A program made the translations under genes and the position numbers. A stretch of 64,000 nucleotides of DNA from Mytilus galloprovincialis (Eukaryota; Mollusca; Bivalvia; Mytilida; Mytilidae): assembly GCF_965363235.1 (NCBI RefSeq), contig NC_134845.1, positions 69,655,261 to 69,719,260 on the forward strand, written 5' to 3'. Below, one piece after another: positions 1 through 64,000 of this stretch (the first letter of the stretch is position 1; the number at the start of each line of letters is the position of its first letter). The notes under the pieces are model-generated. The model saw nothing but the letters and a program-made list of their open reading frames with translations, had not been told where the DNA came from and did no database searches.

Positions 1-748
1 GTTAACGAAGAAATTGACTGATAAACGAAAACATAATTGCACGATGCAGCATAAAATTATGACAAAGGTCAGATGATCCTATTTAGACGTACACTTTAAC
101 AATTTTTAGACAATGCTAAACCTTTTTTTTAGTTTACTGCCATACAAGTGAGATGTTTGGCTTGCTATAAAATCGTGTTAAATCAACCATTTACTACATT
201 AGGGAATGTCTGTACCAAGTCAGAATTTGACAATTGTTACCAATCGTCGGTGTCTTTGCGCCTTTGATTTTGCCATTTGTTGAATATTTTCCATTCTGTA
301 TTTTCATCGGAATTCGGTATTTTTTTAATACATTTCTTAACCATGATTAAAGTGATTAACGTGAAAACTGAATAGAAGTAAGGTTAGCAAGTAAATTTTA
401 AAGGGACGTGATTATATTTCAATCACATACTGAATATAGGTGATCGACATTTCCATTAAACTCAGATCAAAAACTGAGGTTGACCAATTTTTCAATCAAA
501 ATTAGGTCAATGTCAGACGAACTCTTCAAAATAGACCTACCATAACTTTTTACTCTGATTATAGTTGAGCTATTTCTTTAAGATATAACCTTTGAAGAAA
601 TTATGCAATATATTGAGTCTTTCGAACTGTCACTAATAAACCAGGAACATACGATATAGCTTATCAGCAATCAGCGTGTGCTTGTATATGTGCGTATGGA
701 TAGTAGGGTAATGTTATGTCTGAACATACAGACAAAACTATTGCTCAC
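1..748. other. Intron of the lectin gene, no exon seen
   Basis: No fibrinogen exon was found on the minus strand here. Bases about 190-335 are a plus-strand copy of a dispersed repeat (called R1 below) that carries a 'gccatttg...cggtattttt' block seen many times in this window. The rest shows nothing recognisable. Confidence 0.5.
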
Positions 749-913
749 CGGCAGGTCCTGTGCAGTCAGTTGCCTCAAGTGTGTATTTGGAATTGGGGTC
801 TCCGACTTTAAATGTTTCGAAATCTGCGTAGGAACAATTTCCTTCCAAATCTCCAAGCTCAACACGTAGACTATATCTACCGTTGCTTGTAATGATATGT
901 AGATTTTCATTCC
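749..913 (-). CDS. Exon 5: fibrinogen domain, beta-sheet part
   Basis: Translates [19 protein letters not shown], then [19 protein letters not shown] and a final CTGPAG, which matches the FBG block ending before the calcium-binding loop. The acceptor is TTTGATAG and the donor GCCG/GTGAGC is phase 1. The family normally has a further exon with the calcium site and two cysteines; it must lie to the left of base 1. Confidence 0.8.
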
Positions 914-3900
914 CTATCAAATAAAGATTTCATCGAATTAGTAACACATAATTAATGAGAGTTAACGGTAAGTAAATTTATACCAAAAAAATAACTTTAA
1001 CAAATTATATAAACAACCCAATAAACTTGATTTAAATAGAAGCATTTAATGTCATAGATAATAATACAAACTATCTCCAGTAGTCAATCAATTTAGTATT
1101 TATAAGAGTAAAGGACACTATAATTTAGTATTAACCCTGCGAATTGTTGATCCTGTCTGGTATGTATTAATGCATAAGTGCGTACAAGTCAATAGTTTTC
1201 AGCTTATAATAGATATAGGAAGATGTGGTGTTAGTGCCAATGAGACAACTCTCCATCCAAACAACAATTTGTAAAAGTAAACCATTATAGGTCAATATAC
1301 GGCCTTCAACACGGAACCTTGGCTCACACCGACCAACAAGCTATAAAGGGCCCAAAAATTACTAGTGTAAAACCATTCAAACTGGACAAACAACGGTTTA
1401 AGAATGAAAAACCAACGGTATAAAAATGAATAAAATAACATAAAGTATACAAACCGAGCCAGAATTCATGATTCAAATCTCCAAAACCATCTGTGTAATT
1501 TTTCCAGTTCCGGTAAAAGTCTAAGGAACCATCTAGTCTTTGCTGAAACACCTAAATTTACGCATATCACATTAAAGTGGAAGAAAATCGTATTGAAAGA
1601 CCGACCTTAATATAAGAACAAAACTCTAAAATAATTGTATAAGTTTATTTTATAGTTTTGTCATATTCTTTTATAAGCTACTAAGTTAATATAGTTTTTC
1701 AATTCTGTTTCATTCGGATTCTTTGAAAGAGGGACAAAAGACAACAGAGGGGCTATCAAACTCATATGTTGAATATTAACATAAAACGCCATGGCTAAAA
1801 AAGAAAAAAAAAGACAAAGACAAACAACAGTACTCAACATATATAGAAACCTAAATACTGATCAATATGCACCGCACCAAACACTGGGTATGATATCAGA
1901 ATCTTCGAAAGGATAGGCAGATCCTACTCATCATGTGGCATTCGTCGTGTTGCCCATGATTTTACAAACCCGATAATAAGTATAATTCCGTATACGGCCA
2001 CATTCAGGTATAGAACCACTAATTCAGGCCCGGTCGGAAAGAACATACGTAGTACATATTTAAAACAAAATAGTTCCTACGCATAACTGTATCTTTTTCA
2101 ATATGCGTCGCCGTCAACAAACATGGATTCTTCATAGAGGCAGTATAAATTTTCAAACAAAAAAGAGCAGTCATAGATATTAGTTATGTAAGCTCAATGC
2201 CAAAGTTTGCAACAACAAAAAAAATATGCATTTATCCATACAACTATGTTTACCCTCTTTGTATGTTAATTGAAAAACAAATATGAAAAAGGAAAAATTG
2301 CAGCTTGCTTTCAATTATCATAATGGATTCTAAGTCTACATTCCAAAATCAAATAATACTTTTAGATATGTAGATATATTGGCTCTAAATAATGATAATT
2401 TTCAACATGTACACTGGAGAGACTTATCCTGCTAAAAAAGATAAGACTAACAATGACAACTGATCTTTTTTATCTTGATATCTATATCTTTGACTTAATA
2501 TCAAAATTTACGATTAAAATTTTCCATTTTTTATGGTGACGTTCCCTTGTCATCTTCTACATGTTTTAATGTTCGTTCGTGTTTGTGACAACGTATTTGA
2601 TATTAAAAAAGGAATCTCTGTACCAAAAATTATTACACCAGAACTTTCAATATCACAAACCCGTCAAACCATTTAATAGAGTTTATCATCGACACAAGTA
2701 CATCATTCGTAAATATAAATCAACGTGCAGACATCTCATACGGTCGGATATTTCACATTTAATCTTGTGTGGTAATATTCTATATACTACTAATGCACAA
2801 AAATGACGTCATTCACCCCAAAAGGTAACTTAACCTTCAAAACAACTTTATTCAGAAGGGAAATAGTTACGATACAGCATTTTGTCATGTCAACAAAGTT
2901 GTTGGTATGATACGGGTTATGTTTGTCTTGTATATTTTAGATTAGATTTTTAGCGTGTTGACGCCACTTTTAAGCACCGCATTTGTGCTATTACTTGGCG
3001 GCCAGTATTTATTGTTGGAGGAAGCCGGAGTGCCCGGAGAAAACCATTACCTTCGATAGGAATACTGACTATCCTAGTCAATTAAGATTGCAGTCGAGTG
3101 TATCCGCACGAAACTCACAACCTCAGTGTTGAATGGCTAGTGATTACAGTAGTATCGTATATTTTATAATGGAATGATACTTAACCTATAATAGATGGAA
3201 TTGTGCTTGATTTGCATGTGATGTCAACATAATCTTTCAATCTGTGTAATTGAGGTCTTGAGCTGACATGTCAGTAACTGCTTTTGTTAGTCTTGTATTG
3301 TTTTTTTTTTTTATAGTTTGATTCATTTATACATGTTATATGTTTCGGAGGTTAGTGTATCGTCCATTTTTGCCGAACTAGTAAACATTTTTTTTTGTTT
3401 ATAGGCCAGATGATACCCTTATCCGGTTTTATTTTTTTCTTGCTGTGTTGAGGACACATTGGTAGCCTTGGTCTGTTCACTGCTCTGCTATAAATTTAAT
3501 GTCTCTTTGACCCTTTCTCTGTTTTTATTCTCAATTGAATGTATTAGCCACTGAGTGGAGTGAAGTGATGTCGTAATCATCGATTATAACCTTAGACGAA
3601 ACGCGCGACTTGCCTACTAAATTATAATCCTGCTACCTTTCATAACTATTTACACCACTGGGTCGATGCCACTTCTGGTGGACGTTTCGTCCCCGAGGGT
3701 ATCACCAGCCCAGTAGTCATCTCTTTGTTGTTGACATGAATATCAATTATATGGTCATTTTTATAAATTTCTTGTTACTAAACTTTGAATTTTTCAAAAA
3801 ACTAAGTATTTTCTTATCCCAGGAAAAGATTACCTTAGCCGTATTTTGCACAACTTTTTGGGATTTTGGATCCTCAATGCTCTTCAACTATGTACTTGCT

Positions 3901-6900
3901 TGGCTTAATAAATATTTTGATATGAGCGTCATTGGTGAGTCTTATGTAGACTAAAAAGTAAAATCACAAAAATCAGAGGAAAATCCAATCGGAAAGTCCA
4001 TAATTACATGGCAAAATCAAACAACAAAACACATCAAAAACGAATGGACAAGAACTGATTGAAACGCGCGTCTGACGTACTTAATTAATTTATAATCATT
4101 GTACTTTGATAACTATTAGGCACATCACTAATTTCAATTTGAATAATACTTGCCGTCCATCCGCCGTCAGCAATGTTCATTTCACAGTAAACATCGACAG
4201 AGTAATTAGAGATCGGAGAAATCGTGTAGACTCCTGAATCCGCACACATGGGAAGATCACTACAGTCCTTTGGATAAAGTGCTGAAACGTAAATTCAGTT
4301 TTGTAGGTATCAACAATATATGTATGTGTATATTAAATTCGTGAGAGTGATTATCTTTGTAGCTTTGTTTTTTATGGGAATTAATGAAAGATTCTGGTTT
4401 ATCATCATTCGAAGAAATTCAGACGATATAGTGAATAACTTCAAAGTATTGACACCTGAATAGTGGGTGTTTGTCTCTTGATGTTTACCACCAAGCACTC
4501 TTTGTCATATGATTAGGGACTTTCCAATTAAATTTTCCTCAGAGTTAGGTATTTATTTATTTTTTTTTTTGTATTTTTCGGTTTTCTTCGTAATTTCTGT
4601 AAATTCTGTATGGCTTTGTGTACATGTTATATGAGTTGTTCATATAACGATTCCGTATTTGTGCTGAATATTAAGTTCAAACAGTCTGATTATTTATTCA
4701 GGCGGTTTTGCAGTCAATGAAAGCCAGATGAAAAAGGATGATTGATTATAAGTTACTCAGTAATCATTGTTTACTTTTAGATGATGTCAATGGTCAACGT
4801 GAAATCATCCATTTAAATGTTTAATGGACGCCATCCGCGTGCAATTTACAATATTCGAATATCACAAATGCCAACGGATATGGTTCTAAGTATATTGTCT
4901 ATCAGATTAAGATTCTTGTTGTAAACGCTTGATAAATAGCAAATGATAGACAGACAAATATATACAATACAATGTATACTGTGATGTGAATGATTGATAT
5001 GCTTATATAAGACCTACTGATGGTACTTCCGTTGATGCTGAGGCTGGTGTTTGCACTCTGACCTACACCTAGGATGTTTGTAGCAAAACATGTGTAGTGT
5101 CCTTGGTCACACAAGGCAGCATTAATAATTGTAAGAGACGGGTTGGAAATAGAACTTCCGTTGATACCACTGGATGTTGAATTCAGTATTTTTATTTTAC
5201 CATAAACGATTCTGTACCAATAAACACTGGTAACAGTAAGGCTGGAGGCAACAGCACACTGTAGGGTCACTGATTCGCCAATACTAACAGAATAATTTAG
5301 TTTCTCGATATGAACAGATGGAATCGCACCTTCTACAAAGAAAAATAATGAAATTGACATCGTTTCTTTCAATTCTTCCCCATATTTAATAGTATTCAAC
5401 TTGAACCAGATTAAAACATATTATAAATATTAGTCATTTAAAATATTACTTACAAATAACCGTTACAAAATTATGCAAACAGTACTAATCTATCATAATA
5501 TTAGTGGAAGAAACTTTGAAAAACATAAAATTTATATTTGACATATTTATTTTAATGAGCAGAAATTGGAAATTTATTTGGTTACCTTAAACTGTTATTC
5601 AATTTTTCATGAATACTTACATTTGTTCTGGGAAAATTGATGTGGAGTTCAGTTAAACATGGTTTTAATCTTTGATCTAGTTTACAGTAACTTCGATTAA
5701 TCTTTGATCTAGTTCACAGCAACTTCGATTAATCTTAGATACTAGCAGGTGCATTGTATATTTTGCTTGATTAGTTTCTTAACGGTTATTTTTTGTCTCT
5801 GTGTATGCTTCGGGTTGATTTGATGATGTCCTTTCCAAAGCATTTTACCGTTTGCTCTTATTGTTTTACACCCCGTCCAAGTAAATAGTTGATCGCTCGG
5901 AAACCCGTCTGAACCTTCCGTATTATATATATATATGTGTCTGTCTGTCCAAAATCAGGACTGTCGTTCGTTACTGATTTTTTTCATAATTGTTTTTTCC
6001 TTTATTGTTTTAGCATGAATCAGGCGCTGGTTTTATCGTTTGAATTATTTAAAATGTTCACGTGTTGGTGCTGTGTATGTCTTACTGTACGGTATGGGTT
6101 TGTCTTTTGTTGGTTAAGACCGTGTCGCCACCTGTAATTGCTTTCATGTAAATGAGTTTAATGTGTTTACCTTGTTGATGGTTGTACCAATGAGAATTAT
6201 ACCACTTCTCTTAAGTTGTATATTTAGTTCAAACGTTAAGTTTTAGAATAGTTATCTTAAATCCGTAGGCGTTTAATTCTGATCACATTTTATGAAACGA
6301 CACACGCGAAATCGCTGAAATATCATATATGATTATGGCGTTTTGAGATTCTGCCGCTGTGTCTGTTCACTTTTTCAAAATCTTATTTGATGTTTAACGT
6401 TTGCAAAGGTTTTTTTTTATTTGGTTGATATTTCAGTACTTCGGTTTGCAATATCATTTGAAACTTTGTGTTGGCTTTTGTCGATTTTGATCAGATTTAA
6501 GTTCAGCCCGGTTAAATACGTAGTTATTTGTCATATAAGTGAGAGGTTTAGCTAGATATAAAACCAGGTTTAGTCCACCAATTTCTACATACGAAAATGC
6601 AGGTACCAATTAAGTCAAGAATATGACAGTTGTGTTTAAGATTTTATTTTGAAAATTGGTTTAAGGTCTTTCCATTTGAAATTTTCCTCAGAGTTCAGTT
6701 TTTTTTTATTATTTTACTTTTTGCATATCATATCATTTTTCATGATTAGTTTTAGTTGAAACATATTTATTTATAGTGGATTGGGAAACAAGTTTTGCAA
6801 CGGATATTAATCCCTTTCTACTTTGTGGTGCGAGTATTGCCTTGTAGCGGCAGTAGCTTGCTCTTTTTCGAAATCTACAAGGATTATCTCAGCTGATTCA

Positions 6901-7377
6901 AGAATTAAGTTTAGAATGACAAATACCGCTTATTTGAAACATGAACAATATTGTCAAGAATGTGGAATATTTCAATCTTTTTATGAATGCATTTATGTAT
7001 AATGATATTTGTTTGTTCATAAAAAAGAATAAAAAATGTACTGCCGTGGGTTATTAATGAATTCTTACTCCAATCTTACCAGATGGTTGTCGTATTAGCA
7101 TTCCATATTCTGATGTTTCTGTCTCAGGAAAAGAATCCGAGAACAATTTACATTCCCTTGTTATTTGATGGTAACTGGCTGAGTAACATGTTGGATTTTC
7201 TGAGCACAAACTAGCGCATATTATTTCTGATGACACTTTCTTTTCCGTCACCAAGTTATGTTCGTTCGTGGGTAGTGCAATCATATTCTCCTCTACTGTA
7301 AATGTTTGTTTCTTTACTTCAAGATCGAAACAACACACCAAACCTACAGTGCATATGAATGCAAACAACGTTTCCAT
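749..7377 (-). CDS. PAN-Ig-fibrinogen domain lectin (FREP-like), 5' part, 3' end beyond window
   Basis: Five exons on the minus strand (7377-7080, 5332-5027, 4281-4154, 1551-1455, 913-749) join in frame. The product begins with a signal peptide ([16 protein letters not shown]), then a PAN/apple domain, one Ig domain, and the first two thirds of a fibrinogen C-terminal domain. It is expected to be a secreted recognition lectin, as fibrinogen-related proteins (FREPs) are in molluscs. Intron phases are 1,1,0,1 and the last donor is phase 1; every junction restores the family consensus (for example GGWT followed by [16 protein letters not shown]). The Ig exon is symmetric (phase 1-1), the class expected for shuffled extracellular modules. 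The calcium-binding end of the FBG domain is not in the window, and bases 1-740 show no further FBG exon. Ig+FBG proteins are best known from gastropod FREPs; adding an N-terminal PAN domain is unusual. Missed small exons between those listed cannot be excluded. Confidence 0.8.
1206..1400 (-). repeat. Dispersed repeat R2
   Basis: The block 'gtgccaatgagacaactct' followed by 'cggccttcaacacgg' lies in the lectin intron next to exon 4. The same sequence recurs in the opposite orientation at about 8230-8400 and 8640-8800, and as a fragment at 59343-59390. It looks like a non-autonomous element of the type abundant in mussel genomes; its class was not determined. Confidence 0.6.
1455..1551 (-). CDS. 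Exon 4: fibrinogen domain, central part
   Basis: Translates [19 protein letters not shown] then [14 protein letters not shown], the conserved centre of fibrinogen-related domains. The acceptor is AATTTAG; the donor CTCG/GTTTGT is phase 1, and the glycine codon is completed by the next exon. An alternative acceptor nine bases downstream would remove VFQ and is less consistent with the family. Confidence 0.8.
1725..2015 (-). repeat. Dispersed repeat R4
   Basis: The sequence contains 'aacgccatggctaaaaa' and a block ending 'ggcattcgtcgtgttgcccatg'. It recurs at 55605-55740 in the same orientation and at about 59580-59770 in the opposite one. It is intronic here. No coding capacity is seen. Confidence 0.55.
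2579..2900 (+). mobile_element. Fragment of a reverse-transcriptase element (C-terminal part)
   Basis: A short open stretch reads [20 protein letters not shown], then [20 protein letters not shown]. This resembles the region after the YIDD motif in the element at 45.86-47.9 kb. DNA of the same kind recurs at 53530-53750. It is a fragment, not a gene, and sits in an intron of the minus-strand lectin gene. Confidence 0.5.
2925..3165 (-). mobile_element. tRNA-derived SINE (family B)
   Basis: On the minus strand it contains 'gtaatcactagccattcaac' then 'actgaggttg', nearly identical to the tRNA-like head at 17350-17430, with the same body ('ccgcatttgtgc' region). Two copies in opposite orientation plus a partial one at 49333-49437 define the family in this window. 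Confidence 0.65.
3240..3540 (+). repeat. Dispersed repeat R3, diverged copy
   Basis: Carries the landmarks of R3: a 'tagtcttgtattg' start, a 'gccagatgatacc' middle and a 'gtctctttgacc...ttctcaatt' end. Better copies are at 52015-52460, 53930-54370 and 62820-63065, and an inverted one at 36118-36250. Confidence 0.5.
3595..3960 (+). repeat. Dispersed repeat R8 with 'acgaaacgcgcg' ends
   Basis: The segment starts 'gacgaaacgcgcgacttgcc' and ends 'gagtcttatgtagac'. Diverged relatives occur at 4050-4130, 42848-42925 (exactly at the breakpoint of the cGAS-like duplication) and 47735-47875. The short ORF inside it is not a gene. Confidence 0.55.
3968..4050 (-). repeat. Dispersed repeat R1 fragment
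   Basis: Minus-strand copy of the R1 block ('ggaaagtccataattacatg' then 'gcaaaatcaaac'). Other R1 copies are at 190-335, 4505-4565, 6555-6720, 35575-35760, 39850-39960, 48025-48130, 54690-54790, 56490-56670 and 59050-59110. Confidence 0.6.
4154..4281 (-). CDS. Exon 3: start of fibrinogen domain (GC donor)
   Basis: The exon encodes [19 protein letters not shown], then [15 protein letters not shown], the N-terminal A subdomain of a fibrinogen-related domain with its two usual cysteines. The acceptor is TTACGTTTCAG. The next family-consistent exon begins GTG TTT CAG in phase 0, which requires this exon to end at ACG. The intron then starts GCAAGT, the classic GC-AG donor. A GT donor four bases further (GCAA/GTATTA) would end in phase 1 and does not fit the next exon. 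Confidence 0.75.
5027..5332 (-). CDS. Exon 2: immunoglobulin domain
   Basis: This 306-nt exon encodes one Ig domain: GESVTLQC, the core tryptophan in VYWYR, and the DxGxYxC signature in [10 protein letters not shown]. The acceptor is TTTCTTTGTAG and the donor is GGAA/GTACCA, both phase 1. The open frame continues past the donor into a hydrophobic segment and stops at 4902, so a read-through product is possible. The match to I-set or V-set was not resolved. Confidence 0.8.
5671..5740. repeat. 36-bp unit duplicated in tandem
   Basis: The unit 'aatctttgatctagtt(t/c)aca' plus 'g(t/c)aacttcgatt' is present twice in a row with two substitutions. It lies in the intron between the PAN and Ig exons. 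Confidence 0.6.
6555..6720 (+). repeat. Dispersed repeat R1
   Basis: Longer copy of R1 beginning 'ataaaaccaggtttagtcca' and ending 'cctcagagttcag'. The same order of blocks is seen at 35575-35760 and 56490-56670. Confidence 0.65.
6770..6895 (-). mobile_element. 3' part of tRNA-derived SINE (family A)
   Basis: Matches in inverted orientation the tail of the element at 19415-19745: 'tggattgggaaacaagtttt' then 'gcaacggatattaatccctt' and the 'ttgccttgtagcggcagtag' block. The tRNA-like head is missing, so the copy is 5'-truncated. Confidence 0.65.
7080..7377 (-). CDS. Exon 1: signal peptide and PAN/apple domain
   Basis: The ATG at 7377 starts a hydrophobic leader of about 16 residues followed by roughly 80 residues with the PAN cysteine pattern ([18 protein letters not shown], then RECKLF). 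The exon ends at a strong donor (CATCTG/GTAAGA) in phase 1, which joins the Ig exon to give RQPSEGAIPSV. PAN domains bind proteins or carbohydrates; the specific ligand here is unknown. A weak TATA-like TATTTATA lies about 70 bases upstream on the minus strand. Confidence 0.75.
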
Positions 7378-7442
7378 AGTGTCCTCCCTCCGTGGGTGAG
7401 GATTTTTAATTTGTGAAATGAATAAGGGACAGTTTGGCTAAC

Positions 7443-7453
7443 GGTATAAATAG
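7443..7453 (-). promoter_or_regulatory. Weak TATA-like element for the lectin gene
   Basis: The minus strand carries CCTATTTATACC here, about 70 bases before the ATG at 7377. The spacing would allow a transcription start near 7420. It is a weak match in AT-rich DNA, so this is tentative. Confidence 0.25.
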
Positions 7454-8229
7454 GCTTTTCGTAATAATACCTGTGCAAATATCGAAAGACAATGCACGTA
7501 CAAAAGTATATAATTATATGAGTCAAAATAAATAATGCTTGTTTGCATATATAAATAATTGTAGTTAAACTAACGATTTAATCAGACTATTAATGAATAA
7601 TTTTATGTTATGAGTTCAAGTTTCACCTTTACTGACATACGGATCAGAACCAGAACAAAAATATCGAGTTACTAATATCTCTTTGTACTGTAATAATATC
7701 TTATGCATAATGATTATGCATGCAAAGCTTTAACGATCAGTCGAAACATGGATATCAACAGATCTGTTTACTCAAACACATTTTTCGTTCACATGTTGAT
7801 TCATGTGTTCAATGGAAAGCTTAAATAAACATGTAATTAAAATAAAGTTGTTACCGTTCTATAGATACTATAGTGCCTTCATATTTTAGGTTATGTATGT
7901 TTGTATGTAAATTAATTGACATGGTTTAAATAATTGAGAAGCAGTCCTATTTAGACACGCCTCTATATAGATGCTAATTATATCAAGACTAATCTGAAGG
8001 CGCGCAGCATCTGAATTGTATTTCATTATAAATTGTAGTCAATTGTTTCTCAGACGAGGACTGCATGTTTCTGGGAGTATTATTCACATAGTATTTAATA
8101 TTATTTAATTAGAAATCAAACTTTGTCCTGAAAATGGAGAATTCTAAAGTTACAGTTAAAAATATGGATTTTTTTGAAATCTTTATGCTTAACTATATAT
8201 AGTCATTTCTACGATATTCAATGGTTCAC

Positions 8230-8400
8230 TTGGTTCAATTAAATTTTGTAACTTTCTTTTGGACTTAATGTCTTCTACCTGAAATTTTGTAATTTATAGT
8301 GAACGTGTTGAAGGTCGTACAATGGTTTACTTTTATTAATTGTTATTTGGATGGAGAGTTGTCTAATTGGCGCTCACACCACATCTTCCTATATCTTTCA
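8230..8400 (+). repeat. Dispersed repeat R2
   Basis: Plus-strand end of R2 ('gtgttgaaggtcgtacaatg' then 'gatggagagttgtct'). A second partial copy follows at 8640-8800. Between 7460 and 12340 no exon was recognised; ORFs at 8565-8869 are inside this repeat. Confidence 0.6.
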
Positions 8401-8639
8401 AACAAAAATTAAGATATCTATTTTTTTAAAAGTGTGTATGGTTTCATTTTGGAATAAGTATGTGGCAAACCAAATAAATTATCAGCAACACTTATAAACT
8501 ACTGTTTGTGTAACATCATTTTCCTTAGACACAGGAGATCACTTCAAGATCAGTTTATGTAAACATGGTTTCCAAATGTACAAGAATGTTCCAAAATCAT
8601 CGAATTTTGACGGATATTTTGGGGTTTGGAAACTTTTTG

Positions 8640-8800
8640 GATATTTTAGAATTTCACAATGTTTACACTTTTTTCTGTTTGAATGGTTTTACACTAGTAA
8701 TTTTTTGGGCCAATTACAGCTTGCAGTTTTGTGTGAGCCAAGGCTCTGTGTTGAAGGCTGTACCTTGTATAATGGTTTACTTTTATATACCCGTCAATGG
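8640..8800 (+). repeat. Dispersed repeat R2, second copy
   Basis: Contains 'ttgaatggttttacactagt', 'gtgtgagccaaggctctgtg' and 'ttgaaggctgtac', which mirror the inverted copy at 1206-1400. Confidence 0.6.
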
Positions 8801-9276
8801 GACTTATTAGTGTATAACTTTGTCTGTAGGTCTACCATTCTGTCAGATATGGCATTGAGAAGTTATTGAACTTTCATTTTTGAAACAGCAACATGCGCTC
8901 ATGGCGAAGCTGATTAATTGTCTCTTACATTACAAACTACATGACATACAATGTACAAATGTATGTACCAAAACTCAATTTTAGGCATTATATTTCAGTA
9001 GAATTTTGGATAATGTTACAAGATTATTTGGTAAACTAAGGGCTCAAGTAATTTACTATCAAATACATAAATGGGGCATATAAAAGTCAATCTAATGATA
9101 AAAGTTTCCCAAATCAAAAACATTGGTGATATATATAATATACATGTATATATCCTTCATATGTATTATCAACATTACAATAACAGGTGTAGTACATGTA
9201 TCATCCATGTCAAGCTCTAAATTGTTCCTTATTATTTGTATAAACTGGGAATGAATTTAACAAAAACAGCGGTTGC

Positions 9277-9483
9277 CATTTATTCTTGTCTGCCAAATAT
9301 TTTTTTTTGTAAATGGTTTTGATATGAAAATATGCTGTCTGTCTGTCTGTTGTCATTGATTCTTGCCTATCAAATATTGTTTTTTTGTTAATTGTTTTAA
9401 TATGAAAATATATTGATTCTTGTCTGTCTTGTCTGTCTGTCGTCTGTATGTCTGTCTATCTGTCCGTCCGTCCCTCCGTCCGT
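9277..9483 (+). repeat. GTCT/CCGT microsatellite with an approximately 75-bp duplication
   Basis: Two successive copies of a block ('attcttg(t/c)ct' to 'tatgaaaatat') are each followed by GTCT repeats; the second run passes into TCCG repeats. This is simple-sequence DNA in intergenic space. Confidence 0.7.
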
Positions 9484-10914
9484 AGAACATTCACACAAAT
9501 AATCAGTTTTTCACCTTTTTTTATGATTGGTACAAGTATGTGTATGTACTTTTATAATGACAGGTTACATATCAAGTACAAATTTTGTTACGTCTGATTC
9601 AATCAAACATGTCTATAATACTCAGTTTTCACACCTTTTATATATATAGTTATTCATCATGCTTAAAGATATTGAATTGATATGTATTACAATACACCAT
9701 GCCAAATTATAGATTATTTTAAGTATATAGCATTTTGGTCCAGTATAAAGAAATTTTAAGCAAGAGGGGACTATGTATTTCTATGCAGGATACTATACTC
9801 CGTCACCGTCATAATTATTCTCATGATTTAAATTCGTTAATTTGAAAATGAGTAAAGTAAATTAGAAATAAAATTAATCAATTTTGTTTACATTCCAATT
9901 TTAACCATGTAAACGAAATAGAAATTGTTCTCAGGGTCTCACTGCTTGAGCAAATATGATATTCTGAACTTGTGGCATGTGCAGTTAAAATTGTAATTTT
10001 TTTTTATTTTTTATTTTTTTATTTTTTTACTAAAACCAAAACTGTTTAAACCGCGGCTGCCTATCGGTGATTCAATGTTATTTGTTTTATACCAAACACC
10101 TGCTTTTAAAATGCATAGTATAATTGTTTTATTTGCTGATACTGATATACATGTGCGTGTCACTTTTATCGTTCTTAAATAATGTGTAACTCTTTTAATT
10201 TTATAAAATTAATATTTATCTGTAAATTTTCAGTTGTGATGGCATTTTTCAGTTTGATATCGCCTTTGAAAAACATGTATTTTGATGTCTAACATTTTAT
10301 AAAGATCTTCAGCATAAGCTGTGATCCATTATTATCTGTCTTTCAAAATAGTATTCATATATTATTGTTTAAATTAAAACATTCATACTTGTTTTGTGCT
10401 TTATTACTTATGTTCATCATCTGAATTTGCAAAATACTTGTCTAAAATTTAAAAAAAATCAATGTGCATAACTTATATCGTCGACACAAAGTTGTCTCAT
10501 GCCAATACAATTTCTATATATTAAATATTTTTTTATGAGAAAAAAAAATCGACAAAATCTCTCACTTTATACATTTGCCTTTCTCACCCATTTACAATAC
10601 TCAAGGATTTGTATAGTAAATCCTTGCAGTACTGAAGTATGCTGTTTGGTATTTACATAGGGAAACCATTATATCTCCTAGATCCGGGAATTTAAATTAA
10701 AAAAATACGAATTGATGTGCAAAAAGTGGCGAACAATTAGTAGTCTACATAGATAAATACGATTTGCACAGTGCCCTCACCAAGTTAGTCGTGGTCATGT
10801 CCTTAGGTTTTCAAAATCAAATTGTCTACGCTGCTTCAAAAATCATGCCGCTTAATTCTTCTCTGAAAGTTCAATTCCTCTCAATTTTGCATAGTCCGCT
10901 ATAAAAAGACTCGA

Positions 10915-11395
10915 AATGACAATGTAAAACAATCCAAACGAGAAGACTAATGGCCTTATTTATGTACAAAAAAATTAACGAAAAACAAATATGTAACACA
11001 CGACAACCACTGAATTACAGGCTCCTGACTTGGGACAGGCACATACATGCAGAATGTGGCGCCGCGGGGTTAAACATGTTAGCAGGATCCAAACCCTCCC
11101 CCTAACCTGGGCAATGGTGTAACATTAAAACATCAGTACGAACTTACTATAAAAATCCGTTGAAAAGGCTGAACTCCTCATGATCAGATGGACACAAATA
11201 CAAGTGGACGTGGCCGTGTACTTGTACATCCCAATAACAATAAGACACTAGGTACAGATCTGAGAGTATTCGCAGTTAACTGACAGCTTAAATCAAAGCC
11301 ACTAACAACTAATAAAAGAATCATGCATCTAAAACGTAAAGCATTGCTGATATTATAATAATCTATACGGTAAAACATTATGTTGGACAATTACC
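10915..11395 (-). repeat. Dispersed repeat R5
   Basis: Includes 'aattacaggctcctgacttg', 'gacaggcacatacatgcag' and 'cttgtacatcccaataacaa'. I recognise this as a repeat common in mussel genomes, from memory rather than from a second copy in the window; a distant relative may be the 51700-51860 region ('aggctcctgatatgggacat'). Short ORFs here are not genes. Confidence 0.45.
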
Positions 11396-12343
11396 ATTGG
11401 TGTATCTAATTTAATAACTGTGTTGAATAACACTTCCTGTCAGCCAAGTTAGTCATCATGCATGGCTTAAATTAAAACATATATTGATACTAAACTGACT
11501 AGTTTTCATATAACAATACTCGTTCGTTGTCCATTCTGCATAAGTTTTATGTAATTTTAAAAGTTTAGATAGTCTCATCTGATTTCCATTTAGTTTTATG
11601 CATAGTCATATCTATAAAACAAAGATCATTGTTAACATTGAAAAAAAAATATTGATAAAAAAGCAGAAAACCGACTGACATATTCCTGATGGTATAGGCA
11701 TATTTATTGGTTAGACAGATTATTTATATGAAGAAAACTTGGTGGTTTATTGTATAACCTTATTGGATCACCTGCTCAAACAAATGATCACGGACTACTT
11801 TTTGAATTTTATAACTTAAAGGTGTACTGTATGGTCATTTAATAGCAATCTATAGGTATCAACGCTTTTTTCACCAAAATCTATATTATGAATTATTGTA
11901 CAAGTTATAAGTGATTGTTTGTCAATTTCTGTACAAATTGTACAAATTGTAATTTGTACAAAATGATAACTTGTACACAACATATATATATATTATGATT
12001 GATACATGCACGTCTCTGGTTTAGTTTACCGTGGCTTATGTTCAAACTCTAATACACGGAACTCTTTTGTTTGTCGCGTGAACTAATTTCGGGCTGAAAG
12101 TATTTCATATTTTAATAATATTTTTTTTTTGCATACACGTCTTTTTTCCTTATGGAGTGTCTGCATATATTTAAAATTACGTATCAGAAAATATCTCCAC
12201 TCTACATAAGAAACGGTTTTCTCGATTTGCACTTTCCCTATAATGATAACTTATACAAAAAAACATAGGCGCTTGGGTATATGATACAGATTTTATTTTT
12301 TTGGTTGTTGATTAAAATATTCAATTTTCTATAATCATCATTT

Positions 12344-13155
12344 CGCATAGCTATCACTTCTGTGCATGTCTCACCTAGTTTTGAGTGATTTAAACGACTT
12401 AGTGAAAATACCAAATTTTACTATCCATACTAAGAAACAAATACAAAATTTTACTATCCATACTAAGAAACGTTTGTTTCAATTGTTTCTTAGTATGGAT
12501 GGTAAAATTTGGTATTTTCACTTAGTCGTTTAAATCACTCGAAACTAGTTGAGACATGCACAGATGTATTTGTTTCTTAGTATGGATAGTAAAAATTTGT
12601 ATTTTCACTATTATGTATGTTCCGGACCATATGCGTATTTGGACCATACGCGTATGGTCATGACCATATGCGTACCATGACTCATATGGTCCGACCGTAC
12701 GCGTATGGTCGGACCATATGAGTATAATACTCGTTTGATTAATAACGGGTCGTTTATCTTTTAAAACAAGTTATGTCTTTCTTTCGAAAAGGAAAATAAC
12801 GGCCACAAATCCGAATTTTGAGCAAATATACAAAAGATCGACCTCATTTAACTCAAAAAGTAGCACATGAAGGTATATTTTTTATTACATATTTGATTTT
12901 ATCAGGCAAAAAATAGCCTATAAGAAATGTTCATCAAACTGTAAATACGGGATCAAAACTGTATAGTATGCCCTTAAGAAGTATTAAAAGTAAACTGTAT
13001 TTAAACAGAATGTTAATTACCCCGACCATACGCGTATGGTCGGACCATATGAGTATTTGGTCATATGGTCCAAATACTAATATGGTCCGGAACATATTTA
13101 TTAAGTCGTTAAAACTCACTCGAAACTAGGTGTGACATGCACGGCTATGATTAGC
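12344..13155. mobile_element. Large nested foldback element with palindromic units
   Basis: The ends are inverted copies: 'catgtctcacctagtttt' near 12370 and its complement near 13120-13150. Inside, 12373-12475 folds back on 12481-12575 (landmark 'actatccatactaagaaac', present in four copies). Two clusters at 12621-12730 and 13021-13095 repeat the perfect palindrome GACCATACGCGTATGGTC and variants, again as an inverted pair. No coding capacity is seen. It ends about 270 bases before the predicted SLAIN promoter motifs. Likely a non-autonomous foldback or MITE; no clean target duplication was identified. Confidence 0.7.
12621..12730. repeat. Cluster of GACCATAYGCGTATGGTC palindromes
   Basis: Four or five tandemly arranged palindromic units (GACCATATGCGTA, GGACCATACGCGTATGGTC, GACCGTACGCGTATGGTC). 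A second cluster in inverted order lies at 13021-13095. Each full unit is self-complementary and has the MluI-like ACGCGT centre. Confidence 0.75.
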
Positions 13156-13408
13156 AATTCAGAGCCTTCAGATTGTGTTGTTTTTCAGAATTATAGAACT
13201 CATACAGACTCACTATGTACAACTTTTAAATTTTCAGTCTATAGGTCGTTTTATACATTATACTTTGGGACGATATTTCGCCATAATTCCTAACCGGATC
13301 ATTTTTAATCGATAATTAATACTAATCAAGAGATCAAAGGATTGCGCACCTGCCAATGATTCATAATAAATATAGTGATCGCACAGCAATCTATGAGTGA
13401 AAATGTAA

Positions 13409-13460
13409 ACGGAAGTTACCATTTGCGCATGCGTGTTTAAACTAAACACAAAATGGCTAC
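13409..13460 (+). promoter_or_regulatory. Predicted TATA-less promoter of the SLAIN gene
   Basis: Three core-promoter motifs common at animal housekeeping genes occur in 50 bases: an ETS-type ACGGAAGT (13410-13417), an NRF1-type TTGCGCATGCGTG (13423-13435) and a YY1-like AAAATGGCTAC (about 13450-13460). YY1-like motifs often sit just downstream of the start, so transcription probably begins close to 13440. Motif matches only; no expression data. Confidence 0.55.
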
Positions 13461-13528
13461 AAAGATATGAAGTGTGTCCCAACTGTGTTAAATTTTGTAT
13501 TTTACAAAGTCATTTGACTATAAAACTA

Positions 13529-13549
13529 ATGTCAAATAACCATGGATAG
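13529..13549 (+). promoter_or_regulatory. Small uORF overlapping the SLAIN start codon
   Basis: ATG TCA AAT AAC CAT GGA TAG runs out of frame across the main ATG at 13542. The main start has the better context (AACCATGG). Such an overlapping uORF may lower translation. A second five-codon uORF starts in the YY1-like motif. Confidence 0.4.
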
Positions 13550-13822
13550 CGGAGATTCATTGATAGACCCAGAAGCGGAAGTTCGCAAACTCCAAGATCT
13601 AGTCAAAAAGCTTGAAAAGCAAAATGAAGTGCTTCGTTCTAGACAAAAAAACAATTCAGAAAATGTACAGAACGGTGAAATTGAACATGGGAAATTGACT
13701 TTGCATCATAATAACAATATTCCCGACACCTTAAATTTAAAGAATCAACCTGTGGAATCAGGCGATGATTCTGAATTGGTTGATATCGAAAATCTTTCAA
13801 TGAAAGATGAAGAAGACAGTTG
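13542..13822 (+). CDS. SLAIN: SLAIN exon 1
   Basis: Encodes [20 protein letters not shown] and the rest of the coiled coil, then an acidic stretch ending [14 protein letters not shown]. Donor AGTTG/GTAAGG, phase 2; tryptophan TGG is completed by exon 2. A 79-codon antisense ORF over this exon is a shadow. Confidence 0.93.
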
Positions 13823-16800
13823 GTAAGGCAAATGTAATAGAAATACATCAAAAAGTCATCATCCTGCTGTCCTGTCAAATGTTTTCATACATCAGATATT
13901 TTGTGCATCATGTTTTCATATAATCATGATAATCCATATTTCAATTGCACATACATGTAAATGCATACATTGTGACATGTTTTTCGATTTTTCTATATTC
14001 CAAACAACATGTCAACAACAACAATACAGCTGACAAATAACAATGTGCAACATATTCGAAGTAGCATTAAAAGTTCTGGAAATTTCTGAATTCGGTAACG
14101 TTAATGAATTTGGTAATCAGTCAGGGGACTTTCTTAAATGAGTGATTTTCTAAATCACTGATTCAAGTAACATTTTGTTCATAAAGGTTGAAAGTAAGAG
14201 TTATCTTTCTTTAATAATCACCTATTTAAGTAGTACAAATTTATCACTAGACTAAGTGATTTAATTTTATTGTAGTTTTAAATATAGAATACTAATGATC
14301 CAGGGACTAATTATGTTTCTAAACTTATCAGAATCAACATCTGTGTTGTCTAGGATGACCAGGTCATTTCAAGTGATGACCTTGTACTGAATCTAGGATA
14401 ATGACATACAAATCACTTGTTTAAGTACCATACATTTTGTACCTCAATTTCCTTCCCAAAAATCACTTCTTTTAAGTATCATTATTTTAATAACCCCCAC
14501 TAATTTCAACACCCCTGAACAGTGATTTTTTTTATCGTGAACAGTAGAATTTTATTACATAATCTGTAAGATGAAACCTTGAACTTCACAGGAAAAATAC
14601 TCCCACTGCTGGGAAAAATCTTTTAAGAAAGTATCAGTTTATTATGTAAAGCCATTATTGTAGCATTTTTTCAACTAAAATAGAATTTTCAGCTAAATGA
14701 TAGCATCAAAGGCATTAACCTTTCTACTTAAAAGAAGCAAAAAGTTTATTTTTTTCAATTTTAATAATTAAAAGATATTATTTTACACCTATGTGTTTAA
14801 AATTTAAAAAAAATTACAAAATCTTGATTTGTGACAAAATTTTGAATTTGCTACTCTAATAAGTGATTTAAAAATCACTTATCTCAGTAAGTCCCCTGAC
14901 TGGTAATGGCTACCAAATTCTTTAACATGATTAACTGAACCATTAACGAATTAGGTACTTTCAGTGTTTATTAGGTTTTGCCAACTTTTGGCATTTATAA
15001 ATAAAAAAATGGCATGCTGGGAACAACTTCATACCAAACTAAAGACAAATTTAAAGAATTATATCTGGTAAAATTAAAATCTATCTACCACAGGTTCATG
15101 AAAATTGATGTCAAATGTTCCAAAATCCTTATCATTTACTTATTTATTTATTTATAAATGCCAAAAACCAGATAAATTCTGAAGTTACCAAAATTCGTTA
15201 ATCAGTCAGGGGACTTACTTAAATAAGTGATTTTCTAAATCACTGATTCAAGTAACATTATTTCCATAAAGGTTGGAAGTTAGAGTTGTCGTTCTTTATT
15301 AATCACCTATTTAAGTAGTACAAATTAATCACTAGAAGAAGTGATTTAATTTTATTGTAGCTTTAAATATAGAATACTAATGATCCAGGAACTAATTATG
15401 TTTCTAAACTTATCAGAACCAACATCTGTGTTGTCTAGGATGACCAGGTCATTTCAGGTGATGACCTTGTACTGAATCTAGGATAATGACATAAAAATCA
15501 CTTGTTTAAGTATCAGACCTCAATTTCCTTCCTAAAAATCACTTCTTTTTTAAAAGTATCATTCTTTTAATAACCCCCACTAATTTCAACACCCCCGAAC
15601 AGTGAAATTTTTATCGCGAACAGTAGAATTTTATTACATAATCTGAAAGATGAAACCTTGAACTTCACAGGAAAAATACTCCCACTGCTGGGAAAAATCT
15701 TTGAAGAAAGTATCAGTTCATTATGTAAAGCCATTATTATAGCATTTTTTCAACTAAAATAGAATTTTCAGCTAAATGATAGCATCAAAGGCATAAACCT
15801 TGCTACTTAAAAGTCCTAAACAAAAAGTTAATTTTTTTTTTAATTTTACTAATTAAAAGATATTATTTAAACCTATGTGTTTAAAATTTTGAAAAAAACT
15901 ACATAATCCCAATTTGTGACAAAACCTCGATTTTGCTACTCAAATAAGTGATTTAAAAATCACTTACTTCAGTAATTCCCCTGACTGTTAATGGTTCAGA
16001 GATTTCCAGAACTGATACTCCTTTTTGCTATTTGTCTGCTTGGACATCACACAAGTTCCCATAAAATTTTGACATCATATACATGATACATGTCATAATA
16101 GAAAATATCTTGCACCACAATTGAAAAGTGATTGCTGTATGATGTCAAAAGTTGAAGTCAGACAGATTCTTGAAAGATTATTCAAAGACCTAAGAACAAC
16201 TATGATCAAAATTACCTGTTCAACCATTTTTATTAAACACATGTCATAAAGCAATATGTATATTTCATATTGCATTAAATCATGATTATGACTGATTGCT
16301 TCAGGTCACAAAAGTTCAATCTAAAAAGAGTTACATGCCCTTGCATTTCGTAACTGGGGAGAACACTGTATAGTTCTCAACTTTATTACAAAATATTATT
16401 AACATTGTTGTTATAATTGTACTTTTATTTACAGGTTATATTCATCCCCCAAACCTGCCACGCCTTCACAGAACAGAGTTAGTCCATACAAATGGGTTCG
16501 GCAAGAATTTGAGCACCCAAGTCCAGAGGTGGAATCCGTGAAGAGGTCCTTAATTTTTAAACTTGATGAAGCTGCTAGAAGTAAGATAGTATTTATAAAT
16601 ATAGATTTTACATGTACATTGTAACATGTACCAGTGCATTATCAGATTCATCTATTCGAGATAGTTAAAATTTATAATTTATTATAAACTATTGAGATAA
16701 GATAAATCTGATAATCATCCACTAGTAACTAAATGTATGTAAAAATCTGTTTCTCATATTTCTTTAATGATCATAATGATTTAAAAAAAATCTTTTTTGA

Positions 16801-19800
16801 TAAACTTAAATCCCTTTTGATTGAATTCCACAAATCCACAAAATTGTCATTTTTATCTTCCCATGTTTGCAATTTTTTTTATACAAAGGGTTAAGACAGG
16901 GTTATATTGCAGCAGAATTAGAGAATAGTCATTATAGATGATAGTGGTCATAGATAGGTGGTAGATAAATTCAAAGTCAAACTTTTATTTTTTTAGTAAT
17001 AGTTATTTTATACATCAGAGTTATGCAAACCATTAAAAAAGGTAAACTTTCCCTTCATGTACATTTATTTTGTCTGCTTGTAAGAAATCGAATGGGATTA
17101 ATTGTTCTTCTTTGTTGATTATATTTGTTAATCCTTGCTTTTAACTTTCAAACTGATGACTTTTCAGTGAGTAGGAGTTGTAGTACACCAGTATTTGGAA
17201 GTTACAGTACACCAAGAACTTATACTAAGATGAGTCATTCTGCTGATAGTACACCTGTCATGCCTGTATATAATAACAAACCTGTCATCAGGAAATCATT
17301 GGCAACGTCTTATGGTAAGAATTGTGTCATATTATACAGTACTCCAAAGGGTCCTCAGTGGTCAAGTGGTATAAGTAGTTACTAATGTAATCACTAGCCA
17401 GTCAACACTGAGGTTGTTAGTTCGAACCCTGCACAAACGGGTGCACTCGACTCCAATAATAATTTAATAGGATTGTCAGTTTTCATATTGAAAGTCAGTG
17501 GCTTCTCTAGCACTCAGACTTTCTCCACCAATAAAAACCGGCCTCTATAAAACAGCACAAAAACAGTGCTTAAAAATGGTGTTAAAACACCCAAAAATCA
17601 AATTAAATATACAGTACTCTCAAAAGGGGGAGTAAATACAATGTTGCAATGACATACCATGGAAAATGGAACAAATAACAGTCCACAAATTGTCTGACAA
17701 AATTTATCTAAGCTTGACCTCATTGTCATAGATCTTTCAAAATGTTTAGTGTCCATGATGCTTTCAGTAAAACCTTTATTTTTAGGACTTTTCAACGTTG
17801 AATCAATGGTCAGTAAAGAAGGCGAGACATTTTAGATTGTGCACTCTTATCTTGATTATCTGAAAGCTTGATACACAAGTAATCAAAAACTATTTTATTA
17901 AAGTGCATTTGAATTGTGTTTTGAATTTTGTTTTCATTATCAATTTTAGGAAGTAATATTGGAATGGGTAAAAATGTTGATACTGGAACATTTACCAGAC
18001 CTAAACGAACCAGACCTCAAGTAAATGATATGCCACCAGATCATGCAAAGCTTCCTGAAGAATCAGACAGTACAGATAGTAAAAATCATCCAAATGTTTC
18101 AGATATAGAAAATTTAGCAAAATTACAAGAAGAGAGTAAGTCTGCATTGACTCTGCAAATATTATTTGAGTCTAAACTAATAATTTGTTGGATATGAACA
18201 AACAATTTTGAATGGAAAGTATGTTTAAAAATAACCTGTTGTGTACATGTATCATATTATTAGAACTGCTTGCTGCACACATGCATATATCATAGTTTTA
18301 TTAGATACATGTTGCTGACAATATATGTACAACGATTCATACTTAAATGAAACAAAAAACAAAAGCAATTTATGAATGATAAAATCCAAAAACAGTTGTT
18401 GACACTTGTATCAAACTCTCTTGGCCTAAAATACTGCAAAAGTCACAAATTTAAAACCTTGTTCCTGAAATTAAAGCACAGTATTTTGCATTAATTTAAT
18501 CGTTTTTAGTCCAGCTGTGATGAGTTGAAATTTTGTTAGACACAAGTATACCATGTTTAAAGCTTAGAGTGTTCAAACAAAGCTGTTATTATATAAAAAT
18601 AAGGAGATTTGAATGTAAGCAATAAAAGGCAACTATCTTCAACAATGAAAAACCCATATCGTATGGGTGGTTATAAAAGGCAACTATCTTCAACAATGAA
18701 AAACCCATATCGTATGGGTGGTTATAAAAGGCAACTATCTTCAACAATGAAAAACCCATATCGTATGGGTGGTTATAAAAGGCAACTATCTTCAACAATG
18801 AAAAACCCATAACGTATGGGTGGTTATAAAAGGCAACTATCTTCAACAATGAAAAACCCATATCGTATGGGTGGTTATAAAAGGCAACTATCTTCAACAA
18901 TGAAAAACCCATATCGTATGGGTGGTTATAAAAGGCAACTATCTTCAACAATGAAAAACCCATATCGTATGGGTGGTTATAAAAGGCAACTATCTTCAAC
19001 AATGAAAAACCCATATCGTATGGGTGGTTATAAAAGGCAACTATCTTCAACAATGAAAAACCCATAACGTATGGGTGGCTATAAAAGGCAACTATCTTCA
19101 ACAATGAAAAACCCATAACGTATGAGTGGCTATAAAAGTCCCAAACATGAAAAATATGAAACCATTCAATTGAGAAAACTGACTGCTTGATTTACAACAA
19201 AACAATTTGTGAAACAAATATAACAGACATGAACCAATGACAACCTATACAATGTTGTATTTTTTGTTCCAAAGTCAGACTTGAAAGATACAAAGCTTTA
19301 CTCATGAATAGTTAAATTCAACTCTTTATTCAATGAACAAAAAGTAAACATGCAGAGACCGAAATATAGGAATAAAATATATGTAACAACAAAAGGACCT
19401 TTTACACTTAAAAGAGAGCCTTGGTGTAATGGTTAGTGCATCGGACTACTAACATAAAGGTTCCTGGTTCGATTCCCGTTTGGGATGAAAATTTCAGGAA
19501 CTCAATTTTCGGCTCTCCCTTGACAACATCTGCGAGTATGGTCTTGAGGAAACGATGATAGCTCGTGGGAAGGGGACGATAAGTGGCTGACCCGTGTTAA
19601 GAAAGAGCCATATCTCTTGCACGTTAAAGACATCCTTGTAGATTTCAAAAAAGAGTAGGCTAATGCTGCTACAAGGCAGCACTCGCACCCGCAAAGTGGA
19701 AAGGGATTAATATAAGTTGCAAAACTTGTTTCCCAATCCACTATAGATAAATATGTTTAAACTAAAAAACTTAAAAAATGTAAAAAGTAAAGTCCTGTCT

Positions 19801-22800
19801 ATATACTTATTAATTTATTACAACCACTGTATTTTCAGGTTTACGGCAAAGTATGTCACAGTCTTCACCAAGAAGAGGTAATAATAAAGTCTAGATAACT
19901 TTAGAAAAAAGTTTGGAGAAAAATGTAAATAATTATTTTAAACTTACATCACCATGATCACCTATAAAGGTAGAAGCAGGTCTAGAAACTTCTGTACTCA
20001 ATTAATCTGTCTTAAAGAAAACTTTCATCAAAGATTTCTAAGCTTCTTGAGATGGAATGATTTAGTATTACTCATTACAGTAATGTATCTGACAACCCTG
20101 ATATTCATATTTAAACAACAGATTTATGAGAATATTGAGGTTTATACAAATGTAAGTAAAAGAAAACATGTTTTTTTTTTATGTGGAAAAATTAAATTAA
20201 AATCCTTTTATTTGAAATCAAAAAGTATATATTAAAAAAAATTATAGTTTATAAATGTACTATTTTTGTTAAGCCCCAAAACCACGACAGATTCCTCAAT
20301 CTGTTAACACAGAAAATGATAACCATGTGGGTAATAGATGTAGCCCAAACAAATTTGACGGTAAGGAGCATGATTGTGGTTGAAACATCTCTCTACAGAA
20401 CTGGTTCCTAGATTATATATGATGACTGCATCTTCTATGTTTTTTATTATTTATAAAAAGTTTTCACTTATGTTTTAAAGTGAGTTGTTCAAGAATTAAT
20501 TGCATTCGGTATGGTTGAAATGCCATTATAGTGAAGGGGAAGTGAGATTTCTGTTTTTACACAATAAGGCATTACATTTTTAATCAAAATTGTATGCATT
20601 GGAGTTTCTGTAAGTGGATATAATATACATGATATATTTCACAATGAAAGTTGCATTAAACAGTTTTGTAGACAGATATCCTGACCAATTTACATGTTGT
20701 AAGCATGGCTGTCATGCATGGTTACTTTGGAGTTGAATATCAATATGTCTGCATTATAATGATTATATTGTGTATGTGCTTGAAATGACAAAACTATGTA
20801 TTGTTATGTCCATGTGCTCTATTAAGATGACAAAACTAAAATATTTTTTTAGATGTACTACAGATTATGCTTTATTTGTTGTAACGAATACACCATATTT
20901 AAATATACCATTTTCTTCTTTCCAATGAAAAATATTCATTGGTAGACTATACTTTTCAGGGCTCACACTACTTCAGAATTATAGGGAGAAGTGACTTCTC
21001 TTTTTGAAACTGATAGGGAGAAGTGGTGAGATTTGAAAGAGAAGTGCTCATTCGCGCGGTGCGCTACAATGTTTGGATTCTACTATAGTATAAAGGGTCA
21101 TATGTAAATAATGTTCTTTTTATATTATTCAATTCATATCTGAGTATACAATTAAAGTAACATTTCAAATTAAAAAGTTGTTTAAGTTTTACTAAGGTTC
21201 TTGTGAGAAACTACCAACTAAATATTTAATATCTAGCACCAAATAAAAAGTTTTGTTCCTTTTTGTTTATAACAGAATTTGCAAGTTCTCACTATAGAGC
21301 ATGCATGCTTGGTAGTATATCATTTTGATTGACCTAAACAATGAAAATTCAACTAATGATGTGACCTTTCTAGAAATATTAACGAAAATTAAATGAATTA
21401 CATCCTATAAAAATATCAGTCTTACAATTGGAAAAAAGTATTAGAAAAATGAAACCTCACACACTGAATGATCTTTTGTGTGGTATATTTAAACATGGTG
21501 TATATAATTTTATAAATTTTTCCATTGGCATTAAATTAATTTGAGTAAGAGTTATTGCCCTTTTGGCATATTGTTCACTTGATAGTATTTTGTTGAAACA
21601 AAAATGAATTGGGGGGTTGGAAGGCAGTTTTTGTCAGCACCCGCCACCCAGACAATTGTAATTGAGAATTATAGTTCATTATAGTGTGAAAAGTTGCTCT
21701 GATACCCATCACCCATGTATTATTAATACAATGTGCCTTCCAACACCCCCATACATTTTTTTCTGGAATAGCCCTGACAGAAATTTGATTATTTTTTTGT
21801 ACAGTATGGATGTGTGTTTCATGTATTGTCTACATATTACATATATATCTGTAACTAACATGTAAAAATACTTTTAAAGCTTATAAATACAGTTTTGTTT
21901 TGTCAAAATAACTTGAGGCATGTGCAGACTTTTTTCCTTTATTTCAATAAATCATTGATGTGTCATGCATATACCATATATGTATGAATAAAGTTAAAAT
22001 AAGAATTATAAAAGTTTAAATAAATTTCTTATTGAAACATTCATAACAATAAGGCCACAATTAAAAATATTTCAGTTTTCCCAAACCCGACCCATGATGA
22101 CTGGGTGTGGGTAGGTAGGTAGGCAAATTCTTTTTTTCTTTCTTCAGAATTTGCATGAAAATATTAAAAGATCTTGAAACAGACAGTACATCTGTTTTTG
22201 TCGTCAAACCTTTGTAGAGTCAACCAAAAGCCATGAATTTAAAACCTCTATACATAAATTAGTCTACTTTATGATTTGTATCCTGAGATGTTTATAACCC
22301 TGACAATTGCTACATGTGTGAAAGGGCTGGTGGATTTATGAAGTGATTTTCAACAGTTACATCAACACGATGTTTGTGTAAAAAAAATATCAGCTGACTA
22401 TGTATTGATTTAATTTGTTTGCAGTTTTTAAACCCTAGATTAAATGTCCTAAAATATTTTAAATGAATTATTATCTACCATCCATAGTTTCTGTCTTTTT
22501 TTTTTTTTTTGAAAATTTATATTTTAATAATTACATTAGATGTATGTTTCATTATAATATTTTATTCTGATTGTTTAACTGCACATCACTATTATTCCGT
22601 AAGCAGTTGCATTGCTCAATACAACTATTCACTCATGATAACACGTAATCCAACAATAAAGTGCACAGGTGAATTAAATAATAAAATATATAAAATTCGT
22701 GTTTTCATGATCATAGCTAAAAAATTTAATTATAAGTATTGAATGCTTCTTTTTGTAACTTTATAGGGTTGTAAAAGCGTTGACTGTGCATACATTTTGA

Positions 22801-25800
22801 GAATGAAGCGCTTCCGCGCTTCATACAAAATGTACTTCGGTCAACGCTTTTACACCCCAATACATTTACAAAAAGAAGCATTCAATTCTTAACATTATCA
22901 CACAGGTAAACTAATTTGGCTATAAATAGATCAAAGCATGTTCTGTAGAATCTCCAAACTATTAAAAAACATATTCGTTATAATTTTATTTCTTTAAATT
23001 TTTGAAAATAATCATTATTGATAAAGTATAATTGCATAAAGTTAACGTTTTCTGAAGACTATTTTATTTTTAGGTCATCAGGTTCCAGAGGCTTCCTCAC
23101 AAATTTGTATAAAAATCCCACCATAACATGTGTTTACTTTTGCACATGTGAAAAAAATATTTTTGACAAAAGCCAGATTTCTCTTGTCAAAGGGGATTTA
23201 TATTTATACATGTATTGCAATAAATTATTCAGAAGGAGTTACATTCAGTTAAGATTATATTCTGATTCTGTGAGCAATTATAGTTTTATCAAATTCTCCC
23301 AAACAGCAACGTACTGATCTTGTCAACTAAGACTTGTAAATTTGAACTATTTGGATAAAAAAGCATCTAATTCACATGATAAAGAAAGATTATAATTAAA
23401 GACAACAATTTATCAAGAAATAATTCCTTTTTATTTAGTAAAAACAAAATCTTCTTGCAAGATTGTAAATTCGCAACTTCCGGATCCATTTCCTGTCAGA
23501 ATAACATTGAAAATATTCGATTGCACATGGTTTTGAACAAATCTACCTGAATATTCTTTTACACGATGAAATTAGCATTGAGCATATAGGTAAGGGTTTG
23601 GCAGTCAGGGGACTTACTGAAATAAGTGATTTTTATAATCACTTATTTGAGTAGCAAATTTGAGGTTTTGTCACAAATTGGAATTTTGTATTTTTTTCAA
23701 AATCTTAAACACATAGGTTTAAATAATATCTTTTAATTAGTAAAATTAAAAAAAAAAAACTTTTTGCTTCTTTTAAGTAGCAAGGTTTATGCCTTTGATG
23801 CTATCATTTAGCTGAAAATTATATTTTAGTTGAAAATATGCTATAATAATGGCTTTACATAATGAACTGATACTTTCTTAAAAGATTTTTCCCAGCAGTG
23901 GGAGTATTTTTCATGTGAAGTTCAAGGTTTCATCTTTCAGATTAGGTAATAAAATTCTACTGTTCGCGATAAAAATTTCACTGTTCGGGGGCGTTGAAAT
24001 TAGTGGGGGTTATTAAAAGAATGATACTTAAAGAAGTGATTTTTGGGAAGGAAATTGAGGTCTGATACTTAAACAAGTGATTTTTATGTCATTATCCTAG
24101 ATTCAGTACAAGGTCATCACCTGAAATGACCTGGTCATCCTAGACAACACAGATGTTGGTTCTGATAAGTTTAGAAACATAATTAGTTCCTGGATCATTA
24201 GTATTCTATATTTAAAGCTACAATAAAATTAAATCACTTCTTCTAGTGATTAATTTGTACTACTTAAATAGGTGATTATTAAAGAAAGACAACTCTAACT
24301 TCCAACCTTTATGGAAATAATGATAGTTGAATCAGTGATTTATAAAATCACTTATTTAAGTAAGTACCCTGACTGTTTGGTAGTACAGACAACTAGAGCG
24401 TAAAAAAAACTGTGCCACTTCACATGTTTCACTTCTTTATGTTCGTTAAGTCAGAAGATAAAAACAGAGAACATCGAATATCGATTAACTGCATCTCTGA
24501 TGCGCTTTCTTTTAATCTTATTCATAGTTACTTTCAAACGCAAAGACGACAAACTTTAAGTTTTATACGATGATGGAGCGGACACGAAAAAAATCCGCAA
24601 AAAAAAAAAATTCTTCTAAAAAACGTCAAAAAAAGAATTTGAGTCGGCGTGTTTATTTTGGGTCGGTCGCGTTTGGGCAAACATACAATCTTTTTATTTT
24701 GGCCTAATTACTAAAGATATAAATGAATATAGTTATCTGACCTTAAAAAAATGAAAAAATAAGAGAAGTTTATTTTGTTCTTTCAATCAAGGCCAAAGCC
24801 AAATAGTTTACACTATATTTCATATTTCAGATATGGTATGGAACTTTTTTCTGCATTTAAATGAAATTTGTTTGTCATTTTCTATTGTCTCAGGGTTATA
24901 GTTTCAGACATGATATATTTTCATTCTTTGCAAAGTATTTTAATTTACACTTTTCTTCTTAATTATGGATAAACCTAAAGTAACATTTCATTGTTGCTTC
25001 TGTTGAGAGCCTAGAGTAATAATTTAAAAGACAGCTTTCCTCATTTTTTCTCCATCAGTCTCCTCTAGCAACATTTTACTGAACTTATTATCTTTTTACT
25101 TTAGGTGAGAGACATCTAAGTCAGAGTAATAGTTTAGGTTCTGATGCCAGTAGTCCTCCAGATAGTCCACATGCTAGTAATCAGTTTTTAAATAATTATA
25201 ATAATAATCAAGGTAAGTAACTCTCTTTACCTTTCTGTAAGATTAATTCCCTTTGTTCCATAGAAACATTTTGAAGCTGATCATTTTGATAGTACTTGCA
25301 AGCTTAAATGGTCTGATTTTTTTTACCATGGTATGCATATAAAACGGTTGGTTCAAAATTTTTGAAATTTTATATTTTGGTTAAAGGGTTAAAGTGAATA
25401 CTTTGACAAAATTTTATGAAAATTAAACGAGCCAAATTAATTTTAGTGAAAGTGTTGGGTACCACCCTAAATCAAATATACAATGTTTATGTGTACTATT
25501 TCAGAAAATCCAGGTTTAAGAAGAAGTTACCAAAATGTATCAAGATTACCACAGACTTCTGGACAATATGGTAGTGACCCTTATCTAGACAATTATTCCT
25601 CTGGTGGTAGTGATGACTGTGAACAAACTGTATCTCCAAAAGTGCGTCAATATTCACGCCTTCAAGCACCTGGTCGGCCAGGATCGCCTAATGTTAGTGG
25701 TTTAAGACAGCCTAGTCCTAGAGGGCCTTCACCACAAAGAACTGGTCTTCCAACACCATCTAGACGAACTATACCACGGCCTGGAAATAGCAAGCTTGCA

Positions 25801-26566
25801 ACTCCTGTTAGAAGGTACAGGATTATCCTTTTCAGTCTTAGCGATAAACTTTTGAATCCACAAGACTGAATCACAATTTTACGAAAAATTTAAGTTGGAT
25901 TCTCTTTGCTTATAGAGAAGAATTTTACAAGCCTGGGCCGTAGGACTTGTGGTTAAGCGTGAATTTTAGGTCAATTTATTTAAAAGGCCATATCAGATTT
26001 TGTCATTTGTCCTAAAACAAAAATCTTCACTTATGATGTAACTACTGAGCCCAATGTATCATATCTTTACTCAAATATTTCTGAGAGAATCATGTTTAAA
26101 AGTGGTATTGTGGAACTTGATCCATTGACAAACATGGTCAGGTTTAAATTAACTTCAAAATAAGCAAAGGAGTAAAATGCAGTTCTTGACCTTTATCTCA
26201 AAAACTAAGCAGTTTCTACAGCAAATTAAATGTTTTGGAGTTTTTAGAGTTATTGCCCCTCAAGTGTAATTAAATTTTTAAGTTTAAGTTTTATCTTGAA
26301 AACAGTTATAATTCTAAATTTCAAAAAAATATATCAACAGTAAACATAATAAAATGGCAACACACTTTGGTATGAAGTTTGGCTCTATAATTTATCAGTG
26401 ACTGTTGTATATATATATATGTTAGAAAAATCAATGAAAAAGTTCAAGATTTTGATGTTTCTGATTTTATTTTAATATTATTATTTTTTTCAGAAGTGGA
26501 TTACCTGCCCCTAGATCGACGTCTTCTCAACGTCATGATGACAGTTGGAAGGAAGGATGTTTTTGA
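13542..26566 (+). CDS. SLAIN: SLAIN motif-containing protein (SLAIN1/2 family), nine coding exons
   Basis: Exons 13542-13822, 16435-16580, 17168-17314, 17950-18135, 19839-19877, 20274-20360, 25105-25212, 25505-25814 and 26494-26566 have GT-AG ends and agreeing phases (2,1,1,1,1,1,1,2) and give 458 aa. SLAIN proteins track microtubule plus ends, binding EB, CLIP and ch-TOG family proteins. Family marks seen: N-terminal coiled coil [19 protein letters not shown] (residues about 14-32), [12 protein letters not shown] followed by [28 protein letters not shown], the [12 protein letters not shown] helix, a basic Ser/Pro-rich C-terminal half with SxLP-like EB-binding candidates (SRLP, TGLP, SGLP), and the conserved end DDSWKEGCF. 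It is shorter than human SLAIN1/2 (a little under 600 aa). One gene appears to represent both vertebrate paralogues. The start is fixed by the conserved N-terminus. Confidence 0.93.
14118..14902 (+). mobile_element. TIR element 'CAGTCAGGGG', copy A (5-bp TSD)
   Basis: A 785-bp element with terminal inverted repeats beginning CAGTCAGGGGACTT and ending AAGTCCCCTGACTG, flanked by GTAAT on both sides. Subterminal AAGTGATTT/AAATCACTT pairs form hairpins at both ends and are repeated inside. There is no ORF, so it is non-autonomous. It lies in SLAIN intron 1. Copies B and C share the whole body. Confidence 0.88.
15203..15987 (+). mobile_element. TIR element 'CAGTCAGGGG', copy B (5-bp TSD)
   Basis: Same orientation as copy A, 785 bp, flanked by TTAAT on both sides. 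It sits 300 bases from copy A; the two interrupt an older foldback (14040-16015). Confidence 0.88.
16435..16580 (+). CDS. SLAIN: SLAIN exon 2
   Basis: Encodes [34 protein letters not shown] and [14 protein letters not shown], the most conserved block of the family. Acceptor ATTTACAG, donor AGAA/GTAAGA, phase 1. Confidence 0.93.
17168..17314 (+). CDS. SLAIN: SLAIN exon 3
   Basis: Encodes a Ser/Thr/Pro-rich segment ([20 protein letters not shown] through [13 protein letters not shown]). Acceptor CTTTTCAG, donor TATG/GTAAGA, phase 1-1. A SINE begins only about 35 bases downstream of the donor. Confidence 0.88.
17350..17600 (+). mobile_element. tRNA-derived SINE (family B)
   Basis: The head 'gtcctcagtggtcaagtggt' and the downstream GGTTGTTAGTTCGAACC are A-box-like and B-box-like pol III promoter parts. 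The copy at 2925-3165 is inverted. The tail contains 'ccggcctctataaaacagc'. It lies in SLAIN intron 3. It is too diverged from a cloverleaf to be a working tRNA gene. Confidence 0.7.
17950..18135 (+). CDS. SLAIN: SLAIN exon 4
   Basis: Encodes [20 protein letters not shown] through [15 protein letters not shown], the second conserved helix. Acceptor CAATTTTAG, donor GAGA/GTAAGT, phase 1-1. Confidence 0.92.
18622..19137. repeat. 51-bp minisatellite, 10 copies
   Basis: Ten near-identical units of 51 bp in SLAIN intron 4. Each contains the near-palindrome CCCATATCGTATGGG and a TTATAAAAG stretch. Because 51 is 17 codons, both strands stay open: [17 protein letters not shown] per unit on plus and [17 protein letters not shown] on minus. 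Variants (ATATCG versus ATAACG) mark individual units; the last one is degenerate. Confidence 0.95.
19415..19745 (+). mobile_element. tRNA-derived SINE (family A), full-length head and body
   Basis: The head 'gccttggtgtaatggttagt' and GGTTCGATTCC form a good pol III A/B box pair, with a tRNA-like anticodon arm between ('atcggactactaacat'). The body continues to 'ttgtttcccaatccactata'. A truncated inverted copy is at 6770-6895. It lies in SLAIN intron 4. V-SINE or Meta-SINE families known from bivalves are candidates; I could not place it. Confidence 0.72.
19839..19877 (+). CDS. SLAIN: SLAIN exon 5 (39-nt microexon)
   Basis: Encodes [13 protein letters not shown] between acceptor ATTTTCAG and donor AGAG/GTAATA. 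The length is 13 codons and phase 1-1, so it could be skipped without changing frame. It directly continues the LQEES helix of exon 4. Confidence 0.8.
20274..20360 (+). CDS. SLAIN: SLAIN exon 6
   Basis: Encodes [20 protein letters not shown] and NRCSPNKFD. Acceptor TTTTTGTTAAG, donor GACG/GTAAGG, phase 1-1. The segment is not well conserved in families I recall, so this exon may be optional. Confidence 0.7.
21609..21752. mobile_element. Short hairpin element with TTGGAAGGCA arms
   Basis: 'ggggggttggaaggca' at 21611 is inverted as 'tgccttccaacaccccc' at 21733. The 140-bp spacing and arm length fit a short TIR element. Class unknown. Confidence 0.5.
22733..22892. mobile_element. 160-bp foldback (hairpin MITE)
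   Basis: Nearly the whole segment is one imperfect palindrome: TTGAATGCTTCTTTTTGTAA at 22739 returns as its complement near 22866-22886, and the centre is GAAGCGCTTCCGCGCTTC. Arms include 'aaaagcgttgac'. It would fold into a long hairpin in RNA or single-stranded DNA. Confidence 0.75.
23602..24375 (-). mobile_element. TIR element 'CAGTCAGGGG', copy C (5-bp TSD)
   Basis: 774 bp, inverted relative to copies A and B, flanked by TTTGG on both sides. The shared body includes 'gttttgtcacaaattg', 'cccagcagtgggagta' and 'aggtcatcacctgaaatgac'. Lies in SLAIN intron 6. Confidence 0.88.
25105..25212 (+). CDS. SLAIN: SLAIN exon 7
   Basis: Encodes [20 protein letters not shown] and an Asn-rich end. Acceptor TTTACTTTAG, donor CAAG/GTAAGT, phase 1-1. 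Confidence 0.85.
25505..25814 (+). CDS. SLAIN: SLAIN exon 8
   Basis: Encodes [20 protein letters not shown] and a basic Ser/Pro-rich tail with SRLP and [14 protein letters not shown]. These are candidate EB-binding SxIP-like motifs. Acceptor ACTATTTCAG, donor AGAAG/GTACAG, phase 1 to 2. Confidence 0.92.
26494..26566 (+). CDS. SLAIN: SLAIN exon 9 and stop
   Basis: Encodes [23 protein letters not shown] then TGA. The tail DDSWKEGCF matches the conserved SLAIN C-terminus. Candidate polyadenylation signals follow at several places (AATAAA near 26788 and 27345); the true end was not determined. Confidence 0.92.
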
Positions 26567-28195
26567 TGTAGATATTTCACAAATGGCATTTATTTATTGT
26601 TTAATAATGCTCAAGGCTGTATTATAAAACCTTTTTAGGAGGATATTATATCAGGCTTAGCTATTATAAATCATCAAATGTTTTGCTGAGGATTTTGAGC
26701 AGAAGTGTTTTTTTTTATTACGTCAGATTAAATTACATACATGTGAAGTATACAGTGATAAAGTTACAGTCTAGTTTTCGGAGAGAAATAAATAGCAATC
26801 GACCCTATAATTAATAGGCACTCATTGGAAGGGAAAACTATAAGCAGGTGCCCTTTAAAACATTGGTCTTATAACACCAAGGTTAAAACTATAAGTTTTC
26901 CAGGAGGATGGAATGAAACTGTCTCCATTTGTATTTTTTTATGAAAGATTTGTCAATGCATTGTCTGATTCTTATTTACAGAACTTCAGAATAATTTCTC
27001 TCGAATAAGTTAGAAAAAGGTATCTGAATAGTCACTTCAAACTTGACATTTCTTTGCATTGAAAGTAGATGTTCATTAAATCTATTCAGAAGAAAAATTA
27101 ACGTATACACATTGTATTTTAGAAATGATTAATTTGATGAAATAACCTGAAGGATGACCTTCATAAAATTTGAATTGATATTTACCCATATAATAGAGCA
27201 CATTGATTGAATAATATGATTTGTGTAGTGGTAAATATTTTTACACCATACTAACCAAATCACAGATTGTCAGTTCTTCACTGTCTGTATTATATATATA
27301 TGGTAATTTGACTGTTTTGGTCATATGACTGATTTATTTCTCAATAAAAAACATTTTGGTCATTTATTTGGATGATCTGAGTCATACTGTGATAAAAACT
27401 TTATGTTGTCCAAGTTTTCAACTTTGACCTTGAACTTAAGGTGCTATATTATTTCTTATTAAATTTTACATGTTTCTTAGTTTTTGTTGGACATGTCTGA
27501 TCTTGTGAAATGTTTGTTCCTTAGCTTGTTGATATTTGATTAAAACTTCTCATTATGTATTTACTTAGGTCTAAATAATTATTAGCTTTTCAGGCACCCC
27601 TACATGTTCCCAATGCTTTTCACATTATCAGTGTTAGCACAATCCTTAAATTATTCATTCCCTGTACAATCCAAATTTTACTCATAAAATAATTTTCTCT
27701 GAACAGTCTTGATATGTTAAAGAACACAATTATTGATATTAAACATAAAACAAATCCATTTCATTGTACTCTACTGATCAGTAGGATTGTTCAATGCTTA
27801 AATATATCATAAAGTGCTATTTATTATTTATTACTAAGACTATTCCAAAAAAATGTGTGAACAAGGAAAGTTAGGAGAGACTTTAAAAATCCACATAAAA
27901 ATCCAGCATACTGTCTTTAAGTAGTGATACATACACCACATAGACAAAAAGGTACAGCCTTAAAGACTCTCAATCCATGTCTAAAAATATTTGTTTGCCC
28001 TCCCCCATTCATTGTAATGGAATAGCCAAAGGAATTATAACATCACATGTTCACATATACTATGTACTAAACCATTTCATAAATCATTCTTATGTCCTTG
28101 TTCAAAAATGAATGAGTGAAGGTTTGAAAGGGAATTTGGACAGTTTTTTTTTACGTTTTTCTCCAAAATTAAACAGTAAAAAAAACCAGTAGATT
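26567..28195. other. Downstream of SLAIN: 3' UTR and intergenic
   Basis: AT-rich sequence with candidate AATAAA signals but nothing that fixes the transcript end. No coding exon or repeat of note was recognised. Confidence 0.45.
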
Positions 28196-28437
28196 GAGGC
28201 TCCCGCAGGGTCAAAAGCAACCTGCGACCTCTGAGCTTTTTAGAGGCGACTTCCGACCTGAGGGCCTTCTAAAAACGACCTTCGACCTGTAAAATTTGGA
28301 AAAAACGACCTCCGACTGACTTCCGTTCTCTGTGTTCTGAAAAACGACCTGCGACCTGTACATTTTCCTTAAAAACGACCTCTCGACAAATTTAAAAGCG
28401 ACCTTGCGACCTGAGGGGGGTACCCTGTGGGAGCCTC
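28196..28437. mobile_element. 242-bp GC-richer TIR element with 6-bp TSD
   Basis: The ends are GAGGCTCCCGCAGGGT and the complement of GAGGCTCCCACAGGGT, flanked by TAGATT on both sides. The inside is made of several 'aaaacgacctgcgacctg'-like units, richer in G+C than the surroundings. No ORF. Confidence 0.75.
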
Positions 28438-31400
28438 TAGATTATTAAGATTATTCAGGATAAATTACATACTTAATCTGTCAGTTGAATAAAAGGAATC
28501 TTAATAAGAAGATAGTATGAATATGTTCTAAAAATGTTCAAAAAGATTTTTTTTTACTGAAATAGAAAAGGTTTGCACTTCATTGTTAGGATTTTGTAAA
28601 GGATGGCCTACTGTGTATGTTATACATATTTTTATCAACCATAACCAATTATATAGATTTTTATAGTCCATGTGTTTTTTCCTTTAGTCATGTTTTAAAT
28701 TTGAGTCCTATGAAGACTGGAGAGAAATGTAGAACTTGCCAAAGTATGGATGTATAAATGTGCCACATGTTGGTAAATTATTCGGTGAGAAAATGTTAGT
28801 GTTAATCTTATCAAAGCTAAAAGATGGGAATCAATGCAAAATTCTCCATGTTAATAAAATTTCAACTAAATGACAAAGATTAAGATATGTCACAAAAAAA
28901 AATAGCTGATGTTTTTTATTCTATTCCCAGGCAAATGAAATCTAGATTCAGTATGAGCAGATGATTTTTTAGGACCTGATCAAGCCATTTTAAATAGGGG
29001 TTTCAACCATATGTTCCTATACAAAAGCATGAGTTTGTCATATAAAAATTTGGGGGAAGGGGTGTTCCAAGCCATGGAACACCCACTAAATCTGCCACTG
29101 ATTATTCAAGATGATTGACCTTATTTTAAAGATTAACATATAAATATATATATAGCCAAGTGGTTTTCAAATACTATCTATATTCTTCAAAGATTATTGG
29201 TAATGGTGGCACTATTTGCGTTCCATACCAAACTACATGTATATACAGTATGAAAGGTTTATTTATGCTTGTAATTTGTATAACTGGAAAAGGAACCCTG
29301 ACCTCAAAATACTATTTTTGTACTTTTATTTCATTTGTAGTAATTACTATTATTGAGTATGATTTTGTTAAAAGTTAAGTTTAAGTTAATATAATTAGTT
29401 GTTGTAGTAGAAAAGTTATTTTTGTATATTTAGTTATATTTGGATTGGTGGAATTACATTTATACATAAACACCAAATTGTGATAAGTTGGAATATTATC
29501 TTTATGCTTCTTTTAATATGTTGCATATACTAGTAGCTTTTTGTTCTCAACCATATATGAAGCTGAACTAAATATGGTTTTCGTTACCAGTTCATGGTAT
29601 CCTTATGTCTGTCAATTGGCAATTCATGTCAGTTATATGTTCTTATTGCAGTTAATTCCAAATTATTTCTACATTATCAAACATTCCCTCTTTTCCATGG
29701 GACAGTTCCAAGTTCATCCTGGGCCACAAACTTTACCATCCTTTCGTCATAAGAAATGAATTGTTTTCTTGCTGATAGATATTAATCATGAATATCATAA
29801 CAACTGTCAATTAATTTAAAAATTTAACTAGTAATATTTTTATAATTTTTGGTGTAGTTTTCTTCTTTTCAGTGCTATATTTGGTTGAGAACTGCTGTTA
29901 TACTATCAGATGCTAGAATTACTAATGTAAAGGTTTTGGTCAATAGCTTTTTCGCAGTACATTTAATGAAGGGTTGGTGGCCTAGCAATAGATCATGAAA
30001 GAAAAAGTAGTTTTTATAATGAATTGTTCATACACTTTAAGTTGTTGTGGAATGCTGTTCAATCTATTATTTTGTTAAGCTTTATAAAATGACATCCATA
30101 CAACATCAATTCTATGCATATTTGTGTTTTATGTTACATGTTTATGTCATTGTTGTAAAAATGTTTTAAATACCTGTATCAACTATTTGAAATATAACTT
30201 GGAAAAAATAATATATGAAGCTTCACAAGATCACTTCTTTTTGTTATATATAGCAACAGAATGAACCTCACAATAATTAATAATTGATAATGGATACAAC
30301 AAACATTTTCAGGCATGTTATGTTCTTAACAGTTAGTGCTAACATAGAATTCAGAATTTTATTTTAATCAGCAGATTCTTCTTTCATGAATGTGGACCTT
30401 TTCATTCTTGCTTATTTTTAAATAGAGGATCTTGTTTCAAATAATATGTAGAAATGTATACCTATGTTTAATTCATCTTGATTGAAAGATATGAAAGAAA
30501 TGATATGAGCTATGATTTTCACCAGAGAAAATGCAAGTGTGTGTAATGAGTATTATATATATATGTGTGTAAATTTGTATGTACAAGAATACATCTTTTA
30601 TATAAGGTTCTGTAATGTAGGCAAGTCCTAGGAATAAAAGAGATGCATAGATATATTTAATGTGACAGCAACCCAACAACAAATAACCTACCATTACAAT
30701 TAGAAATTTGGATATTATTTTGCTAATATATAAAAGAGACTGTCATTTCGTCTGACAAATCTTAAATTGTCAACACATATTTCATAATTACATTCAGATT
30801 GAGCCCTTTACTGTTTATTTCATCAAACATATCAAATGGTCAAAACATCATCAAGGATCTGTTATCAGAATAGGTTCATTTCACAATGCTATAAAACATT
30901 CTATGGACTCGTAAAACTTCGGGCTCGGGGATCTGAACACCCCTTTTTGTTTGGAGGTCTTTTAATATCAATATTGACCCCTTGGCATTTGGAGTACAAG
31001 ATTTAAAATAAAAGATAAATTGACTCTAATGTTTAATTTAAAAGAACTTGCATAAGTCGAAAAAAAATTATATTAACTTTATTGGTAAAGTAAGGCTCTT
31101 TATACATAAATGGCAATTAGGAACATTAGGGCTCACTTGTGATCTAGTTAAATGACTTCTTGAAGACAGCCATAAAGATGCAGATAGATACAGGAACCTA
31201 TTTACCGTCATTTAAGATAGCTTTCCATGCCCAATTTTTACTGAAGTATAATCTTTAAAAAAAAAATTCATTCTTGTCTTGTTAACTTTTGCTTATCGTT
31301 TCATTGCATATGAACTTTATTTCGAAACAAGATACATAAGGATTCTGCTAAAAAAAAAGCAAAAATATTTTGATTGAGCTCTTCTATTTTTGCTGACTAA

Positions 31401-32609
31401 GAAATTGAATTGACATTGTCCCATTCTAGAACTGCCATTTATTTTGTTTTATCAATGATTAATTAATTACTATTCAACACACAACCTCATCAAAGATGTT
31501 GTAAGTTTTCATTATTCATTGAATTAAAGCGGATTGTTCTGATCCTTATCTATTGGTCTTTAAAGATTCAATAATTAAGTATTCACTCACATCAATGTGT
31601 CCTCCATTTTACAAACATGGCTACTGAAAAGCAAAACCTAGCATTGTGGGTAATAATATTACCAAAATGACAAGAGGGAGAACTGAAAAATCTAACATCA
31701 ATATTTTGAGTAACAAACAGTAGATTTGCGCATAGAGGTTATGGGATACCTTTACTTTTATCCTTTCTTTTTTGCGACATATGCCTTCATTACAGATTCT
31801 GAATTTGTTTCCCAAAACTGTGGATATATATTGGGATTAAGTCCTATAGAGTTTCCCATAATTATATCATTCTCTAATGTTAATTATGGATGTTAAATTA
31901 AAAGAAGAAAAAAAAAGCATGTATTTAAAAATTATATTTTTCAATATCATATTGAACATAGATTCTTTTTTCAAAAGAGTTATATGGCTCAAACTAGAAA
32001 ATTCTTTTACACTTAATTGCACTAAAATATTTGTTCGTGCAATTTTTTTCCAAATATTACTTCATTTTGTTTTCATGTTGACTGCATGACCATACAGATC
32101 ACAATACTGCCTAGAATACTTCTTGATTCCCAATATTTTACAGTTGTATTATAAAGTATTAGAATATCTTGTGAGCAAACCAAACAGAAAGGGTTTTACT
32201 TTCTACATAGCTTGATGGAATGACAGTTATATTAAATATGTTGTGGTGTTGGTCTTGTACACACATTGATCTCCAGTGTTTGTCATTATGTATCCTTGTT
32301 ATATGAACAATCATGAGGAAAATGTGTTATCTGTTAAAAGATAATAATAAAAATGCTGAACTATATATTCAATGTTAACTTATTCTTATACTTTATAATG
32401 AAATATTGTAAAATTTTGGAATTATTGCGTGTATTAATTGTTTCGATTTTTGTAGATGGGGGGGGGGGGGAAGAGATACTGGTATTTTTAACTATTTCAA
32501 TTTAAGAAAAAATATTCATACAATATAATGATGTATATAATATCAAAATCGTTCACCATACAAGTTCTAATTGATGTGATACTCGCCAAGCCCAATTATT
32601 TGCATTAAA
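28438..32609. other. Intergenic, no gene seen
   Basis: Only short ORFs (60-75 codons) without domain signatures. A run of 13 G residues lies at 32458-32470. Nothing else is supported. Confidence 0.45.
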
Positions 32610-32936
32610 CAGGCTATTATTTGAACTTGGAAATATTTTTAATTATGGAATTTGCAAAATTTCTTGTGCTCGCCTTGAAATTTCATGTTTATTTGGTATT
32701 ATAATTTTTTGAGAGGTTCATAACACTTTTCATACAATGCATTTTGTATAGATAGTGTTGTGCGCGGCACAGTACATTCTATTGAAAATGTACTAACTTC
32801 TTTATAATAGAATGTGTTGTGTGCAGCACAGAACATTAAAGTACAGAATAGACATGGAATTTATTAAAAATTTCAAGCACAAGAAATTATGCAAATTCCA
32901 TAATTAATAATAATTTCAAGTTCAAATAATAGCCTG
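32610..32936. mobile_element. 327-bp foldback with CAGGCTATTATTTGAACTTG ends
   Basis: The two ends are inverted copies for about 70 bases (CAGGCTATTATTTGAACTTG, then 'aattatggaatttgcaaa'). The middle has two direct 'atagaatgtgttgtg(c/t)g' type blocks. A target duplication could not be fixed. Non-coding. Confidence 0.75.
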
Positions 32937-35900
32937 TTATTACTGAAACCTATAGTTACATTAAATCTATTGATCACTAGCTAGCTTCCCCTTGAAGAGT
33001 TTACAAGGAAGGCTACATAAATAAATAACAAAACGTATTTTTGTTTCGCCTTGAGGGAGTTAAAAAAAGCAAGACATAATCATGCTGTTTGCAGCAGCAG
33101 TGTTTTTGTCAAAAAATGAATTAGTTTGTGAGTATGTCAACTAATGGGGAACCAGTAGTGATCTCTCCACAATCTTTGCTATGACATTATATTAGTATTG
33201 GTACTTTTCATTTCAAAGGAGATTATTTGTGTGCAACCCCTCAGACATGATCTAATTACTTTGAAACTTTTGCTGAGTATTAAACATTAGATTAGGTCAG
33301 ATTATGTGAAACCGTAAGTAGTAGGGTTAATGATATTTTGGTCTGCAGTTGTATAAGAATTGCCACATCACAATTCAATTGAGATTATTTGGCCTCCTCT
33401 CCACCAGTCCCACTCAAAAGACAAATGAGCCAAACATCCAAGGCTACCGATTGGTCTTCTACAAACAAAACAATATGCACCGAAAAAATAAGTTTAAAGA
33501 CTTCCTAGTACGATGTTAAAATAAGGAACCAATAAATTTGTGCAAAATGACAACGATCACAAATAGACATAGGACTACCAACAGGTACCGTCATGCACAA
33601 TCTAGACCTCAAATAAACAGATGGAAAGAAAATGTCTTCATATGATTGTCTTTTTGAAATCTACGAATCGAATTTGGCGATTGAAAAGTTATTGTCTATT
33701 AGACCTAGTGTACAAATATATTTTACAATCCAACACATACAGAGGAGGACCAAATTATGACCACAATAGCGTTCAAATTGTTCTTAGCAGTTTTATTCAC
33801 TCCGAATCATGGTTAATATTGAAAACATGGAGGTCATTTTAGATATTCACTAATTTAGATAACGAATTATACTGCTCATGCTAGTGTTAATGGTAGGAAA
33901 AACGTAGTAAATAACTTCAAACAGATTATTCAACAAAATCATCTGCTGAAACAATCTAGTTTACCAGAGAAAGTTAACACCCTCTCATATTCCTTATATT
34001 GTTGTGTTGTTGTCTTTTCAACATTTACTATGTTAGCAAGTTCTCGAAAAGAACGGTAAACAATACAGCAACAAGTCTATCGATACTTAACATTATGACA
34101 CCATATTAAGCGTTGTTTAATACGCTGACATACACTGATAAATTCTCAAAATCAAATGTTGAATCAATACAATAACGAACAGTATCGTTTTGCAGTAAAA
34201 CCAAAGGAAACTGACTACTCGATCAGCTGATATTAAGTCACGCTTGGCCTGTACCTTTATCAGTTGTCTTCTGAAAAAATGTACAACAATACTTTACGAC
34301 GTGGTGGAACTTGCACTTACATTTAATTTTTACTTTACAATTTTGTTGTTGTTTTCATTGTTGAAAAAAAATTAATGTCATCATGTGACAGTTCTTTCTT
34401 TTTGTGGAGTATCATGCATATGCACCAAGGTGATATAACTTTTTTTTTTCTATGATTGTCTTCTTGCATGGTAGTTTTCTTGGTCCCCTTGCAACCAACG
34501 GAGAGACCAATTCAATCCATCGCATTAATGAATATTCTGACAAAACAATCAGTCTGTTTAAAGAATTCGTGTAACATATTAATGTTTAAATCTAATAATC
34601 TTTTAGCGAACGTTTTCCTTTTTAAACAGCTATTGTAATTAATAATTGATTTCCTTTTTAACTTTTTGTTTACAATGTTTTACATTAATTATAATATTTC
34701 TCTAATAAAATTTAAGGAAGAATTTGTACAAAAAATTTTGACAAAGCATGTTCATATAATTAGCGCAACAATCCTTTAGGGAACTTTATAAATTGAAACA
34801 ATTATAATGATTTATAATTCATGTCCTGTTTAAAGCTTGCTAACACTTATTGACATTGATCAACGATGAATAAAACATCATTGAAAAATATTCATTTAGA
34901 TACGAACCTGTAGAAAATAATTTTAATTGTTCAGATCTGTATCACTAGTATTGACAACTGTACATGTCAAATTGGGATAACATAATATGTATGTTTTATC
35001 AAGGATTGATGATACCATGAGAAAAGTTATGTTTAAAGTCAAAGAAAATGTATCAAGGCATATTACTGAATTAAGCCTGGCCTCTTAAGTTCATATTTCA
35101 AGTCGGCGGGCATTTACCAGAAAACGTAAAATTAAAGTTGAGAACTTTCCCAAACACGGTAACACTCAAAAATAGCTTAAATCCAATTCAAAAATGTTTT
35201 GAAAACTTTGTAGTTGCCTCAAATGTTTCCGTATGGCAGCTTTATTCTTGAAAACCAAGGGTTTTTCTATATGTCTCTCTCGCTATATATATAATGAGAG
35301 GAATACCAAGAGTTTGCATGGTTTTCCAAAATTTGTATACGCTAAATATTCAACCGATTATAGTAGGACAACCGAAAATTAATAAAAATCTATCTAATTA
35401 TGGAATTAACAAAAATGTTCTGCTTATAAAATAGATAAGTCAGTCATAATATGCGTTGATGATTCAAATTTTTACTAATATCAACAAAATGGTAGTTATG
35501 TTAAGCATACACAATACTACTAAATAATAAAACTAATATATCTCATTAATTAAAATGACCTATACACTACGACCTAGCTATAAAATCAGGTTTGATCAAC
35601 CATTTTAACATCAAAGAATATCTGTACCAAATAAGGAACGTGACAGTTATTTTCCGTTCGTTTGATGTGTTTAAGCGTCTGAATTTACAATTTGATAAAA
35701 GACTTTCCGTTTTGAATTTTGTTCTGAGTTCGGTATTTTTCTTATTTTACTTTTTTGTTCGTTTTAAAAACCACGATGACCAATAATTGTACCGATACAT
35801 GAAATCTAATGACTTACAACATGTACAGTAGAATGACGGCTTATTCTTATAGTACAAGGGCAACAATGTTAAAACCTAAGCATTCTAATATTGAAAGAAC

Positions 35901-36117
35901 CATAGACATTGGATCGAGTACGATTAAACTATACTGTAAAGCGGGATTTTGGTTTATATACGTTTCACATTCACATAGACTGAATATTATTTTTTTTCGT
36001 AATTCGCACTTTCATCATACGTAAGACTTCTCTGTATTCTTTTCCATGTAATATATGTAATAGTGTGGTATGAATTAAATTTTCTTTTTCTGTTTATCCA
36101 AAAAATCGCCAATTAAG
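32937..36117. other. Intergenic, no gene seen
   Basis: Apart from an R1 copy at 35575-35760, I see no gene or organised repeat. ORFs of 60-73 codons lack recognisable content. Confidence 0.4.
35575..35760 (+). repeat. Dispersed repeat R1
   Basis: Same block order as 6555-6720 ('ataaaatcaggtttgatcaa', 'gacagttattttccgttcgt', 'gactttccgttttgaatttt'). Confidence 0.6.
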
Positions 36118-36250
36118 ATTGAGAATGGAAATGGGGAATGTGCCAAAGAGACAACAACCCGACCATAGAAAAAAACAACAGCAGAAGGTCACCAACAGGT
36201 CTTCAATGTAGCGAGAAATTCCCGCACCCGGAGGCGTCCTTCAGCTGGCC
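36118..36250 (-). repeat. Dispersed repeat R3, inverted
   Basis: 'gtgccaaagagacaacaacc' through 'cacccggaggcgtccttcag' is the reverse complement of the block at 62925-63065. The 95-codon ORF starting here is repeat sequence. Confidence 0.7.
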
Positions 36251-36725
36251 CCTAAATTGTATTTATATTTTGCGTGTAATTGAATTTAAAAAGCAAATTT
36301 GTTTCAAGTTATTGAACACAGATAGTAACACTATAAAGAAAAAGATGTGGAAAGAGACTACACTGAACAAATCCATCAACATAGAAATTATCACCTTATT
36401 GACCTTCGACAATGAACATTTTTAAAATAATAACAACATAGCAGGTACATAAATATATAAATTAAAATACCAAAACTAACGATATGATATATTTATTAAG
36501 CGATATGGTACTGCACTACGGGTTCGTGTTTCCTGATATGCACATACATGTTGTGCCGGGGTTCAAGGTACTTGCGGACATTCATAATCTTTTACATTGG
36601 ATAACAGTAAGAACAAAGTATTAAATTCAGGTAAAAAGGTTTTGACTCTTTAGACCGACACAAAACACTGAAAACAACTATAAAAAGAGCCAAAACTAAA
36701 ATATCAATCAAAACACATCTAATTG

Positions 36726-37372
36726 ATTAAGTCATAAACCGTAAGAGATAAACAGAATCTTGCATTAAGTCATGAACCGTAAGAGATAAACATAATATTG
36801 CATTAAGTCATATACCGTAAGAGATAAACAGAATATTGCATTAAGTCATAAACCGTAAGAGATAAACAGAATCTTGCATTAAGTCATAAACCGTAAGAGA
36901 TGAACAGAATCTTGTATTAAGTCATAAACCGTAAGAGATGAACAGAATCTTGCATTATAGTCATAAACCGTAAGAGATAAACAGAATCTAGCATTAAGTC
37001 ATAAACCGTAAGAGATAAACATAATCTTGCATTAAGTCATAAACCGTAAGAGATAAACAGAATCTAGCATTAAGTCATAAACCGTAAGAGATAAACATAA
37101 TCTTGCATTAAGTCATAAACCGTAAGAGATAAACATAATCTTGCATTAAGTCATAAACCGTAAGAGATAAACAGAATCTTGCATTAAGTCATAAACCGTA
37201 AGAGATAAACGCATTAAGTCATAAACCGTAAGAGATAAACAGAATCTTGCATTAAGTCATAAACCGTAAGAGATAAACAGAACCGTGCATTAAGTCATAA
37301 ACCGTAAGAGATAAACAGAATCTTGCATTAAGTTATAAACCGTAACAGTAAACAGAATATTGCATTAAGTCA
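36726..37372. repeat. 38-bp tandem array, about 17 copies
   Basis: The unit reads ATTAAGTCATAAACCGTAAG plus 'agataaacagaatcttgc'. Units differ by few substitutions; one is shortened (near 37205). There are no unique spacers, so it is a minisatellite. It lies about 0.9 kb upstream of the predicted cGAS-like promoter. Confidence 0.95.
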
Positions 37373-38286
37373 AAATATGGAATGGAGGACGGTAAATTTT
37401 GATATCTTAAAGCATTTATAAATTTAAAAAAAATAGTTCTCAATTTAGGCTCCGATATGTTAATTTTACTTATATCTTTGTATTCCATTTTATATTTGAA
37501 ATGCATTCGTTTGTGCAAGCTATAGTTCCCTGTTGTATCATAGAAGCTTGTGCTATAAAAGGACAGGGCAGCATTTGCCATACGATGCATGTATTTGAGT
37601 TACAGAAAAGGTTTGTCGTAAAAATTTGTTCCGTTTTGCTTTAACTGCTAGCGCTATCAAAAGGTTGATGAGAATTAATGTGTAAGGCAGCTGCTTCAAT
37701 AATATAGTTGATGTTGCAATGTTTGTCCTACGCTGATAAATTAAAATATATGCTAATATATAATTGATATAGTACAGTAACTGTTCCAGATAACAAAATG
37801 CATTTGATTATCAACACTGTAAGATAATGCAGATTTCATCACATTATGGTATCATGCTACATTATTTTGAAGTGAACCGGAACCATACCATTACGTTTTG
37901 AAATGTATCATTTTATTTTTAAAGGAACGGATTCTGGGAAATGATTATAATACACGATTGATTGTAAATAGAACCGAAAATACAACTTAATATTGTAACG
38001 GAGATTCAGAAATTAAGAACATGTGTTTCCTTGCACAATCTCGATTACAAATTCTATTTAAATATAATGATTTCATAAAGTGTGCTTTCATAAATGTTAT
38101 GCTTCATTCTTCGGTATACATGGTATATTTGATCCCGGTTTTGAAATAAAACTAATCTTCCTAACTGTGTTATCCGTAACTCTTTATCCTTGTATCAATT
38201 GCAGAACGCTGAATTTTCCATAAGTTAGTTATAGACACGAAACTATGTTTTTTGAAAATACCCAACTAAAGTGACAAGTGGTGACC

Positions 38287-38293
38287 TATAAAT
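38287..38293 (+). promoter_or_regulatory. TATA box of the cGAS-like gene (predicted)
   Basis: TATAAAT lies about 28 bases before a plausible start. A non-coding first exon of about 38315-38381 would end at ACAT/GTAAGA and join an acceptor TATTGATGCAG at 39001-39002. The combined 5' UTR has no upstream ATG. Confidence 0.4.
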
Positions 38294-39002
38294 GAACACA
38301 CCTTACAGTCCAGGCTACTCATCCGATCATTTGATCTACAAAAGAAGGTTTGGTCATTTGCACAGGGAATCGCAATACATGTAAGATTTTATCTGTTGTT
38401 CATAATGTTATAGGTTTTTTTATAATTGAGGTTTCTGAAAGAGGTCAACTAACCATATAGATTTAATTTTGCATTGAGAAATAAGTAAATTCCATTGTAT
38501 CATTTTTGGTTTTCATGTTCTAAATGTACATGCTGCATATACTAGTATGTTTTGCTCTAAATATAAAAGTTGTTTCGAAAATACCATTTTTATTGTTATT
38601 TTTAAATAAATTACTTTTAAAATAGCAGGATAAGTGTTTAATCTGTAACTTTACTGATTGTGTCGTATTTAACGATATTTCACAGATAAAAATAATAATG
38701 GAAGATGTGGTATGATTGCCTAAGAGACAACTGTCTTAAAGAGATCACATGATATCGAAGTAATCAGCTGAGTCTGGCAATACAAGCCAATCAGACATTA
38801 TTGACCTAGTTGACGCATCAAGTATTGCCCAGTGCGATTCAACATTTGTTGATTTTTATGTTTGAACTCCGGGTACCTAATGTTGCTTCTTAAATCCTAT
38901 TCCTATCTGTATGATCCAATAATATATGTCAAACATATAATTTTACTCAATATTTTCTCTCAAGTATCAAAAGACAATAACGTTTTCATTATATTGATGC
39001 AG

Positions 39003-39062
39003 ATTCCATCAACAGAGGCAATCATTTCGAGTGAATAAAGTTACTTAACAGTATGGCAACTG
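39003..39062 (+). CDS. cGAS-like copy 1: exon with start codon
   Basis: ATG at 39053 (AACAGTATGG) gives ATG GCA ACT G and a strong donor ACTG/GTAAGT, phase 1. The first 50 bases are 5' UTR after the acceptor at 39002. The split structure, a few codons then one long exon, yields MATDDTTRSLSISVYQYLCQ, a typical start for bivalve members of this family. Confidence 0.7.
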
Positions 39063-40152
39063 GTAAGTCAAAAGTTTATATTTTGTAATTTTTATTTATG
39101 AACCTTGGTCATATTATGTCTTTAAAAACGCAATGATTAAATGTAAAAAAGGTCAAACAGGATACTAATAATTTTAGAAGTATGCTTTTGTATGTAAATG
39201 TCATTTATATAAAATCAAAATAATCAGAAAATTGACTTTCAACAAATTCTGACAATCCTTTGTTTATGTTCCACATTTTCCATGTTTTAACAACTTTCAG
39301 TTTTGAATTCGTGATTTTCCCGTAAAATGTTTATTTTCTTACGTCATGATTCAATGACCCATGTACCCCGTTTGACTTCGGGTAAATTTGTAAAAAGCAT
39401 ACGCAAAGAGATTATGATTGGAACAACAAAAAACTAAACATGACGTTGCCGAACAGCTGACATACAATATATTCGTATTCTACCACGGCATGAACTTAAA
39501 CTGTTTGAAGAAGCTTATATAAGAATTTACATAACTATGAGGACATTTGGAAGTGCTCAACTCTCAAATATCCTTTTGAAATAAAAGTTGAACGTATTGC
39601 AATGGATATAACATTTGATAAAAGTAAATCCGACCACAACTTCGTTTAAAATTTTATTTATTATGAAGTTTGGTTCTTTTCTTTTTTTGCGACAAAGTTG
39701 TAAACAAAATAAAACAAAATCAACCCAATCAATTTATTGTATTGACGTCACACAGTTAAAATTGAAACGAACACATATTTGAATTTTAGTTGAATATATA
39801 AACAGTATTAGCTGGTGTAAACAGACATTTATTTTGTGTTATCATTTTGCCAGAACTACAAGGAAAATTCAAAACGGAAAGTTTTTTTTATCTAATGGCA
39901 AAATAAAAAGCTCAAACACATAAAAAAAAACGGATGGAAAACGACTGTTAAATGCCCGACTTTGTAACGACGTAGTCATCTTTTGTTTGAAATCTCACAA
40001 AATATTTTGTTTTTCAAGGTCCAATATTTTGGATTAAATAAATTTGTAATTACTTATAACGTTTAATCAATCGATATTAAATGCATGTGGAACAAAACTT
40101 TATTGATTCTTAATAATTTACTTTAAATCTTGGTACCTTATTTTCCTTTTAG

Positions 40153-41780
40153 ATGACACAACACGGAGCCTGTCAATATCAGTGTATCAGTATCTATGTC
40201 AAAACATTGTTGGATATGAGGATCATGTTAAAACACTTCGAATGACAAGTAACGTGAGAGATAATATAACAAATGTTAAAGACAGTGTAGTAATCACAAG
40301 TGGTAGTTTTGGTGAAGGCATAGAAATGGAAGGTAGTGATTTAGATATAATGCTAGTATTAAACTATATGGAAGTACACGAAGACATTTCATCAGTAGTT
40401 TATGATGAACATAAGATATACTTTTCCATGAATACAGAGGACACTAAACCCGGATATAGCTATTTATTTCTAGTGTATTCTAATTATTTAAACATTTTCG
40501 AAACGTGCTTGGACATTGGAGGAAAACTATTTATTTCAAATGTATTGTTTAAACAGAGATTTATTGAAGATCTGTATTCGGTCATTCATGGTCCATGCAT
40601 AACAGATAGGAAAGGAATAATGGATTTTGCATTCTGTTTACATAATAAATCATGGGTAAACCCAGCAAACCAGTGGGTAACAAGGCCAACCAATTCATGG
40701 CCTGCTGCTGAAGTTAAACGAGATATTATAGACCACGGAGTACTCTTCGTGCCGATCGGTGTTAAAGGATCAAATAACGAGGAAATAGAATGGCGTTTGT
40801 CTTTCTCAGTTGGCGAAAAACTGCTTATTTATACGTTTAGTCATACCCAATTGTTGTGCTATGTCTTGTTGAAAATTCTACTGAAAGATGTAATAAATAT
40901 TTATTCTAAAGCTTTACTCTGTTCCTATTTCCTGAAAACTATTATCTTTTGGGTTTCTGAAGAATTACAACCATCAGTTTGGACACCAGAACATTTGATA
41001 CCATGTTTTATGAAATGTTTTAGGAGGCTGATTTACTGTGTAAACTATTCAGTGTGTCCGCATTACTTTATTCCAGAAAATAATTTGTTTGAAAATAAGA
41101 TAGAAGGAATAGAACAACAAGTGTTGTTAAACCATCTCTATACATTACACAGCTATGACTGGCGTTGCATCTTTTTTTCATCTCAGATACATCAATTTGA
41201 AATTTCCCAAATACATCACATGTCTTCTCAATCATACGTACTTAGTTTTAAACGTATCATACAATCACGACGTTTCAATTCGTTATCACCTCAGTTTTTA
41301 CTGCAATATAATTACACCGAATTGAGAAGAAACTATATGCGGTCAATCTATCAATTACTTCGTTGTCAATCTTCTAGCATCCGACGAATTTATCTATTCT
41401 ATATGTCATTTCTTTGTTCCAATGTGTATGAATTTGCAGAATTTATACGTATCGGTAGTCTTAGCAACAAGTGCATGTATGGTGCATACAAAACCTGGCT
41501 GAGTTACCAACTACGGAATATTCATCACGACGCTATGTCAGGTTGGCTGAATTTGGCTTCATTTTTCTACATAACACACCAGTATGAGATAGCCTTGAAA
41601 ATAATTGGTTATGCATTGTCAAAGTGTACATTGGAAAAGTTGTGCGGTTATGAAGATTTATCAGATATTCATATGGAACTGCTGAGAATGAAAACCTTCC
41701 GAAAAAAGGGAAATATAAGCATACTTAAAATTCTACATTTGGATGCATGCATTTTTCAAGAACAGCGATTTTACCGATAG
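40153..41780 (+). CDS. Mab-21/cGAS-like nucleotidyltransferase receptor, copy 1, frameshifted near the 3' end
   Basis: Joined to the start exon this gives 545 aa. The nucleotidyltransferase signature is clear: GS at residues 54-55 in SGSFGEGIEMEGSDLDIMLV, with paired aspartates at 66 and 68 in the position of the cGAS metal-binding acids. A Mab-21-type segment follows (EIEWRLSFSVGEKLLIYTF), then a helical C-terminal half. The third catalytic acid was not identified, so second-messenger synthesis is not assured. The frame is lost near 41755 by one base compared with copy 2: it reads to a stop at 41780 while the normal continuation stays open from 41747 to 42184 in the next frame. The family (cGLRs) is expanded in bivalves and senses foreign nucleic acid or other signals. 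Confidence 0.85.
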
Positions 41781-42184
41781 AGGTGCAACTAGATGAAGAT
41801 GTATTGAGAAATAGGGTACCGCCACTTTTCTATGCACATTTTTTACGCATTTTATGCCATTATCGACAAAAAAATATAATACACGGTTTGGAATGCCTAT
41901 TTAATTTGCATGATGTTCTGGGTTCAAAGTATTACACACATGTAGCAAACACCATCAAAGCTTATTCCCTCAATTGTGTTGGCGTAGCTGGACAGTTATT
42001 TGGTATGACTGATATGGCTAAACAAGCATTCGATGTATCGATCAAAATATCCCCTGAACCTGAGAATATTGCGCTCAAGAGACTGTCACAAACAATTGGG
42101 TGCATACCAAATATAACAAGAAGAAGGGAGAGAAATCGTACAGTGGCGTTTACTCGAAAGCACTTCGTTTATACGCCGTTTTAA
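41747..42184 (+). pseudogene. cGAS-like copy 1: out-of-frame 3' continuation
   Basis: ILPIEVQLDEDVLRNRVPPL through VAFTRKHFVYTPF aligns with the in-frame end of copy 2. It is about 140 residues of helical (TPR-like) repeat sequence that copy 1 can no longer translate from its main frame. A single-base assembly error would explain it equally well. Confidence 0.7.
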
Positions 42185-42847
42185 ATCTGAGTTAACTCAA
42201 AAATTATTGGAGACATAAAAAGTAAACGGATACTCACGTTTTACGAAAAAAGTGCGTTTTTCAATTTTGTAAATATTAAACGGGCGTGTATAATTAATTT
42301 CGCGTTTACTTCTGAGTTAACGTAAAAATGCGTGTCTTTTAATTTTGTGAAAAGTAACTGAAGGTTTACTTATAGTAGTAAACGCGCGTTAACGTAGAGA
42401 GGTATCGTATTTTGGACAGACCTACCTATCATATTACATGACTAGTTACGTAAAAATGTCTACATGTAGATTTTCGACAAATATTAAGAAGCATTATCTA
42501 CGAGATATAATGAAAAAAATAGAATATAAATATGATTTATTTTTGTTCAATCATCAATGAAATTGAAATGATAATTCGCTTTTAGCAGCCAGTATGCTTA
42601 ACTTAAGATAAGAAGCATCGATGATAAATGATTCACTTGCAAGTGAATAATTTGACCTCACTGAATCTGTATTTATGTGACCTTTAATTATATGCTTTAG
42701 CTATAATGAATTACGTTCATTAGGGCAGTTCATTTATTAAAAGGATAGATATGTCAACATTGAAATTGAATCAAGAGTAAAGTGACTTATTCAATCAACA
42801 AAAACTTATTTTTAAACATGTTGTACAGGTTAAATAAACCCATCATA

Positions 42848-42925
42848 GATACCAGGCTTGAAATTTTATATTTACGCCAGACGCTCGTTTCGTCTACAAA
42901 AGACTCATCAGTGATTCTTGAATAA
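42848..42925 (-). repeat. Repeat R8 fragment at the duplication breakpoint
   Basis: 'tacgccagacgctcgtttcg' then 'tctacaaaagactcatcag' is R8 sequence (compare 3595). It ends exactly where homology between copies 1 and 2 begins, so it may have mediated or capped the rearrangement. Confidence 0.6.
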
Positions 42926-42928
42926 AAC

Positions 42929-44236
42929 ATGTTAGAAATTCTACTGAAAGATGTTATAAATATTTATTGCAAAGATGTACTCTGTTCATATTTCCTGAAA
43001 ACTGTTATGTTTTGGGTTTCTGAGGAATTACACCCATCAGTTTGGACACAAGAACATTTGATACCATGTTTTATGAAATGCTTCAGGAGGCTGATTTACT
43101 GTGTAAACTACGCAGTGTGTCCGCATTACTTTATTCCAGAAAATAACTTGTTTGAAAATAAGATAGAAGGAATAGAACAACAAGTGTTGTTAAACCATCT
43201 CTATACATTACACAGCTATGACTGGCGTTGCATCTTTTTTTCATCTCAGATACATCAACTTGAAGTTTTCCAAATACAACACATGTCTTCTCAATCATAC
43301 GTACTTAGTTTTAAACGTATCATACAATCACAACGTTTCAATTCTTTATCACCTCAGTTTTTACTGCAACATAATTACGCCGGATTTAGAAGAAAATATA
43401 AGCGGTCAATCTATCAATTACTTCGTTGTCAATCATCTAGAATCCGACGAATTTATCTATTCCATATGTCATTTCTTTGTTCACTTGTGTATGAATTTGC
43501 AGAATTTATACGTATCAGTAGTCTTAGCAACAAGTGCATGTATGGTGCATACAAAACCTGGCTGAGTTATCAACTACGGAATATTCATCACGACGCTATG
43601 TCCGGTTGGCTGAATTTGGCTTCATTTTTCTACATAACAAATCAGTATGACATAGCCCTGAAAATAATTGTTTATGCATTGTCAAAGTGTACATTGGAAA
43701 AGTTGTGCGGGATTGAAGATTTATCAGATACCCATATCGAACTGCTGAGAATGAAAACCTTCCGAAAACATGGAAATATAAGCAATCTTAAAATTCTACA
43801 TTTGCATGAATGCTATTTTAACGAAGACTGTATTTTACCGATAGAGGTGCAACTAGACGAAGATGAAATAAGCAATATAGTACCGCCACTTTTCTATGCA
43901 CATTTTTTACGCATATTATGCCATTATCGCCAAAAAAATATAATGGACGGTTTGGAATGCCTATTTGATTTGAAAAATGTTATGTGTTCAAAGTATTACA
44001 AACATAATGCACACACCATCGGAGCTTGCTCACTCAATTGTTTTGGCGTAGCTCTGCAGTTATTGGATATGAGTGATATGGCTAAACAAGTTTTCAATGC
44101 ATCGATCATACTATCCCCTGAACCTGAGAATACTGCGTTCAAAAGACTGTCACAAACAATTGGGTGCATACCAAGTATAACAAGAAGAAGGACGAGAAAT
44201 CGTAAAGTGGCGATTACACGCATACTATTCGTTTAA
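42929..44236 (+). pseudogene. cGAS-like copy 2: tandem, 5'-truncated duplicate
   Basis: A 435-codon open frame starting at residue LEILLKDVINIY aligns with copy 1 from about 40885 to its end, with roughly nine of ten residues the same. The nucleotidyltransferase core (GS motif and catalytic acids) is absent; no homologous exon is found between the copies. The 3' end, ending RKVAITRILFV, is open and in frame. Homology continues about 650 bases past the stop, to about 44885. It may be a dead duplicate, or a truncated protein if a promoter exists; the ATG at 42929 has no family support. Confidence 0.75.
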
Positions 44237-45850
44237 ACACCGATTTTAATCTGAGTTAACTCCACAATTATAGAAGATATACACAGTAAACGGATGTTTA
44301 ACTCCACCGTGATAACACAAAAAAAGGTGCGTCTACTTATTTTGTAAACAGTAAGCGGGCGTTTACTTCCGCGTTTATTTCCGAGTTAACGTAAAATGGA
44401 CGTGTCTTTTAATTTTGTAAAAAGTAACCGTACGTTTACTGATTGTAGTAAATGCGCGTTAACGCAGATAAGCATCGTATCATGGACAGGCTAAACTATC
44501 ATATCACATGACTAGTTACGTTAAAATGTCTAAATGTAGATTTTCGACAAATATTAAAGAGGCCTAATTAGCTACGAGATATAATGAAAATTGATTAATA
44601 TGATTTTTTTTAATAAAATTGAAACAATAATTCGCTTTTAGGAGCCAGTTTGCTTAATTTTGTCATAATAAGATGAGAAACATCGATGATGAATGATTCA
44701 CTTGCAAGTGAATAATTCGACCTCATTGAACCCGTATTATGTGATCTTCAATTTAACTCCTTAGCTATAGTTGGATTACGCATAAATTAGGGATGTTCCT
44801 TTATCAAAAGGATAGGAATGTCAACACTGAAAGTGAAACCAGGGTAAACCGTTTGATTGACTTATTCAATCAACAAAAACCCATTCTTCTACAGGTCAAA
44901 ACGATAATTTACATATATTTTTAACCTATAATAGAAAATCTAGTGTACGAATTAATTGCTATTTATATCTTTATTTATGTTTATATTGGGTTATATGACC
45001 TCGGCAGTCTTTGGACGTCATCTCGACATTAACTTAGATGGCATCTAGATTGAAATTCACACGGAATGTTGATACATATTTTCGAGCCAATGCATTGTTA
45101 TTTATTTATTTTAGACCTTTTATAATTTTGATATACGTTTTTGTCTGTCATAAATCGAATATGAAAATTTGAGTCAAAATAGTGAACATGAATTTGACAT
45201 ATACTACCTATGTAACGATTACAATGAATAATATGACTCTAATCAAATTAGTCGAAAATTCAAAACTCTACATAAGTTACAAAATGATTTGTCTTCAGAA
45301 ATACACAATTGATAAGTAACTTGTAAATGATAAAAGGTTTGCAATGTATTTTCGTTCAGCTACATATGGTGTTTTTTTGAAAATGATGATATATCCGTCA
45401 GTAAATTAAATGACATGTTGTTATTTTCACCTGCATATAAATCTCACCCAGTTTTTGTTTTAGTTAAATTTTAAATTGTATTCATGCGCGCACTCCAAAA
45501 TTTGACAGATAGTCAAGCAGTTGCCGGTGGCCGCTTACTGGAAGAAGAAGGAGAATATCCATATATTCAATTAAAATGCCTATACTTCTCGTTATCGTAT
45601 TGGTTATGACATTATATTTTAGTTGTTATCGTACATTCTTAGTATGATAAGTTATTCTTTCATAAGGATATCTGCTGTATAATTAGTCACATTATTCATT
45701 TTAAAAACATCAAAACTATGGCCCCACCACCCCTTGTAATGTTACAGCTGTGAGTAAAAATCAGTGAGGGTTTCGTCTTCTGTTTAAAAACATTGTATTA
45801 ACTATTTTGAAATGCCTATTCTAAATGGTCTTTGTACCGTATGGAAATTG
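44237..45850. other. Downstream of copy 2, no gene seen
   Basis: 44237-44885 is the duplicated downstream flank (matches 42185-42808). The remainder to 45850 is AT-rich without recognisable exons. Confidence 0.5.
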
Positions 45851-45859
45851 TTATGATTT

Positions 45860-47900
45860 TCTTAACATCATTTATTAAGGACGAGATTTTACAAAATCAA
45901 AAATCTGTCCTTTCTTTTGGTATCAACATCAAAGAAAACAGAGAAAATTTACCATCATTATATTGGATACCAAAACTACACAAAATCCATATGAAGAACG
46001 ATACATAGCTGGATCGTCAAAATCTTCGACTAAACATCTTTCTTAAATACTGACTACTATTCTTTCTACAGTTAAAGATGGGCTTCAAAAATATTGTGAT
46101 GACATATATTCTACCAGTGATGTTAACCAGATGTGGATTCTCAAAAATTCGAAAGATCTACTGCGTAATCTTCGATCACAATCGTTGCAATTTTGCAGCA
46201 ACATAAAGACTTTTGATTTTTCGACCCTTTACACTACTATTCCCCATGCTGAGTTGAAAGATCGACTCCACCATCTCATTAAACAGAGCTATTTCTATAA
46301 AAACGGGAATTGTATATACACATCTCTTGTTTTGGGTTACAACAATTCATATTTTGTGAAGAAACCACACTGAATCTACCAGAAATTATACTGAAGATGT
46401 TATTATCAAAATGCTGGACTTTTTGATCGACAATATATTTGTTGAGTTTAAAGGATTCATATTTCAACAGACAATCAGTATTCCAATTGGTACTAATTGT
46501 GCACCCCTACTAGCCGATTTGTTTTTGTACTCGTATGAAGCAGAATTCATTAAAACCCTTCTAAACGGCAAACAGAAAAATCACCTTGCGAAATTCTTTA
46601 ATTTCACTTTCCGATATATTGATGATGTCCTATCACTGAATAACCCATATTTCAGCCAATACTTGCATCTTATATATCTCAGTGAACTTGAAATTAAGGA
46701 TACTACTGGTACTAGAAGGACTGCTTCATACCTTGATCTTTTCCTCAATATCGACACAGATGGGAGACTTCACACGAAAATCTATGATAAACGGGACGAT
46801 TTCAACTTCCCAATTATCAATTCCCATTTCTCAGCAGTAACATACCCTCTGCCCCTTCGTTTGGTGTTTACATATCTCAATAAATACGTTATTCTCGTGC
46901 ATGTTCACACTTTACGGACTTCATATAAGGAGTGTGCTCCTAGCGCAGAAACTGCTCCAACAAAGTTATGAGGAGGACAGATTAAAAATGACACTCCGTA
47001 CATTTTACGGACACCATCACGAATTAGTTGATCCATACGATGTATATTTGTCCAAACTAACTATGGACATTTTTACCACGTGTTAGATTGTGGTTTGTCA
47101 CTACGTCGTCTGATCTTTTTATTACCGAACGTGACTTATTCCCAAATGTGACTGTTTTGCTGAGTGTGAATTCATTGCTTTAAGACGTGGCACGGTACTT
47201 TTCCATCCCAAATTAATTTGTTGGGTGTTGATGTTGTGTTTGTTGTTGTCATCGGATTTTGTCAAATGTCTTAACGTTTGTAGTTGTAAATCGTATTTTT
47301 GTCTGTTGTATTCGTGTATTGTGTTGGAATAACTACTCATTCAGTTCATTTGGCAGATTTAATTTTGGATCAACGAAATTTACACGATATATTTTGTTTG
47401 CAGTTTGATTAGAAGAAACACCCACAACGCTAGATAATACAATTAATATTATAATTTTCACTGTTATTAATATAAGTTAGATAAGTCATACAAATCGAAC
47501 CTTGAATTGCATCCAAATTATTTCTTAATTTTCGGAACACGTATTAGAAATTGAAATGTGATGTCACTTTGGACATTGCATTGACTATAGCTAACAGGGC
47601 TATGATTTTGTAAAGTATTTGTTTTTATTATATTGTAGTCACCACTTAATTTTAATCATGTATCTCTATAGTCTTTTTATAATATTTACTGTTTGCAAAA
47701 CTATGTATTATTCTTGATAATAATGATGTTTTTGTCCCAGGCGGATAATCATTACCTCACAACTTTTTGGAATTTTTAGTCCTCGGCGATCTTCAACTTT
47801 GTAGATGTTATGGTTTTCAAACTTTTTGCATCTGAGCATAGTTTTGTGTGGACGTAACGCGAGTCTAGCGTATAAAAATATTTTTTAACCTGTTACCTTT
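45860..47900 (+). mobile_element. Degraded reverse-transcriptase element (Penelope-like or related)
   Basis: Blocks of one reverse transcriptase are spread over several frames: LPSLYWIPKLHK, SFDFSTLYTTIPHAELKD-like, SIPIGTNCAPLLADLFLYSY, FRYIDDVLSLN (catalytic YIDD), then SYLDLFLNIDTDGRLHTKIY and YDKRDDFNFP. The order and the TNCAPLLADL and YIDD motifs are typical of a widespread invertebrate family I associate with Penelope-like elements; no GIY-YIG endonuclease was seen, so the class is uncertain. It is broken in several places. An R8 copy (47735-47875) lies at its 3' side. Fragments are at 2579-2900 and 53530-53750. Confidence 0.75.
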
Positions 47901-47999
47901 TGATGGCTATAATTCGTTTGTGTCTCTGTCCAATATTTTCTCCCATTTATCTGTTTATTTATTGTAACCCTGTTGTTCAATGTTGTCATTTTTATGTTA

Positions 48000-48280
48000 T
48001 AATTAAAACTGCAGTTGAAGCGGGAGTTTTGGCATGCCACAAAACCAGGTTCAACCTACCATTTTTTCATAAAATGCCCTGTATCAAGTCAGGAAAATGG
48101 CCATTGTTACATTATAGTTCGTTTCTGTATGTGTTACTTTCCGGTGTTGTGTCTCTAATGTGTCGTAGTTCTCTTATATTTGATACGTTTTCCTCAGTTT
48201 TAGTTTGTAACCCGGATTTGTTTTTTTCTCTATCGATTTATGAATTTTGAACAGCGATATACTACTGTTGCCTTTACTTA
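48000..48280 (+). repeat. R1-containing dispersed repeat
   Basis: 'acaaaaccaggttcaaccta' to 'gaattttgaacagcgatata' carries R1 blocks followed by a tail ('tactactgttgccttta'). The tail recurs at 53530. The 116-codon ORF over it is repeat sequence. Confidence 0.6.
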
Positions 48281-49332
48281 TGAACATTTTCCCAGCTTAT
48301 TTAATTTTCTTTCCTAGAGGACATACTTTAATTTCAATTATTCAATATCTTTTCCCAAGATTATTCCAAAAATTTAAATTAAACTGAATATTTCGGAATA
48401 CTCTAACTTCAATTTTGACTATTTCGAAATCCATTTCTTAACTTTAAGGATATTGTACAATAAAATTGTCGCCTTTGAAATTTTTATTCAAAATTTCTTT
48501 AATTGTATAAAATCTACTTTTTCCGAAGTTAGCTAAGAAAACAAGGTTTTTTGATGTATTAATTTTTTTGTCTCTACATAATTGTTGGTTTTAGATATCG
48601 TGTGTTGGTATTAGACATGTAGATTACGATCACGTTTTCAGTCAATAAAGATTTTAAACCCTATTTTAGATATAATCAAAGACTCTAATATCTAAACTCT
48701 GCCGTTGAATGTTAGGTCACGAGATTTCCAAACCTCAAGACACGCACTAAATTTTCCAACCATAAAGATTTCCTCATTATCAGTTGAAAACGCCATAGAT
48801 GGTTCTCCGAAATCATATTTTATAACTATGGAATCATGGGTAAAAATATTTTCATAAAACAGATAACCGCTTATTAATCTTCTTCAGTTCTTTTTTAATC
48901 AATTATCAGCAAGTAAAAATTAATAAAACCAACAAATATTCAAGTACACAGTGCAATACTTATTTATATTATTCACCAAAACGTAAGACTACAGCAACTA
49001 AATGTAAAGGGGCTTCAACGACAACATCAACATAGCACGTAGAGTAAAAGTTGAAGTACCAACAGCTTCAGTTGCAGTATTGGACAATAATTTCGTTTTT
49101 ATATCATGTGTCAGAGTGTATAAGAGCAAACATTGTGAATAGTTTTGATTGTCTATGATTATTTATTCATATTTGATTGTTATATAATCATAATATAACA
49201 TCGTCATATATGGTATTACATTGTGGTTAATTGTAACCTCATACTATGCGAAAGTTTACAATATACAACTTTTTTAATAGTTTAAATGCATAAGATTATA
49301 TAACATCTATAATAATGAAGGATTTAATTAAT

Positions 49333-49437
49333 TGATTGATTTGTGTTTTACGCCACTCTCTGCACTATTGGGTTATTTCGTGGCGGTCAGTTTCATTCAT
49401 GGAGTGCCCAGGGAGAACCACTGAACTTCGATAGGAA
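49333..49437 (-). mobile_element. Partial SINE family B
   Basis: 'ttacgccactctctgcacta', 'ggagtgcccagggagaacca' and 'cttcgataggaa' match the body of 2925-3165; the tRNA head is missing. Confidence 0.55.
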
Positions 49438-50789
49438 AAAGGGTGGTCTATAAATATGAACCTGTATAAGGATTATCAAAGTACTAAGAACATTGCGGTA
49501 ATTAACATTCCAGTAATTAAAAAAACAGTACTATCTTTTTGATCTTTATCACCTGGTCAAATTTTCGTTAATATAACACTTCCATGATCAGAAATACCAG
49601 GAACAATATTTTGTTTTATTGAAATCTGAATACCATAAGACTCCATCGAAGTTGTTAGTATCGCTTGTTATACATATTAAATGATAAAAAGTGATATACA
49701 GCCAGATATAAAACTTTGAATCGAAAACTGTGTTGTTGCCTAACGTAAATTGGAACGTTATTACCTTGTCAAACTTAATAATTCAAAATTGGTATCTCCT
49801 CCTTTTTTCTATATACTGTATACGGAGGCTATAGCAATCAGTCAAATACAGAAAATGTTATTCACTAATTCTAGGTTGGAATACTATAGTCAACATGGTA
49901 CATGTATCTCCATTCAAAAATGGTATATAGAACTTTTATTCTTTTTGACATATCAAAAAATAAAGATTTTAAAATGAAATTACAAACATATGGAATACAC
50001 GTATAAATCGCATAGAACAACTTCATAGATTTTGATTTAATCATTTATTTCTTAAAATAATGTCTTACAAATTTTATTTCAAAATGATGTTATGCATGTG
50101 CCTTTATCTCTTGTCTAAACTGCAACGACACGTGTGTACATCAATGCTTAGATACACATAAGTGTAGACATATATGTATATATAGGTATAAAACAAGCAT
50201 GTGAACACATTATCCATTGAACTAATTTTTCTTAATAAATGTCGTTGGACAAAGGACATATTTTTGTATGATCATAAATTGGAGCAATCGTCTGAGTCTG
50301 ATGTCATGATAACTAAAATGGACCAAAATTAATACAGGAAGGAGTTCTAAAATGTTATTCGGGAATGTAACACGGTGTTTGAAACCAGATTTTAAAATAT
50401 AAGAGGACAATTCCCTATCCAATTTGAGAGTACAACGTCCGCGTGAAAGGTCATAGCAACTAAGTATGAACTGAAATATAGAACAATGCATCGTATTACT
50501 ATTAAAAACCACTAAAAGTCTAAAAATACATTGTGATATCAATTAGTTGTTAATTTAACTACATCTTCTTGTTTTGTTTTAGAGTGTGAGAGTGTTTTGG
50601 GAGGGAATTCGATGTTTGCTATACCACTGTTCATTTGAACGCATTTTAAGACAATACCGATATATCAATCAGAATGATTTTCTTTTAAGAAATTATTTAA
50701 CTTTGAAATCTCGTATTATTTATGAAACACTTAACGATTGAAAAGGACGAAGTTTCTGTATAAAGTCAATAATTGTGCAGACTTTTGAA

Positions 50790-51095
50790 TCCGAAATCAT
50801 AGCAAAACTTTTGGTTGACAAATTTGTATCCGTTATTGCATCAATATTAACTTATGCAATTGAGAATGGAAACTATTTGTCATTTTCTTCCTACCTAGTT
50901 TACCTCTATTTCTTATTATGACGTGGACCGTACATTGTTATCGAATCTTACGCAATTTGATTGGATTAAGTTATTATTAGGTTACTTTCAAACTGTTTCT
51001 ACTTTTTATACGAGTATATTGATTTGATAAGAGCCTCGTATGAATGTGTACAGAAAATAATTGACTTTCAGCCTGGACACTAGACGAGTCAATAT
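50790..51095 (+). repeat. Dispersed repeat R7, copy 1
   Basis: 'gcaatttgattggattaagt' and neighbouring blocks ('ttggttgacaaatttgtatc', 'ctggacactag') are repeated in order at 55785-56060 with substitutions and small indels. Function and class unknown. Confidence 0.6.
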
Positions 51096-51689
51096 TACCT
51101 TTTGTCAACGAAACGACAGGTATAAAAGGTAAGAATTGCCACTTCTTATACCTTCACAAAATATTCATAAAACCCATTAGAATTATTTTTTAATAGCATA
51201 TAGGGTAGAAAAAAAGTTTACTAATAAGACGTTTTGTTCCATTGCACAAGTCAATTTTCCAACAACAAAAAACCATGTTTCGCACGGCTACGCCTTGTAA
51301 AATTATTGTTAATCTAAACAAGAATTTTTTATTCAGTCTCATTGGAATATTATAATTACAATTAATCCAAAACTTATGCAGTCAGTAAATAAGGCCGATC
51401 TGCCTATTTTTGGACATATTCGATCGTTTTAAGGTCAGTCTGGACTACCTCGAATAATCTGCCGAGGCACTATAACTTTCCATATTTCACCAATTGTTCT
51501 TCCTCAAAACGCTAATAGAGACCATTACCATGTTCACAAATTCTACTGCCGAAGTTGATGTCAGTTTTGCTTTATTCCCCTGTAGATTGCATGTCGTTTT
51601 CAGTTTCTTTTCATAAACAATTTTAGTAACTATAAAAGGATCTGTTGAATTTTGGAGGTGGACCTCAGCTGACACCTAAATAAAATTGT

Positions 51690-52020
51690 GAACTAGTTCA
51701 GTGAAAATGAACGTCGCACTAAACCCAAAATAATTAAAATGAACTAAAATTAAAAGACATACAAGACTTACAAAGTTCAGAGGCTCCTGATATGGGACAT
51801 GCGCAAAAGCGCGGCGGTTTTGTGAGACCCTAACCTACCCGTATACCTCTAGCCAATGTAGAATGAAGAAACACATAGCAATACGTAAAGTAAAACTCGA
51901 TTTAAAAGAAGTCCGAGTCCGATGTCAGAAGAGGTAACAATAGAAACTAAGCAAAATGGCAATGATACATCAATGAACAAAGGACTACTAGCAGTTATTG
52001 ATATGCCAGCTCTAGTTTCT
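51690..52020 (-). repeat. Dispersed repeat R6
   Basis: Contains 'agaggctcctgatatgggac' and 'gaacaaaggactactagcag'. The second block and its surroundings recur at 52490-52625 ('atggcaatgataaataaatg'). The region between is an R3 copy. Confidence 0.55.
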
Positions 52021-52460
52021 TCTGTTTACTATTCTGATTTCGTATTTGGACTTCTTTCAAACTGAGTTTTACTGTGAGTATTGCAGTGTGCTTATTCAAC
52101 ATTGGCTGGATGTGTAGGTGGAGATCTCATTAAAATGCTAAACATCGCTGCGTTGTTGAGCCTTTCCCAAGTCAGAAGCTTCCGGCCTTTATTACTTTTG
52201 TATGTCTTTTTTTTTAATTTTAGTTCACTTATATGTTTTGGAGTTTAGTGTGACCATGGAAATATATTATAATACTTGGGAATCCATGGTGTGACGTATA
52301 ATTTCACTGAAATAGTACACATTTTTGTTAGAAGCCAGCTGAAGACCGACTCCGTTTGCGGTATTTTCTCGCTGTGTTAAAGACCAAGTTTTGTTTTCTG
52401 CTCATTGGTCGGGTTAGTGCCTTTTGGTCACATTTTTTGCTTCGTTTCTCAATTTTAATA
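52015..52460 (+). repeat. Dispersed repeat R3, copy 2
   Basis: A 440-bp block that recurs at 53930-54370: 'caaactgagttttactgtga', 'gtattgcagtgtg', then 'gccagctgaagaccgactcc', 'gcggtattttctcgctgtgt' and 'tgctcattggtcgggtt'. Confidence 0.7.
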
Positions 52461-53529
52461 TTTTTAAATTCAGTGTTGAAATAAAAGAATGAACAACGCG
52501 AAGGAAATGTTATTAATATATATCCAATGTCAGAATAGGTAACAACAGAAATTAAGCAAAATGGCAATGATAAATAAATGAACAAAGGACTACTAGCAGT
52601 TACTGACATGCCATCTCTAAACCTCAATTAATCTGATTAGATTAAAATATAATGTTTTCATCATATGAAAATCAAGTACAATCCCTCTCGTAAGTGGTTG
52701 GGTATCAAACCATCATATAATATATGAGCAAAAACATATCCCGTGCCATGCCAACCACTGGTTTTTGAATAAATGTGTGTATTTCTGATGCAAAAACCCT
52801 ATCGTAACTATATCCTTTTCGAATGAGTCTGTTTAAAGGTTTAGTTAGCTTTTGAGGTTAATGTCGATATGTTTGTGCTTTGTAAAGAATATTACCATAA
52901 AGTATTGTATGTGAAACGAATAACATGTCAGCATGTTGAATTATATTTTCGAATGCTGTCCTTGTACCGATGATAAAATTTAGTAAATGTTTTGACTAGA
53001 TTTTAATATCGACAACCCTGGTATATATCATGTATATTCATTAAACTCAGCCATTGTAAACGTTTTTTTTTTCACAATTACCATTATCTAGTATTTATCA
53101 TCTACATGTCCTACACATATCAACCCATAATACATAAGAATTAATTCGGCAATTGATTTCTTTTACTTATATTAGCAATCCTACTCAAATTTTGTTTCAA
53201 TCACAATTGAGTCAGCGTGATCGCCTTACTATATAGTGGATTACATACATCCTCTATTGATGGACTTCTGGTTAAATTAGTTTCCTTACCAATAGTATTT
53301 TGTTTTCGATTCCGACAGTATATTGAAAAATTAATACAATATCACATATAAACATCTAGTTATTCAATTCTTAAAATATAAAAGAAGTGTATTTCTATGT
53401 TTTAGAAAAAAAGTCTTTCGATTGTTCGCCTGCATTGATAAAACGTCTGGCATGTCTGTACTACTGAAAAATTATTAAATCAGGGTTTTATATATCACAA
53501 AGCTGTCAACACATTAACAAGTATACTAC

Positions 53530-53750
53530 AGCGATGCACTACTGTTGCCTCTATCTAATAAATGTTATCACCGATACAAGGACATCATTCATAAAAGTTA
53601 ATCAACGATCAAACATATTATACGTTCAGGTATTTCACATTCAATGTTTTATGGTGACATTCTATATCAACATAAAAGTTGTCGTCAACCCCACAGCTTA
53701 TCAAACCTTTAAAGAGACTTATTCAGATGGGATATAGTAACGATACTGGT
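53530..53750 (+). mobile_element. Fragment of reverse-transcriptase element
   Basis: DNA similar to 2680-2860 ('cgatacaaggacatcattca', 'ggtatttcacattcaatg'), after an 'actactgttgcctct' block seen at the end of the 48-kb repeat. No intact frame. Confidence 0.45.
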
Positions 53751-53929
53751 GGGCGCTCATAGAAGAATGCATTTTGTGTTAATCAATATCGATTCACTTA
53801 TAGAGTCTTAACATCGGCTAAAAACACATGTATTCTAATAAAAAAAAGTTGTTGCATCCTTCATCCGTTTAATTGGGTTATGGAGCTGGCATTTGAGTAA
53901 ATGCTAGTTATCATTTAATGATTTATATT

Positions 53930-54370
53930 TCATTTTCATTTTGCATAGTTTCGTCGGTTTACCATTCTGATTTCGGATTTGAACTTCTCTCAAACTGAGT
54001 TTTACTGTGAGTATTGCAGTGTGTGTATTCAACATTGGCTTGGTGTATAGGAGGAATCTCACTATACATGCTAATCCTTGCCACATTAATGTTGTCAGGA
54101 GCTTTTATTACTTTTTTATGTCTTTTTTGAATTCTAGTTCACTTGTTTCGGAGTTTAGTGTAATCTTGGAAGTATAATATGATACTTTTGTGGTGAGTCG
54201 TATTATTTCACTAAAATAGTACACATTTTTGTAAGGAGCCAGCTGGAGACCGACTCCGGATGCGGTATTTTCTCGCTGTGTCGACCAAGACAAGTGTTGT
54301 TTTCTGCTCATTGGTCGGGTTTTTGTCTCTTGGTCACATTTTCGGCTTCTTTTCTCAATTATTTTTTTTA
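53930..54370 (+). repeat. Dispersed repeat R3, copy 3
   Basis: Second copy of the block at 52015-52460, same orientation, about 1.9 kb away. The 60- and 67-codon antisense ORFs are repeat sequence. Confidence 0.7.
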
Positions 54371-54689
54371 AAATTCAGTGTTGCTTTTCAAATAAAAGAA
54401 TGAAGCAAAATGTGACTGAAAAACATCCGACGCATTTTTTTTATTATGCCAAATAATTTCAAAAATAAAAAAATACCAAAAATAGGAACATTTTCAAATG
54501 AATTTTATGCTAAATTAAATACATCATATTGTACAATTTTCTCTTTATAACTTGAAGTTCACAAGTAGAACAATGTTGTACTTTTTAGTCTTGTTATTTT
54601 TAGTTGGTAATTAAAACAATTTTATCAAAGCAATTTTCAGTTTATACAACTAACTAGAAAAAAGTAAGATAACAGAAATATCGAAGTCC

Positions 54690-54790
54690 TAGGGAAAATT
54701 CAAAACGGAAAGTCCGTAACCAAATGGCAAAATCAAATGGTCAAACACATCAAACGAATGGATAACAACTGTCATATTCCTGATTTGTTA
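54690..54790 (-). repeat. Dispersed repeat R1
   Basis: 'aaaattcaaaacggaaagtc' and 'caaacacatcaaacgaatgg' are the inverse of the R1 core at 35640-35740. Confidence 0.65.
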
Positions 54791-55604
54791 CAGTCATTTG
54801 TTTAGGTAGACACCACATACCATCATATACCAGGTAGTAATAATTGATATAATTTGATACGTATTTTTTTTTCTGTGACCTGCATGCTCAAATTTTTTAT
54901 TCAAACGTACATAAAATGCTTAAATTTCCTCTTTAACTACTTACGTTCTGTGGATGCTGCTTCAATAATTCCTTCTACTGACAATAGCATGATCTTCCCT
55001 TACAGTTTTCCATACATGTATGTAGATATGGCTATTTGTTTATCAATAACAATATCACAAATAATGCATTTGGTCAGCTCAATGCAAACGACTTTGATAA
55101 TACACTTATACAGAGACTCATATTAGCGATATAATTTGTTACAATGGCCTGTCATGAACACCGAAAACGAACATGCCACATTTTTGTAAGTCACTGAGTG
55201 GTCGAAAAGTTTATGATACAGAAAATGCCTTGGATTGAACAAATGTTCAACGGATATGGTAACAAGTTTGCTTATAATTGATGAATAAATTTATATATTA
55301 AGTTCAAATATTATTTTTTAAGCATTGAATATGCAATTAAACACGACTTCATATCTTAGATACAAGTCTATAGATGACGTTGATGTGACCTAAGCAGGGA
55401 CAGAATTATTCTCATCACGAAAAACAGTTTTACTGAACACAGTTACATTTTAGTTAAAACATACAATCACAATACATTTGATGAGATGCTCGAGAATGGA
55501 CTCGAAGAGCTGGCCAATTGCTTCTAAATGGAGTCAAGCATAAAGACATGAACTCCTAGTAAAAATAGTCTAGGCATATGTTTTTTACTTAAAGAGAAAT
55601 GTGA

Positions 55605-55740
55605 AACTGTTAAACAACATTAAAACATAACAACTAGGGTTGATCTCAGGTGCTCATAAAAGGGTAAGCAGATCTTGCTCCACATGCGACACCCGTCGTT
55701 CTGCTCATGATATAATAAATCCGGTAAATGAAACGCAAAT
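55605..55740 (-). repeat. Dispersed repeat R4 fragment
   Basis: 'gttgatctcaggtgctcata', 'gcagatcttgctccacatgc' and 'gacacccgtcgtt' match the distal part of 1725-2015. Confidence 0.6.
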
Positions 55741-55784
55741 GAAAAATAAAAAAAATATACCAATACAAAGCGACATCTTTATGA

Positions 55785-56060
55785 AATTATAGTAAATCAT
55801 TTGATTGACAAATTTTTATTCGTTATTGCAAAATAATGAACTTTAATTATCTGACATTGTCTCCTTACCCAGTTTACCCCTATTACTTTCCATGATGTGG
55901 ACTGGTCATTGTTATTGAATCTTAGGCAATTTGATTGGATTAAGTTTTATTAGTTACCTTCAAATTGTTTATGCTTTTCATACATGACTATTGATTAATC
56001 AGAACGTGCATGCATGTGTACGCTAAATAAAATGACCTTCAAACTGGACACTGGATATTA
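55785..56060 (+). repeat. Dispersed repeat R7, copy 2
   Basis: See 50790-51095. Same orientation, 5 kb away. Confidence 0.6.
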
Positions 56061-56489
56061 TCCAAACGTAACACATATATTGTCAGTCAAGAAATCAAGC
56101 ATCTTCATAATGACAGTTTCAGAGAATGTTTTGTCTGAATCAGAATAATCCTTTAAAAACTAGGATTTATCCCTCCATAAGTTAAGATACTTGTATCTAC
56201 GTTGGCCTTTTTTTTTTTAAACAAAGCAATACCAACTTATCTTTTAGTTTGGAATGTGGAATACATGTAAATGATTTCTTTTATCAAACATTTCCTACTC
56301 AAATAAAGATCATGGACGTTTTTACATAGAAATATGGATGACATACGTATACATGTAAATTCAAAAGAAAATTTGTCTGAGGACATAAGTTACTGACATC
56401 GAATTGGTATGCATGTAAATCCTGTAACCAAGGACTTTTTATACTAGTAATATGTGTTTGCCCAGACTGTTTGTTCCAGAACAAAATCA

Positions 56490-56670
56490 TCGCTATAAAA
56501 CCAGGTTTAATCCCTCATTTTCTACATTTGAAAATGCCTGTACCAAATCAGGAATATGACAGCTCATGTCCATTCGTTTTTGCTGAGTTTTGTCATTTGA
56601 GTTTGCCATGTGATTATTGACTTTCCGATTGGATTTTCCTGTGAGTTCAGTATTTTTGTCATTTTTCTTT
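56490..56670 (+). repeat. Dispersed repeat R1
   Basis: Nearly complete R1: 'ctataaaaccaggtttaatc', 'gcctgtaccaaatcaggaat', 'gaattggattttcctgtg'-type blocks in the usual order. Confidence 0.65.
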
Positions 56671-58429
56671 TTACATATCGTCTCTTCACTTCAAAGTGTG
56701 GTAAACATAGATTATTACATATAAGTTTCTACTTTTCAGCAACCCCCCTTAATGGCGGTAGTAAACATAATTGTATTTCACCATGGCTTTCTAACTTAGC
56801 AAAATTAATTCTTGAATTTTAATGCAATTTAAAATGCACATTAAGCGAAGAAACAACCCCAACCATAAGAGTTATCAAGAATTACACATCTTCGTTAAAT
56901 CTTTTATTAAAATTATATTTTTCTGAAATACAGTATATGCATGTAACTCTATTGTGGTCAGTTTCTAAACTACACACTCAGCTGAAGAATTTCACTAACT
57001 TCCCATACGACACACAATAAAAGATCTCCTACACATTCAAAACAATAACAATCATCAATATTTTCAGCTACTTCGATTAACATTTAAAAATAGGCAAAAC
57101 GGCTCATTAATACCAAGTCTCTCCAAAGTAACACACAAGTGAGAAAAGAAATAATAAAGTAAAACATGCAAGTTATATTTTTTATATAGTGTAACAATTT
57201 GATTACAGAATAGAAATCAGTGTGCACCACATTTATGTTATTTCGAATAGACAGCAACAATGTTATAGTTATTTCTTATACTAGTAATCTAATTCTAAAT
57301 TTCCATCATTTAAACCAGACAAAATCATGAAACAATGTTGATGACGTCATGGTCACATGACTAAATTGTGTCTATGATATGATAAACGAAAAGCCTACTG
57401 AAAATGGAAACACCTCTTTATAAATTGCGTTTATCTTAAAGGGCTTTCCGCATTTCCCCTCATCAGGCACATTTCAAATTCCTATCGAAAACATATTCTT
57501 AAATGCTCATTGAATCTTTAGTCATGATAAATCTGATCGGGAACATATTCTAAAGCATTATGGATAATTCATAGCACTAATCTGTTATAAATTCTAACAT
57601 ACTACATTGTACTATTAAGCATTTGAATATGCTATTTATATATTGAATATTCGTATACTGTTCAGCGTAAATATCATGAAGCACGTCAAGCGGGAATCTT
57701 TACAAGTTAATGCCTATTGCACTCACGATTAGGGATATTACTTCATGGGACATGTCTGATATAAAGTTCTTTTGGAACACTTGTTTTTCAAAACAAAACA
57801 AAAACATAAGTCACGAGGGAAAAAGGCATACACACTATCACTGCATATCATTTGTTATGCTCTCGAAAGGTTGATCATCTCTTGCCGTGCCCCTCATCTT
57901 TTTCTGAAAATTCAAAAGAAAAAGTATAACAATCAGATAACAAAATATCAATTGATATTAATAACCGCACGAAAATGTTGTCCAGAGGCTGAGTCAGGTT
58001 ATTATTTTTAACACGGTGGACGGAGTAGTCCAAACGTTACGCAGACATTAACGGTATTGATAACATTAACGGTACCAATTTTCCTGTAAATAACACATTG
58101 TAACAGTCAGACAGACAGCAACCAAATTATAATATTATAAATCTTAATTTGAGTTTATAATGCAGTGTTTGTCTCAACTCTGTATGGTGAATATGAAGGG
58201 AGTATCTATAAAAAAGAGCAAAATAAATCATATATCTCCAGTTAGACCACGCAATGACGAAGCAGTTGTTTCTAATATGACGGGTCAGCTGACCACAAGA
58301 GACCAGCCATGGCAGAAACGGTTCATTTTCGCGGGTGCAAAATTTTGTCGTTTTCATTGAATAAGGTATACGAAATATTTCAGCAGTTATTATTTTGGCG
58401 GATTAAAAACTTTTATCAATACCTTTGTA
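56671..58429. other. Intergenic, no gene seen
   Basis: ORFs of 60-79 codons (for example around 57772-58011 and 58127-58360) have no domain signature or splice context. Near 58320 a 'ttcattttcgcgggtgcaaa' block resembles the 'cgcgaaaataag' blocks at 58940-58985 and 63175. Confidence 0.4.
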
Positions 58430-58882
58430 CAGAGTGTGGCCAAAAGTATTCGTCACTTGAAATTTTTTCCTAAATAGTGTATATTAAACTACTTTTTTCA
58501 AAAAAATATTTTGGGGTCATTGTTGGTTTGATTTTATGCAACTTGGTACCAAAAGTAGCATAATTGTTACAGGTTTATTTGTTTATTTGGTTATATATGT
58601 ATATTGTTATGTGGACACAAAATAAAAACAAAATAGTATTTTCTGTTCAGAAATTTGCTATATATTCAACCGAATTAAATTATAAAAATTCATTGCATGT
58701 GTATGAGGACAAAACTATTACCAAATGAACAAACATACTTTAGACGATTCTACGTCTTTTAATGCCTTGTTTATCAAAATCCCACCATAAATACCCTCAA
58801 ATTATTTTTTTGAAAAAATGTGTTTTTATATGAATTGATAGCAAAAAACATTAAGGTGACGAATATTTTTGGCCAGGTACTG
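58430..58882. mobile_element. Tc1/mariner-type non-autonomous element
   Basis: 453 bp flanked by TA on both sides. The left end 'cagagtgtggccaaaagtat' then 'tcgtcac', and the right end reversed 'cagtacctggccaaaaatat' then 'tcgtcacc', are similar inverted repeats of the kind seen in Tc1 elements. No transposase frame remains, so it is either an internally deleted copy or a MITE. Confidence 0.75.
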
Positions 58883-59579
58883 TATGTGTACTTTTAAATT
58901 GACGGAATTTTTATTGGCGATTAAATTTGTCCTATCCGCGAAAATAAGCGAAAATTTACACCCCGCGAAAATAACCCACTATACGGTAGTTGAACTTCCA
59001 TCAACTGTCTAAATCACAAATTGACAATATATCAGGATATTGCAAATGACGTCTTTTACGAATGTCTGTACCAAGTCAGGAATATGTCAGTTATGGCGGC
59101 TAGCTCATGTATTTTTTCGACTGTTTGGACTAATATATTGAACATTTCTAATGGCTAGACGCTATATTTAACATTAAATTTACTTGTTATATGTGACTGT
59201 CAGTGGTATAGTCGAGTGTTTGTCCTGTGCTGTGAAATATATTTATTTGTCTTGTGTATATATATATTGTGCCGTAATAAAATTGAGTAACTTTGAGTTC
59301 CTTTGTGAGAAGCCTGGTAATTTACTTTTATAAATTTCGACTTGGATGGAAAGTTGTTTCATTGGCACTCATACTACCTATATTTTATTTTTTGTTTGGT
59401 CTATGTACCTGACGACATATCTAGCAAACTAGGTTACTTGTACATATATCTATATTTAAATCTGGACGATAAATATTTATCAGTGCTGAAAATAGAAGTA
59501 GATGGAAAGAACTATAATTCCCTGTCAATTGAGATTGGATTCAAACGTGGTTTAAATCACATCATTATATATCCTGATC

Positions 59580-59770
59580 TGCTTACCCTTCCGGAGATTC
59601 TGAGATCAACCCCAGGTTTTGGTGTGGTTCGTGTTGCTAAGTTTTTAATTTTCTATGTTGTGCCTTCTTTTCTATTGGTTGTCCGTTTGTCTTTTTTTTT
59701 ATTTTAGCCATGGCGTTGTCAGTTTGTTTTTTTATCTGTGAGTTTGATTCTCCCTCTGGTATCTTTCGTA
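59580..59770 (+). repeat. Dispersed repeat R4, opposite orientation
   Basis: 'tagccatggcgttgtcagtt' and 'gattctccctctggtatctt' are the complement of the start of the 1725-2015 copy. An R2 end lies just before, at 59343-59390. The 121-codon ORF at 59342-59707 runs through both and is not a gene. Confidence 0.6.
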
Positions 59771-60223
59771 TCTATTTTTTCAAAGAGTACTGATCAATTT
59801 TCAGAAAATACTTAATAGACCATTCTGAAACCTAGACCAAGGAACGAATTTGTACGAGAATGAGAAAAACAAAAGGTAACGCGTTTTGCAGTGAAAAGGA
59901 ATAATTTCGTTTCAAAATATTTTTTATGGTGATTTGTTACAGTATATACCCGCGTAAACTGCTTCCTTGATGATTAAATGTATCACTCGCTATGCAAATC
60001 TATTTTCATTAAAATCGCGTATTAAGTATGTTATGATTAGTTTCATCATTCCATGGGTTTTAAAGAAAACGGAAAACGTAGACGAATGTTCGAGACGTTA
60101 ATGATATATATTAAAATGTTTTTAATACGTGATAACAGACAAGGATTTGTACGTGAAATTTGCAACATTTTCGTAATTATTTATTTTACTTATGTACATA
60201 TCTGAATAATCCTAAATACTGAC

Positions 60224-60984
60224 CTCAAACCTCTTTTCAAAGAAGATGTCGAAAATCAGAAGCCCAATGCTAACCACAATACCAAGTGAAAGCAATATAA
60301 ATAGACTCCCGATTTTATCGATAGATATCCCATCAGTCCTAAAAAAAAGTCCTGCCTGGAACTTCTTGTCCTCAAAGGAAGTGACGTACTTGATGTAATC
60401 GTCATCAAAATCGGTGTCACATTGAGATTTGTACCATTTACCAATCAGCTCTTCAAGAATACCATTTTCTTTCAGTGATACCAAGGCAACATCTAAATCA
60501 TGACACGCTTTTGATTCCAGTCCACATGCAAAGGAGTAAGACCCACGATGTTTTGAGTGGTGTACGAGTACCAGGTCACACGGAGGTTTTCCAGACTCTG
60601 TACGTGCATAAAGTTCCTCCGTGATAAAAACATAGTCACCTTCACTATCACGAACCCGTTTCACCCCCTCAGCTACATTCTTTGGCATCTGATCTTTAGA
60701 TTTCTTTAATTGTTTTCCAATTGCTTCGTCTGTCTTGTCTTTGGCCTTTAGTGTGAAATATCGATATGTCATGCTGTTATAAGGAACTCCGTATTCGACT
60801 TCAGATTGGAGGGGCAAATCTTCGAACGAATGGATTGGTGTTTCTAGGAGTTCATCGTCTCCACTACGGAAGACGACAGCAAGGGAAGTTATGTATGAGG
60901 CAAAGATCAGGATAACAAATATACACCAAAAACATGTCAACATCTTTGCAGAACGAGATGTACAGGTTGATGGACTAAAACTGC
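60224..60984 (-). CDS. Ionotropic glutamate receptor, exon with M3, S2 and M4
   Basis: A 761-nt exon (acceptor ATTTTTGCAG, phase 1; donor TTTGAG/GTCAGT, phase 0) encodes about 253 residues. In order: the M3 helix with the SYTANLAAFL-type motif as SYITSLAVVF (gating region), the S2 lobe of the glutamate-binding domain (IHSFEDLP, EYGVPYNSMTYRYFTL, GDYVFITEE with the family's ligand-contact acidic position, CDLVLV...), the KENGILEELIGKWY block near the end of S2 with the usual cysteine, and M4 (SLFILLSLGIVVSIGLLIFD). The amino-terminal domain, S1, M1 and pore loop M2 are missing; they should be on exons to the right, none of which I could see up to 64000. A cytoplasmic tail exon is expected to the left and was not found. 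Subclass (AMPA/kainate-like, NMDA-like or a lophotrochozoan class) was not resolved. Confidence 0.9.
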
Positions 60985-62819
60985 CTGCAAAAATATATAA
61001 ACAAAGAAGAAGAAAATAAGTCAGATTTTGTATTTCTCGGACTATCTTTATCTTTATGCAACAGAAACAATACAAATGAATGTTCTATGGAAAGTATTTT
61101 AATAGATTTCGGAATGTCTAGGAATATCTTTATCTTTAAATGCAACAGAAACTAGCAATTATTGTTCTCTGCAAAGTATTGTAGCCAAAAGAACAAGGCA
61201 AAAGTAGCATACATGTGTTCAAAGGTCATAAATCGATTGAGAGAAAACACATCCGGGCTACAAACTAAAGCCGTAGTTCAGCATATATAGTCACCTATCG
61301 CCTACATTGACCAAAGCCTAAACGTAATCGTTCATCTTTTCTCGTTTTCGTTTTCCAATATGAAGACGAAAAATTAATCGTATCTTCTGATGGATATTCT
61401 GCAAAAAGAATGTTTCTAATTCATGGCCATTCATTTTGCGGACAGTGTTTTATCACAAACAAATTTCGGGTGATAGAATATATACCAAGTACGTACGGAA
61501 TTGCCGATTATGATGCAAATCAATGCATTATAATCTGCATTAAATCGGTTGAGAGAAAACTCATCCGGGTTACAAACTAAAGCCGTAGTTCAAAATAGTT
61601 ACTTCTAGCCTACATTGGTCCAAAGTCATTTTCTGGTTAGCCCGTTCGCCCGTCTGTCCAGCTTCATGTTAAAGTTAATGGTCGAAATTAATGCCAAATT
61701 AAAGAGTTTTTACACCATTTGCACGGTCCAATGGACATATAATATGAAAGTGTGAATGGGGCATCTGTGTTTTATGGACACATTTTGTTTGCGTAAACCA
61801 GCAGGGAGTTTACGCAGTATATATTGGACGATGTCCGTAGTCTTTCGGAACACCGTATGTTATTCGGAATACATATGTTCTTTCTTGGGCCACCTTATAT
61901 ATATACATGCAGAATGGCTTATTATTTGACCTGTCGAATGAGCATTAGCTTCTTAAAGTTGCTTTAGAGATATGCTACATATGATGCGAAATTTAGTATG
62001 ACGCAAGCTACTTTGATAAGCATTATAATACTTCCTCGAACGCGTTTACAAGCTACTAATATCTACCTTACATATATGTGTAATTATCTTAATTAGAGCA
62101 TAGAGCAATTATATTCTATGATTAGAGTCAAACGTTGAAACCCTCGAAATGAAACCAGCCGTGTTTAGAATGTTTGATACAAGAAAAGATTTCATGTAAG
62201 CATGTAAAATCTATATCAGCATTTCATGTAAGATTCCGTTTCTAGGGAAGATGTACATGATGTACAAAAGCAGGCTATTTCATTTTTGTTTTTATACTGA
62301 TATCAAAAGGAAGTCTTTATAGAACTTTATTAAAATTTTACGTCTAGGAAAGACCAATGACGTATGTAAAATCCAATACACGTCCTTGAATAAATGTTAA
62401 AAATCACCAGGATTTTCCCCCAAAAAAAATGTTTATTAAAAATAACGGTCAAATTAATTATGAAATGAAAAGCGACATTCGGAAAATATCTTCAAAGCGA
62501 GCTCAATGTTTTAAGAAGTGTTTGTTTTTAACAAAATAGGTTTGTCACCTAGTTGCCAATGCTTACTACCCTAAGCATTTGCATTTTTACTAAAATCTAA
62601 CTTTTATCGAAAACAAAAACACCAGCCCCTTAGAATAGAACATCCAGTGGGTGACTTAACATGTTGTCCTTCGGAGGAGAGAGCAAAATGTTCTTTATAA
62701 CAAGAATATTTCAGTCTACATTGAACAGAAGCTACTTCAAGCAAACAATCAATGTCAGTTTGTAATTCTTATACTGCGGACTCGTATGTTTTCATGGGTA
62801 CTAATTTTCTTGACTGAGA
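60985..62819. other. Upstream intron of the glutamate receptor, no exon seen
   Basis: No M1/M2 exon was recognised on the minus strand. A block 'attgagagaaaacacatccg' to 'actaaagccgtagttca' at about 61235-61280 is repeated at 61550-61595 ('ttgagagaaaactcatccgg'), a local direct duplication with its flank 'agcctacattgg(t/c)c'. Confidence 0.45.
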
Positions 62820-63065
62820 AAAACCTCTGGCCTTTGCTAGTCTTGTATTATTTTAATTTTAGTTTCTTGTGTACAATTTGGAAATTAGTATGGCGTTCAT
62901 TATCACTGAATTAGTATATATTTGTTTAGGGGCCAGCTGAAGGACGCCTCCGGGTGCGGGAATTTCTCGCTACATTGAAGACCTGTTGGTGACCTTCTGC
63001 TGCTGTTTTTTATTTGGTCGGGTTGTTGTCTCTTTGGCACATTCCCCATTTCCATTCTCAATTTT
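62820..63065 (+). repeat. Dispersed repeat R3, best-conserved end
   Basis: 'ggggccagctgaaggacgcc', 'tccgggtgcgggaatttctc', then 'gttgttgtctctttggcaca' and 'ttccccatttccattctcaa'. Inverted copy at 36118-36250. Confidence 0.7.
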
Positions 63066-63214
63066 ATTGCATATTTATGGATATTTAATTTAGTGGTTTA
63101 ATCAGAATCTCTCCTTCGAAAAATTTGTAATACGTTGAACACTTAAAATCGTGGTTCCCTTGAACCCACGAAATCCGCGAAAATAAGTATCAATAGAAAA
63201 TGAATGAATGCACA

Positions 63215-63318
63215 TAGTCCGAGATTACTCTGACGTCCAAAGGGTGATTTGCCAGACAAGATGTCGCCCCAGATTGTCAGGTAAAACAGCCGTTGGACGT
63301 CAGAGTAATCCCTGACTA
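63215..63318. mobile_element. 104-bp hairpin element, TAG/CTA ends
   Basis: Left arm 'gagattactctgacgtccaa' and right arm 'ttggacgtcagagtaatccc' are inverted repeats with about 50 bases between. The outer ends are TAGTC and GACTA. Very short, so a MITE or a structured RNA stem; no second copy in the window. Confidence 0.65.
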
Positions 63319-63689
63319 GAATCCACAGTACAACAATAATATAAAACAATTATACATCTTTAATAAACAATTATCTAATATTCAATGCCAAACCAGCACT
63401 TGGGCTTACGATTGCATGTCTACTTTTAAAGAATTATATGAAAATAATGCCAGTTAATCCTGGAAATTAAGACGACATTTAAACGGCAACATTTGCGTGT
63501 GTTTAATCATTGAAATATTGTAAGTGTCTGGCCAATTAAAAGCAAAATTATGTCATATTTGATCATATTAGTACAGTTGATTGATGAAAACGCGTTATAC
63601 TTATAAGGCTGTAAAATTATTTTGTAGATTCATCGAAAACTTGTAAATTACTACCGGTATGTGTGTTCAGAATTTTAATGTTGCTTTTT

Positions 63690-64000
63690 TTATTTCACAA
63701 AAAAGGCCAAAGGAGTAGGTCCGGTAGGGACCGATTTTGGCCTCAAATTTCAGTTAAATCTGACGAAAGATTTTGACCACTTCTTAAACACTTGAGTGTT
63801 TATTTCATATGATTCAATTAATTTATGTGAAAGATTTAACTTTTTTAGTCATTAAAAACGATCTGATTCAAGCTCAAATATGACAAATCTAGCAAATATG
63901 CAAAAAAATGTCACTTTTCAGATGGTTTTTGTCAAAAACCAAAGTGGCCGCATCAGTGTTTATTCTCAATCTTTATATATATTATGTATTATCATCAAAT
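63690..64000. repeat. Probable dispersed repeat running off the right edge
   Basis: 'aaaaaggccaaaggagtagg' and 'tccggtagggaccgattttg' open a segment that I recall as common in mussel DNA. There is no second copy in the window to confirm it. Confidence 0.35.

Follow-up and report, generated by a model that had tools for sequence, protein, structure and literature searches.

A PAN-Ig-fibrinogen gene model in the mussel Mytilus galloprovincialis and its place in a PAN-fibrinogen family

The window analyzed here is a 64,000-nucleotide stretch of the Mytilus galloprovincialis genome (contig NC_134845.1, positions 69,655,261 to 69,719,260), and near its left end the minus strand carries five exons of a gene predicted to encode a protein with PAN, immunoglobulin (Ig) and fibrinogen (FBG) domains. 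Exon 1 (7377-7080) opens with an ATG, encodes a signal-peptide-like start and the PAN domain, and runs to a GT donor in phase 1. Exon 2 (5332-5027) holds a single I-set Ig domain and is symmetric, with phase 1 at both ends. The N-terminal part of the FBG domain is encoded by exon 3 (4281-4154), which is entered in phase 1 and left in phase 0 through a GC donor rather than the GT found at the same place in four paralogs (L052-L055). The second and third parts lie on exon 4 (1551-1455) and exon 5 (913-749), each of which ends in phase 1. The original prediction had pointed to a last FBG exon left of base 1, and a phase-matched exon 6 was located 696-934 bases beyond that edge (C8:69654327-69654565), where it closes the frame. 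The six-exon splice, as predicted from splice sites, frame and phases in the genomic sequence, comprises 1233 nt and encodes 410 amino acids with a single terminal stop. The introns after exons 1, 2, 4 and 5 are in phase 1, as had been claimed for the PAN, Ig and FBG junctions; that claim did not include the phase-0 intron with its GC donor after exon 3. An alternative donor for exon 2, nine bases further on (exon end at 5018), is likewise in frame, and the end at 5027 agrees with that of the four related Ig exons whose flanks were read. The gene model is non-random: three domain matches lie on one strand and in order, and their phases are compatible. Because exon 2 is symmetric, its skipping would give an in-frame PAN-FBG form, and the predicted product lacking this exon is indeed an open frame.

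The frame that continues past the donor of the Ig exon (4902-5026, minus strand) encodes a hydrophobic stretch before it meets a stop; a membrane form produced by intron retention is conceivable in principle, and the stretch may also be a matter of chance in AT-rich DNA. Repeats that appear alike by eye lie in opposite orientation in intron 4 (1200-1460) and upstream of the gene (8310-8400 and 8690-8780), an arrangement that could favor ectopic recombination. Elsewhere in the window, two neighboring and similar open frames on the plus strand (40107-44236) match Mab-21_C in Pfam (E values of 1e-15 and 5e-16), and the first of them also contains a nucleotidyltransferase domain (2e-5) with a GSFGEG...DLDIML motif. 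The pair possibly represents tandem genes of the cGAS-like-receptor type. An exon on the minus strand at 60212-61084 (Pfam Lig_chan, 4e-9) encodes part of a ligand-gated ion channel, of the ionotropic glutamate receptor type. A 200-codon frame in which a unit of about 17 residues is tandemly repeated (18589-19191, minus strand), with one Pfam match just under the cut-off, is probably a DNA tandem repeat and not a gene. The frame at 46360-46968 (plus strand) resembles reverse-transcriptase-type repeats by eye, as do frames in loci L061 and L062; Pfam found nothing in the window frame.

The domain content of the model was evaluated by a Pfam search of the spliced five-exon product, which returned Fibrinogen_C (6e-40), Ig_3 (5e-11), I-set (6e-8) and PAN_1 (6e-7), all above their curated cut-offs; PAN_4 fell below its own. 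Exon 1 by itself matches PAN_1 with an E value of 1e-7. The order is a hydrophobic N-terminus, judged by eye to be signal-peptide-like, followed by PAN, one Ig and FBG, so the architecture initially read from five in-frame exons of a bivalve-like genome stands, and the source is indeed a mussel. In keeping with this, C4 of the assembly carries an open frame of 770 codons composed of decapeptide repeats of the mussel foot protein 1 kind. Four PAN cysteines (C54, C58, C64 and C76) are invariant across 27 aligned PAN exons of the genome, an alignment composed of the gene under study, 25 of 29 other loci and locus L001. About six residues separate the longest Ig match, which extends to residue 198, from the FBG match, which begins at residue 205. 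The 410-residue product contains eight N-glycosylation sequons, and four cysteines (C174, C214, C303 and C327) are additional to the pairs typical of PAN, Ig and FBG domains, with the signal-peptide region excluded from this count.

The closest solved relatives of the FBG domain are the ficolins, ficolin-1 being the best (E 1e-52), and the aspartates of its Ca2+ loop align with those of ficolin-1. At two positions that in ficolin and tachylectin form part of the acetyl-binding pocket, the mussel domain has Phe in place of His and Val in place of an aromatic residue. These substitutions make canonical binding of N-acetyl sugars doubtful, and the FBG ligand is probably not a classical N-acetyl group. 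Ficolins have a collagen stalk; the mussel gene shares the FBG domain and the Ca2+-loop aspartates with ficolins and tachylectin-5A but has no such stalk, and carries PAN and Ig in addition.

In order to place the gene among its relatives, profile searches were carried out on one Mytilus assembly (1.385 Gb, 331 contigs). PAN exons of the exon 1 type gave at least 132 matches at E<=1, with 150 of 224 candidates scored. When these 132 PAN matches were compared with 149 of the 150 FBG matches listed, 15 of the 132, including the gene under study, were followed on their own strand by an FBG match no more than 15 kb away; in five the FBG match lay upstream, and in none on the opposite strand. By way of comparison, random placement yielded a mean of 0.1 and a maximum of 2 downstream pairs in 500 draws. 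Some other PAN-FBG genes are clustered, with six pairs at C9:16.56-16.68 Mb. A separate search of the 20 kb to the left of the window (L010) returned no PAN, Ig or FBG match.

Thirty PAN loci were read, including the one in the window, and each has a hydrophobic start and PAN in one stretch, interrupted in L036 by an in-frame stop. Among the 29 others, 14 lead to FBG and two to a C-type lectin. Nothing was recognized within 5 kb past PAN in five loci (L059, L060, L061, L063 and L072), and the remaining eight (L026, L028, L030, L033, L034, L035, L036 and L041) were read to 1.5 kb. One of the C-type lectins is identified by Pfam (L032/L064, Lectin_C 8e-13), the same type of PAN exon lying upstream of the lectin domain at 741-1055 of L064 (minus strand); the other (L020/L058) was recognized by eye, and Pfam matched nothing there.

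The Ig is where the mussel gene departs from its family. Neither a profile search nor an Ig motif scan detected an Ig in the stretch that joins PAN to the start of FBG in any of 19 other PAN-FBG genes (L001, L016, L017, L039, L040, L052-L057, L062 and L065-L071). Fourteen of these derive from the top-30 PAN list; of the five that do not, L001 was reached through the FBG search, L068 and L069 stand lower in the PAN list, and in L066 and L070 the PAN is more distantly related. The start of FBG was placed by eye in L052, L054-L056, L065, L067 and L071, and by profile in the others. In three of the 19 (L052, L054 and L067) a Thr/Ser-rich linker (35-41% T+S) shares the exon with the FBG start. The slot between PAN and FBG thus contains nothing, a Thr/Ser-rich linker or, in the gene under study alone among those read, an Ig exon. 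The PAN of L001 scores 17.5 bits against a Pfam cut-off of 21.4 and reaches an E value of 1e-16 against a profile built from the PAN of this genome; here PAN and FBG occupy a single exon, without FBG introns. L001 also supplies the best other FBG among the matches listed (47% over 123 residues), and single FBG exons elsewhere in the genome reach 73% over about 33 residues, again among the matches listed.

Intron positions tie the gene to this family. Like its relatives, it has a hydrophobic start and PAN in a first exon that ends in phase 1, a donor phase read by eye in L053, L055 and L016. In all ten paralogs read by eye (L053, L055, L056, L057, L062, L066, L068, L069, L070 and L071), the first FBG exon has a phase-1 acceptor. 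Within FBG, the introns of the mussel gene follow WT (phase 0), WLG (phase 1) and GxAG (phase 1). The WT intron (phase 0) occurs at the same place in paralogs (donor in L052-L055, acceptor in L053-L055), the WLG intron has its donor in L052-L055 and its acceptor in L053 and L054, and the GxAG intron was seen as a donor alone, in L053 and L054; L052 shows no clear AG acceptor ahead of its second FBG exon. The PAN-FBG genes L053, L055-L057, L062, L068 and L069 therefore share with the gene under study the PAN first exon, the phase-1 FBG acceptor and, where read, the internal FBG intron positions, but are without an Ig. The original prediction had treated PAN as an addition to a fibrinogen-related Ig protein. 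The recurrence of PAN-FBG in this genome reverses that reading: the Ig is the addition. A survey of open-licence literature, by title and the start of the abstract, yielded no paper that we recognized as dealing with bivalve PAN-FBG genes, and the family, variable linkers included, may be insufficiently described for bivalves.

A source for the Ig exon was sought in the same assembly. The best 150 of 862 candidates are 37-53% identical to exon 2, and the listed matches fall mostly in tandem arrays (C3:54.9-55.05 Mb, C14:57-67 Mb, C1:129.4-129.7 Mb and C6:76 Mb). Four array Ig exons from three loci on C3 and C14 are 1-1 in phase and end GGA A|GT, as exon 2 does. In 16 of 17 comparisons of exon 2 with array Ig exons over at least 98 codons, pS is 0.59-0.73 and pN 0.31-0.36; the seventeenth near-full-length comparison gives 0.86 and 0.41, and two partial ones give pS/pN of 0.79/0.39 and 0.69/0.33, ratios that also include selection on the array side. 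By these values the divergence is old, with constraint acting on one side or both. The nearest relatives of the Ig in the PDB are Igs of titin and contactin-1. A comparison by eye of the Ig and FBG lists showed every other listed Ig match to be more than 100 kb from the FBG matches listed. In our reading, exon 2 goes back to an I-set exon of the array type that was copied in the distant past; the highest identity among the matches listed, 53%, is too low to single out a donor gene. Our guess that the array Igs are hemicentin-like was helped by a passage in an excerpt of PMC13093298.

Some observations on exon 2 could also fit an intronic copy that is never spliced, in which case the product would be a PAN-FBG protein like those of the paralogs. 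Ig exons are abundant in the genome (862 first-look candidates), the frame is kept when exon 2 is skipped, and in a substitution-only simulation 9-23% of neutrally drifting copies stay free of stops. Against this, 102 codons are open between two splice sites in the right phase, the hallmark residues of an Ig are retained (by eye), pN is about half of a near-saturated pS relative to the array exons, with array-side selection included, and the exon end is identical to that of four array Ig exons. We regard a stray exon as quite improbable. It is more improbable still that two genes have been merged in the model, one encoding a PAN-Ig protein and a separate one downstream encoding an FBG protein. 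The hydrophobic read-through past the exon 2 donor, with its stop at about 4902, makes a PAN-Ig protein by intron retention conceivable, but the first FBG exon is entered in phase 1 and has no start of its own, no signal-peptide-like frame was recognized among the listed open frames of at least 50 amino acids between Ig and FBG, and the pairing of PAN with FBG recurs through the family.

The origin of FREPs, the Ig-bearing fibrinogen-related proteins of gastropods, is reportedly the subject of a 2010 paper by Gorbushin, going by its title. The Biomphalaria glabrata genome is described in an excerpt of PMC5440852 as holding four one-Ig FREP genes, one of them with an N-terminal PAN_AP domain, and the later survey (PMC7588048, in excerpt) confirms this gene as FREP1, Bg179. 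The snail protein resembles the mussel one in its N-terminal PAN, single Ig and C-terminal FBG. A signal peptide is reported for the snail protein; the mussel model has a hydrophobic start that looks like one by eye. It differs in that its Ig adjoins an interceding region (ICR), which in FREPs spans 14-133 amino acids or more according to the same excerpt of PMC7588048 and which is absent from the mussel gene. The Ig is described as IgSF1 in FREP1, and in mussel it matches I-set and resembles the genome's own arrays. The mussel gene is thus a FREP by the loose definition of an Ig with a C-terminal FBG and not by one that includes an ICR of at least 14 amino acids. PAN is also mentioned for four oyster genes and some Lottia fibrinogen-related proteins (FReDs) in that excerpt, and the Apple-like domain in C-type lectin genes of B. 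pfeifferi (excerpt of PMC10075465) indicates that snails can pair PAN with other lectin heads. According to the portion of a 2022 lectin survey available (PMC8878817), bona fide FREPs occur in heterobranch gastropods alone and other molluscs have a simpler form of signal peptide and FBG, often with a coiled coil; a 2018 review, also in excerpt, extends the FREP name to bivalve proteins (PMC5877582). Single-domain bivalve FReDs, the usual layout outside Heterobranchia in the PMC8878817 excerpt, share the secreted ficolin-type FBG with the mussel gene but lack both PAN and Ig. The claim that an Ig is unusual in a bivalve fibrinogen-related protein agrees with this. That the layout is non-standard stands in part: it is unexpected in a bivalve, but already present in B. 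glabrata FREP1 (excerpts of PMC5440852 and PMC7588048). A known common family of the same architecture did not emerge from these sources, which gave one gene in one snail. The PAN-Ig-FBG order is therefore known once, and the bivalve example with an Ig is unexpected without being a new kind; if FREPs are restricted to heterobranchs as PMC8878817 holds in the portion available, it is a modest novelty and probably convergent.

The snail gene permits a different history, in which the PAN-Ig-FBG order dates far back in molluscs and was inherited by both FREP1 and the gene under study, the mussel PAN-FBG genes have lost the Ig, and the gastropod FREPs derive from a PAN-Ig-FBG gene by loss of PAN. 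The identical order of PAN, one Ig and FBG in FREP1/Bg179, as excerpted in PMC5440852 and PMC7588048, is what such descent would leave, and a 1-1 exon is lost as easily as it is gained. The gene also has no close copy among the matches listed, where the second-ranked PAN is 37% and the second Ig 52% identical, as might be expected of an old single-copy gene. Yet none of the 19 PAN-FBG genes read has kept an Ig, so a single gain is simpler; the mussel gene has about six residues where the excerpt of PMC7588048 gives FREPs an ICR; and the Ig resembles the mussel's own Ig arrays, in a comparison made within the mussel genome alone. We consider common descent unlikely. Similarly doubtful, in our view, is the broader proposal that bivalves have preserved in this gene the ancestral PAN-Ig-FBG form that gave rise to heterobranch FREPs. 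Were it true, the Ig-FBG module would be older than the split between bivalves and gastropods and not a heterobranch invention, and the middle of the PAN chassis would vary (none, mucin-like stalk or Ig), as may its head (FBG or C-type lectin).

The account that we favor, and hold to be likely, is a gain of one Ig by exon shuffling in a secreted mussel protein of the PAN-FBG family, probably an immune or mucosal lectin. An old copy of a symmetric 1-1 exon of the array type would have been inserted into the phase-1 intron between PAN and FBG; with the FBG acceptor in phase 1 and the Ig exon 1-1, the Ig can be gained or skipped without damage to the frame. By analogy with the families concerned, FBG would bind a Ca2+-dependent ligand and PAN would make a protein or glycan contact. 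The Ig may act as a rigid spacer or a second contact at the point that in paralogs is empty or filled by a Thr/Ser-rich stalk, and the protein may serve in innate immunity or in the recognition of particles at mucosal surfaces. The phase-1 slot of the PAN-FBG family would offer a concrete route by which Ig-FBG proteins can arise through exon shuffling, and the mussel gene provides a named test case for a single versus a double origin of the PAN-Ig-FBG architecture.
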